This document shows, piece by piece, positions 1 to 64,000 of a stretch of DNA of 64,000 nt (the stretch's first letter is position 1; every line of letters starts with the position of its first letter). Position numbers and translations under genes: made by a program. Below the pieces are notes generated by a model that was given only the letters and a program-made list of their open reading frames with translations, did not search any database and had not been told where the DNA came from. Source of the DNA: Candidatus Planktophila sp. (GTDB lineage: Bacteria; Actinomycetota; Actinomycetes; Nanopelagicales; Nanopelagicaceae); contig BGOJ01000002.1 in the NCBI GenBank assembly GCA_003569185.1, positions 62,001 through 126,000 on the forward strand. The letters are read 5' to 3'.

Positions 1-708
1 TTATCGGATTGCAGATCAGATGATCCAACAAGAACTGAGTTATTTATTGTTGAGGGTGATTCGGCTCTGGGAACCACCAAAGCTGCTAGAAACTCAGAGT
101 TTCAAGCAATCCTGCCTATTCGCGGCAAGATATTAAATGTGCAAAAGGCATCACTGTCGCAGATGCTTGAAAATAATGAGTGCGCATCAATCATTCAGGT
201 AATTGGCGCAGGTAGCGGAAAATCCTTTGATATTAATGATGCCCGGTATGGTCGCGTTATTTTGATGTCAGATGCTGATGTTGATGGTGCCCATATTCGT
301 TGCTTGCTATTAACTCTTTTTAACTCCTATATGCGCCCGTTGGTTGAGGCGGGCCGAGTATTTGCCGCTATTCCACCACTTCACCGAATTGATGTAATTG
401 GTGGCAAAAAGGGCGAGCTCCACTACACCTACACAGATGATGAGATGAAAAAAGTTATTGCGCAGTTAAAGAAGAATGGCAAGCGATGGAAGGAGCCAAT
501 CCAGCGTTATAAAGGATTAGGTGAGATGGATGCTGATCAATTACGTGAGACCACCATGGATCCAAACCATCGCACACTACGAAGAATTACTATGAAGGAT
601 GTTACAAAGGCGGAGGCGATGTTTGAATTGCTAATGGGCAATGAGGTTGCACCAAGAAAAGACTTTATTTCAAATGCAGATATTGATCGGGAGCGAATCG
701 ACGCTTAA
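1..708 (+). CDS. parE: DNA topoisomerase IV/gyrase subunit B, C-terminal part (5' truncated by window)
   Basis: Frame 1 is open from base 1 (LSDCRSDDPTRTELFIVEGDSA...); TOPRIM motifs EGDSA and DADVDGAHIR, and the C-terminal QRYKGLGEMDADQL motif. parE rather than gyrB is inferred from the partnered A subunit nearby. Confidence 0.9.
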   Translation, partial: LSDCRSDDPTRTELFIVEGDSALGTTKAARNSEFQAILPIRGKILNVQKASLSQMLENNECASIIQVIGAGSGKSFDINDARYGRVILMSDADVDGAHIRCLLLTLFNSYMRPLVEAGRVFAAIPPLHRIDVIGGKKGELHYTYTDDEMKKVIAQLKKNGKRWKEPIQRYKGLGEMDADQLRETTMDPNHRTLRRITMKDVTKAEAMFELLMGNEVAPRKDFISNADIDRERIDA

Positions 709-2303
709 TCGATTGTAACTAGATCGAAATACTCCTCTTTCCAAAGATCTTCATCACCATCAGGTAGAAGTAGGACTCGCTCTGGTTTTAATGCTTCAAC
801 TGCGCCAGCATCATGCGAAACTAAAATCACGGCGCCCTGGTACTCAGTCAAAGCTCCTAGGATTTCCTCTCTCGATGCTGGATCTAAGTTATTTGTCGGT
901 TCATCTAGAAGTAAAACATTTGCCGCGCTAACTACTAATAATGCAAGGGCTAATCTGGTTCGCTCGCCGCCACTTAAAACCTTAACTGGTTTATGGACAT
1001 CATCACCAGTAAATAGGAATGAACCAAGAACATTACGTGCCTCAGGTTCGCGAATCTCCTTGGTTGCACTTAACATATTTTCTAAAATAGTTCGCTCATA
1101 ATCTAAAGTTTCATGCTCTTGGGCGTAGTATCCAATCTTCAAACCATGGCCAGCCTCAACATGACCGGTATCAGGCTCTAGATCTCCAGCAAGAATTCGA
1201 AGCAGCGTTGTTTTACCAGCACCATTTAATCCCAAAATGACGACCCGAGATCCCTTATCAATTGCTAACTCAACATCTGTGAAGATTTCAAGTGAGCCAT
1301 AGGATTTTGATAACTCTGAAGCGGTTATAGGAGTTTTACCGCAAGGAGAGGGAGTTGGAAATCTTAGTTTTGCAACTCGGTCATTTTTTCGTACAGCCTC
1401 TAAACCGGAGAGAAGTTGATCTGCCCTTCTAAACATAGCTCTTGCTGATGCCGCTTTATCCTTTTTCGCACGAAACTTTTCAGCTTGCTTTTGCAGTATC
1501 TCTGCTTTCTTCTCAGCAATCGCTCGCTCTTTCTTTCTTCTGTGCTCATCTGCCTCGCGTTGCTGAAGGTAGTTTTTCCAAGTCATGTTGTAAACATCAA
1601 TAACGTTGCGGTTAGCATCAAGGTAGAAAACCTTATTAACAACAGTTTCAATCAAATTAACATCGTGAGAGATGATCACCAATCCACCTGGGTACTTAAG
1701 TAGAAATTCGCGCAGCCAAACTATGGAATCAGCATCTAAATGGTTGGTTGGCTCATCCAAAATTAAGGTTTGAGCACCAGAAAATAGGATTCTGGCCAAT
1801 TCAATTCTTCGGCGTTGTCCACCAGATAAAGCGCTTAATTGCTGATCAAACAAATTATTTGGCACGCCAAGGGAGGATGCAATTGCCTCTGCCTCTGCTG
1901 CTGCGGCGTATCCTCCTGCGGTTGAAAACTCGTGCTCAACGCGGGTGTATCGCTCCATTGCTTTTTCTAACTCAGATCCTTGCGCAGTAGACATCTCCTC
2001 TTCAACAGCGCGCATCCGTTTTGAAATTAGATCTAACTCTCTGACCGAAAGAATTCGATCAATCACACTGCCTTGATCTTCACCAGTTCTAGGATCTTGA
2101 GGCAGATAACCAATTTTTCCTGTTCGGTTTACCGCACCACCTGCTGGCATGGTTTCACCAGCTAATACTTTTGCGAGTGTGGATTTACCTGCGCCATTTC
2201 TGCCAACAAAACCAATTCGATCACCATGATTGATTCGAACAGTTACATCTTTAACTAAAAGCCTGGCGGCAGCACGAAGTTCTAGGGCGTTAGTTGATAT
2301 CAA
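705..2303 (-). CDS. ABC-F family ATP-binding protein
   Basis: Two ABC domains with Walker A (GRNGAGKST, GLNGAGKTT), LSGGQ/LSGGE signatures and EPTNHLD/EPTNNLD; no TM segments. Confidence 0.93.
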   Translation of the reverse strand: MISTNALELRAAARLLVKDVTVRINHGDRIGFVGRNGAGKSTLAKVLAGETMPAGGAVNRTGKIGYLPQDPRTGEDQGSVIDRILSVRELDLISKRMRAVEEEMSTAQGSELEKAMERYTRVEHEFSTAGGYAAAAEAEAIASSLGVPNNLFDQQLSALSGGQRRRIELARILFSGAQTLILDEPTNHLDADSIVWLREFLLKYPGGLVIISHDVNLIETVVNKVFYLDANRNVIDVYNMTWKNYLQQREADEHRRKKERAIAEKKAEILQKQAEKFRAKKDKAASARAMFRRADQLLSGLEAVRKNDRVAKLRFPTPSPCGKTPITASELSKSYGSLEIFTDVELAIDKGSRVVILGLNGAGKTTLLRILAGDLEPDTGHVEAGHGLKIGYYAQEHETLDYERTILENMLSATKEIREPEARNVLGSFLFTGDDVHKPVKVLSGGERTRLALALLVVSAANVLLLDEPTNNLDPASREEILGALTEYQGAVILVSHDAGAVEALKPERVLLLPDGDEDLWKEEYFDLVTID

Positions 2304-2309
2304 AGTTGC

Positions 2310-3809
2310 TTATGCAACAAGGCGGGTGCGGCGAGGGGAGGCATACTTCTTTTCAATTTCAGATAACTCCTCAGACACTTTAGCTTTGATGCTCTCCTCA
2401 GTTTTTAGGATCGCAGTTAAGGTGGCGATTGTAGCCTTTAATTCCTTCGCCTCAGTTTCAAGTTCAATCTTGCTCATCTTGGTCAATCTACGAAGTGGCA
2501 TATCTAAAATATAGGTAGCTTGCTCATCACTTAATTTAAATGTCTTAATTAAGCCCGATTTTGCAACAGTTGCATCTTCGCTGGCCCTGATTAACTTAAT
2601 TACCTTATCAATATCAACAATTGCCTTTAACAAGCCATCAACAAGATTTAATCTTGCTTGGGCTTTAGCTTTTCTAAAGGCAGATCTACGACGGACTACC
2701 TCAATCCGGTGATCAATAAAGACCTGCAATAAATCCTTAAGCCCTAGGGTTAAAGGTTTGCCATTTACTAATGCCACTGCATTTATTGAGAAGGCATCCT
2801 CCATCGGGGTTAGGCGATAAAGGTTCTCTAAAACATCAGCTGCCTCATAACCATTTTTAATCTCAACTACAACCTTGGTGCCTGATTGGCCATCTGATAG
2901 ATCAACTATGTCTGAGATGCCCTGCACCTTTTTAGCTTTAACAAGATCTGCAATCTTTTCTACAATCTTTTCAGGTCCAATGTTGTATGGCAGCTCGGTA
3001 ATTACAATTCCCTGCTTACGAGCAGTCACCTTCTCAATTACCGCAGTTGCTCGAACCTTAAATGAGCCTCGACCACTTGCATATGCATCTGCTATGCCTT
3101 CTGTTGCAACTAAATAACCACCAGTTGGAAAATCAGGGGCCGGCACAATCTTCATTAATTGTTTTAAGGTGGCCTTTGGGTTTTCCATTAAGAATTTAGC
3201 AGCAGCGATAACTTCGCCAAGATTATGAGGTGCCATATTTGTTGCCATACCAACTGCAATTCCGGTGGCGCCATTTACTAATAGATTTGGAAATGCCGCA
3301 GGTAGTACCTGCGGCTCAAGAATTTGGCCATCGTAGTTGGCGCCAAAATTAACTGTGTCCTCATCAGATTCATCCACCATCATCATGGCCGATGGAGCCA
3401 AGCGGGATTCGGTATAACGCATCGCAGCCGGACCTGAATCTAGCGAACCGAAATTTCCATGACCATCAATTAATGGCAATCGCATTGAGAAACTTTGTGC
3501 CATACGAACCATTGCGTCATAAATAGCACCATCACCATGTGGGTGAAGCTTTCCCATTACATCACCAACAACTCTTGCGCACTTAACATGGCCTTTTTCT
3601 GGCCGCAGTCCCATTTCATTCATCTGGTGCAAAATTCTTCGCTGTACAGGCTTTAATCCATCACGGGCATCAGGCAATGCACGAGAGTAAATAACTGAAT
3701 ATGCATACTCTAAAAATGATTCTGACATCTCAGAGGCGACATCAATATCAATTATGCGACCAGGATTTTCACCCGCCTTTGGTGCAACTACCTTTGGTGT
3801 TTTGGCCAT
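2310..3809 (-). CDS. parC: DNA topoisomerase IV/gyrase subunit A, breakage-reunion domain only (499 aa)
   Basis: GyrA/ParC N-terminal motifs ([30 protein letters not shown] catalytic Tyr region); ends after the coiled coil with no beta-pinwheel domain. Confidence 0.9.
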
Positions 3810-3941
3810 AGAGCGTATCTTGCCAATAGAAGTGTTGATTTATAGCGACCGACAAGCCAGATTCATCGATGAATTAACAAAATGCTAATCTTTAGGCATG
3901 CTTCTTAGATATTTTGCAACATTTAGGGCAGCGATTATTTC

Positions 3942-5054
3942 TTGGGAGAAAATGCCCAATTGAGCAATAAAACATTTGGTTTAGCAGATCTAACTAATTC
4001 AATCTTTAATTCTCTTTCAGTAAGCCAAACAACTGACACATTGGGTATTGGCCAACTAGAACAACGCGAATGCTTAATTTTAATTGATGGCCTAGGGCAA
4101 GATGGCCTTGATCGATATGGTGATGAATTTGAAATATTTAGCCAACTAAAACAGGTTAAAAATCTATCGGCAAATTTTCCATCTACTACTGCAACTAGTC
4201 TTTCCACTCTTGGCACTGGAGTTTTACCGGGCGTGCATGGAATGTTGGGCTACACAGTTCGAGTGCCACGAAGTGATAACCGATTATTAAATGCCCTTAA
4301 ATGGGATGAACGTGTTGATCCAGTTATGTGGCAAAAGGTGCCAACTCTTTTCCAGCGTGCGGTTGCAGATGGGGTTAGCGTTACTCATGTTGCAGCAAAG
4401 CGTTATGAAGGAAGTGGTTTCACCCAAGCAGCATTACGGGGAGCAAAGTATGTTGGCGCAAATGGTATTGATGAGATGGTGTTAGCAGTTAGCTTGGCAT
4501 TAAAGGCACAACCATCTTTTGTTTACACATACTTAAATACTTTAGATGCAGCAGGCCATAGTGATGGTGTTGGTTCAGATAAGTGGATTAATGCCTTATC
4601 GCAGGTGAGTGAATTTATTAGTAAGGTGAAATCATCTGCGCCAGCAGGAACTCGAGTTTGGGTGACCTCAGATCATGGCATGGTAAATAGCACCCAGCAA
4701 CTTATTTTGGGTCAAGATAATGATTTATTAAAGAATGTGACTTTAATTGGTGGTGAGCCAAGGGCTAGACATATTTATATTAAAGAGGGTGCCGAGAGTG
4801 AAACTATTTCGCAATGGCAAGAGCAGCTTGCTGGTAAGGCACAAGTTTTAAGTAAGGAGTCGGCAATCTCCTCAGGTTTATTTGGTGAGGTCGTTTCGCA
4901 AGATTCAAGGGAGCGAATGGGAGATTTAATTGCGATTGCGCAAAATGATTTGATCTTGATCGATCCTGATCGAATTAGAGAAGAGAGTTCAATGGTTGGC
5001 CATCATGGCGGTGTTACAAAAACTGAGGTTGAGATACCGCTCTTACTTGGTTAA
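3942..5054 (+). CDS. Alkaline phosphatase-superfamily nucleotide pyrophosphatase/phosphodiesterase
   Basis: LILIDGLGQDGL, FPSTTATSLSTLGTG, TYLNTLDAAGHSDG, VTSDHGMV, GHHGG metal-site motifs. Confidence 0.85.
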   Translation: MGENAQLSNKTFGLADLTNSIFNSLSVSQTTDTLGIGQLEQRECLILIDGLGQDGLDRYGDEFEIFSQLKQVKNLSANFPSTTATSLSTLGTGVLPGVHGMLGYTVRVPRSDNRLLNALKWDERVDPVMWQKVPTLFQRAVADGVSVTHVAAKRYEGSGFTQAALRGAKYVGANGIDEMVLAVSLALKAQPSFVYTYLNTLDAAGHSDGVGSDKWINALSQVSEFISKVKSSAPAGTRVWVTSDHGMVNSTQQLILGQDNDLLKNVTLIGGEPRARHIYIKEGAESETISQWQEQLAGKAQVLSKESAISSGLFGEVVSQDSRERMGDLIAIAQNDLILIDPDRIREESSMVGHHGGVTKTEVEIPLLLG

Positions 5055-5845
5055 TCCTCATCCTTTTTGCCAAACATAATGTCATCCCAAGATGGAATTT
5101 TAATTCTTCGAGTCACGCCATCTCGTTTTTCTTCATCTTCAACATCATCAACTGCCACTAATGGTGTTGGCGCGTAAGGTGCAACATCTTCTTTAATTGA
5201 TACTAAACGAGGAGCTTCAGTTTGTGGAATGTTTCCAAAGGTTTGGGTTGCAGCCTTTGGTTTAGCTTCGCCACCAATCCATCTTGCGCCATCATCATGA
5301 GCTGAAAGGGATCTGCGACCTAAATTAAATAACCAAACTGCCTCACCCTTTGCCTCACTTGGTGAACCATCACGGAGTGGATAGTAAAGAGTTAACTCCC
5401 AATTGCCATCGGGCAGGCGCAATGTATTCCACTCAATCGTATTCATATCAACACCACGTGGTGCTAATTGATTAGCAACCGCTGTCTCTAAATATGGGGC
5501 ATGCGGTTCTCTACGAATTTGGGTGGCAAGTGCTTGGGAGATAATAAATGCTCGCTCTTGCAAAATTGGACCGGCGTAATTTTCTATTTTCTCAATTGAC
5601 CAATCAGTTGTGCGGGAGATGGAGTCAATAGTTTCACCACCTCGTAATCTTGCCTGCACCTCTTTAACTGTTGTGGTGACAACCTCTTCAATATTAGTTA
5701 CTGCAGAAAGACGTGGTTGATTTACTGTAGCTCGTAATGTGTCGGAGATTCGAAGAGAGTATTGATTTCCAACTTGATCAATCAACTCAAGCTCTGCGCC
5801 ATCGGCAGATCGCCCGGTTAAACGTAGATCGGTTGGTTCATTCAT
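5051..5845 (-). CDS. sepH: Septation protein SepH-like (DUF3071)
   Basis: N-terminal MNEPTDLRLTGRSADGAELEL... and HTH-like repeat typical of DUF3071; start set at the internal Met (5845) rather than 5863. Confidence 0.8.
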   Translation of the reverse strand: MNEPTDLRLTGRSADGAELELIDQVGNQYSLRISDTLRATVNQPRLSAVTNIEEVVTTTVKEVQARLRGGETIDSISRTTDWSIEKIENYAGPILQERAFIISQALATQIRREPHAPYLETAVANQLAPRGVDMNTIEWNTLRLPDGNWELTLYYPLRDGSPSEAKGEAVWLFNLGRRSLSAHDDGARWIGGEAKPKAATQTFGNIPQTEAPRLVSIKEDVAPYAPTPLVAVDDVEDEEKRDGVTRRIKIPSWDDIMFGKKDED

Positions 5846-5927
5846 GAGAGTAGATTGCCACAATTAATCGGCGGGATAAATCTGCCACACACGCTCAGCC
5901 CTTGGCTTTTCATGCTTAGATAACCTG

Positions 5928-6686
5928 GTGAGCGCAGAGTTATTAAAAATTGCAGAGTCTGTGGCCAAGGCCGCAGGTTCACATCTGATGAACCGACCAG
6001 CAACCTTTACCTTTACTGAGAAAAGTTCTGCAGTTGATTTTGCAACCCAAATGGATCAACAAGCAGAGGCTTTAATTGTTAAACAAATTCTTACTCTTCG
6101 TCCAGATGATGGAATTATTGCTGAAGAAGGTGCGGCAAAGGAGAGTAACTCTGGAATTACTTGGGTAATTGATCCATTAGATGGCACTGTTAATTACCTA
6201 TATGGATTGCCTGGTTGGAATGTTTCTGTTGCAGCCAAAGATAAAAATGGCGTTGTAGCTGGTGTGGTTTATGCACCAAGCATTAATGGATTTTGGAGTG
6301 CGACAAAAGGCGGTGGGGCTTTTTATAATGGCGAGAAGATTAAATGTAATGAACCAGTTGAGTTAAGTAAGGCACTGCTGGCAACTGGCTTTGCATATGA
6401 TTTAAATCTTCGAATTAGCCAAGGCGACACCATGGCAAAGTTATTACCAAGAATTAGAGATTTAAGAAGAAATGGTGCAGCAGCTGTTGATCTTTGTTAT
6501 GTGGCGATGGGTGCATTAGATGGTTACTTTGAAGCATCACTTAAAGAGTGGGATCATGCAGCAGGTGGCTTAATCGCAACCGAGGCCGGAGCAGTTGTCA
6601 CCGGTCCTGGCGGCGGGGCGCCAAGTAGTGAACTGGTAGTTGCCGCTGGACCTTCCCTACATGCTCAGCTTTTGCCCTTGATTTGA
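5928..6686 (+). CDS. suhB: Inositol monophosphatase family protein
   Basis: IAEEGAA, WVIDPLDGTVNYLYGLP, EWDHAAGGLIATEAGA motifs. Confidence 0.88.
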   Translation: MSAELLKIAESVAKAAGSHLMNRPATFTFTEKSSAVDFATQMDQQAEALIVKQILTLRPDDGIIAEEGAAKESNSGITWVIDPLDGTVNYLYGLPGWNVSVAAKDKNGVVAGVVYAPSINGFWSATKGGGAFYNGEKIKCNEPVELSKALLATGFAYDLNLRISQGDTMAKLLPRIRDLRRNGAAAVDLCYVAMGALDGYFEASLKEWDHAAGGLIATEAGAVVTGPGGGAPSSELVVAAGPSLHAQLLPLI

Positions 6687-6779
6687 TCTCAAATTGATCT
6701 AATCACCCCTGCTGTGGCAAGATACCCTCTCATTGGAAAATAACTGATTGACCATAAAATTTAACGATTAGGACAAAAC

Positions 6780-7307
6780 ATGAACGTGTTAGATGTAGTT
6801 GATGCCGCTTCACTTCGCAAGGACATCCCATCATTTCGTTCCGGCGATGAACTAAAGGTTCACGTTCGAGTTATTGAAGGTACCAAGAGCCGTATTCAGG
6901 TTTTCCAAGGTGTTGTCATTGCACGATCTGGTTCTGGAATTCGTGAGTCATTTACTATCCGTAAAATTTCATACGGTGTTGGCGTGGAGCGAACCTTTCC
7001 AGTACACACTCCAGTAATTGAAAGAATTGAAATTGTTCGTCATGGATCAGCTCGTAGAGCAAAGCTTTACTACCTACGTAAGTTAACTGGTAAGGCAACA
7101 AAGATTAAAGAACGTCGTGGTGCTGATGGTGAAATTATTGTTGAGCCAGCCTATGTTCCACCAGTAGTTTCTAAAAAGGTTGAGGTTCCAGTAGTGGGCG
7201 AGGCTGTTGCAGTTGTTGCTGCCGCTGCCGCAGTTACTGAAGAGGTTGCACAAGCACCAGAGGTAACAACTGATGCGCCAGCTGCCGACGCCACAGCAAG
7301 CGAGTAA
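6780..7307 (+). CDS. rplS: 50S ribosomal protein L19 with long Ala/Val/Glu-rich C-terminal tail
   Basis: [31 protein letters not shown]... L19 core, then about 60 aa low-complexity tail. Confidence 0.93.
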
Positions 7308-7309
7308 GA

Positions 7310-7549
7310 ATGATCGACGAAGCTCTAGAACACTTAGTAAAAGGGATTGTTGATAATCCAGCTGAAGTTGTCATTACTGAAAAAAATTCACGTGGTGGCA
7401 CCACACTTGAGGTTCGAGTCCACCCAGAAGATATTGGCAAGGTAATTGGCCGCAATGGCAGAACTGCTAAAGCACTTCGCACAGTAATTAGTGCACTTGC
7501 TGGCCGCTCAGTTCGCGTAGATCTAATCGAGGCTGACGAGGTTCGTTAA
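7310..7549 (+). CDS. khpA: KH-domain RNA-binding protein KhpA
   Basis: 79 aa; KH signature IGKVIGRNGRTAKALRTVI; directly before rimM. Confidence 0.9.
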   Translation: MIDEALEHLVKGIVDNPAEVVITEKNSRGGTTLEVRVHPEDIGKVIGRNGRTAKALRTVISALAGRSVRVDLIEADEVR

Positions 7550-7550
7550 T

Positions 7551-8051
7551 TTGCAACTTGTCGTAGGTCGCATTGGCCGCGCACATGGAGTTTTAGGCGA
7601 AGCAACCATCGAGGTTCAAACCGATGATCCAGATATCCGGTTTCAAGTTGGTAACAAATTAACCTTAGATGATGGTCGGCAATTAACAATTAGATCAAGC
7701 CGTTGGCACAATCAAATTCTGTTGCTGGCATTTGATGGAGTTGATGATCGAAATCAAATTGAAGAGCTACGAGATCAATTAATCTCATCCGATGTTGATC
7801 TTGGCTCACTTGCACCAGGGGAGTATCACTTTCAACAGTTAATTGGCTGTGAAGTATTTCAGCAAAATGGTGAGTTAATTGGCGCAGTTGATGAGATTGT
7901 TAAATTACCTGGTCAGGATCTCTTATCGGTCAGCAGGGCAGGTGGGCAGGTGCTGATACCTATGGTTAAGCAGATTATTATTGAGATTGATGTTTTGGCC
8001 AAGAAAATTGTTGTAAATCCACCGGAGGGGTTATTAGATGTTGCAAATTGA
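7551..8051 (+). CDS. rimM: Ribosome maturation factor RimM
   Basis: VVGRIGRAHGVLGEATIEVQTDDP... and PRC-barrel C-terminus; overlaps trmD. Confidence 0.93.
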   Translation: MQLVVGRIGRAHGVLGEATIEVQTDDPDIRFQVGNKLTLDDGRQLTIRSSRWHNQILLLAFDGVDDRNQIEELRDQLISSDVDLGSLAPGEYHFQQLIGCEVFQQNGELIGAVDEIVKLPGQDLLSVSRAGGQVLIPMVKQIIIEIDVLAKKIVVNPPEGLLDVAN

Positions 8052-8739
8052 TCTAATCTCAATCTTTCCAGATTACCTAAGCCCACTTAAATTATCACTG
8101 CTTGGTAAGGCACAGGATAAGGGCATAGTTTCAATCAATATTCATGATCTGCGCGAGCAAACAAATGATGTTCACCATTCAGTTGATGACACGCCATATG
8201 GCGGCGGTGCTGGCATGGTTATGTCGGCTGAGCCATGGGGTAATGCAATTGATGCAATTACAAATGATAAAGAGCAGATTGATTTGATAATTTTAACTCC
8301 AGCGGGAAAGAAGTTTAATCAACAGATGGCAGCGCAATTTTCAAAGAAATCTCACCTAGTTTTTGCCTGCGGAAGGTATGAAGGAATTGATGCCAGAGTT
8401 GGTGAGTTTTATACAGCTAAAAGTAATTTCACAGTTCATGAGGTTTCAATTGGTGATTATGTATTAGGTGGTGGTGAGGTAGCGGCGATGGTAATTATCG
8501 AGGCAACTACTAGATTAATTCCTGGTGTTTTAGGAAATCCTGATTCGTTAAAAGAGGAATCACACTCAATTACTGGAAATGATGATTTACTTTTAGTTGA
8601 GTATCCAAATTACACAAAGCCATCCAACTGGCGAGGTTTGGATGTGCCAGAGGTTTTACTCTCGGGAAATCATGGTGAGATCGCAAAGTGGCGCAAAGCG
8701 CAGGCTGAGCGTCGCACCCAGCAACTTAACAAGGAATAA
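8038..8739 (+). CDS. trmD: tRNA (guanine-N1)-methyltransferase TrmD
   Basis: DISIFPDY-like start, DDTPYGGGAGMVM, CGRYEGIDARV, SIGDYVLGGGE motifs. Confidence 0.95.
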   Translation: MLQIDLISIFPDYLSPLKLSLLGKAQDKGIVSINIHDLREQTNDVHHSVDDTPYGGGAGMVMSAEPWGNAIDAITNDKEQIDLIILTPAGKKFNQQMAAQFSKKSHLVFACGRYEGIDARVGEFYTAKSNFTVHEVSIGDYVLGGGEVAAMVIIEATTRLIPGVLGNPDSLKEESHSITGNDDLLLVEYPNYTKPSNWRGLDVPEVLLSGNHGEIAKWRKAQAERRTQQLNKE

Positions 8740-8862
8740 TCCCGACACGCCTAGCGTTGATTAGGTACATCTATCTCCAATAGGGGATTATCCGCCCAGT
8801 TGGGGTAAGAGTTACACCAATAGAGATCGAAATAGTTTTACTTAATTTTTAAGAGGAGGTGG

Positions 8863-9162
8863 ATGATGGCAACCGATTACGACACCCCCCGGAAAACCGA
8901 TGAAGAGTTACATGAAGAATCGTTAGAGGAATTAAAAGCTCGACGTGCTGATGCTCAATCTGGACAGGTAGATATTGATGAAGCAGAGGCGGCTGAAAAT
9001 CTTGAGTTACCTGGTGCGGATTTATCTGGTGAAGAGTTAACGGTAAAGGTTGTGCCTAAGCAAGAAGATGAATTCGCCTGCAGTCGCTGTTTCTTAGTCA
9101 AGCATGTTAATCAACGTGCACGAGGTGAAGGTCTGAAGGCTGTTTGTCGCGATTGCGATTAA
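8863..9162 (+). CDS. DUF4193 family actinobacterial protein
   Basis: MATDYDTPRKTDEELHEESLEELKARR... and C-terminal CSRC...CRDCD; AGGAGG ribosome binding site upstream. Confidence 0.88.
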   Translation: MMATDYDTPRKTDEELHEESLEELKARRADAQSGQVDIDEAEAAENLELPGADLSGEELTVKVVPKQEDEFACSRCFLVKHVNQRARGEGLKAVCRDCD

Positions 9163-9608
9163 TTTAAAGCTTCTGCAAGTTTTTTTGGTTTTCTAGTTGC
9201 GATAAGCCAATAAGGCGTTGGATCATTCTTATCTTTTAATTCAACCTTCACACCAGTTGAAACCCAAAACCGTGTTGCATTAAAGGCAGCCGGATCGGCA
9301 TTTTGACCACGAAGTTTTAAGAATTCTTCCTTTGGTAGAGCGGTGACTTTCTTAATGTGCTTGCACTCTATCTTGGCATTTCCAACATAGAGCCAATTGT
9401 TAATAACAACAATTTCAAGTACTGATTTTTTCGCGCTAAAAATCAAAGCGATAGAGATTAGGATAGAAACAACAGCAGCGAAGAGATTGCCAAAGGGCGC
9501 CCAAAAGGTTAGATAGATTGAGGCGATCATCATCGCTAGAAACAACCACAACCAAACTGGCCAATTTATTCGCTCAGCAAACTCAGAGTTGGAATTAGAT
9601 CTAGCCAT
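9159..9608 (-). CDS. DUF3093 family membrane protein
   Basis: Two TM segments plus C-terminal FWVSTGVKVELKDKNDPTPYWLIATRKPKKLAEAL; start at MARSNSNSEF (9608) avoids a long overlap with the next gene. Confidence 0.75.
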   Translation of the reverse strand: MARSNSNSEFAERINWPVWLWLFLAMMIASIYLTFWAPFGNLFAAVVSILISIALIFSAKKSVLEIVVINNWLYVGNAKIECKHIKKVTALPKEEFLKLRGQNADPAAFNATRFWVSTGVKVELKDKNDPTPYWLIATRKPKKLAEALN

Positions 9609-9631
9609 GAGATAAAGGATACGCTTTACCA

Positions 9632-10216
9632 ATGGCACGTATTGCATCCACCACTCCACCTGCAGATGCGGTGATGCCAGTTCGCCATCCGAAGGCACCA
9701 GCTATTGGTTCACAAATTCCTTCTCACTTTGGATATTGCTTTGGATGTGGTGAATTACATAAAACTGGATTGCACTTAATTGCATTTGCTGGAAAAGAGT
9801 TAGATCTCTCTGGAAAATTTACGGTAACTGAAAATCATCAAGGCGCTCCTGGTCTTGCCCATGGCGGTTTACTCTCACTTGCCTTTGATGAGGCGCTGGG
9901 TAAATTGATGTGGTTGATTAGAACTCCAGCTGTTACTGGTCGATTAGAGACAGACTTTTTATTACCAGTACCAATGGGCCGCACTCTTTTTATTGATGCC
10001 AGAATTACTGGACAATCTGGTCGAAAGATTTATACCCAAGCTGAAGGCAGATTAGATTCACCAACGGGTGAGATTGCAGTTCAAGCATCAGCCCTGTTTA
10101 TTGCAGTTCCAATGGAGCATTTTATTAAGAATTTAACTGAGCAATATAAAGATCATTTGGTTGAACACCCAGAGTTAATGGCATTTGTCGATCCAGATTT
10201 TGATATAAATCCATGA
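9632..10216 (+). CDS. PaaI-type hotdog thioesterase family protein
   Basis: CFGCG, GAPGLAHGGLLSLAFDEALG hotdog motif. Confidence 0.75.
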   Translation: MARIASTTPPADAVMPVRHPKAPAIGSQIPSHFGYCFGCGELHKTGLHLIAFAGKELDLSGKFTVTENHQGAPGLAHGGLLSLAFDEALGKLMWLIRTPAVTGRLETDFLLPVPMGRTLFIDARITGQSGRKIYTQAEGRLDSPTGEIAVQASALFIAVPMEHFIKNLTEQYKDHLVEHPELMAFVDPDFDINP

Positions 10217-10647
10217 TGCAAGTACTTATCAAACGGCTGGATCCGACTGTGCCAATGCCTTCTTATGCAAAGGGTGGGGATGCTGGCGCTGATTTGGCGA
10301 CCAGAATTGATTTCACAATTAAGCCAGGTGAGCGGATGTTGATTCCAACTGGCATAAGTATTGCACTTCCTAATGGTTATGTTGCTTTGGTTCATCCAAG
10401 ATCAGGGCTAGCAATTAAACATGGCATATCGATGGTCAATACACCAGGAACTGTTGATGCTGGTTTTCGCGGTGAGTTGCAGGTTATTTTAATTAATCAT
10501 GATTTAACAGAGTCTGTTTCATTTAAAAAGGGAGATCGCATCGCCCAACTTGTAATTCAAAAAGTGGAACGAGCGCAGTTTGTTGAGGTTGCTGATCTAC
10601 CTGGTTCAGAACGTGCCAGCGGGGGATTTGGATCAACTGGCGCATGA
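10213..10647 (+). CDS. dut: dUTP diphosphatase
   Basis: GDAGADLAT, PRSGLAIKHG, NTPGTVDAGFRGE, KGDRIAQLVIQ, RASGGFGSTG motifs I-V. Confidence 0.95.
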   Translation: MMQVLIKRLDPTVPMPSYAKGGDAGADLATRIDFTIKPGERMLIPTGISIALPNGYVALVHPRSGLAIKHGISMVNTPGTVDAGFRGELQVILINHDLTESVSFKKGDRIAQLVIQKVERAQFVEVADLPGSERASGGFGSTGA

Positions 10648-11267
10648 GTTATCAAGGACATAATGAGGATAAAGACAAAGTATTAAATGCCTTAGGTGGT
10701 AAGCGTGGATTAATTGATTCAGGTCTTCCTGCCTTAGTTTTCTTAGTAGTTTTTAACCTCTCCGGCAAAGATGTAAATGCAGCTCTTTATTCAGCTGTGG
10801 CACTTTCTATACTGCTAACACTTCTTCGCTTATTAAAGCGAGAGACAATTCAACATGCCTTTTCTGGATTAATTGGTGTTGGAATTTGCGCATTAATTTC
10901 AAAGCGGACTGGCAATGCCGCAGATTTCTACCTGCCAGGCTTATGGATTAATGCTGGATACGGTCTGCTTTATGCAATTACAAATTTAGTTAAATGGCCA
11001 ATTTTGGGTGTAATGCTTGGCCCAATCTTGGGAGAGAACTTGTTGTGGCGAAAAGATCCTGCCCGATTAAATGCATATATAAAAGCTGGTTGGCTTTGGG
11101 TTGCAATGTTTGCCGCTAGATTAATTGTTCAATACCCACTTTATAAGAGTGGAAATATCAATATTTTAGGCACTGCTCGTTTGCTGATGGGATATCCATT
11201 ATTCATATTAACTGCTTGGGGAACTTGGCAAATCTTAAGAAAAACTCCTACAACTAAAGTTAATTAG
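10644..11267 (+). CDS. DUF3159 family integral membrane protein
   Basis: Multi-TM protein with LGGKRGLIDSGLPALVFLVVF start and location after dut. Confidence 0.8.
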   Translation: MSYQGHNEDKDKVLNALGGKRGLIDSGLPALVFLVVFNLSGKDVNAALYSAVALSILLTLLRLLKRETIQHAFSGLIGVGICALISKRTGNAADFYLPGLWINAGYGLLYAITNLVKWPILGVMLGPILGENLLWRKDPARLNAYIKAGWLWVAMFAARLIVQYPLYKSGNINILGTARLLMGYPLFILTAWGTWQILRKTPTTKVN

Positions 11268-11917
11268 ATAAAGCAGGACTTTAGTTTTTCCTCAGCTTTA
11301 GCTGATGCTACAAATAGCAATTCATCACCGGGTGCGAAAACATCATGATCCTTTGGTGTAATTACATGGCTATCTCTAACTATTGCAGCCAGGCTGGCAT
11401 CCTCTGGTAATTCAACTTCACCAACAGTTTTACCGCAACATTTAGCGGTATCTGGCAAGGTTATTTCTACTAAGTTTGCTTCACCTTTTCTAAATGAGAA
11501 TAAACGAACCACATCGCCAACACTTACCGCCTCTTCAACAAGGGCAGAGATAATTCTTGGTGTTGAAACAGAAACATCCACACCCCAGGATGAATCAAAC
11601 ATCCACTCATTTTTTGGGTGATTTACTCTTGCGACAACTCTTGGTACGCCATACTCAGTCTTACCAAGTAATGATGCAACAAGATTCACTTTGTCATCAC
11701 CAGTTGCAGCAACTAACACCTGGCAGCCATCTAATTTAGCTTGATCTAGTGCGGTAATTTCACAAGCATCAGCGAGCAACCATTCCGCCGCTGGGACTGA
11801 ATCCATCTTTAGCGCTTTTGGATCCTTATCAATTAAAAGCACTTGATGGCCATTTTCCAACAATTCTCGAGCAATCGCTCTGCCAACATTTCCAGCTCCT
11901 GCAATGGCAATTCTCAT
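11264..11917 (-). CDS. TrkA-type K+ uptake regulatory protein (N+C domains)
   Basis: MRIAIAGAGNVGRAIARELLENGHQVLLIDKD Rossmann start; TrkA-C; paired with the next gene. Confidence 0.88.
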   Translation of the reverse strand: MRIAIAGAGNVGRAIARELLENGHQVLLIDKDPKALKMDSVPAAEWLLADACEITALDQAKLDGCQVLVAATGDDKVNLVASLLGKTEYGVPRVVARVNHPKNEWMFDSSWGVDVSVSTPRIISALVEEAVSVGDVVRLFSFRKGEANLVEITLPDTAKCCGKTVGEVELPEDASLAAIVRDSHVITPKDHDVFAPGDELLFVASAKAEEKLKSCFI

Positions 11918-12588
11918 TAAGCACCTGCCGGAGATTTAGCGAGAGTTTTCTCAGTTTCAGCAACCTGTTTTTCGTTAACTAAAAGATGAACTAAATCGCC
12001 CTCTTGCAAAACTGTGTGCTCATCTGGCAATACTGCTTCACCTAGTCTGGTTACAAATGCAACTCTGGCATTTGTATTTTTCTCAATTAAAAGTATTGAT
12101 TCGCCATACCAATCTTTGTGAAGGCTAACTTCAACAAGCAAGATTGTGCCAGTGGCATCTCGCCACTCTGATTTTGTGCCATCAGGAGTTAATCGGCGCA
12201 TGATCTGATCAGTTGTCCATAGAACTGTTGCAACTGTTGGAATGCCAAGGCGCTGATAAATCTCAGCACGGCCTGGATCATAAATTCGAGCAACAACATT
12301 TTTCACACCAAAAGTTTCCCGAGCCACTCTTGCTGCCAAAATATTTGAATTATCACCATTTGATACTGCTGCAAAAGCATCAGCTTTTTCGATTCCTGCC
12401 TCTAATAATGTGTCACGATCAAAGCCGACACCGGCAACTGTTCGGCCATTGAAGTTTGCACCTAGACGTCTGAAAGCTTCGCGGTTTTGGTCAATTACAG
12501 CCACTGTGTGGCCAGATTTTTCAAGATCTACCGCAAGGGTCGAACCGACTCGACCACAACCCATTATTACGACGTGCACAAAGTACAA
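11917..12588 (-). CDS. TrkA-type K+ uptake regulatory protein
   Basis: VIMGCGRVGSTLAVDLEKSGHTVAVIDQN; TrkA-C. Confidence 0.88.
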   Translation of the reverse strand: MYFVHVVIMGCGRVGSTLAVDLEKSGHTVAVIDQNREAFRRLGANFNGRTVAGVGFDRDTLLEAGIEKADAFAAVSNGDNSNILAARVARETFGVKNVVARIYDPGRAEIYQRLGIPTVATVLWTTDQIMRRLTPDGTKSEWRDATGTILLVEVSLHKDWYGESILLIEKNTNARVAFVTRLGEAVLPDEHTVLQEGDLVHLLVNEKQVAETEKTLAKSPAGA

Positions 12589-12611
12589 CTTACACCCATA
12601 GGCTCCGCACT

Positions 12612-13817
12612 ATGGAATCAAACGCTCAGGAGCGGTTAAAAGAAGGCCAGATTGTCCAGGTCCAAATTGGCCCAGTGGCACATGGTGGACATTTTGTTGC
12701 AAGATATAACGGACAAGTTATTTTTGTGCGCCATGGCATAACCGATGAGTTAGTCAATATAAAAATTACCTCAGTTAGTTCAAAAATTGCACATGCAAAT
12801 GTTGTAGAAGTATTACAACCAGCCGCCTCTCGAGTTTCACCACCTTGTCAGTATGCCGGCAGTTGTGGTGGTTGCGATTTTCAGCATGTAAATATCAGCA
12901 CGCAACGTGAATTAAAAGCTCAGATTATTAAGGAACAGTTCTTGCGAATTGGCAAAATGGATTTAGCACAACTTGGCTTTGACCTAAAGGTGAGAGCGGT
13001 AGAACCTGCTGATGGATTGCATTGGCGAACTCGTATGGATTTTGCCGTTTCAGCAAATGGTCAGATTGGTTTTTTTGGCGCTCGAAGTAATGATGTGGTT
13101 GAAATAAAGGATTGCCTTATTGCTGATAAAAGAATGAATGTGGGTGAATTATCTAGCAGGCAGTGGAAATCTGATGCCAGAGTTGAGGTTGCTGTTTCCA
13201 GCACCAATGAAGTTTCAGTTATGCGATCTGGTAGAAGTATTAGTGGTCCTACCCAGATTGTTGAGCAAGTAGGTGGTAACTCATTTAAGATTTCACCCTC
13301 TGCTTTCTGGCAAAGCCATCGCTCAGCACCGGTTGAGTTGGTAAAAGCTGCACTATCCCAACTTGGTATAAAGCCAGCAGATCACGTTTTAGATCTTTAC
13401 TCTGGTGTTGGATTATTTGCAGCTGCGATACTAAAAGAGATTAATGATCGAGGCTTTGTTACCTTAATTGAGAGTGATAAAACAGCGGTAGCAGATGCGC
13501 GAAGAATTTTCCTAAATAAAGAGAATGTGAAGATTTTTCAAGGATTAGTTGCCCAACAATTGCCAATTGTGAAGCGTGCAGATTTGATTTTATTAGATCC
13601 ACCAAGAACAGGTGCTGGTGATGTTGTAATTAATCAGATGGTTAAATTCAAACCTAGAAAAATAGTTTATGTTGCATGCGATCCCGCTGCATTGGCAAGA
13701 GATGCAAAAACTTTGGCAGATCTTGGTTATAAGTTGGATCACATTGAGGCTTTTGATCTTTTCCCAATGACCCAGCACATTGAGTGCGTGGCTGGATTTT
13801 CACCGGCAAACAGATAG
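12612..13817 (+). CDS. TrmA/RumA-family class I SAM-dependent RNA methyltransferase
   Basis: TRAM-like N-terminus, [14 protein letters not shown] Fe-S cysteines, [32 protein letters not shown] motifs. Confidence 0.88.
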
Positions 13818-13855
13818 GATTAGGTCAGAATTACACAGGAAAGAGGTGTGGGGCA

Positions 13856-16516
13856 TTGAGTAAGAACTCATTTAAGTCCAAAACCACACTGGAAGTAGCC
13901 GGTAAGAGCTATGAAATATTTGATATCACTGGCTTTGCTGAAGCAAAAGATCTTCCATTTAGCTTAAAGATTTTGCTTGAAAATTTACTTCGCACCGAAG
14001 ATGGTGCCAATATCACTGCAGATCAGATAAAGAAGTTAGCTAGTTGGAATCCATCTGCTGAACCAGATACTGAAATTCAATTTACGCCAGCACGTGTGAT
14101 TATGCAGGATTTCACAGGCGTGCCCTGCGTAGTGGATCTAGCAACTATGCGAGAGGCAATTGCAGATTTAGGTGGAGATCCAGCAAAAGTAAATCCGCTG
14201 TCACCTGCAGAGTTGGTAATTGATCACTCTGTAATTGCAGATCTCTTTGGAACTAAGGATTCTTTTGAACAAAATGTTGATATTGAGTACCAACGAAATA
14301 AGGAGAGATATCGCTTCTTGCGTTGGGGACAAACCGCATTTGATGAATTTAAAGTTGTGCCACCAGGAACTGGAATTGTTCACCAGGTAAATATTGAGTA
14401 CTTAGCAAGAGTTGTAATGAGTCGAGTAGTGGATGGCACTTTACGGGCTTATCCAGACACAGTTGTTGGAACTGATTCACACACCACCATGGTTAACGGA
14501 TTAGGCGTGCTTGGCTGGGGTGTTGGTGGCATTGAGGCGGAGGCAGCATTACTAGGTCAACCAGTTTCGATGTTAATCCCAAGAGTTGTTGGATTTAAAT
14601 TAAATGGCCAACTGCCAGTAGGAACTACTGCAACAGATTTAGTTTTAACAATCACTCAGATGCTGCGAAAGCATGGAGTAGTTGGAAAGTTTGTGGAGTT
14701 CTATGGTCCGGGCGTTACCGCGCTGCCAATGGCTAATCGCGCAACTATCGGAAACATGTCACCTGAGTATGGCTCAACATGTGCAATCTTTCCAGTGGAT
14801 GAAGAAACCATTAGGTATTTAAAACTTACTGGCAGAAGTGAAGAGCAGTTAGAGTTGGTAGAAAAGTATGCAAAGGTAAATGGACTTTGGCATGATCCTT
14901 CTGCATCACCAAGGTATTCAGAAAAATTAGAGTTAGATCTTTCAACAATTGTGCCCTCAATTGCTGGTCCAAAGCGTCCACAAGATCGAATCTCATTAAG
15001 TGATGCGAAGAGTTCATATGCAGCTGTGGCACCAACTTATTTCACCGATAAAACAAATAAAAATAAGATTGATGTGAAGGTTAATGGCAAGCCAACTACT
15101 GTTTCTAATGGTGATGTGGTTATTGCATCAATTACCTCTTGCACAAATACCTCTAATCCTTCAGTAATGATTGGAGCTGCATTACTGGCCAAGAAGGCGG
15201 TAGAAAAGGGTTTAACCAGTAAACCTTGGGTTAAAACCACATTGGCGCCAGGATCTAAAGTAGTTACCGATTATTACGATCGCTCAGGTCTTACCCCATA
15301 TATGGAGAAATTAGGTTTTAACTTAGTTGGCTATGGCTGCGTAACTTGTATTGGAAATTCAGGTCCACTTCCAGTTGAGATCAGTAAGGCAATCAATGAG
15401 AATGACTTAGCTGTCTCTGCCGTCCTTTCTGGAAATCGAAATTTTGAAGGTCGAATTTCACCGGATGTGAAGATGAACTACTTAGCTTCACCACCCTTAG
15501 TAGTGGCTTATGCCTTAACTGGATCTATGAATCATGATTTTGAAAAAGATCCAATTGGTACTGGCAGTGATGGCAATCCAGTATTCCTCAAGGATATTTG
15601 GCCAACAAGTGCGGAGATTGAATCGGTAGTGGCTTCATCCATTTCATCAGATATGTTTACAAAAGATTACGCATCAGTTTTTGAAGGGGATAAGAGATGG
15701 AAATCTCTAGATACACCAACCGGTAATACTTTTGAGTGGGATGCTAAATCTACCTATGTTAGAAAGCCTCCATATTTTGATGGTATGCCACGAAATCCAA
15801 AGCCGGTCACAAATATTGAATCTGCCAGAGTGCTAGCAGTCTTAGGAGATTCAGTAACCACTGATCACATTTCACCTGCTGGAAATATTAAAGCTGATTC
15901 ACCAGCTGGTAAGTATTTGGCAGAGCATGGAATCGATCGAGCTGACTTTAACTCTTATGGCTCTCGCCGCGGCAATCATGAGGTAATGATCCGTGGCACA
16001 TTTGCAAATATTCGGTTAAAGAATTTACTGTTGAATGGTGTGGAGGGTGGATTTACTAAAAATTTCTTAGCCAATGGCGAACAAACCACAATTTATGATG
16101 CATCTCGGGCATACATTGAAGCAAATATTCCGTTAGTAATTCTGGCTGGTAAAGAGTATGGCTCAGGTTCTTCTCGCGACTGGGCAGCTAAGGGAACAGC
16201 ACTGCTTGGAGTGCGTGCAGTAATTGCAGAATCTTTTGAAAGAATTCATCGATCAAATTTAATTGGTATGGGAGTACTGCCACTTCAATTCCTAGATGGT
16301 GAGAATGCAGCCTCATTAGGTTTAGATGGCAGTGAGGTATTTTCCATTACCGGTGTTGATAAATTAAATGATGGTCAAACACCGAAAGAGGTTGTAGTTA
16401 GTGCTGGTAGCAAGAAATTTAACGCCAAGCTTCGGATCGATACCCCAGGTGAGGCAGATTACTATCGCCATGGCGGCATCATGCAGTATGTATTACGCTC
16501 ATTATTGAGCAAGTAA
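13856..16516 (+). CDS. acnA: Aconitate hydratase
   Basis: [72 protein letters not shown] start at 13856 preferred over ORF start 13784. Confidence 0.93.
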
Positions 16517-16552
16517 ATCGCCATTGTTTTAACTACCCTTTAAACTATAGCC

Positions 16553-18487
16553 ATGCTTAATCAGATTAAATCTCCTGCGGATTTAAAGAAACTCTCTGCT
16601 GAAGAGATAGATCAATTATCAGCTGAAATTAGATCATTTCTAATTGAACATGTTTCAAAATCAGGTGGACACCTTGGCCCAAATTTGGGCGTTGTTGAAT
16701 TAACCATAGCTATTCATAGAATTTTTGATTCACCAAAAGATGTTGTGGTTTTTGATACTGGCCATCAAAGCTATGTTCACAAGTTGTTAACTGGCCGCAT
16801 GGCTGGTTTTGAAAAACTTCGCCAACGTGGTGGTTTAGCAGGATACCCAAATCGAAGCGAGAGTGAGCATGATGTTGTTGAAAACTCACATGCATCTACC
16901 GCCCTTTCTTGGAGTGATGGTATTGCCAAAGGTTTTTCACTAACAAATCAAAAAGATCGCGCAGTAGTGTGTGTGGTTGGTGATGGTGCTTTAACTGGTG
17001 GCATGAGTTGGGAAGCATTAAATAATATTTCTACCAGCAAAAATGAGAGACTAGTAATAATTGTTAATGATAATGAAAGATCTTACTCACCAACTATTGG
17101 TGGTCTAGCTACCTATCTTTCCACCTTGCGTGCTACAAGTGGATACGAGAAATTCTTAGATTGGGGCAAGGGAGTTTTAGAAAGAACACCAGTTGTTGGC
17201 CACCCAATTTATGAAACTTTGCATGGTGTTAAAAAAGGAATTAAAGATATTGTTGCCCCACAAGGAATGTTTGAAGACTTAGGTCTTAAGTATTTAGGGC
17301 CAGTAGATGGCCATGATGTGGTTGCAATTGAAAAGACCTTAAAGATTGCTAAAGAGTTTGGCCAGCCGGTTTTAGTTCATGTAATTACTGAAAAAGGTAA
17401 AGGTCATGCACCTGCAATTAATGATGAAGCTGAGAAGTTTCATGCCGTTGGAGTTGTGGATGCTGAAACTGGTCAGCCGCTAAGTAAGAGTGGAAAGAGT
17501 TGGACCTCTGTATTTTCAGATGAGTTGGTAAAGATAGGTGCCGAAAGAAGTGATGTGGTGGCAATTACTGCAGCAATGATGGGGCCAACTGGTTTAGATA
17601 AGTTTGAAAAAGCATTCCCAGATCGAACATTTGATGTTGGAATTGCTGAGCAGCATGCCGCAACCTCAGCAGCTGGTATGGCATTTGCAGGTTTGCATCC
17701 AGTAGTTGCGGTTTACTCCACATTTTTAAATAGAGCTTTTGATCAATTATTACTTGATGTTGCACTTCATAAAGCTGGAGTAACTTTTGTATTAGATAGA
17801 GCAGGTGTTACCGGTGATGATGGACCATCCCATAATGGCATGTGGGATTTAGCCTTAACTGGAATTGTGCCAACCTTGCATGTAGCAGCGCCACGAGATG
17901 GTGAGCGAGTAAAGGAAACCTTACGTGAGGCGTTAGATATCTCTGATGCGCCTTCTTTAATTCGTTTTCCAAAGGGTGCGGTAAATGCTGACATCCCAGC
18001 CTTTGAACGTCGCGATGGCATTGATGTTTTATACCGTGGTGAGAGCGCAGATGTTTTATTAGTAAGTATTGGCGCCTTTGCATCAATTGCAGTAGAAGCA
18101 GCAGCCCAAGCCTATCGAGAGGGCGTAGGCGTTACCGTTATTGATCCTAGATGGGTCAAACCACTTCCAAAATCATTAGTAACAATGGCTCAACGATATA
18201 AAAATGTAGTTGTGTTAGAAGATGGTATTAAACATGGCGGAATTGCCAGCACAATCTCTGAATTGTTTAGAGATGCACAATTAAATGTGCCAGTTCACTC
18301 TATTGGTTTACCGTTAGCTTTCTTAGAGCACTCAAAGCGAGCTGAGATTTTAGAAGATTTAGGAATTACAGTTCAAAACATCACCAGATCTTTAGTTGCT
18401 TGGAATAGCAGTGAGATTGGATTAGATGTTAAGGAAGGGATGCCACACCCTTTGGATGAAAACGAGCGCCGCAAACCGCTTCGCTAA
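16553..18487 (+). CDS. dxs: 1-deoxy-D-xylulose-5-phosphate synthase
   Basis: GGHLGPNLGVVELT, VFDTGHQSYVHKLLTGR, GDGALTGGMSWEALNN, FDVGIAEQHA motifs. Confidence 0.95.
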   Translation: MLNQIKSPADLKKLSAEEIDQLSAEIRSFLIEHVSKSGGHLGPNLGVVELTIAIHRIFDSPKDVVVFDTGHQSYVHKLLTGRMAGFEKLRQRGGLAGYPNRSESEHDVVENSHASTALSWSDGIAKGFSLTNQKDRAVVCVVGDGALTGGMSWEALNNISTSKNERLVIIVNDNERSYSPTIGGLATYLSTLRATSGYEKFLDWGKGVLERTPVVGHPIYETLHGVKKGIKDIVAPQGMFEDLGLKYLGPVDGHDVVAIEKTLKIAKEFGQPVLVHVITEKGKGHAPAINDEAEKFHAVGVVDAETGQPLSKSGKSWTSVFSDELVKIGAERSDVVAITAAMMGPTGLDKFEKAFPDRTFDVGIAEQHAATSAAGMAFAGLHPVVAVYSTFLNRAFDQLLLDVALHKAGVTFVLDRAGVTGDDGPSHNGMWDLALTGIVPTLHVAAPRDGERVKETLREALDISDAPSLIRFPKGAVNADIPAFERRDGIDVLYRGESADVLLVSIGAFASIAVEAAAQAYREGVGVTVIDPRWVKPLPKSLVTMAQRYKNVVVLEDGIKHGGIASTISELFRDAQLNVPVHSIGLPLAFLEHSKRAEILEDLGITVQNITRSLVAWNSSEIGLDVKEGMPHPLDENERRKPLR

Positions 18488-20531
18488 TTCCTTCTCGATC
18501 TAAGTAAGGCAAAATTCCACCAAGGTGCATTGGCCAACCTGAACCAAGCAACATACAAATATCAATCTCCTGTGGTGTTGAAACCACACCTTCATCTAGC
18601 ATCATCTTTGCCTCAGTTGCCAAAGCCTCTAGCGCCCGTTTTCTCACCTGCTCAGCTGTTGATGGCGTACTTCCTTTTTCGAGTAGAGCAAGTGCCGCCG
18701 GATTAACGGTGTTAACACCATTTGAATCCTTTACATAAAATGTTTTTACCCCATCTTTTACAAACCGCTGCATAGTTGGTGAGATTTTGTAACGTGGGCC
18801 AAGGTTCTTATTTAAAGTTTCAGCCACATGCAATGCAACTCCTGGGCCAACTAAGCCAAGTAATTCAAGGGATGACATTGGAAAACCAAGGGGAGCCATG
18901 GCAGCATCTGCTACCTCATAAGGTGTTCCTTCATCGATTGCATCTGTTACCTCGCCCATAAAACGAGTTAATAGACGATTAACCACAAAAGCTGGCGCAT
19001 CTTTAACAATCACCATTGTCTTCTTTAAATCTTTACCAATATTTATTGCAGTGGCGGTAGTGGCATCATCTGTCTTGGTAGTTCTTGCCACTTCAAGCAG
19101 CGGCATTACTGCAACTGGATTAAAGAAGTGAAATCCAACAACCCGCTCTGGATTCTTCAAGCCCTCACTCATTGCCTCTACTGAAAGGGATGAGGTATTG
19201 GTAGCCAAGATGCACTCTGGTGTAACAATTGCTTCTAGCTCTTTAAACAACTTTTGCTTTAATGACAACTCTTCAAAGATCGCCTCAATTACAAAGTCAG
19301 CATTTGCAAAGATCTTCTTATCTACTGAGCCAGAGATATTTGTTAACAATCTAGCTGCTGATTCCGGGGATAATCGCTTCTTATCAACTAACTTTTGAAT
19401 CTCATTTTTAATCCAGGCTAATCCTTTATCAACTCGCTCTTGATCAAGATCGGTGATTACAACAGGAACCTTAAGATTTCGAAGCATTAGCAATGCCAAC
19501 TGAGATGCCATAAGACCTGCACCAACGACGCCGACTCGAGTTATCTTTCGAGCAAGTGCTGGTTTAGGAGCTCCTTCAACCTTCTTGCGTTTCTTTTGAA
19601 TCAAATTAAATGAGTAAAGAGATGCGCGCAGTGAATCACTCATTACTAAATCAGCTAAAACCTTAGTTTCAGCAGCAAAGCCATCTCGAACTGAATTACT
19701 TTGCGCTGCTTTGATTAAATCAAGGGCTGCAAGTGGGGATGGGATCTGTGCGCCACTATATTTCTTGGCAATCGCTGCTTTACCGGTAGCAATTGCTTTT
19801 TCATAGCCAGCAGAATCCTTACTAAAATCTTTGCGTTCAATCTTATTTTTTCCACTTAATAGATCAGCAGCAAATTTAACTGACCTTTCAATAAAATCAG
19901 CTGGTTCATAAACCGCATCCACTACGCCTAGCGTGAGCGCGTCCTTTGCTTTCATCATGGTGTTGTTGTTTAGTGCATTTAAAATAATTACCTGAACTGC
20001 ATTTTCTGGCCCAATTAGTTTTGGCAGAAGTGTTGCCCCACCCCAACCTGGCACTAAACCTAGGAAACACTCTGGTAAGCCGGTAAAGGCAGTTGTTGCC
20101 AAGGTTCGATAGTGACAGTTAAGTCCAACCTCTAAGCCACCACCTAGTGCTAACCCATTTATAAAGGCAAAGGTTGGCTTCTTACTCTCATGCAGTTTTA
20201 GAAATACCTCATGGCCTAAATCTCCAATTGCAACTGCTTGAGATTTATCTTTTAGAAAACTCATCGCTGAAAGATCAGCACCAGCAGCAAATATAAATGG
20301 CTTACCAGTTACAGCAATTGCTACTGCATCTGATTTTTGCGCCTCATCAATTGCATTAGAAAGAGCCGCTAAGGATGCAGGGCCAAAGGTATTTGGGCGA
20401 TTATGGTCTGCGCCATTATCTAATGTGATTAAGGCAAGGTTACCGGTAGCGCCAAAGGCGGAGAGTGAAACCATCTGCACAATTGCATTGGTTACTACCT
20501 CATCAGGTGCGGCTGCTAATACATCAGACAT
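18429..20531 (-). CDS. fadJ: Fatty acid oxidation complex alpha subunit (enoyl-CoA hydratase/3-hydroxyacyl-CoA dehydrogenase)
   Basis: ECH domain FINGLALGGGLEVGLNCHYR, HADH domain VGVVGAGLMASQLALL, NTSSLSVEAMSEGLKNPERVVGFHFFNP. Confidence 0.92.
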   Translation of the reverse strand: MSDVLAAAPDEVVTNAIVQMVSLSAFGATGNLALITLDNGADHNRPNTFGPASLAALSNAIDEAQKSDAVAIAVTGKPFIFAAGADLSAMSFLKDKSQAVAIGDLGHEVFLKLHESKKPTFAFINGLALGGGLEVGLNCHYRTLATTAFTGLPECFLGLVPGWGGATLLPKLIGPENAVQVIILNALNNNTMMKAKDALTLGVVDAVYEPADFIERSVKFAADLLSGKNKIERKDFSKDSAGYEKAIATGKAAIAKKYSGAQIPSPLAALDLIKAAQSNSVRDGFAAETKVLADLVMSDSLRASLYSFNLIQKKRKKVEGAPKPALARKITRVGVVGAGLMASQLALLMLRNLKVPVVITDLDQERVDKGLAWIKNEIQKLVDKKRLSPESAARLLTNISGSVDKKIFANADFVIEAIFEELSLKQKLFKELEAIVTPECILATNTSSLSVEAMSEGLKNPERVVGFHFFNPVAVMPLLEVARTTKTDDATTATAINIGKDLKKTMVIVKDAPAFVVNRLLTRFMGEVTDAIDEGTPYEVADAAMAPLGFPMSSLELLGLVGPGVALHVAETLNKNLGPRYKISPTMQRFVKDGVKTFYVKDSNGVNTVNPAALALLEKGSTPSTAEQVRKRALEALATEAKMMLDEGVVSTPQEIDICMLLGSGWPMHLGGILPYLDREGISEAVCGARFHPKGVASLP

Positions 20532-21736
20532 TATTTATCACCTTTGTAATTAGGGTTTTCCCAAATAATTGTGCCACCCATACCTAAGCCGATACACATA
20601 GTGGTAATTCCATATCTAACCTCTGGGTGCTCTTTAAAGCCATTAGCTAGATTTAAAATTAAGCGCACCCCTGATGAGGCCAGGGGATGACCTACGGCAA
20701 TCGCACCGCCATAGATATTTACTCGCTTATCATCATCGGCAATGCCAAAGTGATCTAAAAATGAAAGTACTTGAATTGCAAATGCTTCATTAACCTCAAA
20801 TAAACCAATATCGGTAATATCTAAGCCAGCTTTTTTCAAAGCTTTAATAGTGCTCGGCACTGGTCCATAGCCCATGATCTCTGGCTCAACACCGGCAAAT
20901 GCAAAAGAAACTAACTTAGCTTTGATTGGCAGATTTAACTCTTTAGCTTTTGCCTCAGATGCCAAGATTGCAGCAGTTGCGCCATCATTTAAGCCAGCGG
21001 CATTTCCTGCAGTTACCCGTCCGGCTGCTCTAAATGGTGTTTTAAGTGCAGCTAATGCTTCAAGTGTGGTTTGTGGTCTTGGTGGCTCATCAACTGTTGC
21101 CACACCCCAACCCGCCTCAACATTTCTAGTTGCAACTGGAATTAGATCAGGTTGAATTTTATTTGCAGCATAAGCGGCAGCTGTTTTTTGTTGTGATGCT
21201 AATGCGTACTTATCTGCCCGCTCCTTTGTCAGGTGGGGAAATTTGTCATGTAATCGCTCAGCAGTTGCACCCATTTGCAGCGCATCTGTATCAACAATTT
21301 TTTCAGCTAGGTATCTTGGATTTGGATCCATGCCATCACCCATTGGGTGATTTCCCATATGTTCTACGCCGCCTGCGATTGCTAAATCATAAGCACCCAT
21401 ATTTATGCCACCGGCAATGGTGGTCACCGCAGTTAGTGCACCAGCACACCAGCGATCAATTGAGTAACCTGGAACTGATTTTGGAATGCCAGCTAAAATT
21501 GAAACTGATCGACCAATATTCATACCTTGATCACCAGTTTGAGTTGCAGCTGCAATTGCCACATCATCAATTTGATCTACTGGCAGATTTGGATTTCGCT
21601 CTAGTAATCCGCGAATGCAGCGAACCATAATGTCATCAGCTCTGGTTTGGGCGTAGAGGGAGCCAGCTTTACCAAATGGGGTGCGAACTGCATCAACTAA
21701 GACCACATTGGTTTTTGCACTTGCAGTTTTGCTCAT
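20531..21736 (-). CDS. fadA: Acetyl-CoA acyltransferase (thiolase)
   Basis: VDRTP-like start, DRWCAGALTAV active Cys, NEAFAIQVL, GGAIAVGHPLASSGVR, CIGLGMGG. Confidence 0.92.
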   Translation of the reverse strand: MSKTASAKTNVVLVDAVRTPFGKAGSLYAQTRADDIMVRCIRGLLERNPNLPVDQIDDVAIAAATQTGDQGMNIGRSVSILAGIPKSVPGYSIDRWCAGALTAVTTIAGGINMGAYDLAIAGGVEHMGNHPMGDGMDPNPRYLAEKIVDTDALQMGATAERLHDKFPHLTKERADKYALASQQKTAAAYAANKIQPDLIPVATRNVEAGWGVATVDEPPRPQTTLEALAALKTPFRAAGRVTAGNAAGLNDGATAAILASEAKAKELNLPIKAKLVSFAFAGVEPEIMGYGPVPSTIKALKKAGLDITDIGLFEVNEAFAIQVLSFLDHFGIADDDKRVNIYGGAIAVGHPLASSGVRLILNLANGFKEHPEVRYGITTMCIGLGMGGTIIWENPNYKGDK

Positions 21737-21817
21737 TTTTAGCCCCTAGCTATTTGGCTGCTTGGATATAAGGCTAGGTTACCCGCCAGTAGAGAAAATG
21801 GGTAGTGGGAGGAGTAC

Positions 21818-22633
21818 TTATTTAACTAGGGTTTTAGCCGGTGCTGATTTTGTATACAGGCGCAGCACGATTGCAAGGTAGCTGACATATAAGAAGAGTT
21901 GCACCCAAGAGGTGTTTACATCAAAGCCAATTGTGCCGGCAAGAATTGTGCCCGCAATTGAATCCTTTGCCATCACAGATGAGATATCCCAAGCGTATGA
22001 ACCATCTCCTGGAATCCAGCCCAGCTCTTGATACTCATGCACGCCATAGGAGAGCACACCAGCTGCCACAATAATTAGGGCAATACCAGTGATAGTAAAA
22101 AACTTACTTAAATTTAATTTGATTGAGCGGTTATAAATCATATAACCCAAGATCACTGCAAGTGCTAACCCTGCAATTAAACCAATTGAGGCAGATGAGG
22201 TGGCAGCAACTGTTTTAAAATTAGTGTAAACAAATAAAGCGGTCTCAAGTCCTTCACGAGCAACTGCAAAAAATGCAGCAGCGGCAAGTGCTAGCGGGCC
22301 AGCAGATAATGCGTTATCTACCTTGCCATGGAGCTCATCTCTTAAGGTTCTAGCCGCACGCTTCATCCAGAAAACCATCCAGGTAACTAGACCAACTGCT
22401 AGAAATGAGGTGGTGCCGGCAAAGAATTGTTCACCGCGCTCGCTTAACTCAGCTGAGGTAAATGATAAAAAGCCACCGAGTGCAAAACTTGCAGCAAGTG
22501 CAATACCCACGCCACTCCAAATTGGAACTAGGAGATTGCGTCGACCGGTCTTAACTACATATGCGACCAAGATTCCAACAATTAAGGCAGCCTCTAGCCC
22601 CTCACGAAGGGCGATTAAGAAGGTGCTCAGCAT
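21818..22633 (-). CDS. FTR1-family iron permease (EfeU-like)
   Basis: Seven-TM-type protein with two REGLE motifs (REGLEAALIVGIL, REGLETALFVY). Confidence 0.88.
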   Translation of the reverse strand: MLSTFLIALREGLEAALIVGILVAYVVKTGRRNLLVPIWSGVGIALAASFALGGFLSFTSAELSERGEQFFAGTTSFLAVGLVTWMVFWMKRAARTLRDELHGKVDNALSAGPLALAAAAFFAVAREGLETALFVYTNFKTVAATSSASIGLIAGLALAVILGYMIYNRSIKLNLSKFFTITGIALIIVAAGVLSYGVHEYQELGWIPGDGSYAWDISSVMAKDSIAGTILAGTIGFDVNTSWVQLFLYVSYLAIVLRLYTKSAPAKTLVK

Positions 22634-22654
22634 GGCTTGAGCATATTCCTAGGG

Positions 22655-22698
22655 GATTGAATTACGCAACTTAAGTGTTGCGTAATTCCAATCACATA
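22655..22698. repeat. Long near-perfect inverted repeat (stem about 16 bp with one bulge, 6-nt loop)
   Basis: GATTGAATTACGCAAC-TTAAGT-GTTGCGTAATTCCAATC; between rnd stop and FTR1 start, no T-tract follows on either strand. Confidence 0.8.
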
Positions 22699-22699
22699 C

Positions 22700-23983
22700 T
22701 TAAGGGGCTACGGAAGCCTCATTTTCCGCTTCCGCACTTTCTGGCACTACCAAGGCCTCGGTGGCAGAAAGGTGAGGTGCAATTACGCTAACCACCTGCT
22801 CCACCTGCCAACTTCTAGCACCCAATCTTGTTAACTCACCCTCCACGAAACTTTCATATTCACTCACATAGGTTGGTGGCTCCTGCCAACAAATACGTTT
22901 TACATAATCTGGCGTTATCAAATTCTCAGTTGGAATTTGTAATTGCTGGGATAATTCAATTAAGGCAGCTCGCGCATGGGTTAAGCGGGCATAGCCAAGA
23001 GGATTTTTCTCTTTCCAAATCTTAATTGGTGGCATGGATTGGGATGCAACTCGAAGCTCTACCTGTTCCTCAATCGGAGTTTTTAATGATGCTGTTAAAA
23101 CCTTTAACCAGCGACTAAATGGTGGTACCTCTAATCTTGTGCGCCAACCAATTACCTTGGCAACCTCCTCTAGATTATCGGGTCGCTTAATTGCTAACTC
23201 CACAATCGCTTCATCACCTAAAACCCGGCCGGGGGCAAGATCTAACTCCCGCGCCAACTCATCTCGAGAGAGCCAAAGATCTCGAATTATCGTCATGCTC
23301 AATCGATCGCGCACCTTATGCATGCCAGAGGTTCGTCGCCATCGGTCAGATTTTGGCGAATCGCTGAATTGATAATCCTGATAATTTTTTATAATCGAAG
23401 CAAAATCCTGCTCTGCCCACTTGAGCTTTTTTTGCTCAATTAAAAGCTGCTCAACTTTGTCTCTGATATCTAACAAGATATCAACATCTAATGCAGCATA
23501 TGTAATCCACTCTGGTCTTAAGGGTCTGATCGACCAATCAACTGCAGAGTGTTCTTTTGCAAGTTGTAGCTCTAACAAACTTTCAGCTAAAGCACCTAAG
23601 CCAACCCTTGGACAACCTGCAATTCTCGCCCCTAATTCAGTATCAAATAATTGTTTTGGCTTTAATCCAATCTCAATCAAACAGGGAAGATCTTGGGTAC
23701 TGGCATGAATTACCCATTCGATATCAGAAAATTCAGAATTAAACCGCTGCCAAAGTTTTGAATCCTTTAATGGAATGGGATCGATTAAATGCAGCCCGCC
23801 ACCTTTGCGATAGATCTGAATTAAATAAGCCCGCTGGCTATATCGGTAACCAGATGCACGTTCGGCATCAATTGCAATTGGTCCCTCACCCTTTAACAGG
23901 GCGGAGATTACTTTCTCATACTCACTTTCAGTGGCAACAATTTCTGGTGTGCCATGGCGAGGTGAGAGCAAAGGGGTAAGCAT
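22700..23983 (-). CDS. rnd: Ribonuclease D (3'-5' exonuclease + HRDC)
   Basis: AIDAERASGYRYSQRAYLIQI, HASTQDLPCL, FDTELGARIAG, YAALDVDILL motifs. Confidence 0.9.
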   Translation of the reverse strand: MLTPLLSPRHGTPEIVATESEYEKVISALLKGEGPIAIDAERASGYRYSQRAYLIQIYRKGGGLHLIDPIPLKDSKLWQRFNSEFSDIEWVIHASTQDLPCLIEIGLKPKQLFDTELGARIAGCPRVGLGALAESLLELQLAKEHSAVDWSIRPLRPEWITYAALDVDILLDIRDKVEQLLIEQKKLKWAEQDFASIIKNYQDYQFSDSPKSDRWRRTSGMHKVRDRLSMTIIRDLWLSRDELARELDLAPGRVLGDEAIVELAIKRPDNLEEVAKVIGWRTRLEVPPFSRWLKVLTASLKTPIEEQVELRVASQSMPPIKIWKEKNPLGYARLTHARAALIELSQQLQIPTENLITPDYVKRICWQEPPTYVSEYESFVEGELTRLGARSWQVEQVVSVIAPHLSATEALVVPESAEAENEASVAP

Positions 23984-23996
23984 TAATTACTTTATT

Positions 23997-24536
23997 CTAG
24001 TTGCTACGAGAGATTGAACTAACGCCATGCGGAATTGGCTCAAGACCTGCGGTAATTGCCAAGAGCTCAAGCCAGGCATTTACATGTTCGGCTAAGTTTT
24101 CTTCATTGGTAGGTGTCCAAGAGGCACGAATTTCAATTTCAGAATCTTCATCTCGATCAACTAATTCACCAAAGGATGCACTAGCAACTCTAGTTACTGT
24201 GCCGCTTGGATTTATAAACTCGCAATTATTCTTCTTGAGTGATTCAAGTAGCCAAGCCCAACCAATTTCTGGCAGTAATGGATCTGATGCCATCTCTAAA
24301 TCAATTGCAGCCCGAGCAAAAGTTACGCAGCGCCATTGACCACCCCAACCTTCTTGGCCGGCTGGATCATGAAGTAATACAAATCTGCCAGTTGCAGCAT
24401 CCTCTAAAACATCAGCGGTCATAGCTAATGCATGGGGTGCAAGTTTTTGGGGGGCAGGAACTGATTCAAGCAAAATTTCACCTCTTGGCTTTAACGCCAA
24501 AATTGGTGCAATTACTTGATCAAAAGTTTTTTTCAC
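23997..24536 (-). CDS. DUF3000 family protein
   Basis: EILLESVPAPQKLAPHALAMTADV...GRFVLLHDPAGQEGWGG; adjacent to rnd as in other actinobacteria. Confidence 0.85.
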   Translation of the reverse strand: MKKTFDQVIAPILALKPRGEILLESVPAPQKLAPHALAMTADVLEDAATGRFVLLHDPAGQEGWGGQWRCVTFARAAIDLEMASDPLLPEIGWAWLLESLKKNNCEFINPSGTVTRVASASFGELVDRDEDSEIEIRASWTPTNEENLAEHVNAWLELLAITAGLEPIPHGVSSISRSN

Positions 24537-24630
24537 TATCTAAGGATAAATTGCCGTTGGCAAAAGCAGGTGAAGCCACGAGCGAAGTGGAAAATAAATA
24601 AGTTCAAATGCAACCTAGTAGGCTTGGCTA

Positions 24631-25470
24631 ATGGCATCACTTTTAGCAATTTTCTCCTCAATACTTTGGGGTAGTGCCGATTTCTTTGGTGGCAAATTAT
24701 CCAAGCGATATCAAGCACTTGCAGTAACTGCCGTTTCACAAGCATTTGGATTACTAATTGGAATAACAATTATTCTGATCAGCTCATCTTGGCTAAGACC
24801 AAATCTTTCTTGGGATGGATATTTCTTATCTGGTGTTTGCGCAGGCTTACTTGGCTTTATCGGTTTGGTTGCCTTTTACTCCGGCCTTGCAACCGGCCGT
24901 ATGGGTGTAGTTGCACCTATAAGTGCCCTAAGTGTTTTGATTCCACTAACAATTGCTTTTATTAATGGCGAAAAACCAAGTTCTACTCAATTACTTGGCA
25001 TGGGTATTGCGTTAACTGGCGCAGTATTTGCAAGTGGTCCTGAAGTAAAGGGCGGATTAGCGGTTAAACCAATAGTTTTTGCAGTGATTGCTGCCTTTGG
25101 ATTTGGCGCAGCAGTTGCATTTATTGCAAAGGGCTCGGTGAGTAGTGCAATTATGACCATGACAACCATGCGCTTTTCAACCTTCGTCGTTGCCTTATTT
25201 TTATTTGCTCGCTTTCGTACACTTGGAGGTTTTAAAAAGAAAGACATTCCAGTATTAGTTGGAATTGGTGGCGCAGATTTTATTGCTAATTTGTTGTTAG
25301 GAGTTGCAACCACTAAGGGATTAGTTTCTTTGGCAGTAGTCCTTGGCTCACTTTATCCAATTGTCACCGCATTGCTGGCTTTTAAAATTTTGCATGAGAG
25401 ATTACATAAAATCCAGTATGTTGGAATTGGATTTGCAATCGCAGGAGTTGTGGTTATCTCACTTAGTTAG
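24631..25470 (+). CDS. EamA/DMT-family transporter
   Basis: Ten hydrophobic segments; ILWGSADFFGGK start and repeated EamA pattern. Confidence 0.82.
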   Translation: MASLLAIFSSILWGSADFFGGKLSKRYQALAVTAVSQAFGLLIGITIILISSSWLRPNLSWDGYFLSGVCAGLLGFIGLVAFYSGLATGRMGVVAPISALSVLIPLTIAFINGEKPSSTQLLGMGIALTGAVFASGPEVKGGLAVKPIVFAVIAAFGFGAAVAFIAKGSVSSAIMTMTTMRFSTFVVALFLFARFRTLGGFKKKDIPVLVGIGGADFIANLLLGVATTKGLVSLAVVLGSLYPIVTALLAFKILHERLHKIQYVGIGFAIAGVVVISLS

Positions 25471-25986
25471 TTTTTTATAATAAAGAAACTCACAAGGGGC
25501 GATATTTTCACGGCTGATTAATTCAAAGCTGTTTGTTAGATCGCTGATAGAGATTGAGTTATCACCTGTTTTTTCTAAATTCACCGTCAGATAAAGGTGA
25601 TCTATTAATCCGGCTTCAATCATCTGTTTTAATAATGCAGCTCCGGCCTCTACCAATAAATTAATTGGTCCACTTTGATCTGGGTTAAAACTACTTTTAA
25701 GTTCATTGATCATCTCAGCAGGAGAGAGTGCAAATTGTTTTACCAACTGATTTTTTGGTTGCAACCTAACCTTTGTGTGAGTGAGGATATAAAGGGGAAT
25801 GGGAGTTCGCTTATATGGCTCCCGCCTTGCTGTGTTGCCCCCGATCAGGATTAAGTCATTTTTTGATCGAAGCTCATGAAATCTTCTGCGATCTTCATCA
25901 GTTGAAAGGCCGATGGAGGAGCCAGCTAGGGTGGTTGAGCCATCTGCTCCAACAATCAAATTGGCGGTGGTGATTACAGAGCGCAT
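25459..25986 (-). CDS. RibD C-terminal/dihydrofolate reductase-like pyrimidine reductase
   Basis: MRSVITTANLIVGADGSTTLAGSSIGLSTDEDRRRFHELRSKNDLILIGGNTARREPY; start at internal Met (25986). Confidence 0.82.
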   Translation of the reverse strand: MRSVITTANLIVGADGSTTLAGSSIGLSTDEDRRRFHELRSKNDLILIGGNTARREPYKRTPIPLYILTHTKVRLQPKNQLVKQFALSPAEMINELKSSFNPDQSGPINLLVEAGAALLKQMIEAGLIDHLYLTVNLEKTGDNSISISDLTNSFELISRENIAPCEFLYYKKLTK

Positions 25987-26033
25987 ACCCCACAGGTTAC
26001 CCAAGTGTCAGTGCTGCCACCTAACCTTTTGCC

Positions 26034-26252
26034 ATGATCATCGATTGCGATAGTTGTGTAATGCGCCAGATCGCCTGTGGCGATTGTGTTGTATCAGTGC
26101 TGCTTGATATTAAGCCAGCTGCTGGTAAAAAAGCTGAGTTAAGTAATGCTGACAAAGCTGCAATTAATAATCTCTCCTCCGTTGGATTGGTGCCGCCCTT
26201 GCGATTTGTGCCAAATTCTCCAAATCAAAAACGGGTGAAGAAAATTGGCTAA
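26034..26252 (+). CDS. Small CxxC-rich conserved actinobacterial protein
   Basis: 72 aa; CDSCVMRQIACGDCVVSVLL; precedes the NlpC/P60 gene. Confidence 0.65.
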   Translation: MIIDCDSCVMRQIACGDCVVSVLLDIKPAAGKKAELSNADKAAINNLSSVGLVPPLRFVPNSPNQKRVKKIG

Positions 26253-26339
26253 ATCATGAAAAAAGGATGGAAATCTAGATAATTCTCAGCACACTACGCC
26301 TAAGTTGGGTTGAGTTGGCAGCGTGGTGGCGGTTAGCCT

Positions 26340-27346
26340 TTGAAAATGAGAAGTATGCCTCGGGCGATATTTGCCCTAGTAATTGGTGCTGGAATTCTTT
26401 TTCCAATTCCCGCCAATGCTGCGCCTAATTTAATTGAGGTGCAGGGCAGAATAAGAGATTTACAAGAGCAGGCAACTGAGGCAGCCGAAGGTGCACAAGA
26501 GGCCAAGGTGCAATTAGCAAAGTTAAAGAAAACTTTAGATACCGTCCAACAACAAGCCAGCCAACAAGGTGCATCAGTTACCGCTTTAATAAAACAATTG
26601 GCGCGATAGCAAATGAACGTTATAAATCAGGCCCACTCAGCCAATCCTTAGAGTTACTTTTCTCAACCGATCCAGGGTTATATCTATCTGCTGCGGGATC
26701 ATTAGAGGCTGTTACTAGACAAAAAACAGCTGATCTTAAAAAGTTTTCAGTTGCAACCCAGCGATTAACTGCCACCTCATTAACTGTGTCAGACAAGTTA
26801 GCGATGGTTAAGGCGGCAGAGGCCAAGTTCACTAGACAATTAGCCTTGGCAAACTCAAAACTAAAAGAGGCAGAGGAGTTATTAGCTAAGTTAACCGCTG
26901 CCGAGCGTGAGCGGTTGGCCAAGCTTAATAATGATGAAGAGGATGCCGATCAGCAAAAATCTTTAAGTGATGCCGCCAAGTACTCAGGTGTTTCTGGCCG
27001 AGGTGGAATTGCAATTAAATACGCCCTTGCCCAAATTGGCGATAAGTATGTCTTTGGCGCAGATGGCCTTACCTACTGGGATTGCTCTGGCTTAACGATG
27101 CGCGCCTTTGGCGCAGCAGGTGTTTCACTGCCGCACTCATCTAGAGCTCAATATAGATATGGCAAAGCAATCGCTCGGAAAGATTTACAACCGGGAGATT
27201 TAGTATTTTTTGGAAAACCAATTTCACATGTGGCAATCTATTTAGGACCAGACCGCATGTTGCATGCCCCAAGATCAGGAAGTCGCGTAAAGATTGCCAA
27301 TATGGATATGGGAAGAAAACCTTATATTGGAGCACGCCGTTTATAG
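26340..27346 (+). CDS. NlpC/P60 family cell-wall peptidase (frameshifted in this assembly)
   Basis: Signal peptide and coiled coil in 26340-26609; C-terminal DCSGLTMRAFGAAGVSLPHSSRAQ...GDLVFFGKPISHVAIYLG in the -1 frame. Reading continues as TIGAIANERYKSGPLSQSLELL if one A is restored at about 26591-26594. Confidence 0.88.
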
Positions 27347-28483
27347 CGATAAAAAAGTTTTACTAGTCACAAATGATCTAGGACCAAGAGCTGGTGGCAT
27401 TGAGACCTTTGTACTTGGCTTGATTGAAGGTCTACCTAAAGATTCTTTAATCATTTACACCTCCTCGCAAAAGGGGGATAAGGCATTTGACGCGCAATTG
27501 TTAGAAAAATTTGGCGCAGTAGTAATTAGAGATAGAGCAAAAATGCTTTTACCAACGCCGCGAATAACCAGAAAGGCAGTGAAAATACTTAAGCAACAAC
27601 AGATTAAAAATGTTTGGTTTGGCGCTGCGGCCCCCCTTGCCTTAATGGCCGGCAAATTACGATCTGCTGGAGCTAGCAATATTGTTGCCTTAACTCATGG
27701 CCATGAGGTTTGGTGGGCAAAGATTCCTATTCTTAAAGTTTGTTAAAGAAAATCATTAAGGATGTTGATCATCTTGGCTATTTAGGAGATTTCACAAAGG
27801 GTGAGATTGCCAAGATAAGCAATCAGCCACAAAAGTTTTTACAAATAGCACCCGGTATTGACACCGAACATTTTGCTCCCAAAAGTGCCAGAGGTGACTT
27901 AATTGAGAAATACCGCCTAGATGGGCGCAGAGTTATTGTCAGCGTCGGCAGATTAGTTCATCGTAAAGGACAAGATGAATTAGTTAAGGCACTGCCAAAA
28001 ATCCTAGAACAATTTCCAGATGCAATTTTGCTATTTGTCGGGGAAGGTCCGATTAAGCAGATGCTTTTTAATTCAGCAAAACAATTAGGAGTTTTACCTA
28101 AAGTTGTATTTGCTGGCCGAGTTTCCCATCATGATTTGCCTGATTACATATGCCTAGGTGAAATCTTTGCTATGCCAGTGCGTTCCCGATTTTCTGGTTT
28201 AGAGGTTGAAGGGTTAGGAATTGTTTATCTTGAAGCAAGTGCCTGCGGCCTACCAGTAATTGTTGGCAATTCTGGGGGAGCAGTTGATGCGGTGCTTGAT
28301 AGAAAGACTGGCTTATTAGTTGATGGCACCAAGAGTGATCAGATTGCAGATGCAATTTGTGAATTACTTGCTAATCCAGAGCGCGCTAAACAAATGGGGG
28401 CAGCTGGACGAGATTGGGTAATCAAAAATTGGCAGCTAAGTAGTTGGTCTGAAAAGTTTAATAAAGTTTTAATTGGTAATTAA
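27327..28483 (+). CDS. pimB: PimB-like GT4 mannosyltransferase (frameshifted in this assembly)
   Basis: VLLVTNDLGPRAGGIETFV; GRRVIVSVGRLVHRKGQDELVKALP; EGLGIVYLEASACGLPVIVGNSGGAVDAV. ORFs 27294-27746 and 27740-28483 join if one A is restored at about 27735. Confidence 0.85.
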
Positions 28484-29077
28484 TTTATTTTCAATTGCAA
28501 TACTTACTGCCTGAGCGCGATTATTAGCCGCTAGTTTTCGATAGATACTCGCGAGGTGAGTTTTAACTGTTGCCTCCGTTAGGAATAACAAAGCACCAAT
28601 TGCATTTGCGGTAGCCCCGGTAGGAAGAAGGGTTAAAACCTCTAACTCCCTGGGTGTTAGTTCAAAATCCTTAGCTACTGTTATTTGATTTATCTTGCCA
28701 GCTTTCAAGAATTTATCTGTCCCGGTTGCAATTGTTTGAAGTATTTCAAGCAAGCTTTCCGTTGGGGCAGATTTAGTGACAAAGGCAATTGCGCCGGCAT
28801 CTTTGGCAGATTCAAGAGTTTGAGTGTCATCATGCATTGTTAGCACCACAAATTTGCTCGAAGCACCAGATTTTTTCATTTCTTTTATTAGATCAATTCC
28901 GCTACTTGTCCCAAGATTGATATCAACTAACACGATCTCAGGCTTGTGAGTATTAATCAGTGCCGATGCTTGGCTTGAAGTACTAGCCTCGGCAACAACT
29001 TCATGATGGTGCTGGGTTAAAAGATTGGCAAGGCCTGCTCTAATTAAAGCGTGATCATCAACTAATAGGATCCTCAT
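28469..29077 (-). CDS. NarL/FixJ-family response regulator
   Basis: REC domain MRILLVDDHALIRAGLANLL...VLVDINL...VVLTMHDD; C-terminal LTPRELEVLTLLPTGATANAIGALLFLTEATVKTHLASIYRKL. Confidence 0.92.
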   Translation of the reverse strand: MRILLVDDHALIRAGLANLLTQHHHEVVAEASTSSQASALINTHKPEIVLVDINLGTSSGIDLIKEMKKSGASSKFVVLTMHDDTQTLESAKDAGAIAFVTKSAPTESLLEILQTIATGTDKFLKAGKINQITVAKDFELTPRELEVLTLLPTGATANAIGALLFLTEATVKTHLASIYRKLAANNRAQAVSIAIENKLITN

Positions 29078-29080
29078 TAG

Positions 29081-29650
29081 CTAAATTGAGATTGTGATTA
29101 TGGTGCCAGATGAGTTTGACTCTATCTGCATGGTATGGCCAATTAAATTAAGCCGCTCCTTAACACCATCTATTCCATATGAGTTATCTTTTTTTCTAAC
29201 CCCACCTTGGCCATTATCTTTGATGGTAATCAATTTAGATGTTAACTGGATTGTGATTAATGAACAGTTAGCATGACGTTTTGCATTTAAAACTAACTCC
29301 TTGATTGCCCTTAATAATTCAAATTTCTCCTCTGGCTTAATGCTAATTTGGCCATCAATTTCAACCTTAATCTCAGAACCTGAAAGTAATACCTCTATTT
29401 GTTCACTTAACTGTTGGTGAAACTCTTTGCTTTTGTTACTTCTTAATTCATATATCTCATCGCGGACTTGATTAATTACTGAACTTAAGGAGAGGCGTAA
29501 CTCTCGTAACGTGGAGCGATTAGAGTTTCCTAGATTCTCATCCCCAATTACCTGATCTAGCTGATAACCAAAGGCAGCTAACTCTTGGGCCAAACCATCA
29601 TGAAGCTCTCGAGCAAGTCGAGTTCGTTCAGAATTAGGCGAAGAGTTCAT
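29081..29650 (-). CDS. Sensorless HisKA_3-type histidine kinase
   Basis: RLARELHDGLAQELAAFGYQLDQ H-box, AIKELVLNAKRHA N-box, DNGQGG, YGIDGVKERL; about 190 aa, no TM or sensor domain; start MNSSPNSER at 29650. Confidence 0.88.
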   Translation of the reverse strand: MNSSPNSERTRLARELHDGLAQELAAFGYQLDQVIGDENLGNSNRSTLRELRLSLSSVINQVRDEIYELRSNKSKEFHQQLSEQIEVLLSGSEIKVEIDGQISIKPEEKFELLRAIKELVLNAKRHANCSLITIQLTSKLITIKDNGQGGVRKKDNSYGIDGVKERLNLIGHTMQIESNSSGTIITISI

Positions 29651-31417
29651 CAATCTCGCGAGCAAATTGCTGCGATACCACATGTCGCTTCACAGAAAGC
29701 TTGGCAGTCAAATGACCACCAGCGATTGTGAAATCAACTGGCAAGATAATGAATTTTCTAATTGATTCTGCTCTACTGACTGCCTTGTTGGTCTCATCCA
29801 CTGCAGTCTGAATAACAGCTTGCAGTGTTGGATCCTTGGCTAATTCAGCAATAGATGCGCCCTCTTTTTGTTAGCAACTGCCCAAGGCTTAATTGCATCT
29901 GGATCAATAGTGATAAGTGCGGCAATGAAGGGCTTGTTATCGCCAACCACCATACATTGGCTAATTAATGGATGTGATCGCAATCTATCCTCTAAGACGG
30001 CGGGTGCAACATTTTTACCACCTGCGGTAACAATCAACTCTTTCTTTCGGCCAACAATTGATAAGTAACCTTCTTCATCAATCTTTCCAAGATCTCCTGA
30101 TTTAAAGTAACCATTGGAGTCAAATACCTCTTTGTTTGCGGCATCATTTTGCCAGTAACCCTGCATAACTATTGGGCCTTTAATTAAAACTTCACCATCT
30201 TCGGCAATTTTTATTGTTGTGCCCGGAATTGGCTTTCCAACAGAGCCAACTCGATGGGATGAGGTTAGATTTAATGTCGCACCGGCTGTGGTTTCAGTTA
30301 AACCATAACCTTCTAATACGCGAACACCAGCTCCGCGATAGAAATGTCCAAGTCGCTCACCTAATGGCGCACCACCTGAAATCGCTGCCTCCACTCGACC
30401 GCCTAAACCTGCACGGATTTTTGAGTAAACCAATTTATCAAATAAGCCATGTTGTAATTTAAGAAGTGGTGAAATCTTTTTAGTATCAAGTGCCTTGCTG
30501 TATGCAATTGCAACCTCAGCTGCTTTGTGGAAAATTTTTCCTTTACCAGCAGCCTCTGCCTTGGCTTCAGCACCGTTGTAGATTTTTTCAAATATACGTG
30601 GCACTGCAAGAACGAAGGTTGGTTTAAAGGAGGCAAGATCTGCTGGTAATTTTGTTAGATCACTGCAATGAGCAAGATGAAGACCTGCAGTGATTGATCC
30701 AATCTGCACCATACGTCCAAAGACGTGAGCAACTGGTAAAAATAGAAGGGTTGATCCGCCTGGTTTTAAGAAGAGATCACTTGCACCATTAACAACATTT
30801 CCGCACTCAGATAAGAAGTTGCCATGGGTAAGTTGAACGCCCTTTGGCTTTCCAGTGGTGCCGGAGGTGTAGATCAAAGTAGCTAAAGTTTCAGGTTTTA
30901 ACTTTTCTCGTCGCTTTGTAATCTCATCATCACTAACACCTTTTCCTTCATGGGTTAATGTGGCAAGTGCGTTGTAAGTAATATTCCAAATGTTTTTGCA
31001 GGTAGCTGGCATAACAGGTTGAACTAATTCAGCAAGTGCTGGAGTTTCAACCACAATTGCTACCGCTGCTGAGTCAGTTAAAATCCAATCAACCTGTTCA
31101 GCACTTGATGTTTCATAAATTGGGACTGGAACAGCGCCGGCATACCAAATTGCAAAATCTAAAACCGTCCACTCGTAACGAGTTTTTGCCATAATCGCAA
31201 CACGATCACCAAAACCAACACCTGCTGCAATAAATCCTTTTGCAACCGCTTTGATCTCTTCTTCATACTCTTTTGCGGTAACTGCCTGCCAACGATCACC
31301 CATTGGCCTTGAAACTAGAACTCGCTCTGGCTCAAAGTGGGCCCGCTCAGAAATTAGATTTGTTAAGTTGCCCGCAACTGCGGCTGGAATGATGGCTGGA
31401 ATAGTTATCTCGTTCAT
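29634..31417 (-). CDS. fadD: Long-chain fatty-acid-CoA ligase (frameshifted near the 3' end)
   Basis: YTSGTTGKPKGVQLTHGN, EGYGLTETTAG, SGDLGKIDEEGYLSIVGRKKELIVTAGGKNVAP. Restoring one A in the coding-strand A run at about 29866-29870 extends to ...EGASIAELAKDPTLQAVIQTAVDETNKAVSRAESIRKFIILPVDFTIAGGHLTAKLSVKRHVV...REIDELFA*, stop at 29634. Confidence 0.9.
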
Positions 31418-31516
31418 GGCCCCACGCTACTGGCTCACACTTATTTGCGCTAGAACCCGCCTATTTTTTTGGTGGGCTGGGAAAAAAGTGATGCTACTTC
31501 GGGGTAACCTACCCCC

Positions 31517-31951
31517 ATGTCTAATCCAACCTCTTCAACGGTAAGTATCGCCGCTAGCGCAGATGATGTAAGAGCTGTGCTCTTTGATATCGCAAACTTT
31601 CCAACCTGGTCAACATCTTTTAAATCTGTAACAGTGCTTGCCTCCAATGGTGATGGCAGGCCTACTCAGGCAAAACTCAGCGTTGATGCTGGTGCCTTAA
31701 AAGATAAGCCAACTTTAAATTTTGATTGGTCTGCCTATCCAGATCGAGTTGATTACTCACTTGAGGATGCTGATTTGTTAACAGATATGACTGGTGCTTA
31801 TATTGTTAAAGATAATGGTGATGAAACTGAGGTCACCTTTGAACTAACAGTTGCACTTTCAATGCCAGTGCCAGAGATGATGCGCACAAAGGCTGAGAAA
31901 GCCACAATTGATTTGACCTTAAAGCAGTTAAAGGAAAAACTGGAAAACTAA
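31517..31951 (+). CDS. SRPBCC/polyketide cyclase family protein
   Basis: 144 aa; DVRAVLFDIANFPTWSTSFKSVTVL START-like fold pattern. Confidence 0.8.
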   Translation: MSNPTSSTVSIAASADDVRAVLFDIANFPTWSTSFKSVTVLASNGDGRPTQAKLSVDAGALKDKPTLNFDWSAYPDRVDYSLEDADLLTDMTGAYIVKDNGDETEVTFELTVALSMPVPEMMRTKAEKATIDLTLKQLKEKLEN

Positions 31952-32917
31952 TTGAGCACCACAATTAATAGCTCAGCATTAACAATTGGGATTGATATCG
32001 GTGGCACCAAAGTATTAGGTGGGGTAGTCGATAACAGCGGAAAAATAATTGATTCCGCCAGAAGGCCAACACCATTAGCTGGTGGTAAAGAGTTAGTTGC
32101 AACCATAATTGATTTAGTAAAAGAGTTTCAAGCCAAACATGAGATCGCAGGGATTGGCATCAGTGTTGCAGCATTAATCTCAAAAGATCAGGGCACAATT
32201 GTTGGCGCACCAAATATTGCAAATCTAAGTCAATTAAATTTTGTCTCTGAGATTAAAAAAGTTTTCAATATGCCTGTAATTGCTGAAAATGATGCAAATG
32301 CTGCGATGTGGGCAGAATTTAAGTTTGGTAATGCGCAAGGTTTAAATCCAGTTATCTTTTTTATTATCGGCACCGGCATGGGTGGTGGATTAGTAATTGA
32401 TGGCAAATTGTTTAGAGGCGCAAATGGAATTGGCGCTGAGTTTGGTCACATGATTGTGCAACCAAATGGTGTGCAGTGTGGCTGCGGGGCGTATGGCTGT
32501 ATTGAGCAGTACGCATCAGGAAGTGCCTTAATGCGTTATGCCAAAGAGGCGATTGCATCAAACCCGGCTAAGGGGCAAGAGCTATTAGATCTTTGTGGCG
32601 TAGAGCTTTCTAACTTAACTGGTTCAGCATTAACTGAAGCAGCAAAAAAAGGTAATGAGATGGCACTGGCAGCTTTTAATAAACAAGCAGATTGGTTGGG
32701 TAGTGCCTGCGCCTCTTACACATTACTGCTAGACCCACAAGCAATTGTGGTCGGCGGCGGGGTAGTTGAGGCTGGTGAATTGTTTTTAACACCGGTGCGA
32801 AGTGCGATGGAGAAATACATGCCATTTGCGGGCACGCATTTACTACCAAAAATTATTGCAGCGAAGTTTGGAAATGATGCTGGCTTAATTGGCGCAGCAG
32901 ATTTAGTTAGAGGCTAG
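31952..32917 (+). CDS. ROK family glucokinase
   Basis: TIGIDIGGTKVLGGVVD, NDANAAMWAEFKFG, GTGMGGGLVIDG, FGHMIVQPNGVQCGCGAYGCIEQYASG. Confidence 0.92.
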   Translation: MSTTINSSALTIGIDIGGTKVLGGVVDNSGKIIDSARRPTPLAGGKELVATIIDLVKEFQAKHEIAGIGISVAALISKDQGTIVGAPNIANLSQLNFVSEIKKVFNMPVIAENDANAAMWAEFKFGNAQGLNPVIFFIIGTGMGGGLVIDGKLFRGANGIGAEFGHMIVQPNGVQCGCGAYGCIEQYASGSALMRYAKEAIASNPAKGQELLDLCGVELSNLTGSALTEAAKKGNEMALAAFNKQADWLGSACASYTLLLDPQAIVVGGGVVEAGELFLTPVRSAMEKYMPFAGTHLLPKIIAAKFGNDAGLIGAADLVRG

Positions 32918-34016
32918 CTCCATCATCGAAATCATCCTCTTTGCGGGCAGTACGCCAGATGATTGTGGCAACTGAAGAGATAAAGCCAAGCACTGCTGGC
33001 CAAGCACCAAAGAATTCAAAATCAGTTAACCAAAACAAGATTAGATAGATAAATGAACCAACAAATGTCACCGCTGAGAACCGTTGCATTTGATCTAGGT
33101 TTATCTTGCCAGGATTTGGCTGCCGAAACCGATCGGCTTGGCTGAATTTATCCAACTCATCTAAATATGTGGTGGGGGATGATTGATCTAGGGAGAGACC
33201 AGAAACAATTGAATCAAACTCAGCATTTACTAAATCATTCTCATTAAAATCAGAGCCTCGTTTAACTGCGCCACTTAAAACATCTTCGATAAATATCTTG
33301 CTTTCAATATTTAGCTGCTCAACATCAAAATCTAGCGCCACATTGTGAAAGGAGTTCTCAAATACCACTTCACGAATATCTACGGAAAAGACATTATCTA
33401 TTACCGTCATTGCATTTTCTGGATCAACAGCATGATCATTTACCGAGTAGGCGACCATAATTGGTAGATCAATTAGATAAAGATCTCGCTCAACTAAGGC
33501 CCATAACTTACGTAGTGAATCTAAAGCTTTAAGTGGGGTGCGATCATATGCATGAATAGGTGGATTAGGTGCTGCAATATCAGTTGGACCCTTTGCTACC
33601 GATGCAAGTATGAACTTTAATATTGGAACATACTTCATAAACCATCTGCGATCATGCACTGATGGATTTAAAACTATTAATCCTTCAACCTCACTGCCTC
33701 TTATTTGGCATAAGCGAAGTGCTAAGGCTGCGCCCATTGAAAAACCTGCTATAAAAACTCGATCACAACTTTGTTTTAACTCTAAAAAAGATTTTTCCAC
33801 CTCTTCATACCAATCCTGCCAAGAGGTTTGATTCATCTGCTGCCAACTGCTGCCATGGCCGGGAAGTAATGGCGCACTGACGGTGTAACCAGATTTATTT
33901 AAAAACTTTGCCCAGGGCGCGATGCTTACTGGTGAGCCGGTGAAACCGTGAATAACCAAGACGCCAATTTTTCCACCAGGTAAGGTAAAACCAGCTGAGT
34001 TTGGAATGGAATTCAC
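32907..34016 (-). CDS. Alpha/beta hydrolase fused to a C-terminal membrane domain
   Basis: VLVIHGFTGSP, FIAGFSMGAALALRLCQ (GxSxG); C-terminal ~120 aa with two hydrophobic helices (FVGSFIYLILFWL, AWPAVLGFISSVATII). Confidence 0.85.
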   Translation of the reverse strand: MNSIPNSAGFTLPGGKIGVLVIHGFTGSPVSIAPWAKFLNKSGYTVSAPLLPGHGSSWQQMNQTSWQDWYEEVEKSFLELKQSCDRVFIAGFSMGAALALRLCQIRGSEVEGLIVLNPSVHDRRWFMKYVPILKFILASVAKGPTDIAAPNPPIHAYDRTPLKALDSLRKLWALVERDLYLIDLPIMVAYSVNDHAVDPENAMTVIDNVFSVDIREVVFENSFHNVALDFDVEQLNIESKIFIEDVLSGAVKRGSDFNENDLVNAEFDSIVSGLSLDQSSPTTYLDELDKFSQADRFRQPNPGKINLDQMQRFSAVTFVGSFIYLILFWLTDFEFFGAWPAVLGFISSVATIIWRTARKEDDFDDGASL

Positions 34017-34060
34017 GCTCGAATGGTGTCATAGATTGGCTTAGCCACTAAATTAGCCCT

Positions 34061-34771
34061 GTGCCATACAAGATTTTGAAATCCTTTTTAATCCCGCTGT
34101 TGATGTTTATTTTTAGACCCAAGGTAACTGGGCTGCGCCATGTGCCAAGTAATGGGCCGGTGATTATTGCCTCAAACCATCTTTCATTTAGTGATTCAAT
34201 CTTTATGCCGCTAGTTGTTCCTCGAAATGTCACCTTCTTAGCCAAGAGTGAGTACTTCACATCCCCAGGACTTAAGGGATTCATCAAAAAAATTACCTTC
34301 ATTGCTTTGGGCCAGGTTCCAATTGATCGCTCTGGCGGAAAACGAAGTGAGGCGGCAATTTTGACCGGCCTTCGCTTACTACGTGAGAATCATTGTGTTG
34401 GAATTTATCCAGAGGGAACTAGATCACCAGATGGCCGGCTTTACAAAGGACGAACTGGAATTGCTCGAATGGCAATTGAGTCAGGAGCCCCAGTGATTCC
34501 AGTTGCGATGTTTAACACGGCAGAGATTCAACCAACTGGGCAGGTAGTGCCAAAGGTTAGAAGAGTTGAGATGGTTTTTGGTGAGCCGATGTACTTCTCT
34601 GGTGATTCATCTGATCAAGCAGTTTTAAGAAGTGCTACCAATGAATTAATGGAAAAAATAGCTGAGTTATCTAAGCAGGAGTATGTGCCAAATATGTATG
34701 CATCCGATGCTAAAGATGCAATCAAAAAAAGCTTAAAGGAAAAAATTGATTTTGAAGAGGATGATGTTTAA
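34061..34771 (+). CDS. plsC: 1-acyl-sn-glycerol-3-phosphate acyltransferase family (PlsC)
   Basis: IIASNHLSFSDS (HX4D-type NHLSFSD), GIYPEGTRSPDGRL. Confidence 0.9.
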   Translation: MPYKILKSFLIPLLMFIFRPKVTGLRHVPSNGPVIIASNHLSFSDSIFMPLVVPRNVTFLAKSEYFTSPGLKGFIKKITFIALGQVPIDRSGGKRSEAAILTGLRLLRENHCVGIYPEGTRSPDGRLYKGRTGIARMAIESGAPVIPVAMFNTAEIQPTGQVVPKVRRVEMVFGEPMYFSGDSSDQAVLRSATNELMEKIAELSKQEYVPNMYASDAKDAIKKSLKEKIDFEEDDV

Positions 34772-35464
34772 CTACTGAGCACCAATAAATTGTCGGCGCT
34801 GAGTTAAGTAATTACACATATCGCAATTATCTTTTGCCGCTGGCATATCTGAGCTAACCACCGTAATAAAATCAGTAAGTCTGCTTGCAAGGGCTGCTGG
34901 GTTTCGCTCAATTGGCCGCCAAGTATGTTTTAACTTCAAACCAAATCCTTTTGTTACATCTCCAGCTGGCTCAAGAAGTGACCAGACCAGCAATCCCATA
35001 AGTGAAACCTTCTTTGCAGCCCCGGAGGCTGGGTTTTCTAAGGCAAATGCATAAGCTTCAAGTTGTGGCTGGTAGAGATCTGTTTTATCAGAATCTTTTG
35101 CTTGGAATTTACAATCAATAATTCCATATGTGCCATCGGCAAACTCAATTAATAAGTCATACTTGCCGCGGATGGCATACTTTGTAGCGGCGCCATTTAC
35201 ATTGATAAATGATGATTTAACCCAACCACCAAGATCTGCCACCTTACCTTCAGGCAGCACAGGTGCGATATCTGCAGTTGTTTTACCGGCAAAGTAATTT
35301 TCTTGCATATTTGCAAGATCTCCCACCAATGGCATAAACCCTGGTGTGCGCAAGCCGTGGTTGTAATTAAGCCAAAGGCAGCGATGACATGATCCCCAAG
35401 AAAAGGTTAAATCTGATGGTGAAATAAACTCTCTAGCATTTCCAACTGCATTTGATGAAGCCAT
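34772..35464 (-). CDS. PD-(D/E)XK nuclease superfamily protein, Cas4/RecB-like
   Basis: GKYDLLIEF...GIIDCKFQ...QPQLEAYAFALE core; cysteines at both ends (SCHRCLW; CDMCNY). Confidence 0.68.
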   Translation of the reverse strand: MASSNAVGNAREFISPSDLTFSWGSCHRCLWLNYNHGLRTPGFMPLVGDLANMQENYFAGKTTADIAPVLPEGKVADLGGWVKSSFINVNGAATKYAIRGKYDLLIEFADGTYGIIDCKFQAKDSDKTDLYQPQLEAYAFALENPASGAAKKVSLMGLLVWSLLEPAGDVTKGFGLKLKHTWRPIERNPAALASRLTDFITVVSSDMPAAKDNCDMCNYLTQRRQFIGAQ

Positions 35465-35571
35465 GATCTCTCGTTTCGTTACGCACTTTATAAGTGCCCT
35501 AGTTTGATCCTCTTAAGGAGCAAGTCTGCCCCTTGCCACTGACAATCTGCGCTAACGCCACGAGTGGCTAG

Positions 35572-36228
35572 TTAGCCAATAATTAAGGCGGAGAAGATGG
35601 TGAAAATGCCAAGGCCAATCATCACTACGCCACCAAATCTGCGCATGAAAATTAACCGCTTAACATCCCCAGCCAACCAGCTTCGAACCGTGCCAGCTAA
35701 CAATCCATAACTGCCATCTGAAATGAGGGCGATGGTGGCAAAGATTGCGCCCAGTAACAGTAATTGGGCTGTGACATTATTTTTCTCTTGATCAACAAAT
35801 TGAGGCAAGATCGCAGCGAAGAAGACAATAGATTTTGGATTTAAGACACCAACCCAAAAACCATTTTTTAAGGATGTGAAAAATGAGGGTTTACTTCCCT
35901 CAGTTTTTTGCATTCCCTGCGCATCAACCCTGCTAGCGGCGATTGCGGCATAACCTAAGTAGATTAAGTAAGCACCACCTGCCCATTGGATACTGTTATA
36001 AAAAAGTTTTGAGCTTTGCAAAAGTGGGCCTAAACCAAATGCAACTAAAACTGAAACTAAGAACATGCCGAAGGCATTGCCAATCACAGTGGCAATTGCT
36101 GCCACTCTGCCCCAGGCGATCGCCCGGGCGATGGTGAAGAGCACCGATGGGCCAGGAGCCAGAATGATCAAAACGGTGGCTATTAAGTACTCCCAGAGGC
36201 GTGAGGGGATGGCATCTGAGGTGAACAC
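35572..36228 (-). CDS. LysE family translocator
   Basis: LILAPGPSVLFTIARAIAWGRVAAIATVIGNAFG, GGAYLIYLGYAAI, GVLNPKSIVFFAAILPQF. Confidence 0.88.
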   Translation of the reverse strand: MFTSDAIPSRLWEYLIATVLIILAPGPSVLFTIARAIAWGRVAAIATVIGNAFGMFLVSVLVAFGLGPLLQSSKLFYNSIQWAGGAYLIYLGYAAIAASRVDAQGMQKTEGSKPSFFTSLKNGFWVGVLNPKSIVFFAAILPQFVDQEKNNVTAQLLLLGAIFATIALISDGSYGLLAGTVRSWLAGDVKRLIFMRRFGGVVMIGLGIFTIFSALIIG

Positions 36229-36272
36229 GCGCTAATCCTATGGGTTGCCTATTTGGGGGTTAATAGGTTTTA

Positions 36273-36295
36273 ATACTCGATAGTATCGATTCGAT
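36273..36295. promoter_or_regulatory. Tandem palindromes upstream of the PadR gene (possible autoregulatory operator)
   Basis: ATACT-CGAT-AGTAT (36273-36286) and ATCGA-T-TCGAT (36285-36295). Confidence 0.4.
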
Positions 36296-36319
36296 ATATC
36301 TAGTAGATAGGAGCTGGCG

Positions 36320-36862
36320 ATGCGTTCTCGGTCTGAATCCCTTGAGTTCGCTCTCCTTGGCCTGCTCTCACAAGGTGCCCTTCATGGATATGAGTTACGT
36401 AAGCGAATGAGTGCAATCTACGGTCCATTTCGTGCGTTGAGCTTCTCTGTTTTATATCCCCAGCTAAGAAAGATGGTGGAGGCGAAGTTAATTGAGCAAT
36501 CATTCACCGATGCTGGCGGCTTATCTAGAAGATCAAGGATTGTTTATGAGTTAACTGCAAAAGGGCGTGAGCGCTTTTCTTCACTAATGCAAAATGCTTC
36601 ACCAGATTCATTTGAGGATGAAGGTTTTGAGGTTCGCTTTGCATTTTTTGGTCCAACCCCTAGAAATAATCGCGTCAGAATTTTAGAAGGACGCCACCGA
36701 CGTTTAGTTGAAAAGGCGGAGGTAATCCGCAAAGACCTATCAAAAATTCCAGAAGGTATTGATACCTACTTAGTTGAGTGGCGCCGTCACTCATTGGAAT
36801 CAGCAGAGCGCGAAATCGCTTGGCTGGAAAAGATGATAAAAACCGAAAGGAAGAGCTCGTGA
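36320..36862 (+). CDS. PadR family transcriptional regulator
   Basis: [23 protein letters not shown]...[15 protein letters not shown]...[11 protein letters not shown]. Confidence 0.9.
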
Positions 36863-37953
36863 GCGTAGAAAATAAAGGTGAAATCCGGGTAGCAATTGTT
36901 GGAGTAGGTAACTGCGCCAACTCTTTAATCCAAGGGATTACCTACTACAAGGATGCTACTAACGAAACCGAGATTCCTGGTTTGATGCACCCAGTCCTTG
37001 GTGGTTATCACATCAAAAATATTAATTTCGTATTAGCACTAGATGTTGATGCTAAGAAGGTTGGCTTAGATCTTGCTGATGCCATTTGGGCGAGTGAGAA
37101 CAACACAATTAAATTTGCCACAGTTGCTAAAACAGGTGTGACGGTAAAGCGCGGAACCACATTAGATGGTCTTGGTCGGTACTACAAAGAGACTATTAAA
37201 GAATCTGATGCTGCCCCAGTTGATGTGGTCGCAGAGTTAAAGGCGAGCAAGGTTGATGTTTTAATCTGCTACCTACCAGTTGGTTCAGAGGAGGCGGCAA
37301 AGTTTTATGCTCAGTGCGCCATTGATGCCGGTTGTGCTTTTGTTAACGCACTTCCAGTCTTTATCGCATCTGATCCAGTGTGGGCGGAGAAGTTCACAAA
37401 GGCAGGCCTGCCAATTGTTGGCGATGATATTAAATCTCAGGTTGGCGCCACTATCACTCACCGAATTATGGCCAAGCTATTCCAAGATCGCGGTGTTCAC
37501 TTAGATCGCACCTACCAATTAAATGTTGGTGGAAATATGGATTTCAAAAACATGTTAGAGCGTGATCGTCTTGAATCTAAGAAGATCTCAAAGACCCAAT
37601 CAGTAACCTCACAATTAGATTATGACTTGGGTGCGAAAAATGTTCACATCGGCCCATCTGATTACATTCCATGGCTAGATGATCGCAAGTGGGCATATGT
37701 TCGCCTAGAAGGACGTGCCTTTGGGGATGTGCCATTAAATCTTGAGTACAAGCTTGAGGTATGGGATTCACCAAACTCAGCTGGTGTAATTATTGATGCA
37801 CTTCGTTGCGCCAAGATTGCACTAGATCGCAAAATTGGTGGCCCATTACTTTCACCATCTAGCTACTTTATGAAATCTCCGCCAATTCAATACACCGATG
37901 AGCAGGCTTACCAAAAGGTTGAGCAGTTCATCGAAGGAAATATCGAAAGATAA
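36859..37953 (+). CDS. ino1: Inositol-3-phosphate synthase
   Basis: [37 protein letters not shown]-like, [30 protein letters not shown] start at 36859 overlaps the PadR stop. Confidence 0.93.
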
Positions 37954-37970
37954 AAATAAGTTAGCAAGTA

Positions 37971-38006
37971 AAAACCCCTAAGGTGTTTTAAGCCTTAGGG
38001 GTTTTT
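37971..38006. terminator. Bidirectional intrinsic terminator between convergent ino1 and 38029-38625
   Basis: AAAACCCCTAAGG - TGTTTTAAG - CCTTAGGGGTTTT(T). Confidence 0.92.
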
Positions 38007-38028
38007 GCCCTCTTGGAGAGTGAGGGCC

Positions 38029-38625
38029 TTAAATCGTCGCGTCAGCTTCTACGCGACGAAGATGCGCAAAGCCGAGTAGGGTAAGTACGAGCATTAACAA
38101 ACCGCCAACTGCTGCGGCCCAAGCTGCATACATTGCAATTTGGCCGATTTGCCAGAATGCAAATGAGTAAAGCAACAGTCCACGCAATGTTTCTCCCATA
38201 AATAAAGTTGTTCGCTGTCCCATTAAGTTTGCAGATTCAGCAGCTAATGCGGCATTTGCTGGATCAGCTTTTGATTTAGCAGCGGCTGCTAATGCCGCAC
38301 CACTAACCTCTGAGTAAACCTTGCCACCAGCAACACCTTTTAAGTGAGAGCCGATGTAAAAGTCGGCGTAAGCCTGTGCTTGCTTGCCAGTTGTTAATGG
38401 CATATTTGAAAATGGTGCAAGAGCTGCTTGCGCCTCGTCAGATAATGCTTTAAATCCAGCACTATCTTTATCTGGCATTGTAATTTTTTGTTGTGATAAT
38501 TGAGTGGCAACAGATTCATCTGCAAAAGATGCTCCCCAGTTTAGAAGTGCTGCTGCAACAAATAAGAACACAGAAAGGCCCAAACCGACAAAGCTGACGA
38601 TTCGATCGAAGGTGCGACGTTTCAT
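38029..38625 (-). CDS. Hypothetical membrane protein (three predicted TM segments)
   Basis: N-terminal TM (FVGLGLSVFLFVAAALL), soluble Ala/Ser/Lys-rich loop, two C-terminal TMs; terminator downstream. Confidence 0.7.
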   Translation of the reverse strand: MKRRTFDRIVSFVGLGLSVFLFVAAALLNWGASFADESVATQLSQQKITMPDKDSAGFKALSDEAQAALAPFSNMPLTTGKQAQAYADFYIGSHLKGVAGGKVYSEVSGAALAAAAKSKADPANAALAAESANLMGQRTTLFMGETLRGLLLYSFAFWQIGQIAMYAAWAAAVGGLLMLVLTLLGFAHLRRVEADATI

Positions 38626-38731
38626 TATTAATTTCTCCTAATTTCTCCAGTTGTAATGCGTTGAAAAGTTATGTACTTCTCACCGCTATTAATACTCCTG
38701 AATGAGGTAGGTAGAAGATGATGTGGGTGGG

Positions 38732-38769
38732 GGTAGCACTTACCCAATTTTGATAAGAGGTAGCACTTA
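38732..38769. repeat. Two copies of GGTAGCACTTA (11-bp direct repeat, 27-bp period)
   Basis: 38732-38742 and 38759-38769, in the gap upstream of the 38029-38625 gene. Confidence 0.75.
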
Positions 38770-38798
38770 GATTTAAATCACTAAATTTAAAGAAAAAC

Positions 38799-39119
38799 CT
38801 ACTCAGTATGTTTTGCGCAAATCTGCTCGCCATTTGGTCCAATGACTAGGTGAGAACAAGCAACTCCTAATTTATCAAATGCTTTATCTCCAAAATGGGC
38901 TCGGTATGCCAACGCTAGTAATACTCTGACATTAACCTCTCCATTTGATTTAATGGAGAATGCATGGGCAACGCGGGATACGGTATTTTCAATAACCTTT
39001 TCGGTGTGGGAGGTATTCCTAGCTATAGCTGCATTTGTTAAACCATCACATAGATGTTCGCAAACCAATTTTTCAAAGGGGGTTAGCTCGCGCAATAAAA
39101 TATTAACTTCCAAGGCCAC
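38799..39119 (-). CDS. Stand-alone LuxR-type HTH protein
   Basis: RELTPFEKLVCEHLCDGLTNAAIARNTSHTEKVIENTVSRVAHAF LuxR/GerE-like HTH; no receiver domain; C-terminal Cys pair. Confidence 0.78.
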   Translation of the reverse strand: MALEVNILLRELTPFEKLVCEHLCDGLTNAAIARNTSHTEKVIENTVSRVAHAFSIKSNGEVNVRVLLALAYRAHFGDKAFDKLGVACSHLVIGPNGEQICAKHTE

Positions 39120-39208
39120 TCTCCAATGATCTAATCCCTATTGTGGACCTGCTGCTGGTATTTCTCAACTAGATGCAAAGTTTGACGATTTGCGCCTACT
39201 ATTGCGCC

Positions 39209-39958
39209 GTGAGTTTTATTAAATCTGAGCAAATTGGTGCGGTTCTGCGCCTTACCTTAGATCGGCCCGAAAAGAAGAATGCAATTACCCAAGAGATGTA
39301 TCAAAGCTTGGCAAATAAAATCAATGAGGCGGCTTCAGATTTTGGCATCAGGGCGGTAGTGATTTGTTCAAGTGGTGATTCATTTACTGCTGGCAATGAC
39401 ATCAATGATTTTGCAAATGATCCGCAGATGGATGAGGGATCACCAGTATTTAATTTCCTTTTTGCTATACATAACTTTCCAAAGCCATTGATCGCTGCGG
39501 TTAAGGGAAGAGCGGTTGGAATTGGCACCACCATGTTGATGCACTGTGATTTAGTCACAGCAAATCCAGATACAAAATTCTCTATGCCATTTGTATCCCT
39601 TGGCTTAGTAGCAGAGGGTGGTTCTAGTTACCTATTTCCTCGCCTGGTCGGACATGCAAAGGCTGCTGAGATATTTTTTACCGGTCGAACATTTTCTGCT
39701 GATGAGGCATTAAGCATGGGTTTGATTAATCAAATTGCAGAGGATGAGTTAGCTGCTGCGATGGTATTTGCCCAAGAGATTGCAGAACAACCACCAACTG
39801 CAGTGATAAATACCAAGGCATTATTAAAGAGTGGCTCTCATGAAGCTTTAAATCAGGTGATTCGGGCAGAGGGTGAATTGTTTAAGATGGCTACTCAATC
39901 AGATGAAGCTCAAATTGCATTTATGAATTTCTTAGCGAAAAAGAGTAAGGTCAAGTAA
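39209..39958 (+). CDS. Enoyl-CoA hydratase/isomerase family protein
   Basis: LRLTLDRPEKKNAITQEMYQSL, AGNDINDFA, VKGRAVGIGTTMLMHCDLV; GTG start 39209 fits family better than 39173. Confidence 0.85.
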   Translation: MSFIKSEQIGAVLRLTLDRPEKKNAITQEMYQSLANKINEAASDFGIRAVVICSSGDSFTAGNDINDFANDPQMDEGSPVFNFLFAIHNFPKPLIAAVKGRAVGIGTTMLMHCDLVTANPDTKFSMPFVSLGLVAEGGSSYLFPRLVGHAKAAEIFFTGRTFSADEALSMGLINQIAEDELAAAMVFAQEIAEQPPTAVINTKALLKSGSHEALNQVIRAEGELFKMATQSDEAQIAFMNFLAKKSKVK

Positions 39959-40788
39959 TGAGCTTAGCTGGCAAGAGAATTTTTGTTACTGGTGGCTCTC
40001 GCGGCATTGGACTTGCAATTGCATTGCGGGCTGCAAAAGATGGTGCATCAATTGCAATCGCTGCAAAGACTGCCGAAGCTCATCCAAAATTGCCTGGCAC
40101 AATCTTCACTGCAGCAAAAGAAATTGAGGCAGCAGGTGGCAAAGCACTTGCCATTCAATGCGATATTCGAGATGAAAATCAAATAGCACAAGCAGTTGAG
40201 CAAGCTGCAAATGAGTTTGGTGGCATTGATATCTTGATTAACAATGCATCTGCGATTAATTTAACTAATACCGAAAACACCCCTGCAAAAAGATTTGATT
40301 TAATGATGGGCGTTAATACCCGTGGCACCTTCTTAACCTCACAAGCATGCCTGCCGTACTTAAAAAAGAGTGCGCAGGAGGGTCGCAATCCACACATCTT
40401 GATGCTCTCACCACCTTTATCTATGAAGGGCAAATGGTTTAAACCCCATCTGGCATACACGATGGCAAAGTATGGAATGAGTATGTGTGTACTGGGATTA
40501 GCTGATGAGTTAAAGCGAGATGGCATTGGTGTGAACGCACTTTGGCCAAGAACTGCTATCGATACCGCAGCCCTTGCGATGATTCCTGGCGTAGATACTG
40601 ACTTTTGCCGTACACCTGAGATCATCTCTGACTCGGCCTACATAATCTTAAATCGGCCAGGCAAAGAGTGCAGCGGAAACTTCTTTATTGATGATGAGGT
40701 GTTAGCTAGTGAGGGAATTATTGATTTAGATAAGTATGCAGTGGTTCCTGGAACAAAAGAGTTTATAAAAGATCTATACGTTGATTAA
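39958..40788 (+). CDS. Short-chain dehydrogenase/reductase (HSDL2-like)
   Basis: FVTGGSRGIGLAIALRAAKDGASI, LINNASAI, YTMAKYGMSM. Confidence 0.85.
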   Translation: MSLAGKRIFVTGGSRGIGLAIALRAAKDGASIAIAAKTAEAHPKLPGTIFTAAKEIEAAGGKALAIQCDIRDENQIAQAVEQAANEFGGIDILINNASAINLTNTENTPAKRFDLMMGVNTRGTFLTSQACLPYLKKSAQEGRNPHILMLSPPLSMKGKWFKPHLAYTMAKYGMSMCVLGLADELKRDGIGVNALWPRTAIDTAALAMIPGVDTDFCRTPEIISDSAYIILNRPGKECSGNFFIDDEVLASEGIIDLDKYAVVPGTKEFIKDLYVD

Positions 40789-41924
40789 AGCTTAAACTCA
40801 GTATGTTGGTGATCAGTCTCAGCAATTCCTGAGGAGTAACGCTCTTCATAACGGCCAACTCGCCAGATTAAAACAGAGAGCAACCAGGCGCCCACAAAGG
40901 ATGCCACAATAAAAAAGCCCACTCGATTTAAATCAACCTCTGCGATTACGGTAAATGGTTGGTAATTATCAATATTTGTTTTTTCAGCTAACACCCCGAT
41001 AAATTGAATTGTGCCAATCACAAAAGCCACAAATATTGAAAGCCCAGTAGTTGTGATGTTGTAGTAGATCTTTCTAAGGGGTGAGGTAAATGCCCAGGCG
41101 TAAGCCTTAGTCATAAAGATGCCATCTAATGAATCCATTAAGGACATACCGGCGGCAAATATTAAGGGCAGAGCAATAATTGCAAGCGGTGGTAGAAAGC
41201 CGCCAACTGTGCCAACTGCGGCGGTCGCAGATAGTGCCAGCAGTGCAACCTCAGTAGCAGTATCAAAGCCAAGACCAAATAAAACACCAACTGGGTATAG
41301 CTGCCAAGAATGATCAAAGCCTTTCTTAAAAGCACCACGAAATACTCGGCGCATTAACCCTCGCTCATTTAACAACTCAGTTAAATGCTCATGGGAGAAT
41401 TTTCCAGTTTTAGCCTGCTTCCAAACCTTAATAATTCCAACCAAAATTACTAAGTTCAGGATTCCAACTAGGTATAAAAATATTGTTGAAACTGAGGCGC
41501 CAATTAGTCCACCAGTCTCTGCGAAATCTTGCTGAAATTTAGTAGCTTGACGAGCGGCAAATGCGATACCAACTGAAAGAGCTAAAACAATTGTTGAGTG
41601 ACCGAGTGAGAAAAATAAACCAAGTGCTAATGGATTCTTTCCCTTAGCCAGCATTAATCTGGTGGTGTCATCAATGGCGGCAATATGATCGGCATCAAAT
41701 GCGTGGCGTAAGCCAAATGAGTAGGCCAAGGCACCAGCACCTGCATAAACCAAGGCACCAGTTGAATCTGTTAGTGAGCTATAAGCAGGATTTGAGTTGT
41801 AGTGAATGAATAAGCCCCAACCTGCAATATGCAAGAAGGCGACCACGGAGAAGACGCCAATAAGGGTGGGGATCTCATGTTTGGTAAAGCGCAGGTGTTG
41901 GCGCAATTGCGTTGATTTACTCAC
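40785..41924 (-). CDS. NiCoT (HoxN/NixA) family nickel/cobalt transporter
   Basis: RHAFDADHIAAIDDTTR, GLFFSLGHSTIV, LFGLGFDTATEVALLAL, GMSLMDSLDGIFM signature motifs. Confidence 0.95.
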   Translation of the reverse strand: MSKSTQLRQHLRFTKHEIPTLIGVFSVVAFLHIAGWGLFIHYNSNPAYSSLTDSTGALVYAGAGALAYSFGLRHAFDADHIAAIDDTTRLMLAKGKNPLALGLFFSLGHSTIVLALSVGIAFAARQATKFQQDFAETGGLIGASVSTIFLYLVGILNLVILVGIIKVWKQAKTGKFSHEHLTELLNERGLMRRVFRGAFKKGFDHSWQLYPVGVLFGLGFDTATEVALLALSATAAVGTVGGFLPPLAIIALPLIFAAGMSLMDSLDGIFMTKAYAWAFTSPLRKIYYNITTTGLSIFVAFVIGTIQFIGVLAEKTNIDNYQPFTVIAEVDLNRVGFFIVASFVGAWLLSVLIWRVGRYEERYSSGIAETDHQHTEFKL

Positions 41925-41937
41925 TGAACAAGGTTAT

Positions 41938-41952
41938 TGCAAATGATTCGCA
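41938..41952. promoter_or_regulatory. Candidate Fur-family (Zur/Nur-like) operator
   Basis: TGCAAATGATTCGCA inside imperfect palindrome TTGCAAATGATTCGCATCTGCAA; 13 bp from the NiCoT start codon. Confidence 0.45.
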
Positions 41953-41992
41953 TCTGCAAGTACCTTGAAAGAGGAGTTGATAAGGTGTCTAC

Positions 41993-42517
41993 ATGGCTAT
42001 CAAAGGTAATAAGCAAACAATCCCAGCATTACTTTTGGCCTTTCTTCTACTTCTATTCACTCAGCAGCCACAAGCCATGGCTCACACCAAGTTGCTTCTT
42101 GCCACTCCAGATATCGCAAGTGAGATTGATAGCTGGCCCACCTCGATAACCCTTGAGTTTGATGAGGAGTTACAAAATCTAGGGGATGAGAAAGCAAACT
42201 TTGTCGTAGTAAATAATGCAGTTGGCGATCAGGTTAGTGAAACAGATGAGCAGATTTCAGGAAATTCCATCACAGTCACCCTATCTGCCAATGAGGTTAA
42301 AGGACCAGTCCTGGTTTTCTATCATGTGGTCTCAAGTGATGGCCATCCAGTTGAGGGGGAGTACAAGTTCACCTATGGCGTTGGTGAGGTTACAGCGCAG
42401 GGGGTGGAAGATAACGAAGAGGCTGAGTATCCAATTGGGATTTATTTAGCATCTGCTATTTTCATAATCTCAGGTTTGTTTTTTGCCATCTACTCATACC
42501 GACGTAGGAATAGATAG
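41993..42517 (+). CDS. CopC-domain copper resistance protein with signal peptide and C-terminal TM
   Basis: AMAHTKLLLATPDIASEIDSWPTSITLEFDEEL...VVSSDGHPVEGEYKFTYG; C-terminal TM. Confidence 0.88.
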   Translation: MAIKGNKQTIPALLLAFLLLLFTQQPQAMAHTKLLLATPDIASEIDSWPTSITLEFDEELQNLGDEKANFVVVNNAVGDQVSETDEQISGNSITVTLSANEVKGPVLVFYHVVSSDGHPVEGEYKFTYGVGEVTAQGVEDNEEAEYPIGIYLASAIFIISGLFFAIYSYRRRNR

Positions 42518-42519
42518 TT

Positions 42520-43745
42520 TTGAGTTTAGTAAGCCAAAAACTTAAGGGAATTTCTAAAAGAGAATTACCAGAACGTTGTTTCACCTGATCCACTAATTAG
42601 AAAGATTACTCTTTCTACTTTTATTAACACATTTGGAAATGGCCTGTTTATGACTACGGGAATAATCTATTTCTCATTGATTGTTGGATTAGGGGCGCAG
42701 AAAGTAGCACTCGCATTTTCCCTTCTGGAGCACTCTCTCTACTTTTAAGTATTCCATCTGGACATTTTGCAGATCGATATCCACCGCGATTAATCGCATT
42801 CTCAGCTCTTATCGGAATGGGATTTTGTGCAATCTCCTTAATCTTTATTCAAAGCTGGTGGTTGCTATTGATTGCGCTCTCACTAGATTCAATATTTGAA
42901 GTATTTGGACAAAACGCCAGAATGGCGATGATTGCCCGTATTGGTGAAGGTGAGGAAAGAGTCAGGATTAGGGCGTACACCAGAGCGGTAACAAATCTCG
43001 GCATTGCCTTTGGCACAGTCGTAGCTGGCTTTGCACTTGCCATTAATACAGTTTTTGCCTACAATCAATGATCGCGCTAGATGCCTTAACCTTCTTTCTA
43101 GCTGCTTTTGCTTATTTGAGAGTACCAAACGTAAAACCTACGCTTTCTGCGAATGAAAAATTTGACTGGAGTATTTTAAGAGATTTTAGATATATAAAGG
43201 CGATGCTTTTGAGCGGTGTTATGTCAATGCATTTTATATTACAAAATATTGCCATTCCTGTTTGGATCGTTAAGGACACAAACGCACCAAGGTGGTGGGT
43301 ATCTGTAATTATGTTTATTAATACTATTGCAGTAGTTCTTTTCCAAGTGCGAATGAGTAAAGGAGCTTCAACTGCCCAATTTGGTGCGAAGCAATTAGGC
43401 AAGCTGGATTTTATATTGCAGTTGCTTGTTTTTTATATGGTTTCTGCAAAAGGATTAGACACAGCAACTGCCGCTGCGGTTTTGATTTGGCGATGGTTGT
43501 GCATGTTATTGGGGAGCTACTTGCTTCAACTGGTAGTTGGAGCATTGCGTTCGAATTAGCAGATCAAAATCGCCAAGGTGCCTATCAGGGTTTATGGCGA
43601 ATGGGCTTTGGGGTATGAATGTTATTGGGCCTTCATTAGTTATTTTCTTTGCAATTGGTCTGGGCCAATTGGATGGGTGATTATGGGTGGAATATTTGTT
43701 TTCACTGGAATGTTAATGTCAAGGGTAATTGCAACCACCAAATAA
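42520..43745 (+). pseudogene. MFS transporter, at least six reading-frame breaks (pseudogene or badly resolved sequence)
   Basis: MFS-like segments in successive frames: SPDPLIRKITLSTFINTFGNGLF; LSIPSGHFADRYPPRLIAFSALIGMG; MIALDALTFFLAAFAYLRV; GSWSIAFELADQNRQGAYQGLWRMGFG. Confidence 0.8.
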
Positions 43746-43775
43746 AAATACCCCAGCTAATGGCTGGGGTATTTT
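43745..43775. terminator. Bidirectional intrinsic terminator between MFS and glnA
   Basis: AAAATACCCCAGC-TAATG-GCTGGGGTATTTT. Confidence 0.92.
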
Positions 43776-43784
43776 CGTAAATTC

Positions 43785-45215
43785 CTATAGATCGTAATAA
43801 AGTTCAAATTCTGCTGGATGTGGACGCAATCTCACGTAATCCACCTCTTGCTTGCGCTTGAAATCAATCCAAGTATCAATTAGATCTTTGGTGAATACTC
43901 CACCACGAGTTAAGAACTCATTGTCGCGTTCTAGATTATCTAGAACGGCATCAAGTGAGCCAGGAACTTGTGGAATTGCTTTGGCCTCATCGCCTTCTAA
44001 TTCATACAGATCCTTATCAACTGGCTTTGGTGGCTCAATTTGTTTTGAATACCATCAATTCCAGCCATTAACATCGCTGCAAATGCAAGATATGGATTAG
44101 AAGATGGATCTGGGCAACGGAACTCAATTCGTTTTGCCTTTGGATTAGATCCAGTAATTGGAATACGAATACAAGCTGATCTATTTCTAGCTGAGTAGAC
44201 CAAGTTAACTGGTGCTTCATACCCTGGTACTAAGCGCTTGTATGAGTTAAACTGTTGGGTTAGTAAATGCTAGAAGCGATGGCGCATGCTTTAACAAACC
44301 ACCGATATACCAACGAGCCATGTCAGAAAGATTTGCATAACCATCTCCCCAGAACAATGGCTTGCCATCCTTCCAAAGTGATTGGTGAACATGCATTCCG
44401 CTACCGTTATCGCCAAACAAAGGTTTTGGCATAAAGGTTGCAGTCTTACCAGCTGCCCATGCAGTGTTCTTAATGATGTATTTAAACTTCATTAACTCAT
44501 CCCCAGCTGTCAAAATATCGCTGAAGCGGTAGTTGATTTCCATCTGTCCGGCAGTTCCAACTTCATGGTGAGCACGCTCAACAAGTAATCCAACCTTGCC
44601 AAGATTCATAACCATTTCATCGCGCAGATCGGCAAATTGATCAGTTGGTGAAACTGGGAAGTAACCGCCTTTGATTCGGGTGCGATAACCACGGTTTGGT
44701 GTGCCATCAGCATCCTCTTCAATTCCAGTATTCCAAGCACCTTCATATGAATCAATGTGATGAAATGCTTGGTTCATTCCTGTTAAAAATCTAATTCGAT
44801 CAAAGACATAAAACTCAGCCTCGGGTGCAAAGAATGCGGTATCAGCAATACCGGTGCTTCGCATGAAATCAACAGCTTTAGCAACAATTCCACGAGGATC
44901 TCTTGAGTAGGCAGTGTTGTCATCTGGATTATGAACGGAGAATAGAATTATTAAAGTTTTCTCTTTTCGGAATGGATCAAGATATGCAGAGGATGGAACT
45001 GGAAGTAACTTCATATCTGATTCATGAATTGATTGGAAACCTCTAATAGAGGATCCATCAAACATTAATCCGTCTTTAAATACGCTTTCATCAAATGATT
45101 CAACTGGCACATTAAAGTGATGCTGAATACCTGGTAGGTCAATAAATCTAACGTCAATCAACTTCACATCATTCTTCTTGATGTAATCGAAGATCTCTGC
45201 GGAATTCTTAAACAT
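43785..45215 (-). CDS. glnA: Glutamine synthetase type I (two frameshifts in this assembly)
   Basis: [38 protein letters not shown]; then [30 protein letters not shown] and ...FELYYDL* in other frames after indels at about 44252 and 44043. Confidence 0.93.
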
Positions 45216-45315
45216 CTATTCTCCTAAGATAAATATTGCTGAAAGTAGGGCGACTTTGCTCCGCTTCAGATGGGTAAAACCTAGTAGAAAATAATGAAAA
45301 AGCCGTAAAGCACGT

Positions 45316-45331
45316 GTTACATCTATGTTTC
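45316..45331 (-). promoter_or_regulatory. Possible GlnR-like site upstream of glnA
   Basis: Minus strand GAAAC-ATAGAT-GTAAC, about 100 nt upstream of glnA. Confidence 0.3.
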
Positions 45332-45362
45332 ACTTTCTCCCCTTTGGGCTAGGGTTGCCCGC

Positions 45363-45743
45363 ATGAGTTGGGAAGGTACGCCAAATTTACTGCCGGAGGC
45401 CTCACTAGGCAGACGGCTATTAGCCCTAGTTATTGATTGGACTATGTGCCGGCTGATCGCTGGATTACTCAGCCCATCGGTAATTCCAGACAATGCCTTT
45501 TCAACCTTAATTATTTTCTATATTGAAGTTTGTCTTTTCACCATTGCATTTGGCGCATCGGCTGGCCAACGGATTATGGCAATTAAGGTTGTGACATATC
45601 CAGATCAACAGCGGGTTAAAGTAGGCAGAATTGTGTTAAGAACTTTGTTAATTTGTTTGGTGCTACCGGCAGTTTTTACAAATAACGGCCGGCCACTTCA
45701 TGATCACTTTGCAAACAGCCAAACAGTAAGAGAGAGATACTAA
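45363..45743 (+). CDS. RDD family membrane protein
   Basis: ASLGRRLLALVIDWTMCRLIAG; GQRIMAIKVV; adjacent to glnA. Confidence 0.85.
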   Translation: MSWEGTPNLLPEASLGRRLLALVIDWTMCRLIAGLLSPSVIPDNAFSTLIIFYIEVCLFTIAFGASAGQRIMAIKVVTYPDQQRVKVGRIVLRTLLICLVLPAVFTNNGRPLHDHFANSQTVRERY

Positions 45744-45747
45744 CTTT

Positions 45748-46449
45748 TTACCTGCGTGGCATCCTTACATTAGTTGGCATTGGCCCCTTAGGCATTGGCA
45801 GGTTTAATCCGCCAACTGATCGCAATCTTGCTCTTACTTCGCGCAATTGAGCAGTGTTTAATTTCTTTGGCAATTTCTTAAGATGCTTATGTAATTTTTT
45901 AATTGAAACTTGGCCTGAATTCTCACCAACCATAACTTCAGTTACTGGCACACCAGATAGGAAACGTTCCATCTTACGTTTTTCATCTTGCATCAATGAT
46001 TTAACGCCAAAGCCGCCTTCACCAACCAGAATAATTCCAGCCTTACCTGATACTCGGTGAACCATATCTTGATCGCGGTTAACATTCACAGCAGGGGTGG
46101 TAACAAAGCCTCGCTTAATTGACATCAAAACACTTGCACCAGCTCCTAATTGTCCTTGAATAGAAGCAAATGCTGCGGTGTTGGCATAACGAGTGAAAAG
46201 AAAGAATGCGGCCAAGAAAGCAACTGGCAATGTAATGAAACCAGCATAGATTGGGTGACCTAAGTTATTGCCAATAATTATGCCAAAAGTTAAAACCAAA
46301 ACAAATATAACTAAACACCAAACTACGGCAAGTGGGGAATCCTTTTTAACTAACCGATAAGCATCCTTAACAACAGCTAATTGCGATTGCTTCTTAGGGG
46401 CATCACCTTTTGCAGCTGCCTCTTCTTTTTTCTTCTTTCTGCCAAACAT
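45748..46449 (-). CDS. DUF4191 family membrane protein
   Basis: Two TMs, basic termini; located beside lipA as in other actinobacteria. Confidence 0.82.
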   Translation of the reverse strand: MFGRKKKKEEAAAKGDAPKKQSQLAVVKDAYRLVKKDSPLAVVWCLVIFVLVLTFGIIIGNNLGHPIYAGFITLPVAFLAAFFLFTRYANTAAFASIQGQLGAGASVLMSIKRGFVTTPAVNVNRDQDMVHRVSGKAGIILVGEGGFGVKSLMQDEKRKMERFLSGVPVTEVMVGENSGQVSIKKLHKHLKKLPKKLNTAQLREVRARLRSVGGLNLPMPKGPMPTNVRMPRR

Positions 46450-46458
46450 ATCTCTCCC

Positions 46459-47388
46459 TTACTTAACTGCCCGGGCAGCCATCGCTTGGTTATACAAGCG
46501 ACCTGCTCTATAGCTAGAACGTACCAATGGACCACTCATAACGCCAAGAAATCCTATTTCCTCCGCCTCTTTGCTCAACTCCACAAACTCATTTGGCTTA
46601 ACCCAGCGCACAACTGGATGGTGTTTTGCAGTTGGCCGCAGGTACTGAGTAATTGTAATCAAATCACAACCAGCACCACGAAGATCAACCAGTGCTTGCG
46701 TAATCTCTTCTCGAGTTTCACCCATTCCAAGAATTAAATTTGATTTTGTAATCAAACCAAAATCTCGCGCCTGCGTGATTACATTTAAAGATCTCTCATA
46801 CCTAAATGCAGGTCTAATCTCTTTGAAAATTCTTGGTACAGTCTCTAGGTTATGGGCAAAAACTTCAGGTTTAGTTTCAAAGACTTGATTTAATAAATGT
46901 GGGTGGCCACTAAAATCTGGGGCCAACATTTCAACTCCTACACCAGGGTTTAATTGGTGAACTTGTGAAATCGTCTCGGCATATAACCAAGCACCCTCAT
47001 CATCTAAATCATCACGAGCAACACCTGTGATAGTTGCATACTTTAAGTTCATACTTCTTACTGATTCGGCAACTCTTCTAGGTTCATCACGATCTAGCGG
47101 TAATGGTTTACCAGTATCGATATTGCAGAAGTCACACCTTCTGGTGCAAGCTTCACCGCCAATTAAAAATGTTGCCTCTCGATCCTCCCAGCATTCAAAA
47201 ATGTTCGGGCAGGCCGCTTCTTGGCAAACTGTGTGCAAACCTTCTTTAGCTACAAGTGAGCGAAGTTTTGTGTACTCAGGTCCCATATGGGCGCGAGTTT
47301 TAATCCACTCTGGCTTTCGTTCAATTGGTGTTTGAGCATTTCTAGCTTCAATTCGAAGCAGCTTTCTTCCATTTGGATCAATACTCAT
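46459..47388 (-). CDS. lipA: Lipoyl synthase
   Basis: [41 protein letters not shown] radical-SAM/Fe-S cysteines; MVGLGE-like MGMGETREE. Confidence 0.96.
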
Positions 47389-48038
47389 TGGGATAACCTC
47401 TCTAAAACTGGGGTTAACTCTCTAATTAAAGTTGGCATAACCTCATCAACAGTTATGGATCGATCTAGCTCTTTTGCTAAAGATGTAACCTGCGCATTAG
47501 CAATGCCACAAGGAATGATTTTGGAGTAAGCAGAAAGATCTGGATTCACATTTAAAGCAAAGCCATGCATGGTTACGCCCTTAGCAACACGCAATCCAAT
47601 TGCAGCGATCTTTCGATCTCCCTTTTGATCTCTTACCCAAACTCCACTGCGTTCGCAGTAACGATCAGCTTTAACTCCAAAAAGTTCACAAACATGAATC
47701 AATGCAGTTTCTAACTCTCGCACAAAGCCAACTACATCAGTTGAATTCTTTAATCTCAATATTGGATAGCCCACAATCTGGCCAAGACCGTGCCAGGTTA
47801 TTTTCCCACCGCGATCAACATCAATTACTGGTGTGTTATCAATTGGGCGGTCAGCTAATTGAGTTCTGCGCCCTGCTGTATAAACCGATGGATGCTGAAG
47901 CATTAGTAATCTATTTTCAATTTGATTGTTTGCAACTTTTTCTTGTATCTGTTTTTGCAATTCCCAAGTCGATAGATAATCAACCACGCCAAGCTCTTCA
48001 ACTTTAAGGCTTTTAACAATAGATATGGTTGAACTCAC
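47385..48038 (-). CDS. lipB: Octanoyltransferase
   Basis: [59 protein letters not shown]. Confidence 0.95.
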
Positions 48039-48167
48039 ATACCTAGCCTAATTGCCACCTTAATATTTAGCGAAAGTTTGCATCAGAAGCGCAGGCTTGG
48101 TGTGAGCAAAATGGCATCGCTGATAGATTTCACCCCTCACCAAACACCTTGAAAGGCTCATTTTCCT

Positions 48168-50351
48168 ATGGCTACTAAAACCAAATCAAAAGGCTCAGTT
48201 AAGGGCCGCAAACCACTTTGGATTGCAATTGTGGCCATCATCGCCTGGCTAGGCATCTCATCAGTAGCAGGACCAACATTTGGAAAACTTTCAACGGTTC
48301 AAGAAAATGATAACGCTGCATTCCTGCCAGATAACGCCGAATCTACTTTGGCTAGCAAGGTAACTGTTAAATTCTCAGACAGCTCAAATGATCAAATCCC
48401 AACCTTATTGGTTTTTCTAGGTGATGTTGATCCAAAGAAGAATCCAGCCAAACTGGGTGAAATTCAAAACTATTTAAATAAATTGGGTGAGAAGATTTTG
48501 CCAGAATCTGGCAAACCAATTAGTTCTTATATTGTTCCAGGATTTCCAATCCAAGCTATTCCATCTGAGGATGGAAAGGCGGCGCTTGCAAATATCGCAC
48601 TTAACTCTGATATTGCACAAGAAAATATTGAAGAGAAGCCGACCCTACCCATTCTTGTTGAATTCATTCGCGAGGATTTAAAGGAAAACTTTGAAGCCAA
48701 GAATCTGACTACCCATGTAACTGGATTTGGTGGAATTTTTGCAGACCTGTTTGGTGCTTTCGGTTCAATTGATACAACCCTGCTCTTAACAACATTGATT
48801 GTTGTATCTATCATTTTGATTATTGTTTATCGCTCTCCATTCCTTTGGATTTTGCCTCTCTTTACCGCAGTTACTGCATTGTCATTAGCTGGAACTGTGG
48901 TTTATTTCCTAGCAAAGGCAGGAACAATAGATTTGAATGGACAGTCGCAGGGAATTCTTTCAGTTTTGGTCTTGGGCGCAGCAACTGACTACGCCTTGTT
49001 GCTGATTGCCAGATATCGAGAAGAGTTGCACCATCATGAATCAAGATATGACGCGATGAAAATCGCATTACGAGGTGTAGTAGAACCAATTCTGGCTTCA
49101 GGATCAACAGTTATTGCCGGTCTATTAGTACTTCTGCTTAGCCAATTATCTGGAAACAGAGGCTTAGGGCCAGTAGGTGCAATTGGAATCGCATCAGCAA
49201 TGATCACCGTGCTTACTTTCTTACCAGCCCTTCTAGTTGTTTTCGGTCGCTGGATCTTTTGGCCAAAAATTCCACGCTTTGATGATGTGGATGAACAATT
49301 AAGTGGTGCTTGGTCAAAAATTGGTGCTGCAGTTGAAAAGAATCCAAAGCGAATCTGGATTTCAACGGCGTTGCTATTAACAATTTTGGCAGGCTTTTCA
49401 TTCACTCTTAAGGCAGATGGATTGGCCAATACCGAGGCATTCACAACTAGAACTGATTCTGTAATCGGACTTGAAAAATTAGGGGAGCACTTCCCAAGTG
49501 GTGAAGGATCACCGGTTGAGATAGTTGTAAAGGAAAATGATGTTACCGCTGCAACTGCAGCTCTAATGAGTGTTTCTAATGTGGCGTTTGTTGAACCAAT
49601 TGTTGACGGTCAAAAGATTCCAGGACAACCTACTCCGCCAATCAAAGTGGTAGAGGGCAAAGTACTTTTAAATGCCACGTTAAAGGTTGCACCAGACTCA
49701 GTTGATGCTAGAAATACAATTCCATTGATTCGAAATGCTGTGAAAGAGGTCGACAAAGATATATTGGTTGGCGGTGGAACAGCAGTTCAATATGACACCG
49801 ATGTGGCATCACGTCATGACAATCGATTGATCATTCCAATCGTATTGTTAATTATTGGAATTATTCTAGGTCTGTTACTACGTAGCGTTTTAGCAGCAGG
49901 ACTTCTCTTGCTAACAGTGGTGCTTTCTTTCATGGCAACACTTGGCGTTTGCCAACTTGTATTTGAGCATGTCTTTGGCTTTGCTGGCGCAGATGCATCA
50001 TTCCCGCTCTTCGCCTTCATCTTCTTGGTGGCATTAGGTATTGATTACAACATCTTCCTGATGACTCGAGTTCGCGAGGAGTCGATGAAGATTGGTACGC
50101 GAAAAGGTGTTATCAAGGGCTTAACAGTTACAGGCGGCGTGATTACCTCAGCTGGAATTGTTTTGGCAGCAACCTTTGCAGTTCTAGGTGTCTTGCCATT
50201 GGTGTTCCTGGCCGAACTTGGCTTTGCAGTTGCCTTTGGAGTTTTGCTGGACACAATTATTGTTCGATCCTTGTTGGTTCCAGCGCTGGTTCATGTAATT
50301 GGACCAAAGATCTGGTGGCCTTCAAAGCTGCAATATGAGAATAAGAAGTAG
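48168..50351 (+). CDS. MMPL/RND-family transporter
   Basis: 727 aa, 11-12 TMs, repeated MMPL domains (GAATDYALLLIARYREEL; LGIDYNIFLMTRVREE). Confidence 0.9.
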   Translation: MATKTKSKGSVKGRKPLWIAIVAIIAWLGISSVAGPTFGKLSTVQENDNAAFLPDNAESTLASKVTVKFSDSSNDQIPTLLVFLGDVDPKKNPAKLGEIQNYLNKLGEKILPESGKPISSYIVPGFPIQAIPSEDGKAALANIALNSDIAQENIEEKPTLPILVEFIREDLKENFEAKNLTTHVTGFGGIFADLFGAFGSIDTTLLLTTLIVVSIILIIVYRSPFLWILPLFTAVTALSLAGTVVYFLAKAGTIDLNGQSQGILSVLVLGAATDYALLLIARYREELHHHESRYDAMKIALRGVVEPILASGSTVIAGLLVLLLSQLSGNRGLGPVGAIGIASAMITVLTFLPALLVVFGRWIFWPKIPRFDDVDEQLSGAWSKIGAAVEKNPKRIWISTALLLTILAGFSFTLKADGLANTEAFTTRTDSVIGLEKLGEHFPSGEGSPVEIVVKENDVTAATAALMSVSNVAFVEPIVDGQKIPGQPTPPIKVVEGKVLLNATLKVAPDSVDARNTIPLIRNAVKEVDKDILVGGGTAVQYDTDVASRHDNRLIIPIVLLIIGIILGLLLRSVLAAGLLLLTVVLSFMATLGVCQLVFEHVFGFAGADASFPLFAFIFLVALGIDYNIFLMTRVREESMKIGTRKGVIKGLTVTGGVITSAGIVLAATFAVLGVLPLVFLAELGFAVAFGVLLDTIIVRSLLVPALVHVIGPKIWWPSKLQYENKK

Positions 50352-50360
50352 GATTTAAAT

Positions 50361-51368
50361 ATGGCTCCCCGCGTTGGTATCGCAGGATACGGATTAGCGG
50401 GGAGATATTTTCACGCACCCTTACTTGTTGGTGCCGGCTTTGAGATCGCATCGATTTTAACCAGAAATGAACAGAGAATTCTGGATGCAAAAACTGATTT
50501 TCCAAATACGCAAATTTGTAATTCACTTGAAGATCTACTTAAAACCAAGATTGATTTATTAGTTGTTGCTTCTGCAAATCAATCTCATGCCGAACAAGCA
50601 ATCGCCGGATTAAAAGCGGGTATTCCAGTTGTGGTTGATAAACCAATGGGGCGGAGCTTAAAAGAGACTGAAGAGATAATTGCAGTTTCAAAGCAAACTG
50701 GAGTTGGTGTTTCAACATATTTCAATCGCAAATGGGATTCAGATGCTTTAACTATTAAAAAGATTATTAGTGAAGGTGTATTGGGTAAAATTTTTCGCTT
50801 AGAGTCTAGATTTGAAGTTTTCCGTCCGCAATTAAAGGGTGGATGGCGAGAGAATAAGGATGTTGAGCAGGGTGGTGGAAATCTGCTTGATCTGCAGCCA
50901 CATTTAATTTCAACCGCATTAGATTGGTTTGGTCCAGCACAATTAATGAGCGCCTCTGTTAGAGCGATCCGCGGTGGATCTGATGATGACATTGTGTTAA
51001 CTCTTAAACATCAAAGCGGTGTTGATTCATATTTATCAGCAAGTGCGATTATGGGCTCTGCTGGTCCTCGAATCAGATTAGTTGGTGATAAAGCCACATT
51101 GGTAATCAAAGATTTAGACCCGCAAGAGAGTTTATTGCGAAGCGGAGTCAAGCCAAAAGATGGCAAGTGGGGACAGAGCACAAAGAGTGCGGCATACATC
51201 CATACCGGTGATCAAGTTGTTGAATATCAAGCAGTTGATGGAAATTACACACAGTATTACCTAGAGGTGAAAAATGCGTTAGCTGGCGGTAAGTGGCCGG
51301 TAAGTACTGAAGAAGCTTTAGCGGTAGCGAAAATTATCGATCAAGCTAGAGAGATCTCTTTCAGATAA
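50361..51368 (+). CDS. Gfo/Idh/MocA family oxidoreductase
   Basis: GIAGYGLAGRYFHAPLL, VASANQSHAEQAIAGLKAGIPVVVDKPMGRS. Confidence 0.9.
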   Translation: MAPRVGIAGYGLAGRYFHAPLLVGAGFEIASILTRNEQRILDAKTDFPNTQICNSLEDLLKTKIDLLVVASANQSHAEQAIAGLKAGIPVVVDKPMGRSLKETEEIIAVSKQTGVGVSTYFNRKWDSDALTIKKIISEGVLGKIFRLESRFEVFRPQLKGGWRENKDVEQGGGNLLDLQPHLISTALDWFGPAQLMSASVRAIRGGSDDDIVLTLKHQSGVDSYLSASAIMGSAGPRIRLVGDKATLVIKDLDPQESLLRSGVKPKDGKWGQSTKSAAYIHTGDQVVEYQAVDGNYTQYYLEVKNALAGGKWPVSTEEALAVAKIIDQAREISFR

Positions 51369-51370
51369 GA

Positions 51371-52516
51371 ATGAGTTTTGATTGCATAGTTGTTGGCGCA
51401 GGGTTAGCTGGATTAAGTGCTGTGCGAGAGTTAGAAAAATCTGGAAAATCTGTATTACTTCTTGAGGCCACAGATTCTGTAGGCGGCCGAGTTAAAAGTG
51501 ATTACATTGATGGATTTATCTGTGATCGTGGCTTTCAAGTAATCAATCCAAAATACCCAGAGGTTGCAAGAAGCGGAGTTCTAAAAAGTTTAGATTTTAA
51601 ATATATTTCAGGTCAAATTAGATTGGCTGATTATCAAAGAAAAGTTGGATATTCATTTGCCACATTTTCTTCCAGATTCGGCTCAGTTGGTGAGAAGTTA
51701 AACCTGCTTGGCTTTGTTGCTAATCCAAGGGTGAGTAATTTAAAAAGTTTTGGTGATTACACCACCTCATTTCCAACACTGTATGAGCGGGTCTTAAAAC
51801 CGTTTTTGACTGGTGTATTTCTAAGTGATCCAAAAAATATTGGCGCAGATGTTGCGCAGGAGATTTTGCGCAGTTTTGTTAAATCTCTACCTGGCATACC
51901 TGCTGGGGGAGTTGGCCAGTTCTCCCAGGCCTTGGCAGCACGGGTTGCGAACCTGAAATTAAATGAGCGGGTTGAGTTGGTGACTAAGGGAAAAGTTGTA
52001 ACAACTTCTGGGCAGTACAGCGCTAGGTTCATAATTGTCGCCACCGATCCAACTATTGCCGCACAATTAGTTACAGGAATCTCTCTTCCAAAAATGTTTG
52101 AATCAACCACCGCATACTTTGCTACCTCTGAGCTACCGATGGATGGGAAAAATCTAGTCATCTCTTCAAACTCAAAGTTAGTAAATTCAATTGTAATTAG
52201 TCAGGTGTCGGCAAAATATGCTCCAGCAGGTCAGCACTTAATTAGTGCAACATCACTCTCGCCAATAACTGAGAGTGTGTTTAGGAAAGATCTAGCTGCT
52301 ATTTGGCAGATGAATACTCAGCAATGGCAGTATGTTGCTAATTATGAGATCAAACAGTCACTACCAGCACATTTGCCAGGACAGAGTAAATCTAAAAATC
52401 CATTTGTAGCAGATGGTATTTATGTCGCCGGTGATCATATGGCAACACCATCCCAACAAGGTGCGATGAAAAGTGGTTATTTAGCTGCGAAGGCGATTAA
52501 TCAACTAATGCAGTAA
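51371..52516 (+). CDS. FAD-dependent amine oxidase/protoporphyrinogen oxidase-like oxidoreductase
   Basis: CIVVGAGLAGLSAVRELEKSGKSVLLLEATDSVGGRVKSD; C-terminal YVAGDHMATPSQQGAMKSG. Confidence 0.85.
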   Translation: MSFDCIVVGAGLAGLSAVRELEKSGKSVLLLEATDSVGGRVKSDYIDGFICDRGFQVINPKYPEVARSGVLKSLDFKYISGQIRLADYQRKVGYSFATFSSRFGSVGEKLNLLGFVANPRVSNLKSFGDYTTSFPTLYERVLKPFLTGVFLSDPKNIGADVAQEILRSFVKSLPGIPAGGVGQFSQALAARVANLKLNERVELVTKGKVVTTSGQYSARFIIVATDPTIAAQLVTGISLPKMFESTTAYFATSELPMDGKNLVISSNSKLVNSIVISQVSAKYAPAGQHLISATSLSPITESVFRKDLAAIWQMNTQQWQYVANYEIKQSLPAHLPGQSKSKNPFVADGIYVAGDHMATPSQQGAMKSGYLAAKAINQLMQ

Positions 52517-53384
52517 GTGCTGCAAGCAGATGTGGGTAATCAAACTCAAAGTTATTGTCCATTAATACTTTAGGAATAACTTTTTTAGATCCAAGTACCT
52601 CGGTTGAAAATCCACCAAGAGCTGCTCTGATTGCAAATGCTGGCGCTGGAAAAAATGCTGGTCGCTTTAATGCCCGGGCTAATGCGGCGGTGAACTCTTG
52701 ATTAGTGACTGGATTTGGCGCAGTTAGATTGACTGCTCCTTCAATTTTTGAGTTCATTAGGAAGGTCATTGCTCGAATTTGGTCATGCAGGGTTATCCAG
52801 GACCACCATTGTTTGCCAGAGCCTAACTTTCCACCTAAACCAAATTTAAATATTGGCATCATTCTTCCAAGGGCGCCACCAGTTGGATCAAGGACTAAAC
52901 CAGTTCTTAGCTTTACAGTTCTAACACTAGGCGCCAGGTTTGCAACTGCCTCCCACTCGCGGCAAACAATTGAGAGAAAATCCTCGCCGCCTCGATCTGT
53001 CTCCACCACAGCACGATTTCCAGTTTCTCCGTAGTAGCCAATTGCGCTAGCTGAAATGAATACCTCTGGTTGTAATTGTTCACAGGCATTAGCAATTGTG
53101 GTTGTTCCAAGTAATCGAGAATTTAGAATTTCAGAGCGAAATGCAGCAGACCATCTCTTGTCGCCAACACCAGCTCCTGCTAAATGAAATACCGCATCAA
53201 TTCCCTCTAGTGGTTTTAAATCGATCTCACCTTTAACAGGATTCCAGGTAACCTCATCAGATAATCGAGTTGGCCTTCTAACTAACTTTAAAACTTGATG
53301 GCCATCACTTTTTAGTTGCGCACAAAGTGCACTACCAATTAAGCCAGATGCACCAGTAACTGCTATTTTTTTAGAACGTGGCAA
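52497..53384 (-). CDS. TIGR01777-family NAD-dependent epimerase/dehydratase
   Basis: IAVTGASGLIGSALCAQLKSDGHQVLKLVRR, SASAIGYYG, RTGLVLDPTGGALG. Confidence 0.9.
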   Translation of the reverse strand: MPRSKKIAVTGASGLIGSALCAQLKSDGHQVLKLVRRPTRLSDEVTWNPVKGEIDLKPLEGIDAVFHLAGAGVGDKRWSAAFRSEILNSRLLGTTTIANACEQLQPEVFISASAIGYYGETGNRAVVETDRGGEDFLSIVCREWEAVANLAPSVRTVKLRTGLVLDPTGGALGRMMPIFKFGLGGKLGSGKQWWSWITLHDQIRAMTFLMNSKIEGAVNLTAPNPVTNQEFTAALARALKRPAFFPAPAFAIRAALGGFSTEVLGSKKVIPKVLMDNNFEFDYPHLLAALTALVD

Positions 53385-53385
53385 A

Positions 53386-55088
53386 TTACAAACCTAGATC
53401 AGATTCGAAACGGCCTTCTTCAAGTCTTTCTTTTAATGTAACTAAGAACCGTGCAGCATCTGCGCCATCGACGACTCGATGATCGTAGGAGAGTGCAAGA
53501 TAAACCATTGATCTAATCGCAATAGTTTCACCGCCATCAGCACCTTTAACAACCATTGGACGCTTAACAACCGCACCTAAACCAAGAATTGCTACCTGTG
53601 GTTGATTAATGATTGGGGTATCAAAAAGAGCACCACGAGATCCTGTATTTGTAATGGTGAAAGTTCCACCACCTAATTCATCTGGAGTAATTTTGTTTTC
53701 TCGAGTTCTAGCTGCCACATCTGAAATCTTGCGTGCAACACCGCCCATATTTAAATCACCTGCATCTTTTACAACCGGCACCAGTAATCCGCGGTCAGTA
53801 TCAACAGCAATTCCAAGATGCTCAGAGCCGTGATAGGTAATTTGATCACCCTCAACGGAGGAGTTTAGAACTGGGTGTTGCTTTAATGCCTCACATACTG
53901 CCACTGCAAAAAATGGCAGGAAGGTTAACTTCACACCCTCTCTTGATTCAAAAGAGGCCTTAGCAGCATTTCTTAATCGATCAATTTTTGTAACATCTAC
54001 TTCAACTACAGTAGTTAACTGCGCAGAGATTTTAAGTGACTCAACCATTCGATCTGCAATAACTTTTCTAAGTCTGGACATACTCACAGTTGTGCCACGA
54101 AGTGGTGAAACCGCAAGCGGTCCACGTGGAGCGGCAGCAGTTGAAGCCATCACAGTTGCAGTTGGTGTTGCAGCAGCGCGTGGTGTTGCTGCCAAAATAT
54201 CTTCTTTACGAATTCTTCCGCCGACACCGGTTCCTTTAATTGTTGCCAGATTTACACCAGCCTCTGCCGCTAACTTTCGAACAATAGGAGTTACATACGC
54301 ATCATCTGCGCGAGATGAGCTAATCGGCGCAGCTGCAACTGGAGCAGGAGCAATAACTGGCGCTGGCATAACAGCAGGTGCAACAGGTGCAGGCGTTGGT
54401 ATTGGAGTTGGCGCAGGTGTTGCAACAGGTGCTACAGGAGTTGGTTTAGTAGCAGGTGCGGTTGAGCCGGAGACTCCAATTGATGCTAAGCGAGCACCAA
54501 CTGCAACAGTGGAGTCAACTGGAACATCAATACTTAATACGGTGCCAGATACTGGAGATGGAATTTCGGTATCAACTTTATCTGTTGAAACTTCCAGTAA
54601 TGCCTCATCAGCAGCTACAGCATCGCCAACCTTCTTCAACCATCTTGTAACAGTTCCTTCAGTTACAGATTCACCTAATGCTGGCATTGAAACAATTGTG
54701 GCACCGCTACTTGCTGGCGCAGGTGTTGGTTTGAAACTTGAACAGGTGCAACTGGAGTTGGAGCAGGAGTTGCTACTGGCGCAGCAACTGGTGCAGGGGT
54801 CGGTGTAGCAATTGGTGCAGGAGTTTGTGCTGCAGGCTTAGCAGCAGAACCAGATTCAGCAATTACAGCAAGCTCTGCGCCAACTGCAACTGTGGAATCA
54901 ACTTGCACAACAATTTTTTGTAATACGCCGGCAACTGGGGATGGAATTTCAGTATCGACTTTATCTGTTGAAACCTCTAGTAATGGCTCATCTACAGCAA
55001 TTGAATCGCCTTCTTTTTTAAGCCAACGTGTAACAGTTCCTTCAGTTACAGATTCGCCAAGTGCTGGCATGGTTACTGAAAATGTCAT
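53386..55088 (-). CDS. sucB: 2-oxoacid dehydrogenase E2 (dihydrolipoamide succinyltransferase) with two lipoyl domains; frameshift in linker
   Basis: Two [19 protein letters not shown]...[14 protein letters not shown] lipoyl domains; C-terminal [20 protein letters not shown]. ORFs 54675-55088 and 53386-54687 join if one A is restored at about 54732. Confidence 0.9.
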
Positions 55089-55122
55089 TTATCTTTCAAC
55101 CTTTCTATTAACCATGTTCAAA

Positions 55123-56490
55123 TTATCCGTGAGCATGCAATGGCTTACCGGCCAGGGCTAAGTGTGCCTCACCCATTGCCTCAGACAAGGTTGGATGGGC
55201 ATGAATGTGTTGGGCAACATCGGCAGCATCTGCTTCCCAGTTATAGATCAACTGAGCCTCAGCTAGTAACTCACCTACGCGAGAGCCCACCATGTGAATA
55301 CCTAATACCGGACCATTCTTCTTGGCTACCAATTTAACTGAACCAGCAGTTTTTAGAATATTAGCTTTACCATTTCCAGCTAAATCATAATTTAACTCAA
55401 CTACATCATTTCCAGCAGCTTTTGCTGCAGCAGTAGTTAATCCAACGGAAGCAACTTCAGGCTCTGAGTAGGTAACTCGTGGAACGCCATCGTAATTAAT
55501 TGCTCGTGGATTTAACCCTGCAATTTCCTCTGCCACCATAATTCCCTCTGCAAATCCGACATGAGCTAATTGCAATGTTGGAATCAAATCTCCAACTGCC
55601 CAAATACCAGCCACATTGGTGCGACATTTGTTATCGACGAGCACATAACCACGATCCATCTTGATGCCAGCCTCTTCATAGCCAAGACCTGCTGATACTG
55701 GTCCACGACCGACAGCAACAAGAAGTATTTCAGCTGAGAATTCTTTGCCATCTTCTAAGGTGATCTTTACATCTTTCTTGCCGCGCTCAGCAGATTTGAA
55801 TTTAACTCCAAGTTCAAAATTAATTCCACGTTTACGGAAGGCTCGCTCTAATTGCTTGCTAGAAGATTCATCCTCTAATGCCACTAAGTGGTTAAGTCCT
55901 TCAATGATTGTTACCTCGGCGCCAAATGATTTCCATACTGATGCAAACTCACATCCAATTACTCCACCGCCAAGGACTATTACAGATTTTGGAACGTAAT
56001 CAAGTTTGATTGCTTGTTCACTGGTAATGATTTGCTTGCCATCAATTTCAAGTCCAGGAAGAGTTTTTGGATAAGAACCAGTTGCCAGAATTACATTCTT
56101 GCCAGTGTATTTTGTGCCATTGGCTTCAACTGTGTTGTTTGAAACTAACTTTCCACTACCTTGGACATAGGTAACATTTCTAGATTTAACTAATCCCTCT
56201 AAACCTTTGTGAAGCTTTGCAATCACACCATCTTTATAGGTGTTAACCGCTGCCATATCCATAGAGTGAAAATCAGCTTTAACGCCAAAATCTGCTGCAT
56301 GTCTGGTGCTATCTGCAATCTCACCGGCGTGAAGGAGAGCCTTAGTTGGGATGCAACCTTTATGTAGACAGGTGCCGCCTAGTTTTTCTTTTTCGATTAA
56401 AACTACTTTTTGACCTAACTGGGATGCACGAAGTGCTGCTGCATAACCACCACTACCGCCACCGAGAATTACTAGATCAAAATCGGCCAT
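55123..56490 (-). CDS. lpdA: Dihydrolipoyl dehydrogenase
   Basis: GGGSGGYAAALRASQLG, GGTCLHKGCIPTKALLH, HAHPTLSEAMGEA. Confidence 0.95.
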   Translation of the reverse strand: MADFDLVILGGGSGGYAAALRASQLGQKVVLIEKEKLGGTCLHKGCIPTKALLHAGEIADSTRHAADFGVKADFHSMDMAAVNTYKDGVIAKLHKGLEGLVKSRNVTYVQGSGKLVSNNTVEANGTKYTGKNVILATGSYPKTLPGLEIDGKQIITSEQAIKLDYVPKSVIVLGGGVIGCEFASVWKSFGAEVTIIEGLNHLVALEDESSSKQLERAFRKRGINFELGVKFKSAERGKKDVKITLEDGKEFSAEILLVAVGRGPVSAGLGYEEAGIKMDRGYVLVDNKCRTNVAGIWAVGDLIPTLQLAHVGFAEGIMVAEEIAGLNPRAINYDGVPRVTYSEPEVASVGLTTAAAKAAGNDVVELNYDLAGNGKANILKTAGSVKLVAKKNGPVLGIHMVGSRVGELLAEAQLIYNWEADAADVAQHIHAHPTLSEAMGEAHLALAGKPLHAHG

Positions 56491-56544
56491 GAGGTAATCC
56501 TGCCACGAATCGTTGCCCTTGATAAACCAATGAAAATATCGACA

Positions 56545-58029
56545 CTATGACTGTGAGGAAGCCAACTCAGCTAATTGCACAAGTGAGCGCAAAGCGATTC
56601 CGGTGCCACCAACTGGTGTATAGCCATGTGCAGTTTTTTCGTTGTAGGCAGGACCAGCAATATCCAAGTGCAACCATGGTGTTTGCGGATCAATAAACTC
56701 TTTTAGGAATATTCCAGCAACTAACATGCCACCCATTCGATCACCAATATTTGCAAGATCTGCAACTGGTGAATCAAGGGAAGCGCGAAGTTCAACAGGA
56801 AGTGGCATTGGCCAAAAAGATTCACCTGCAATTTCAGCAGCCTTTAAAAACTGATTACTAAACTCATCATTATTTGTCATAACTGCAGAGGTTCGTGTAC
56901 CAAGAGCAACTACTTGTGCGCCTGTTAATGTTGCAACATCAATAATTCCATCTAAGCCACCAGCCTTCTTGCCCACCTCAGCAGCTTTAACAAGCGCATC
57001 TGCTAAAACCAATCGACCTTCAGCATCTGGATTTAAAACCTCAACAGTTTTTCCGCCGTAAATTGTTATGACATCACTAGGTCTGGTGGCGTTATCGCTC
57101 ACCATATTTTCAGCAAGTGGCGCCCAGCCATCAATTGCAATCGGCAATTTAAGTTGTGCGATGGCAAAGACTGCTGCGACCACCGCAGCCGCCCCCGACA
57201 TATCTGACTTCATCGCCTCCATGCCATTTGCAGGTTTTAGCGCAAGGCCACCAGTATCAAAGGTGATGCCTTTGCCAACAAATGCATATCGCTTTTTGGC
57301 TTTAGCCGGTGAATACGAAACATGCAGTAACCGTGGTGGGTTTGCCGAACCTTGACCTACACCAATGATTCCGCCATAGCCACTTTTTTTAAGAGTAGCA
57401 TCATTAAAAATTTCAGCCTTAACGCCGTACTTCGTAGATAGTTTTTTAAGCTGTTGCGAGAAAGAATCTGGCGTTAAATGACTTGGTGGCGTATTAATCA
57501 AATCTCTCACTAAATAAGTTTGTTCAGCAATTATTTCAGCACGTTTTGCAGCTACTTTAGCTTGGGCGGTATCGGCAAATTTAGAGATCACACTTACCTG
57601 TGAAAGCGGCTCTTTTTGATCTTGCTTACTGCTACCTAGAAATTCTGTGAAGGTATAGGCGCCAAGTGCAGCACCCTCTGCAATAGCTGCTAGTTCGACA
57701 ACTGATTTATGGGGTAGTGCAAAGGTTGCACTCTTATTACCATTTAGATCTCGGGCGGCTGCCCCTGCTGCACGTCTTAAATTCTCAGGATCAAATGCGG
57801 ATTTAATATCACCTAAACCGGTGAAGACCACTAGTTTTGTATTTTTGCCAGGTAACTTAATAACTTCATCTGCTTTGCCAGTTGCACCCATGGCATTTAA
57901 TGTTGCAAGAAGTGAGGCACTATCAATTTGGGAAGCGCCAGATTCAATCTGTAACTTCTTATTGGAGGTAGCAAGACCAACAACTAAAACTTCACTATCT
58001 ACTTTAGAAGTTAATTTCACCTTGGCCAT
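56545..58029 (-). CDS. pepA: Leucyl aminopeptidase (M17)
   Basis: VGKGITFDTGGLALKPANGMEAMKSDMSGAAAV, NPDAEGRLVLADAL. Confidence 0.95.
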   Translation of the reverse strand: MAKVKLTSKVDSEVLVVGLATSNKKLQIESGASQIDSASLLATLNAMGATGKADEVIKLPGKNTKLVVFTGLGDIKSAFDPENLRRAAGAAARDLNGNKSATFALPHKSVVELAAIAEGAALGAYTFTEFLGSSKQDQKEPLSQVSVISKFADTAQAKVAAKRAEIIAEQTYLVRDLINTPPSHLTPDSFSQQLKKLSTKYGVKAEIFNDATLKKSGYGGIIGVGQGSANPPRLLHVSYSPAKAKKRYAFVGKGITFDTGGLALKPANGMEAMKSDMSGAAAVVAAVFAIAQLKLPIAIDGWAPLAENMVSDNATRPSDVITIYGGKTVEVLNPDAEGRLVLADALVKAAEVGKKAGGLDGIIDVATLTGAQVVALGTRTSAVMTNNDEFSNQFLKAAEIAGESFWPMPLPVELRASLDSPVADLANIGDRMGGMLVAGIFLKEFIDPQTPWLHLDIAGPAYNEKTAHGYTPVGGTGIALRSLVQLAELASSQS

Positions 58030-58158
58030 TGCACTCCTGTTTTAGCAAAATCGCAGTTTCTTATATCCGGGATAAGCCTAAAGGATTCTGATAAAAGGTG
58101 ATAATTATGGGCAGAACCAATGAGTGATTTCCATAAATAAGGCGTGTAGGTTTGGGTC

Positions 58159-59247
58159 ATGAACCAATCACCACTGGCTGATAGACATTTAGCTCTTAAT
58201 GCAAAGATGGCTGATTTTGGTGGCTGGCTGATGCCAATTGAATATCCTCAAACTGGTGCAATTGCCGAGTACACAGCAGTCCGCCAACAAGTCGGTATCT
58301 TTGATGTTTCACATTTGGGGAAAATCTCAGTAATTGGTGCGGGCAGTGTTGATTTCATAAATAAAATGGTTACAAATGATTTGACCAAAATAACTACGGG
58401 ACAAGCCCAATACACCTTGCTTTGCAATGAGGATGGCGGGGTAGTGGATGATCTAATTATTTATCGTAATTCAGATTCAGATCTATTTCTCATTCCAAAT
58501 GCCTCAAATACAACCTCTGTTTTTGAAATATTACAGAGTAATTGTCCTGCTGGTATTGAGGTAACAAATCTGCATAAAGATTTTGCTGTGCTTGCGGTGC
58601 AGGGACCAGACTCAGCTAAGGTTTTAGGTGAGGTTGGAGTAATAGCAGAGTTAGATTACATGTCATTTGTTCATGCCAAGATTGACAATTATCCAGTTAT
58701 TTTGTGCCGTACTGGATACACCGGTGAGTTTGGTTTTGAAATTATCCCGGCTTGGAAAGATGCGCAGCAGGTATGGGACAAATTAGTTTTAGCAGTTAGC
58801 CAATTCTCAGGTGCCATTTGCGGTTTAGGGGCAAGAGATCTTCTTCGTACTGAGATGGGTTATCCACTTCATGGTCATGAGTTATCTTTAACAATCACAC
58901 CTGTCGAGGCAGGTGCAGGTTGGGCAGTTGGTTGGAGTAAAGCAGAGTTTCGAGGCCGGAATGTGTTACTCAAGCAAACAGAGAGTGGTAGCAAGTTAAA
59001 GTTAAAAGCGATTATTGCAACAGATCGCGGTATTCCACGAAAAGATATGCAGGTAAAGGATTTAAAGGGGCAGATAATCGGTGTAGTAACCAGCGGAACT
59101 TTTTCGCCCGCTTTGAAAAAGGGAATTGGCTTGGCTTTGATCGATTCAAATGTCAAAAAGGATGATCAGGTTTTGATTGATATCCGGGGCAATGACTCAA
59201 CCTTTAAGGTTGTCTCTTTGCCATTTGTGCCATCTAAAGTTCGATAA
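58159..59247 (+). CDS. gcvT: Glycine cleavage system T protein
   Basis: FGGWLMPIEYP, VGIFDVSHLGKISV, RTGYTGEFGFEI, GLGARDLLRTEMGYPLHGHEL. Confidence 0.95.
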   Translation: MNQSPLADRHLALNAKMADFGGWLMPIEYPQTGAIAEYTAVRQQVGIFDVSHLGKISVIGAGSVDFINKMVTNDLTKITTGQAQYTLLCNEDGGVVDDLIIYRNSDSDLFLIPNASNTTSVFEILQSNCPAGIEVTNLHKDFAVLAVQGPDSAKVLGEVGVIAELDYMSFVHAKIDNYPVILCRTGYTGEFGFEIIPAWKDAQQVWDKLVLAVSQFSGAICGLGARDLLRTEMGYPLHGHELSLTITPVEAGAGWAVGWSKAEFRGRNVLLKQTESGSKLKLKAIIATDRGIPRKDMQVKDLKGQIIGVVTSGTFSPALKKGIGLALIDSNVKKDDQVLIDIRGNDSTFKVVSLPFVPSKVR

Positions 59248-59275
59248 AGCCAAGCCAGCTTTTAACTGACGATTT

Positions 59276-59437
59276 TTAGCAAGCACCCCATAGACGCCAG
59301 GCGTACTCAGCAATAGTCGTGCCGATGTAGAGAATTCCGATGTGAGCGGAGAGTCCCAAGATTTTTGCAAACAGTGATTTAGGGGCGGTGGTTTTCTTTA
59401 CCGACACAATCACAGGCACTTGATGGCTAGATAACAT
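59276..59437 (-). CDS. 53-aa single-TM small protein, second gene of the riboswitch cassette (absent from the ORF track)
   Basis: MLSSHQVPVIVSVKKTTAPKSLFAKILGLSAHIGILYIGTTIAEYAWRLWGAC*; starts 8 nt after the stop of the upstream gene. Confidence 0.6.
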   Translation of the reverse strand: MLSSHQVPVIVSVKKTTAPKSLFAKILGLSAHIGILYIGTTIAEYAWRLWGAC

Positions 59438-59445
59438 TATTACTC

Positions 59446-59973
59446 CTACTCAGGAAACTTAACATTACCATTATCGGCAAAAACAAAGGCGAGTGAATCA
59501 CCAGGTTTTAATGCTAACTCCGCCACACCTACCTGGGCCCATGCCCACTTAGCATTTAGATCAGCTGGATTTGGCAGTGGTTGCTTGCGCTTTTCTAAGA
59601 CCGCCCAATAGGCAAACTCAGCAGGCATATCTTTGCAACTTTCTATGTAATCCTCATGACCCTTAATACCTATCGGTTCATCAGATTTAGGAAGATTGTT
59701 TAATCTGCAAACAATTGCATCACCATATTTGTCAGTACCTTCTAATTTAAAGTTGGCACTTTTCATTAGCTCTAGCGCCGTGATTTCATTATCTGTGGCT
59801 AGACACTTCTCATATGGCTCACTATTTGGATCTAAGACACCATAATCAATTACAAGATTTACACAATTTTTTGTAGTTTGAGCTGAATAAAAGGTGATGC
59901 CACCAATTATCAGCGCTACTACTGCGATTGCAGGTATGAATTTCTTTCCTGCCATAAAGTACTTACTGAACAT
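59446..59973 (-). CDS. Membrane-anchored DUF4430/transcobalamin-C-like protein
   Basis: N-terminal TM, then CVNLVIDYG...C...TALELMKSANFKLEGTDKYGDAIVCRLNNLP...C...AYWAVLEK...WAWAQVG...LKPGDSLAFVF. Confidence 0.65.
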   Translation of the reverse strand: MFSKYFMAGKKFIPAIAVVALIIGGITFYSAQTTKNCVNLVIDYGVLDPNSEPYEKCLATDNEITALELMKSANFKLEGTDKYGDAIVCRLNNLPKSDEPIGIKGHEDYIESCKDMPAEFAYWAVLEKRKQPLPNPADLNAKWAWAQVGVAELALKPGDSLAFVFADNGNVKFPE

Positions 59974-59980
59974 GTGTTGC

Positions 59981-59995
59981 CTCTCAATTAGAGAG
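59981..59995 (-). promoter_or_regulatory. SD-overlapping hairpin upstream of 59973 start
   Basis: Minus strand CTCTC-TAATT-GAGAG(G)CAACACATG; the 3' arm is the likely Shine-Dalgarno. Confidence 0.55.
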
Positions 59996-60069
59996 TTTCA
60001 CGTAAGCGAAAAAACTCAACTAAATGAGAATTCCCGCCCCGCAATCCTCGACGGGTGGTAAAAAAATAA

Positions 60070-60157
60070 AATGTGTTGGGTAATCCGACTTGAAAAGAAA
60101 TCTTTCTCACGGTTGCGGGACAGCGTCGGATTTACACCGACTTCCCCCAGTCACATT
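60070..60157 (-). ncRNA. Cobalamin-family riboswitch aptamer
   Basis: Minus strand AATGTGACTGGGGGAAGTCGGTGTAAATCCGACGCTGTCCCGCAACCGTGAGAAAG...AAGTCGGATTACCCAACACATT; conserved CTGTCCCGCAAC core; AATGTG/CACATT closing helix. Confidence 0.9.
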
Positions 60158-60265
60158 CGTTTTGCTTTCGTTATTAAGTTGTAGGCGGATTCTGCTGGTA
60201 AAGCGGAGAATTAGCAACTCACCACGCACATTGCAAGCCATGCCCGATCTAGTTATTGTTGGAAT

Positions 60266-61267
60266 ATGGAATATAGACGCCTTGGCAGTACTGGAATGTA
60301 TGTCTCAGAGATTACCTACGGAAACTGGATAACCCATGGCTCCCAAGTAGAAGAGCAAGCAGCGATTAAATGTGTGCGAGCTGCATTAGATCTTGGAATT
60401 ACAACCTTAGATACCGCTGATGTTTATGCCGGCACCCGTGCTGAATCGGTAATGGGCAAAGCACTCAAGGGTGTTAAGCGAGAGTCATATGAGTTATTTA
60501 CCAAGGTTTATTGGCCAACTGGTACTGGAAAAAATGATCGTGGGCTTTCCCGCAAACATATTATGGAGTCATGCAACGCATCATTAAAAAGATTGAAAAC
60601 AGATTATGTGGATTTATATCAAGCACATCGATTTGATTATGAAACACCACTTGAGGAAACCCTTGGTGCTTTTGATGATTTAATTCGAAGCGGAAAGGTT
60701 TTATATATTGGTTTTTCTGAGTGGAACGCTGAGCAAATAGCAGCCGCGCTAAAGATTCAAGATCAAAAGGGTTACTACCGATTTATCTCAAGCCAGCCTC
60801 AATACTCGATGTTGTGGCGGGTTATTGAATCTGCGGTTGTGCCACTTTCTGAAAAAGAGGGGATTGGCCAAATTGTTTGGTCACCAATCGCCCAAGGTGT
60901 CTTAACTGGAAAGTATCTGCCAGGCAAAAAAGCACCAGCTGGATCTCGCGCAACTGATAAAAAAGGTGGCGCAAATATGATCTCTGGCTTTATGAAGGAT
61001 GAGATTTTAAGTAAAGTGCAAAAGCTGATCCCAATCGCAGCCAAGGTTGATTTAAGCCCAGCCCAACTCGCAATTGCATGGGTGCTTCAAAATCCAAATG
61101 TATCTAGTGCAATTATTGGAGCAACTAAACCTTCTCAAATTAAAGAGAATGTGAAGGCATCGGGTGTTAAATTAGATAAATCCATCATGGATGAGATCGA
61201 TAGCGTATTAACTGGTGTGGTCACAGCTGATCCAAGTAAGACAGTTAGCCCAAAACCACGGGCTTAG
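60266..61267 (+). CDS. Aldo/keto reductase
   Basis: MEYRRLGSTGMYVSEITYGNW, LDTADVYAGTRAESVMGKAL, DLYQAHRFDYETPLEETLGAFDDLIRSGKVLYIGFSEW. Confidence 0.92.
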   Translation: MEYRRLGSTGMYVSEITYGNWITHGSQVEEQAAIKCVRAALDLGITTLDTADVYAGTRAESVMGKALKGVKRESYELFTKVYWPTGTGKNDRGLSRKHIMESCNASLKRLKTDYVDLYQAHRFDYETPLEETLGAFDDLIRSGKVLYIGFSEWNAEQIAAALKIQDQKGYYRFISSQPQYSMLWRVIESAVVPLSEKEGIGQIVWSPIAQGVLTGKYLPGKKAPAGSRATDKKGGANMISGFMKDEILSKVQKLIPIAAKVDLSPAQLAIAWVLQNPNVSSAIIGATKPSQIKENVKASGVKLDKSIMDEIDSVLTGVVTADPSKTVSPKPRA

Positions 61268-61270
61268 TAT

Positions 61271-61795
61271 TTACTTACCTTTTCGCTTATTGATCAAAAC
61301 CTGCGGTGCAGGTGCTCGTAATCTGCGAAGTTGAGTAGCCCGCATCCAGCCATACATTCCAATACCTCTGGTTGGCTCACTTGGGAACTTCTCTTTAACC
61401 ATTTTCTTTATACGTCTGGATAACAAAATTCCATCCAGGGTTATAAAAATCATGGATGAGTACATAACAGCAACTGCTGCTAATTGCACAGCCGGAATTG
61501 GGATGATGGTTAAAATTAAAACCACCATAATGATAATTAAAAAGTACTCGGTAACTGATTTTCGCTCATCAACATAATTTCTAACAAATCTTCTTGCTTC
61601 ACCACGATCTCTAATTGGTAGCGCACTTTCTTCGCCGCGCATATAAGCCGCTCTTGCTTCTAGGCGACGTTGGCGGGCTTGCTCCTTCAACACTTTTTTT
61701 GTTGCCTTACTTGCATTTGGTGAAAGTGGAGAGAGCTTTAATTTCGCTTCGCTCTCTTTGCGCTTTGGAGTTGGCTTACCTTTTTTTTCGCTCAT
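61271..61795 (-). CDS. DUF3043 family membrane protein
   Basis: Basic N-terminus KGKPTPKRKESEA, RGEARRFVRNYVDERKSVTEYFL, two TMs. Confidence 0.88.
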   Translation of the reverse strand: MSEKKGKPTPKRKESEAKLKLSPLSPNASKATKKVLKEQARQRRLEARAAYMRGEESALPIRDRGEARRFVRNYVDERKSVTEYFLIIIMVVLILTIIPIPAVQLAAVAVMYSSMIFITLDGILLSRRIKKMVKEKFPSEPTRGIGMYGWMRATQLRRLRAPAPQVLINKRKGK

Positions 61796-61799
61796 GAGA

Positions 61800-62940
61800 T
61801 TAAGGTAGGGCTAACATTTGATCTAATGCAACTTTTGCGTACTTTGCTATCTCGTCCTCAACCTTTATCTGGTTGATCAACCGCCCATTCACCAACGATT
61901 CCATTGCCCAAACAAGGTGAGGTAGGTCAATTCGATTCATGGTTGAGCAATAACACACAGTTTTATCTAAGAAAACTATCTGCTTGTCGGGATTCTCATT
62001 AGCAAGGCGCTGAACCAAATTTAATTCAGTTCCAATCGCCCATTTAGCACCAGCCGGGGATTGGGCTACAGTTTTGATAATCATCTCCGTGCTACCAACC
62101 ACATCAGCATTTGAAACTACATCATGTTGGCACTCAGGATGAACTAACACCCTCACTCCAGGCAGTTTGACTCGAACATCATTGATATTTCCAACTGTAA
62201 ATCTGCCATGCACTGAGCAGTGACCCCGCCAAAGAATTACTTTGGCATTCTTGATCGCATCATCAGTCAGCCCACCATTTGGTTTCCATGGGTTGTAAAC
62301 CACGCAGTCAGTAATTGATACCTAAAGATAAAACAGCGGTGTTTCTTCCTAAATGTTGATCTGGCAAAAACAATATCTTTTCACCCTCTTCAAATGCCCA
62401 CTTCATCGCTCTAGCAGCATTTGAAGAGGTGCATACAGCTCCGTGATTTTTGCCGGTGAAGGCTTTAATCGCAGCTGATGAGTTCATATAAGTAATAGGA
62501 ATAGTTTTCTTGGCTACACCCAGTTTTTCTAAGACCTGCCAGCAATCTTGCACCTGTGATGCCGTAGCCATGTCAGCCATAGAACAGCCGGCAGCAAGAT
62601 CAGGCAAAATAACTTTTTGATTTTTGGTTGTTAAAATATCGGCGCTCTCTGCCATAAAGTGCACACCACAGAAGAAAATAAATTCAGCGGCAGAGTTTTC
62701 AGCTGCTGCTTGCGCCAATTTAAATGAATCACCTCGGATATCAGCAAAAGCAATTACTTCATCTCGCTGGTAATGATGGCCCAGCACCATCGCTTTAGCG
62801 CCTAAAGCTTTTCGGGCGGCTGTGGCTCGATCTACTAATTGCGGATCACTTGCAGCAGGCAGTTGGCCATCACAGGAGACGCCCCGCTCGCTATTTAGAT
62901 CAGATTCACTGCCAAGTAGCAGCAGATCACTTATTCCCAT
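61800..62940 (-). CDS. nadA: Quinolinate synthase A (frameshifted in this assembly)
   Basis: LGHHYQRDEVIAFADIRGDSFKLAQAA, FCGVHFMAESADIL, LPDQHLGRNTA; continues as VVYNPWKPNGGLTDDAIKNAKVILWRGHCSVHGRF after one extra T at about 62318. Confidence 0.92.
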
Positions 62941-63031
62941 GTGGGCAAGTGTAAACGCTCACAGGTTTTGGTGCAGAAATCCTTGGCTAGAACTAGTAGC
63001 CTATGAGCCTAAGTTAGGTATTGGAGAGTAA

Positions 63032-63400
63032 GTGAGTATGAGCACAGAGACAACAACAACGACAACAACTGCTGGCATTGCATTATCTGATGTTGCAGCA
63101 CAAAAGGTTTCATCACTGCTTAAGCAAGAAGGCCGAGATGATCTAAGTCTTCGCGTTGCAGTTCAACCTGGTGGTTGCTCTGGACTTCGTTACCAACTTT
63201 ATTTTGATGATCGAGCCCTTGATGGCGACACCATTACTGAGTTTGGTGCCGAAAAAGTTAAGGTTGTAACTGACAAAATGAGCACACCATATTTGATGGG
63301 TGCCACAATTGATTTTGTTGACACAATTGAGAAGCAAGGCTTCACAATTGATAATCCAAATGCCCAAGGCTCTTGTGCTTGTGGCGATTCATTTAACTAA
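63032..63400 (+). CDS. erpA: Iron-sulfur cluster insertion protein (ErpA/HesB family)
   Basis: VAVQPGGCSGLRYQLYFDD, C-terminal GSCACGDSF. Confidence 0.93.
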   Translation: MSMSTETTTTTTTAGIALSDVAAQKVSSLLKQEGRDDLSLRVAVQPGGCSGLRYQLYFDDRALDGDTITEFGAEKVKVVTDKMSTPYLMGATIDFVDTIEKQGFTIDNPNAQGSCACGDSFN

Positions 63401-63418
63401 TCTAAGTTAAATAAAAAT

Positions 63419-64000
63419 ATGAAGGTGGCAGTTGCCGGCTCAGTCGGTGGCGACCACATCATGAGTTTTGGTGGCAAGTTCACCGATTCACTAGTAGCTG
63501 GCTCATTAGCCAAAGTCTCACTCTCATTCTTGGTGGACACTCTTGAAATCAGGCGTGGTGGGTGTGGTGCAAATATTTCTTTTGGCATGGGCGCCCTTGG
63601 TTTAGATCCAGTTCTAATTGCAGCGGTTGGACGTGACTGGGTTGATTATGAAGCTTGGCTAAAGCGCCATGGCGTTGATACCTCACATGTATTAGTTTCA
63701 GACAAACTTCACACCGCAACTTTTATGGTGACAACTGATACTGAGTTAAATCAAATTGCATCCTTCTTTCCAGGAGCTATGAGTGAGGCGCGCAATATTG
63801 AGTTAGAGCCAATAATGGCAAAGACTGGAAAATTTGATCTTCTAGTTATTTCACCAGATGATCCTGAAGCAATGATGCGCTACTCAGAGATGGCACGAGC
63901 TTTAAAGATTCCAGTTGCTGCAGATCCTTCACAGCAAATGGCAAGAATGGATGGCAAGGAGATTGCCCAGTTAATTGAAGGGGCTAAGTATTTGTTCTTA
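63419..64000 (+). CDS. PfkB-family carbohydrate/adenosine kinase, 3' truncated by window
   Basis: Open from ATG 63419 to the window end: MKVAVAGSVGGDHIMSFGGKFTDS...RRGGCGANISFGMGALGLDPVLIAAVGRDW. Confidence 0.88.
   Translation, partial: MKVAVAGSVGGDHIMSFGGKFTDSLVAGSLAKVSLSFLVDTLEIRRGGCGANISFGMGALGLDPVLIAAVGRDWVDYEAWLKRHGVDTSHVLVSDKLHTATFMVTTDTELNQIASFFPGAMSEARNIELEPIMAKTGKFDLLVISPDDPEAMMRYSEMARALKIPVAADPSQQMARMDGKEIAQLIEGAKYLFL

Follow-up and report, generated by a model that had tools for sequence, protein, structure and literature searches.

The acI bacteria, which rank among the commonest microbes of fresh water, are difficult to grow. An ECF cobalamin module under the control of cobalamin/AdoCbl riboswitches has been described in four acI strains, acI-B not being among them (Kang et al. 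2017, PMC5301498). acI-B is predicted to be auxotrophic for AdoCbl, and a putative cobalamin transporter was reported only in acI-A (Hamilton et al. 2017, PMC5574706). Bacterial SLBB proteins encoded next to CbiO/CbiQ-like genes have been described in B12 auxotrophs, where a role in B12 scavenging was inferred (Burroughs et al. 2007, PMC1796856).

We analysed a window of 64,000 nucleotides (contig C2, positions 62001–126000, of an 868-kb, ∼64% complete genome) and found in it a cobalamin riboswitch followed by two small genes, P1 and P2. This cassette is real and functional, and it belongs with the SLBB-ECF cobalamin systems of actinobacteria as a variant that has no ECF machinery. The genus carrying it is probably Ca. 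Nanopelagicus, acI-B; those relatives whose records carry names are Nanopelagicaceae from fresh water, the SAGs AAA027-J17 and AAA028-A23 among them.

Riboswitch, gene layout and conservation of the cassette

The AdoCbl riboswitch RF01482 was matched on the minus strand at 60171–60027 over its full length (1–149 of 149; 59 bits against a gathering cut-off of 50 bits, E 2.7e-8). It is the sole Rfam match above the gathering score in a cmscan of the whole window, and RF00174 also exceeds its own cut-off at this riboswitch (36.9 vs 31.5 bits). The first-pass annotation had proposed a minus-strand B12 riboswitch with an AATGTG/CACATT closing helix. The covariance model agrees with this reading, and the closing helix is part of a 7-bp helix in an alignment of 13 sequences. 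The window's genome has one cobalamin riboswitch above the cut-off, that upstream of P1, and the aptamer scored above the gathering value at all 18 related P1 loci scanned. Cobalamin riboswitches occur in 177 of the 201 sampled genomes of the family. In the two complete genomes of P1-bearing relatives, G018 and G001, P1 and P2 are the only genes under such control.

Two structures may link the aptamer to translation. A putative Shine-Dalgarno-sequestering hairpin, CTCTC/GAGAG (59981–59995, minus strand), lies before the P1 start codon; its five pairs are kept in 13 of 13 sequences, with one-sided changes only and no covariation. It is likely, judging from the sequence, to be part of the P1 expression platform. 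A putative competing helix, GAGTTTT/GAAACTC (59993–60017, minus strand), is paired in 94.5% of the alignment cells, again without covariation, and has three columns in common with the hairpin. If formed, it would release the Shine-Dalgarno sequence. As these helices pair without covariation, we treat the platform as a prediction.

Second cobalamin riboswitches were seen elsewhere in the family. In G030, a genome with P1 and NrdJ, one lies upstream of nrdH-nrdI-nrdE (L140:8664–8812, minus strand), which we read as a possible means of choosing between class I and class II ribonucleotide reductases in response to B12. In G164, one precedes a gene that is cut by the contig end and whose secreted product has about 220 aa or more (L147:4412–4553 plus; L202:1100–1768 plus).

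The order on the minus strand is riboswitch, P1, P2. P1 (59446–59973) encodes a 175-aa protein that has a hydrophobic anchor near its N-terminus (roughly residues 11–32) and an extracellular transcobalamin-beta/SLBB-like domain. P2 (59276–59437) encodes a 53-aa single-TM protein with a conserved C-terminal T..A...WR.W motif. It starts 8 bp past the P1 stop codon, its TAGGAG Shine-Dalgarno overlaps that stop codon, and the two genes are translationally coupled. P2 ends 28 bp short of the convergent gcvT (58159–59247, plus strand; PF01571, E 3.7e-83, and PF08669). The divergent upstream flank is an aldo-keto reductase gene (60266–61267, plus strand; PF00248). The open reading frames and the gcvT match thus uphold the earlier description of an anchored protein and a tiny single-TM protein as the only genes between the riboswitch and gcvT, as well as the statement that no ABC, ECF or Cbt genes adjoin them.

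BLAST detected P1 in 14 of the 25 genomes sampled from the genus, with 66–94% identity across the genus, and in none of the 176 sampled from the rest of the family. P2 lies downstream at all P1 loci, occurs only together with P1 and was found in no sampled genome outside the genus. It matched no Pfam family, and hence gave no CbtB match. Purifying selection acts on both genes (dN/dS about 0.04–0.19 for P1 and 0.04–0.34 for P2). The presence of the riboswitch at 18/18 loci and of P2 at every P1 locus, together with this selection, argues that the cassette is not a product of chance. The neighbourhood survey suggested in the first-pass annotation therefore shows P1, P2 and the riboswitch conserved together.

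Fold of P1 and the B12 slot

The annotated DUF4430/transcobalamin-like nature of P1 held for the fold and not for the family name. By sequence, P1 matched nothing in Pfam, NCBIfam or the PDB, ten distant homologues gave no DUF4430 match in Pfam, and a profile search of the PDB with the P1 family returned nothing relevant. The AF2 model of the domain, built from a 32-sequence alignment that includes distant homologues, reached a pLDDT of 93.2 and a pTM of 0.88. A model from the genus sequences alone (pLDDT 55) was discarded, the distant homologues having raised the quality. Foldseek placed the beta domain of human transcobalamin first among the PDB entries (5no0, E 7.5e-4, probability 1.00; 5np4 has probability 0.99). 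Transcobalamin holo structures, 3u7z from R. gnavus and haptocorrin came next and intrinsic factor lower; the remaining matches had far lower probabilities. The resemblance to transcobalamin has a TM-score of about 0.5, about 11% identity and a modest Foldseek E-value. Since the sequence profiles reach neither DUF4430 nor any PDB entry, homology to transcobalamin is argued from the fold. The beta-grasp domain spans residues 36–175 (59449–59868, minus strand) and contains four conserved cysteines, an AYW motif and a conserved W and G. All P1 members have the N-terminal hydrophobic helix, and lipobox-like signals are present in distant homologues.

With a P1 profile, homologues in the unpermuted order were detected in a further 25 genomes of actinomycetes (best E 4e-27). 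At 19 of the 20 loci examined, ECF-T, ECF-A and ECF-S genes are their direct neighbours, and a cobalamin riboswitch is present at four of these loci.

The position of the cassette is informative as well. Within the family, the interval between the aldo-keto reductase gene and gcvT serves as a B12 slot, with the same flanks for the P1, ECF and Btu versions. In several genera it holds a riboswitch, a secreted 'YRYWGYFQAAPGA' protein, ECF-T, ECF-A and ECF-S (L136, L137, L138, L142 and L201), and in a sister genus (G034) it holds a riboswitch, BtuF, BtuC and BtuD. That sister lineages keep an ECF or Btu transporter here is context that lay beyond the reach of the first-pass annotation.

The 'YRYWGYFQAAPGA' protein of the ECF loci contains the P1 domain in circularly permuted form: its two halves align with P1 in the crossed arrangement (hhalign E 1.6e-6 and 7.9e-6) and not in the uncrossed one (0.3). 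A half-swapped permutant profile scored 60.1 (E 8e-10) vs 36.8 unswapped, 100 column shuffles gave at most 20.0, and the maximum of a rotation scan was the half-swap. The permuted transcobalamin-beta-like domain is the first gene of the Nanopelagicaceae ECF cobalamin operon, for example at L138:9883–10416 on the minus strand. A single locus thus shows three interchangeable B12 systems together with a circular permutation of a transcobalamin-like domain.

As the slot elsewhere contains a full ECF module and these genomes are streamlined, we considered that the cassette could be a decaying remnant of an ECF operon, retained by chance. Its dN/dS values well below 1 for both genes, the level of P1 identity within the genus and an intact riboswitch at every scanned locus contradict decay. 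In addition, P2 is unlike ECF-T, ECF-S and ECF-A, and P1 is not the permuted form of the family's ECF operons, so the cassette did not arise by simple truncation. We regard a remnant as highly improbable. As to P2, a search for an ECF-T, ECF-S or ECF-A remnant gave no profile match, and an hhalign match to the permuted protein (2e-4) covered only 7 columns and was disregarded.

B12 requirement and transporter content of the genomes

None of the 25 genomes of the genus has CbiC, which marks de novo B12 synthesis, and complete G001 and G018 carry MetH and the AdoCbl-dependent NrdJ. The two complete genomes have no second ribonucleotide reductase match to the NrdJ model, though in G030 the class I NrdE reaches about 226 bits with it. 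From these model matches, NrdJ is probably their sole aerobic ribonucleotide reductase. With both enzymes present in the two complete relatives and CbiC missing, B12 appears indispensable to the cells. Across the genus, P1, a B12-linked ECF module or FecCD occurs in 18 of the 19 genomes with NrdJ or MetH vs 1 of the 6 without (Fisher p 0.0006, a value that ignores phylogeny and comes mostly from drafts). Five drafts (G042, G069, G117, G141 and G147) show no signals of the riboswitch, P1, NrdJ or MetH, which suggests a B12-independent sublineage. In the window's genome, outside the window, NrdJ is split over two frames (G000:C2:47600–49424), by a frameshift or an assembly error.

These associations also bear on what P1 binds. 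SLBB domains bind diverse ligands (PMC1796856) and the annotation of 3u7z suggests a metal-binding protein, which leaves room for a ligand other than B12, such as a corrinoid precursor, haem or a metal, that is regulated with B12 status. The AdoCbl riboswitch, the B12 slot and the co-occurrence with NrdJ and MetH all point to B12 instead, and we give such a ligand a very slim chance.

P1 and a B12-linked ECF module were mutually exclusive in the genus (0 of 14 genomes with P1 vs 4 of 11 without, largely drafts). The first-pass annotation had envisaged a B12-capture module working with a transporter encoded elsewhere. The capture part is well supported, as a prediction, by fold, regulation, slot and co-occurrence; the transporter part is not, as none of the tested families was found in a complete relative. 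A known-type B12 transporter (ECF, BtuCD or BacA) elsewhere in the genome would suit the fact that P1 homologues usually partner ECF, and EcfT does occur away from the cassette in some P1-bearing drafts. However, a model search of complete G001 and G018 revealed no EcfT (PF02361), FecCD/BtuC (PF01032) or SbmA/BacA (PF05992), which refutes this explanation there for the tested families. In G018, whose P1 is 94% identical, searches with tblastn or hmmsearch also detected nothing homologous to the EcfT, EcfS, BtuC or BtuF of the family, the EcfS and BtuF searches covering this one complete genome. PF01032 is found in none of the 14 genomes with P1, PF05992 in none of the 25 genomes of the genus, and of BtuFCD-like components the P1/P2 genomes tested show general ABC ATPases only. 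The EcfT on the one P1-bearing draft contig inspected (G105) belongs to CbiMNQO. Taken together, it is very unlikely that P1 and P2 serve a known-type transporter.

Some candidates and neighbouring systems deserve mention. The strong EcfT/CbiQ matches in P1-bearing drafts were rejected as B12-ECF on account of the inspected case, a Co/Ni transporter. That cluster (L206:2497–5030, plus strand) encodes a Co/Ni ECF transporter of the CbiMNQO type, in a genus that does not make B12. A weak CbiQ match in G030 was also set aside, its neighbours being rodA/mreD-like genes. Another member of the genus, G075, has a FecCD/BtuF-type ABC cluster (L143:2920–5377, plus strand); MetH is present there, the riboswitch and P1 were not found, and the contig is too short to show the slot. 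Of the 54 mid-size membrane ORFs surveyed in G018, 10 were scanned with Pfam; nine belong to other families, one had a weak YitT match, and none of the 10 was a B12-like permease candidate. Other annotated permeases of broad or unassigned specificity could carry B12.

The same findings raise the question of whether P1 and P2 are themselves the uptake system, with P2 oligomerising into or gating a B12 pathway and P1 acting as its loading domain. They are the sole riboswitch-controlled genes in complete G018 and G001, the known translocators searched for were not found there, and P2 is conserved and occurs only with P1. On the other hand, P2 has no nucleotide-binding partner and we know of no single-TM protein of 53 aa that transports a 1.3-kDa cofactor. 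We consider this quite unlikely.

Proposed role and comparison with known systems

We favour, as the probable explanation, that the cassette is an ECF-less, B12-repressed B12-acquisition module in which P1 and P2 feed a translocator of a kind that the models miss. When AdoCbl is scarce, the riboswitch would permit synthesis of P1 and P2; both the OFF direction and translational control are predictions, B12 presumably repressing translation through the Shine-Dalgarno-sequestering hairpin. The N-terminal helix would anchor P1 in the membrane, and its outer domain, which has the transcobalamin-beta-type (SLBB, beta-grasp) fold, may capture cobalamin. P2, conserved together with P1, would be its small membrane partner, possibly in direct contact with it. 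The ECF part appears to have been lost or replaced in the P1/P2 lineage; sister lineages encode in this slot either ECF-T, ECF-A and ECF-S with the same domain or BtuFCD. Consequently, P1 and P2 would have to hand B12 to a translocator of an unrecognised kind, outside the models used.

The cassette is a concrete candidate for B12 acquisition in acI-B, where published work reports no cobalamin transporter (PMC5574706), and it points to a missing translocator. A bolder proposal is that P1 and P2, by themselves or together with a single permease that escaped recognition, constitute a novel type of B12 importer that took the place of ECF in the streamlined acI-B, with P2 as an essential membrane component. 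We hold this to be rather unlikely, and the finding would gain in interest if P1 and P2 proved to be, or revealed, such an importer.

The favoured module can be set against five described systems. BtuFCD occupies the same slot in a sister genus, whereas the P1/P2 genomes tested have no homologue of its binding protein or permease. Solitary BtuM-type proteins (PMC6072759) take up B12 without an ECF module in an organism without EcfT, a role that is predicted for the cassette; BtuM, however, is polytopic and S-component-like, whereas P1 and P2 have one TM helix each. P1 shares the fold of the transcobalamin beta domain (5no0/5np4), but it is bacterial and membrane-anchored and has no alpha domain. 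With the SLBB proteins next to CbiO/CbiQ (PMC1796856) it has in common a surface-anchored beta-grasp domain, a cobalamin-linked context and B12 auxotrophy, and it differs from them in having no CbiO/CbiQ-type genes, no Pfam DUF4430 match and no alpha/alpha toroid partner domain. The acI ECF cobalamin module resembles the cassette in the type of riboswitch and, among the acI relatives analysed, in the slot and in a first gene that encodes an extracytoplasmic SLBB-type protein; compared with it, the cassette has no ECF-T, ECF-A or ECF-S, has an SLBB domain of normal order rather than a circularly permuted one, and has P2 in addition.
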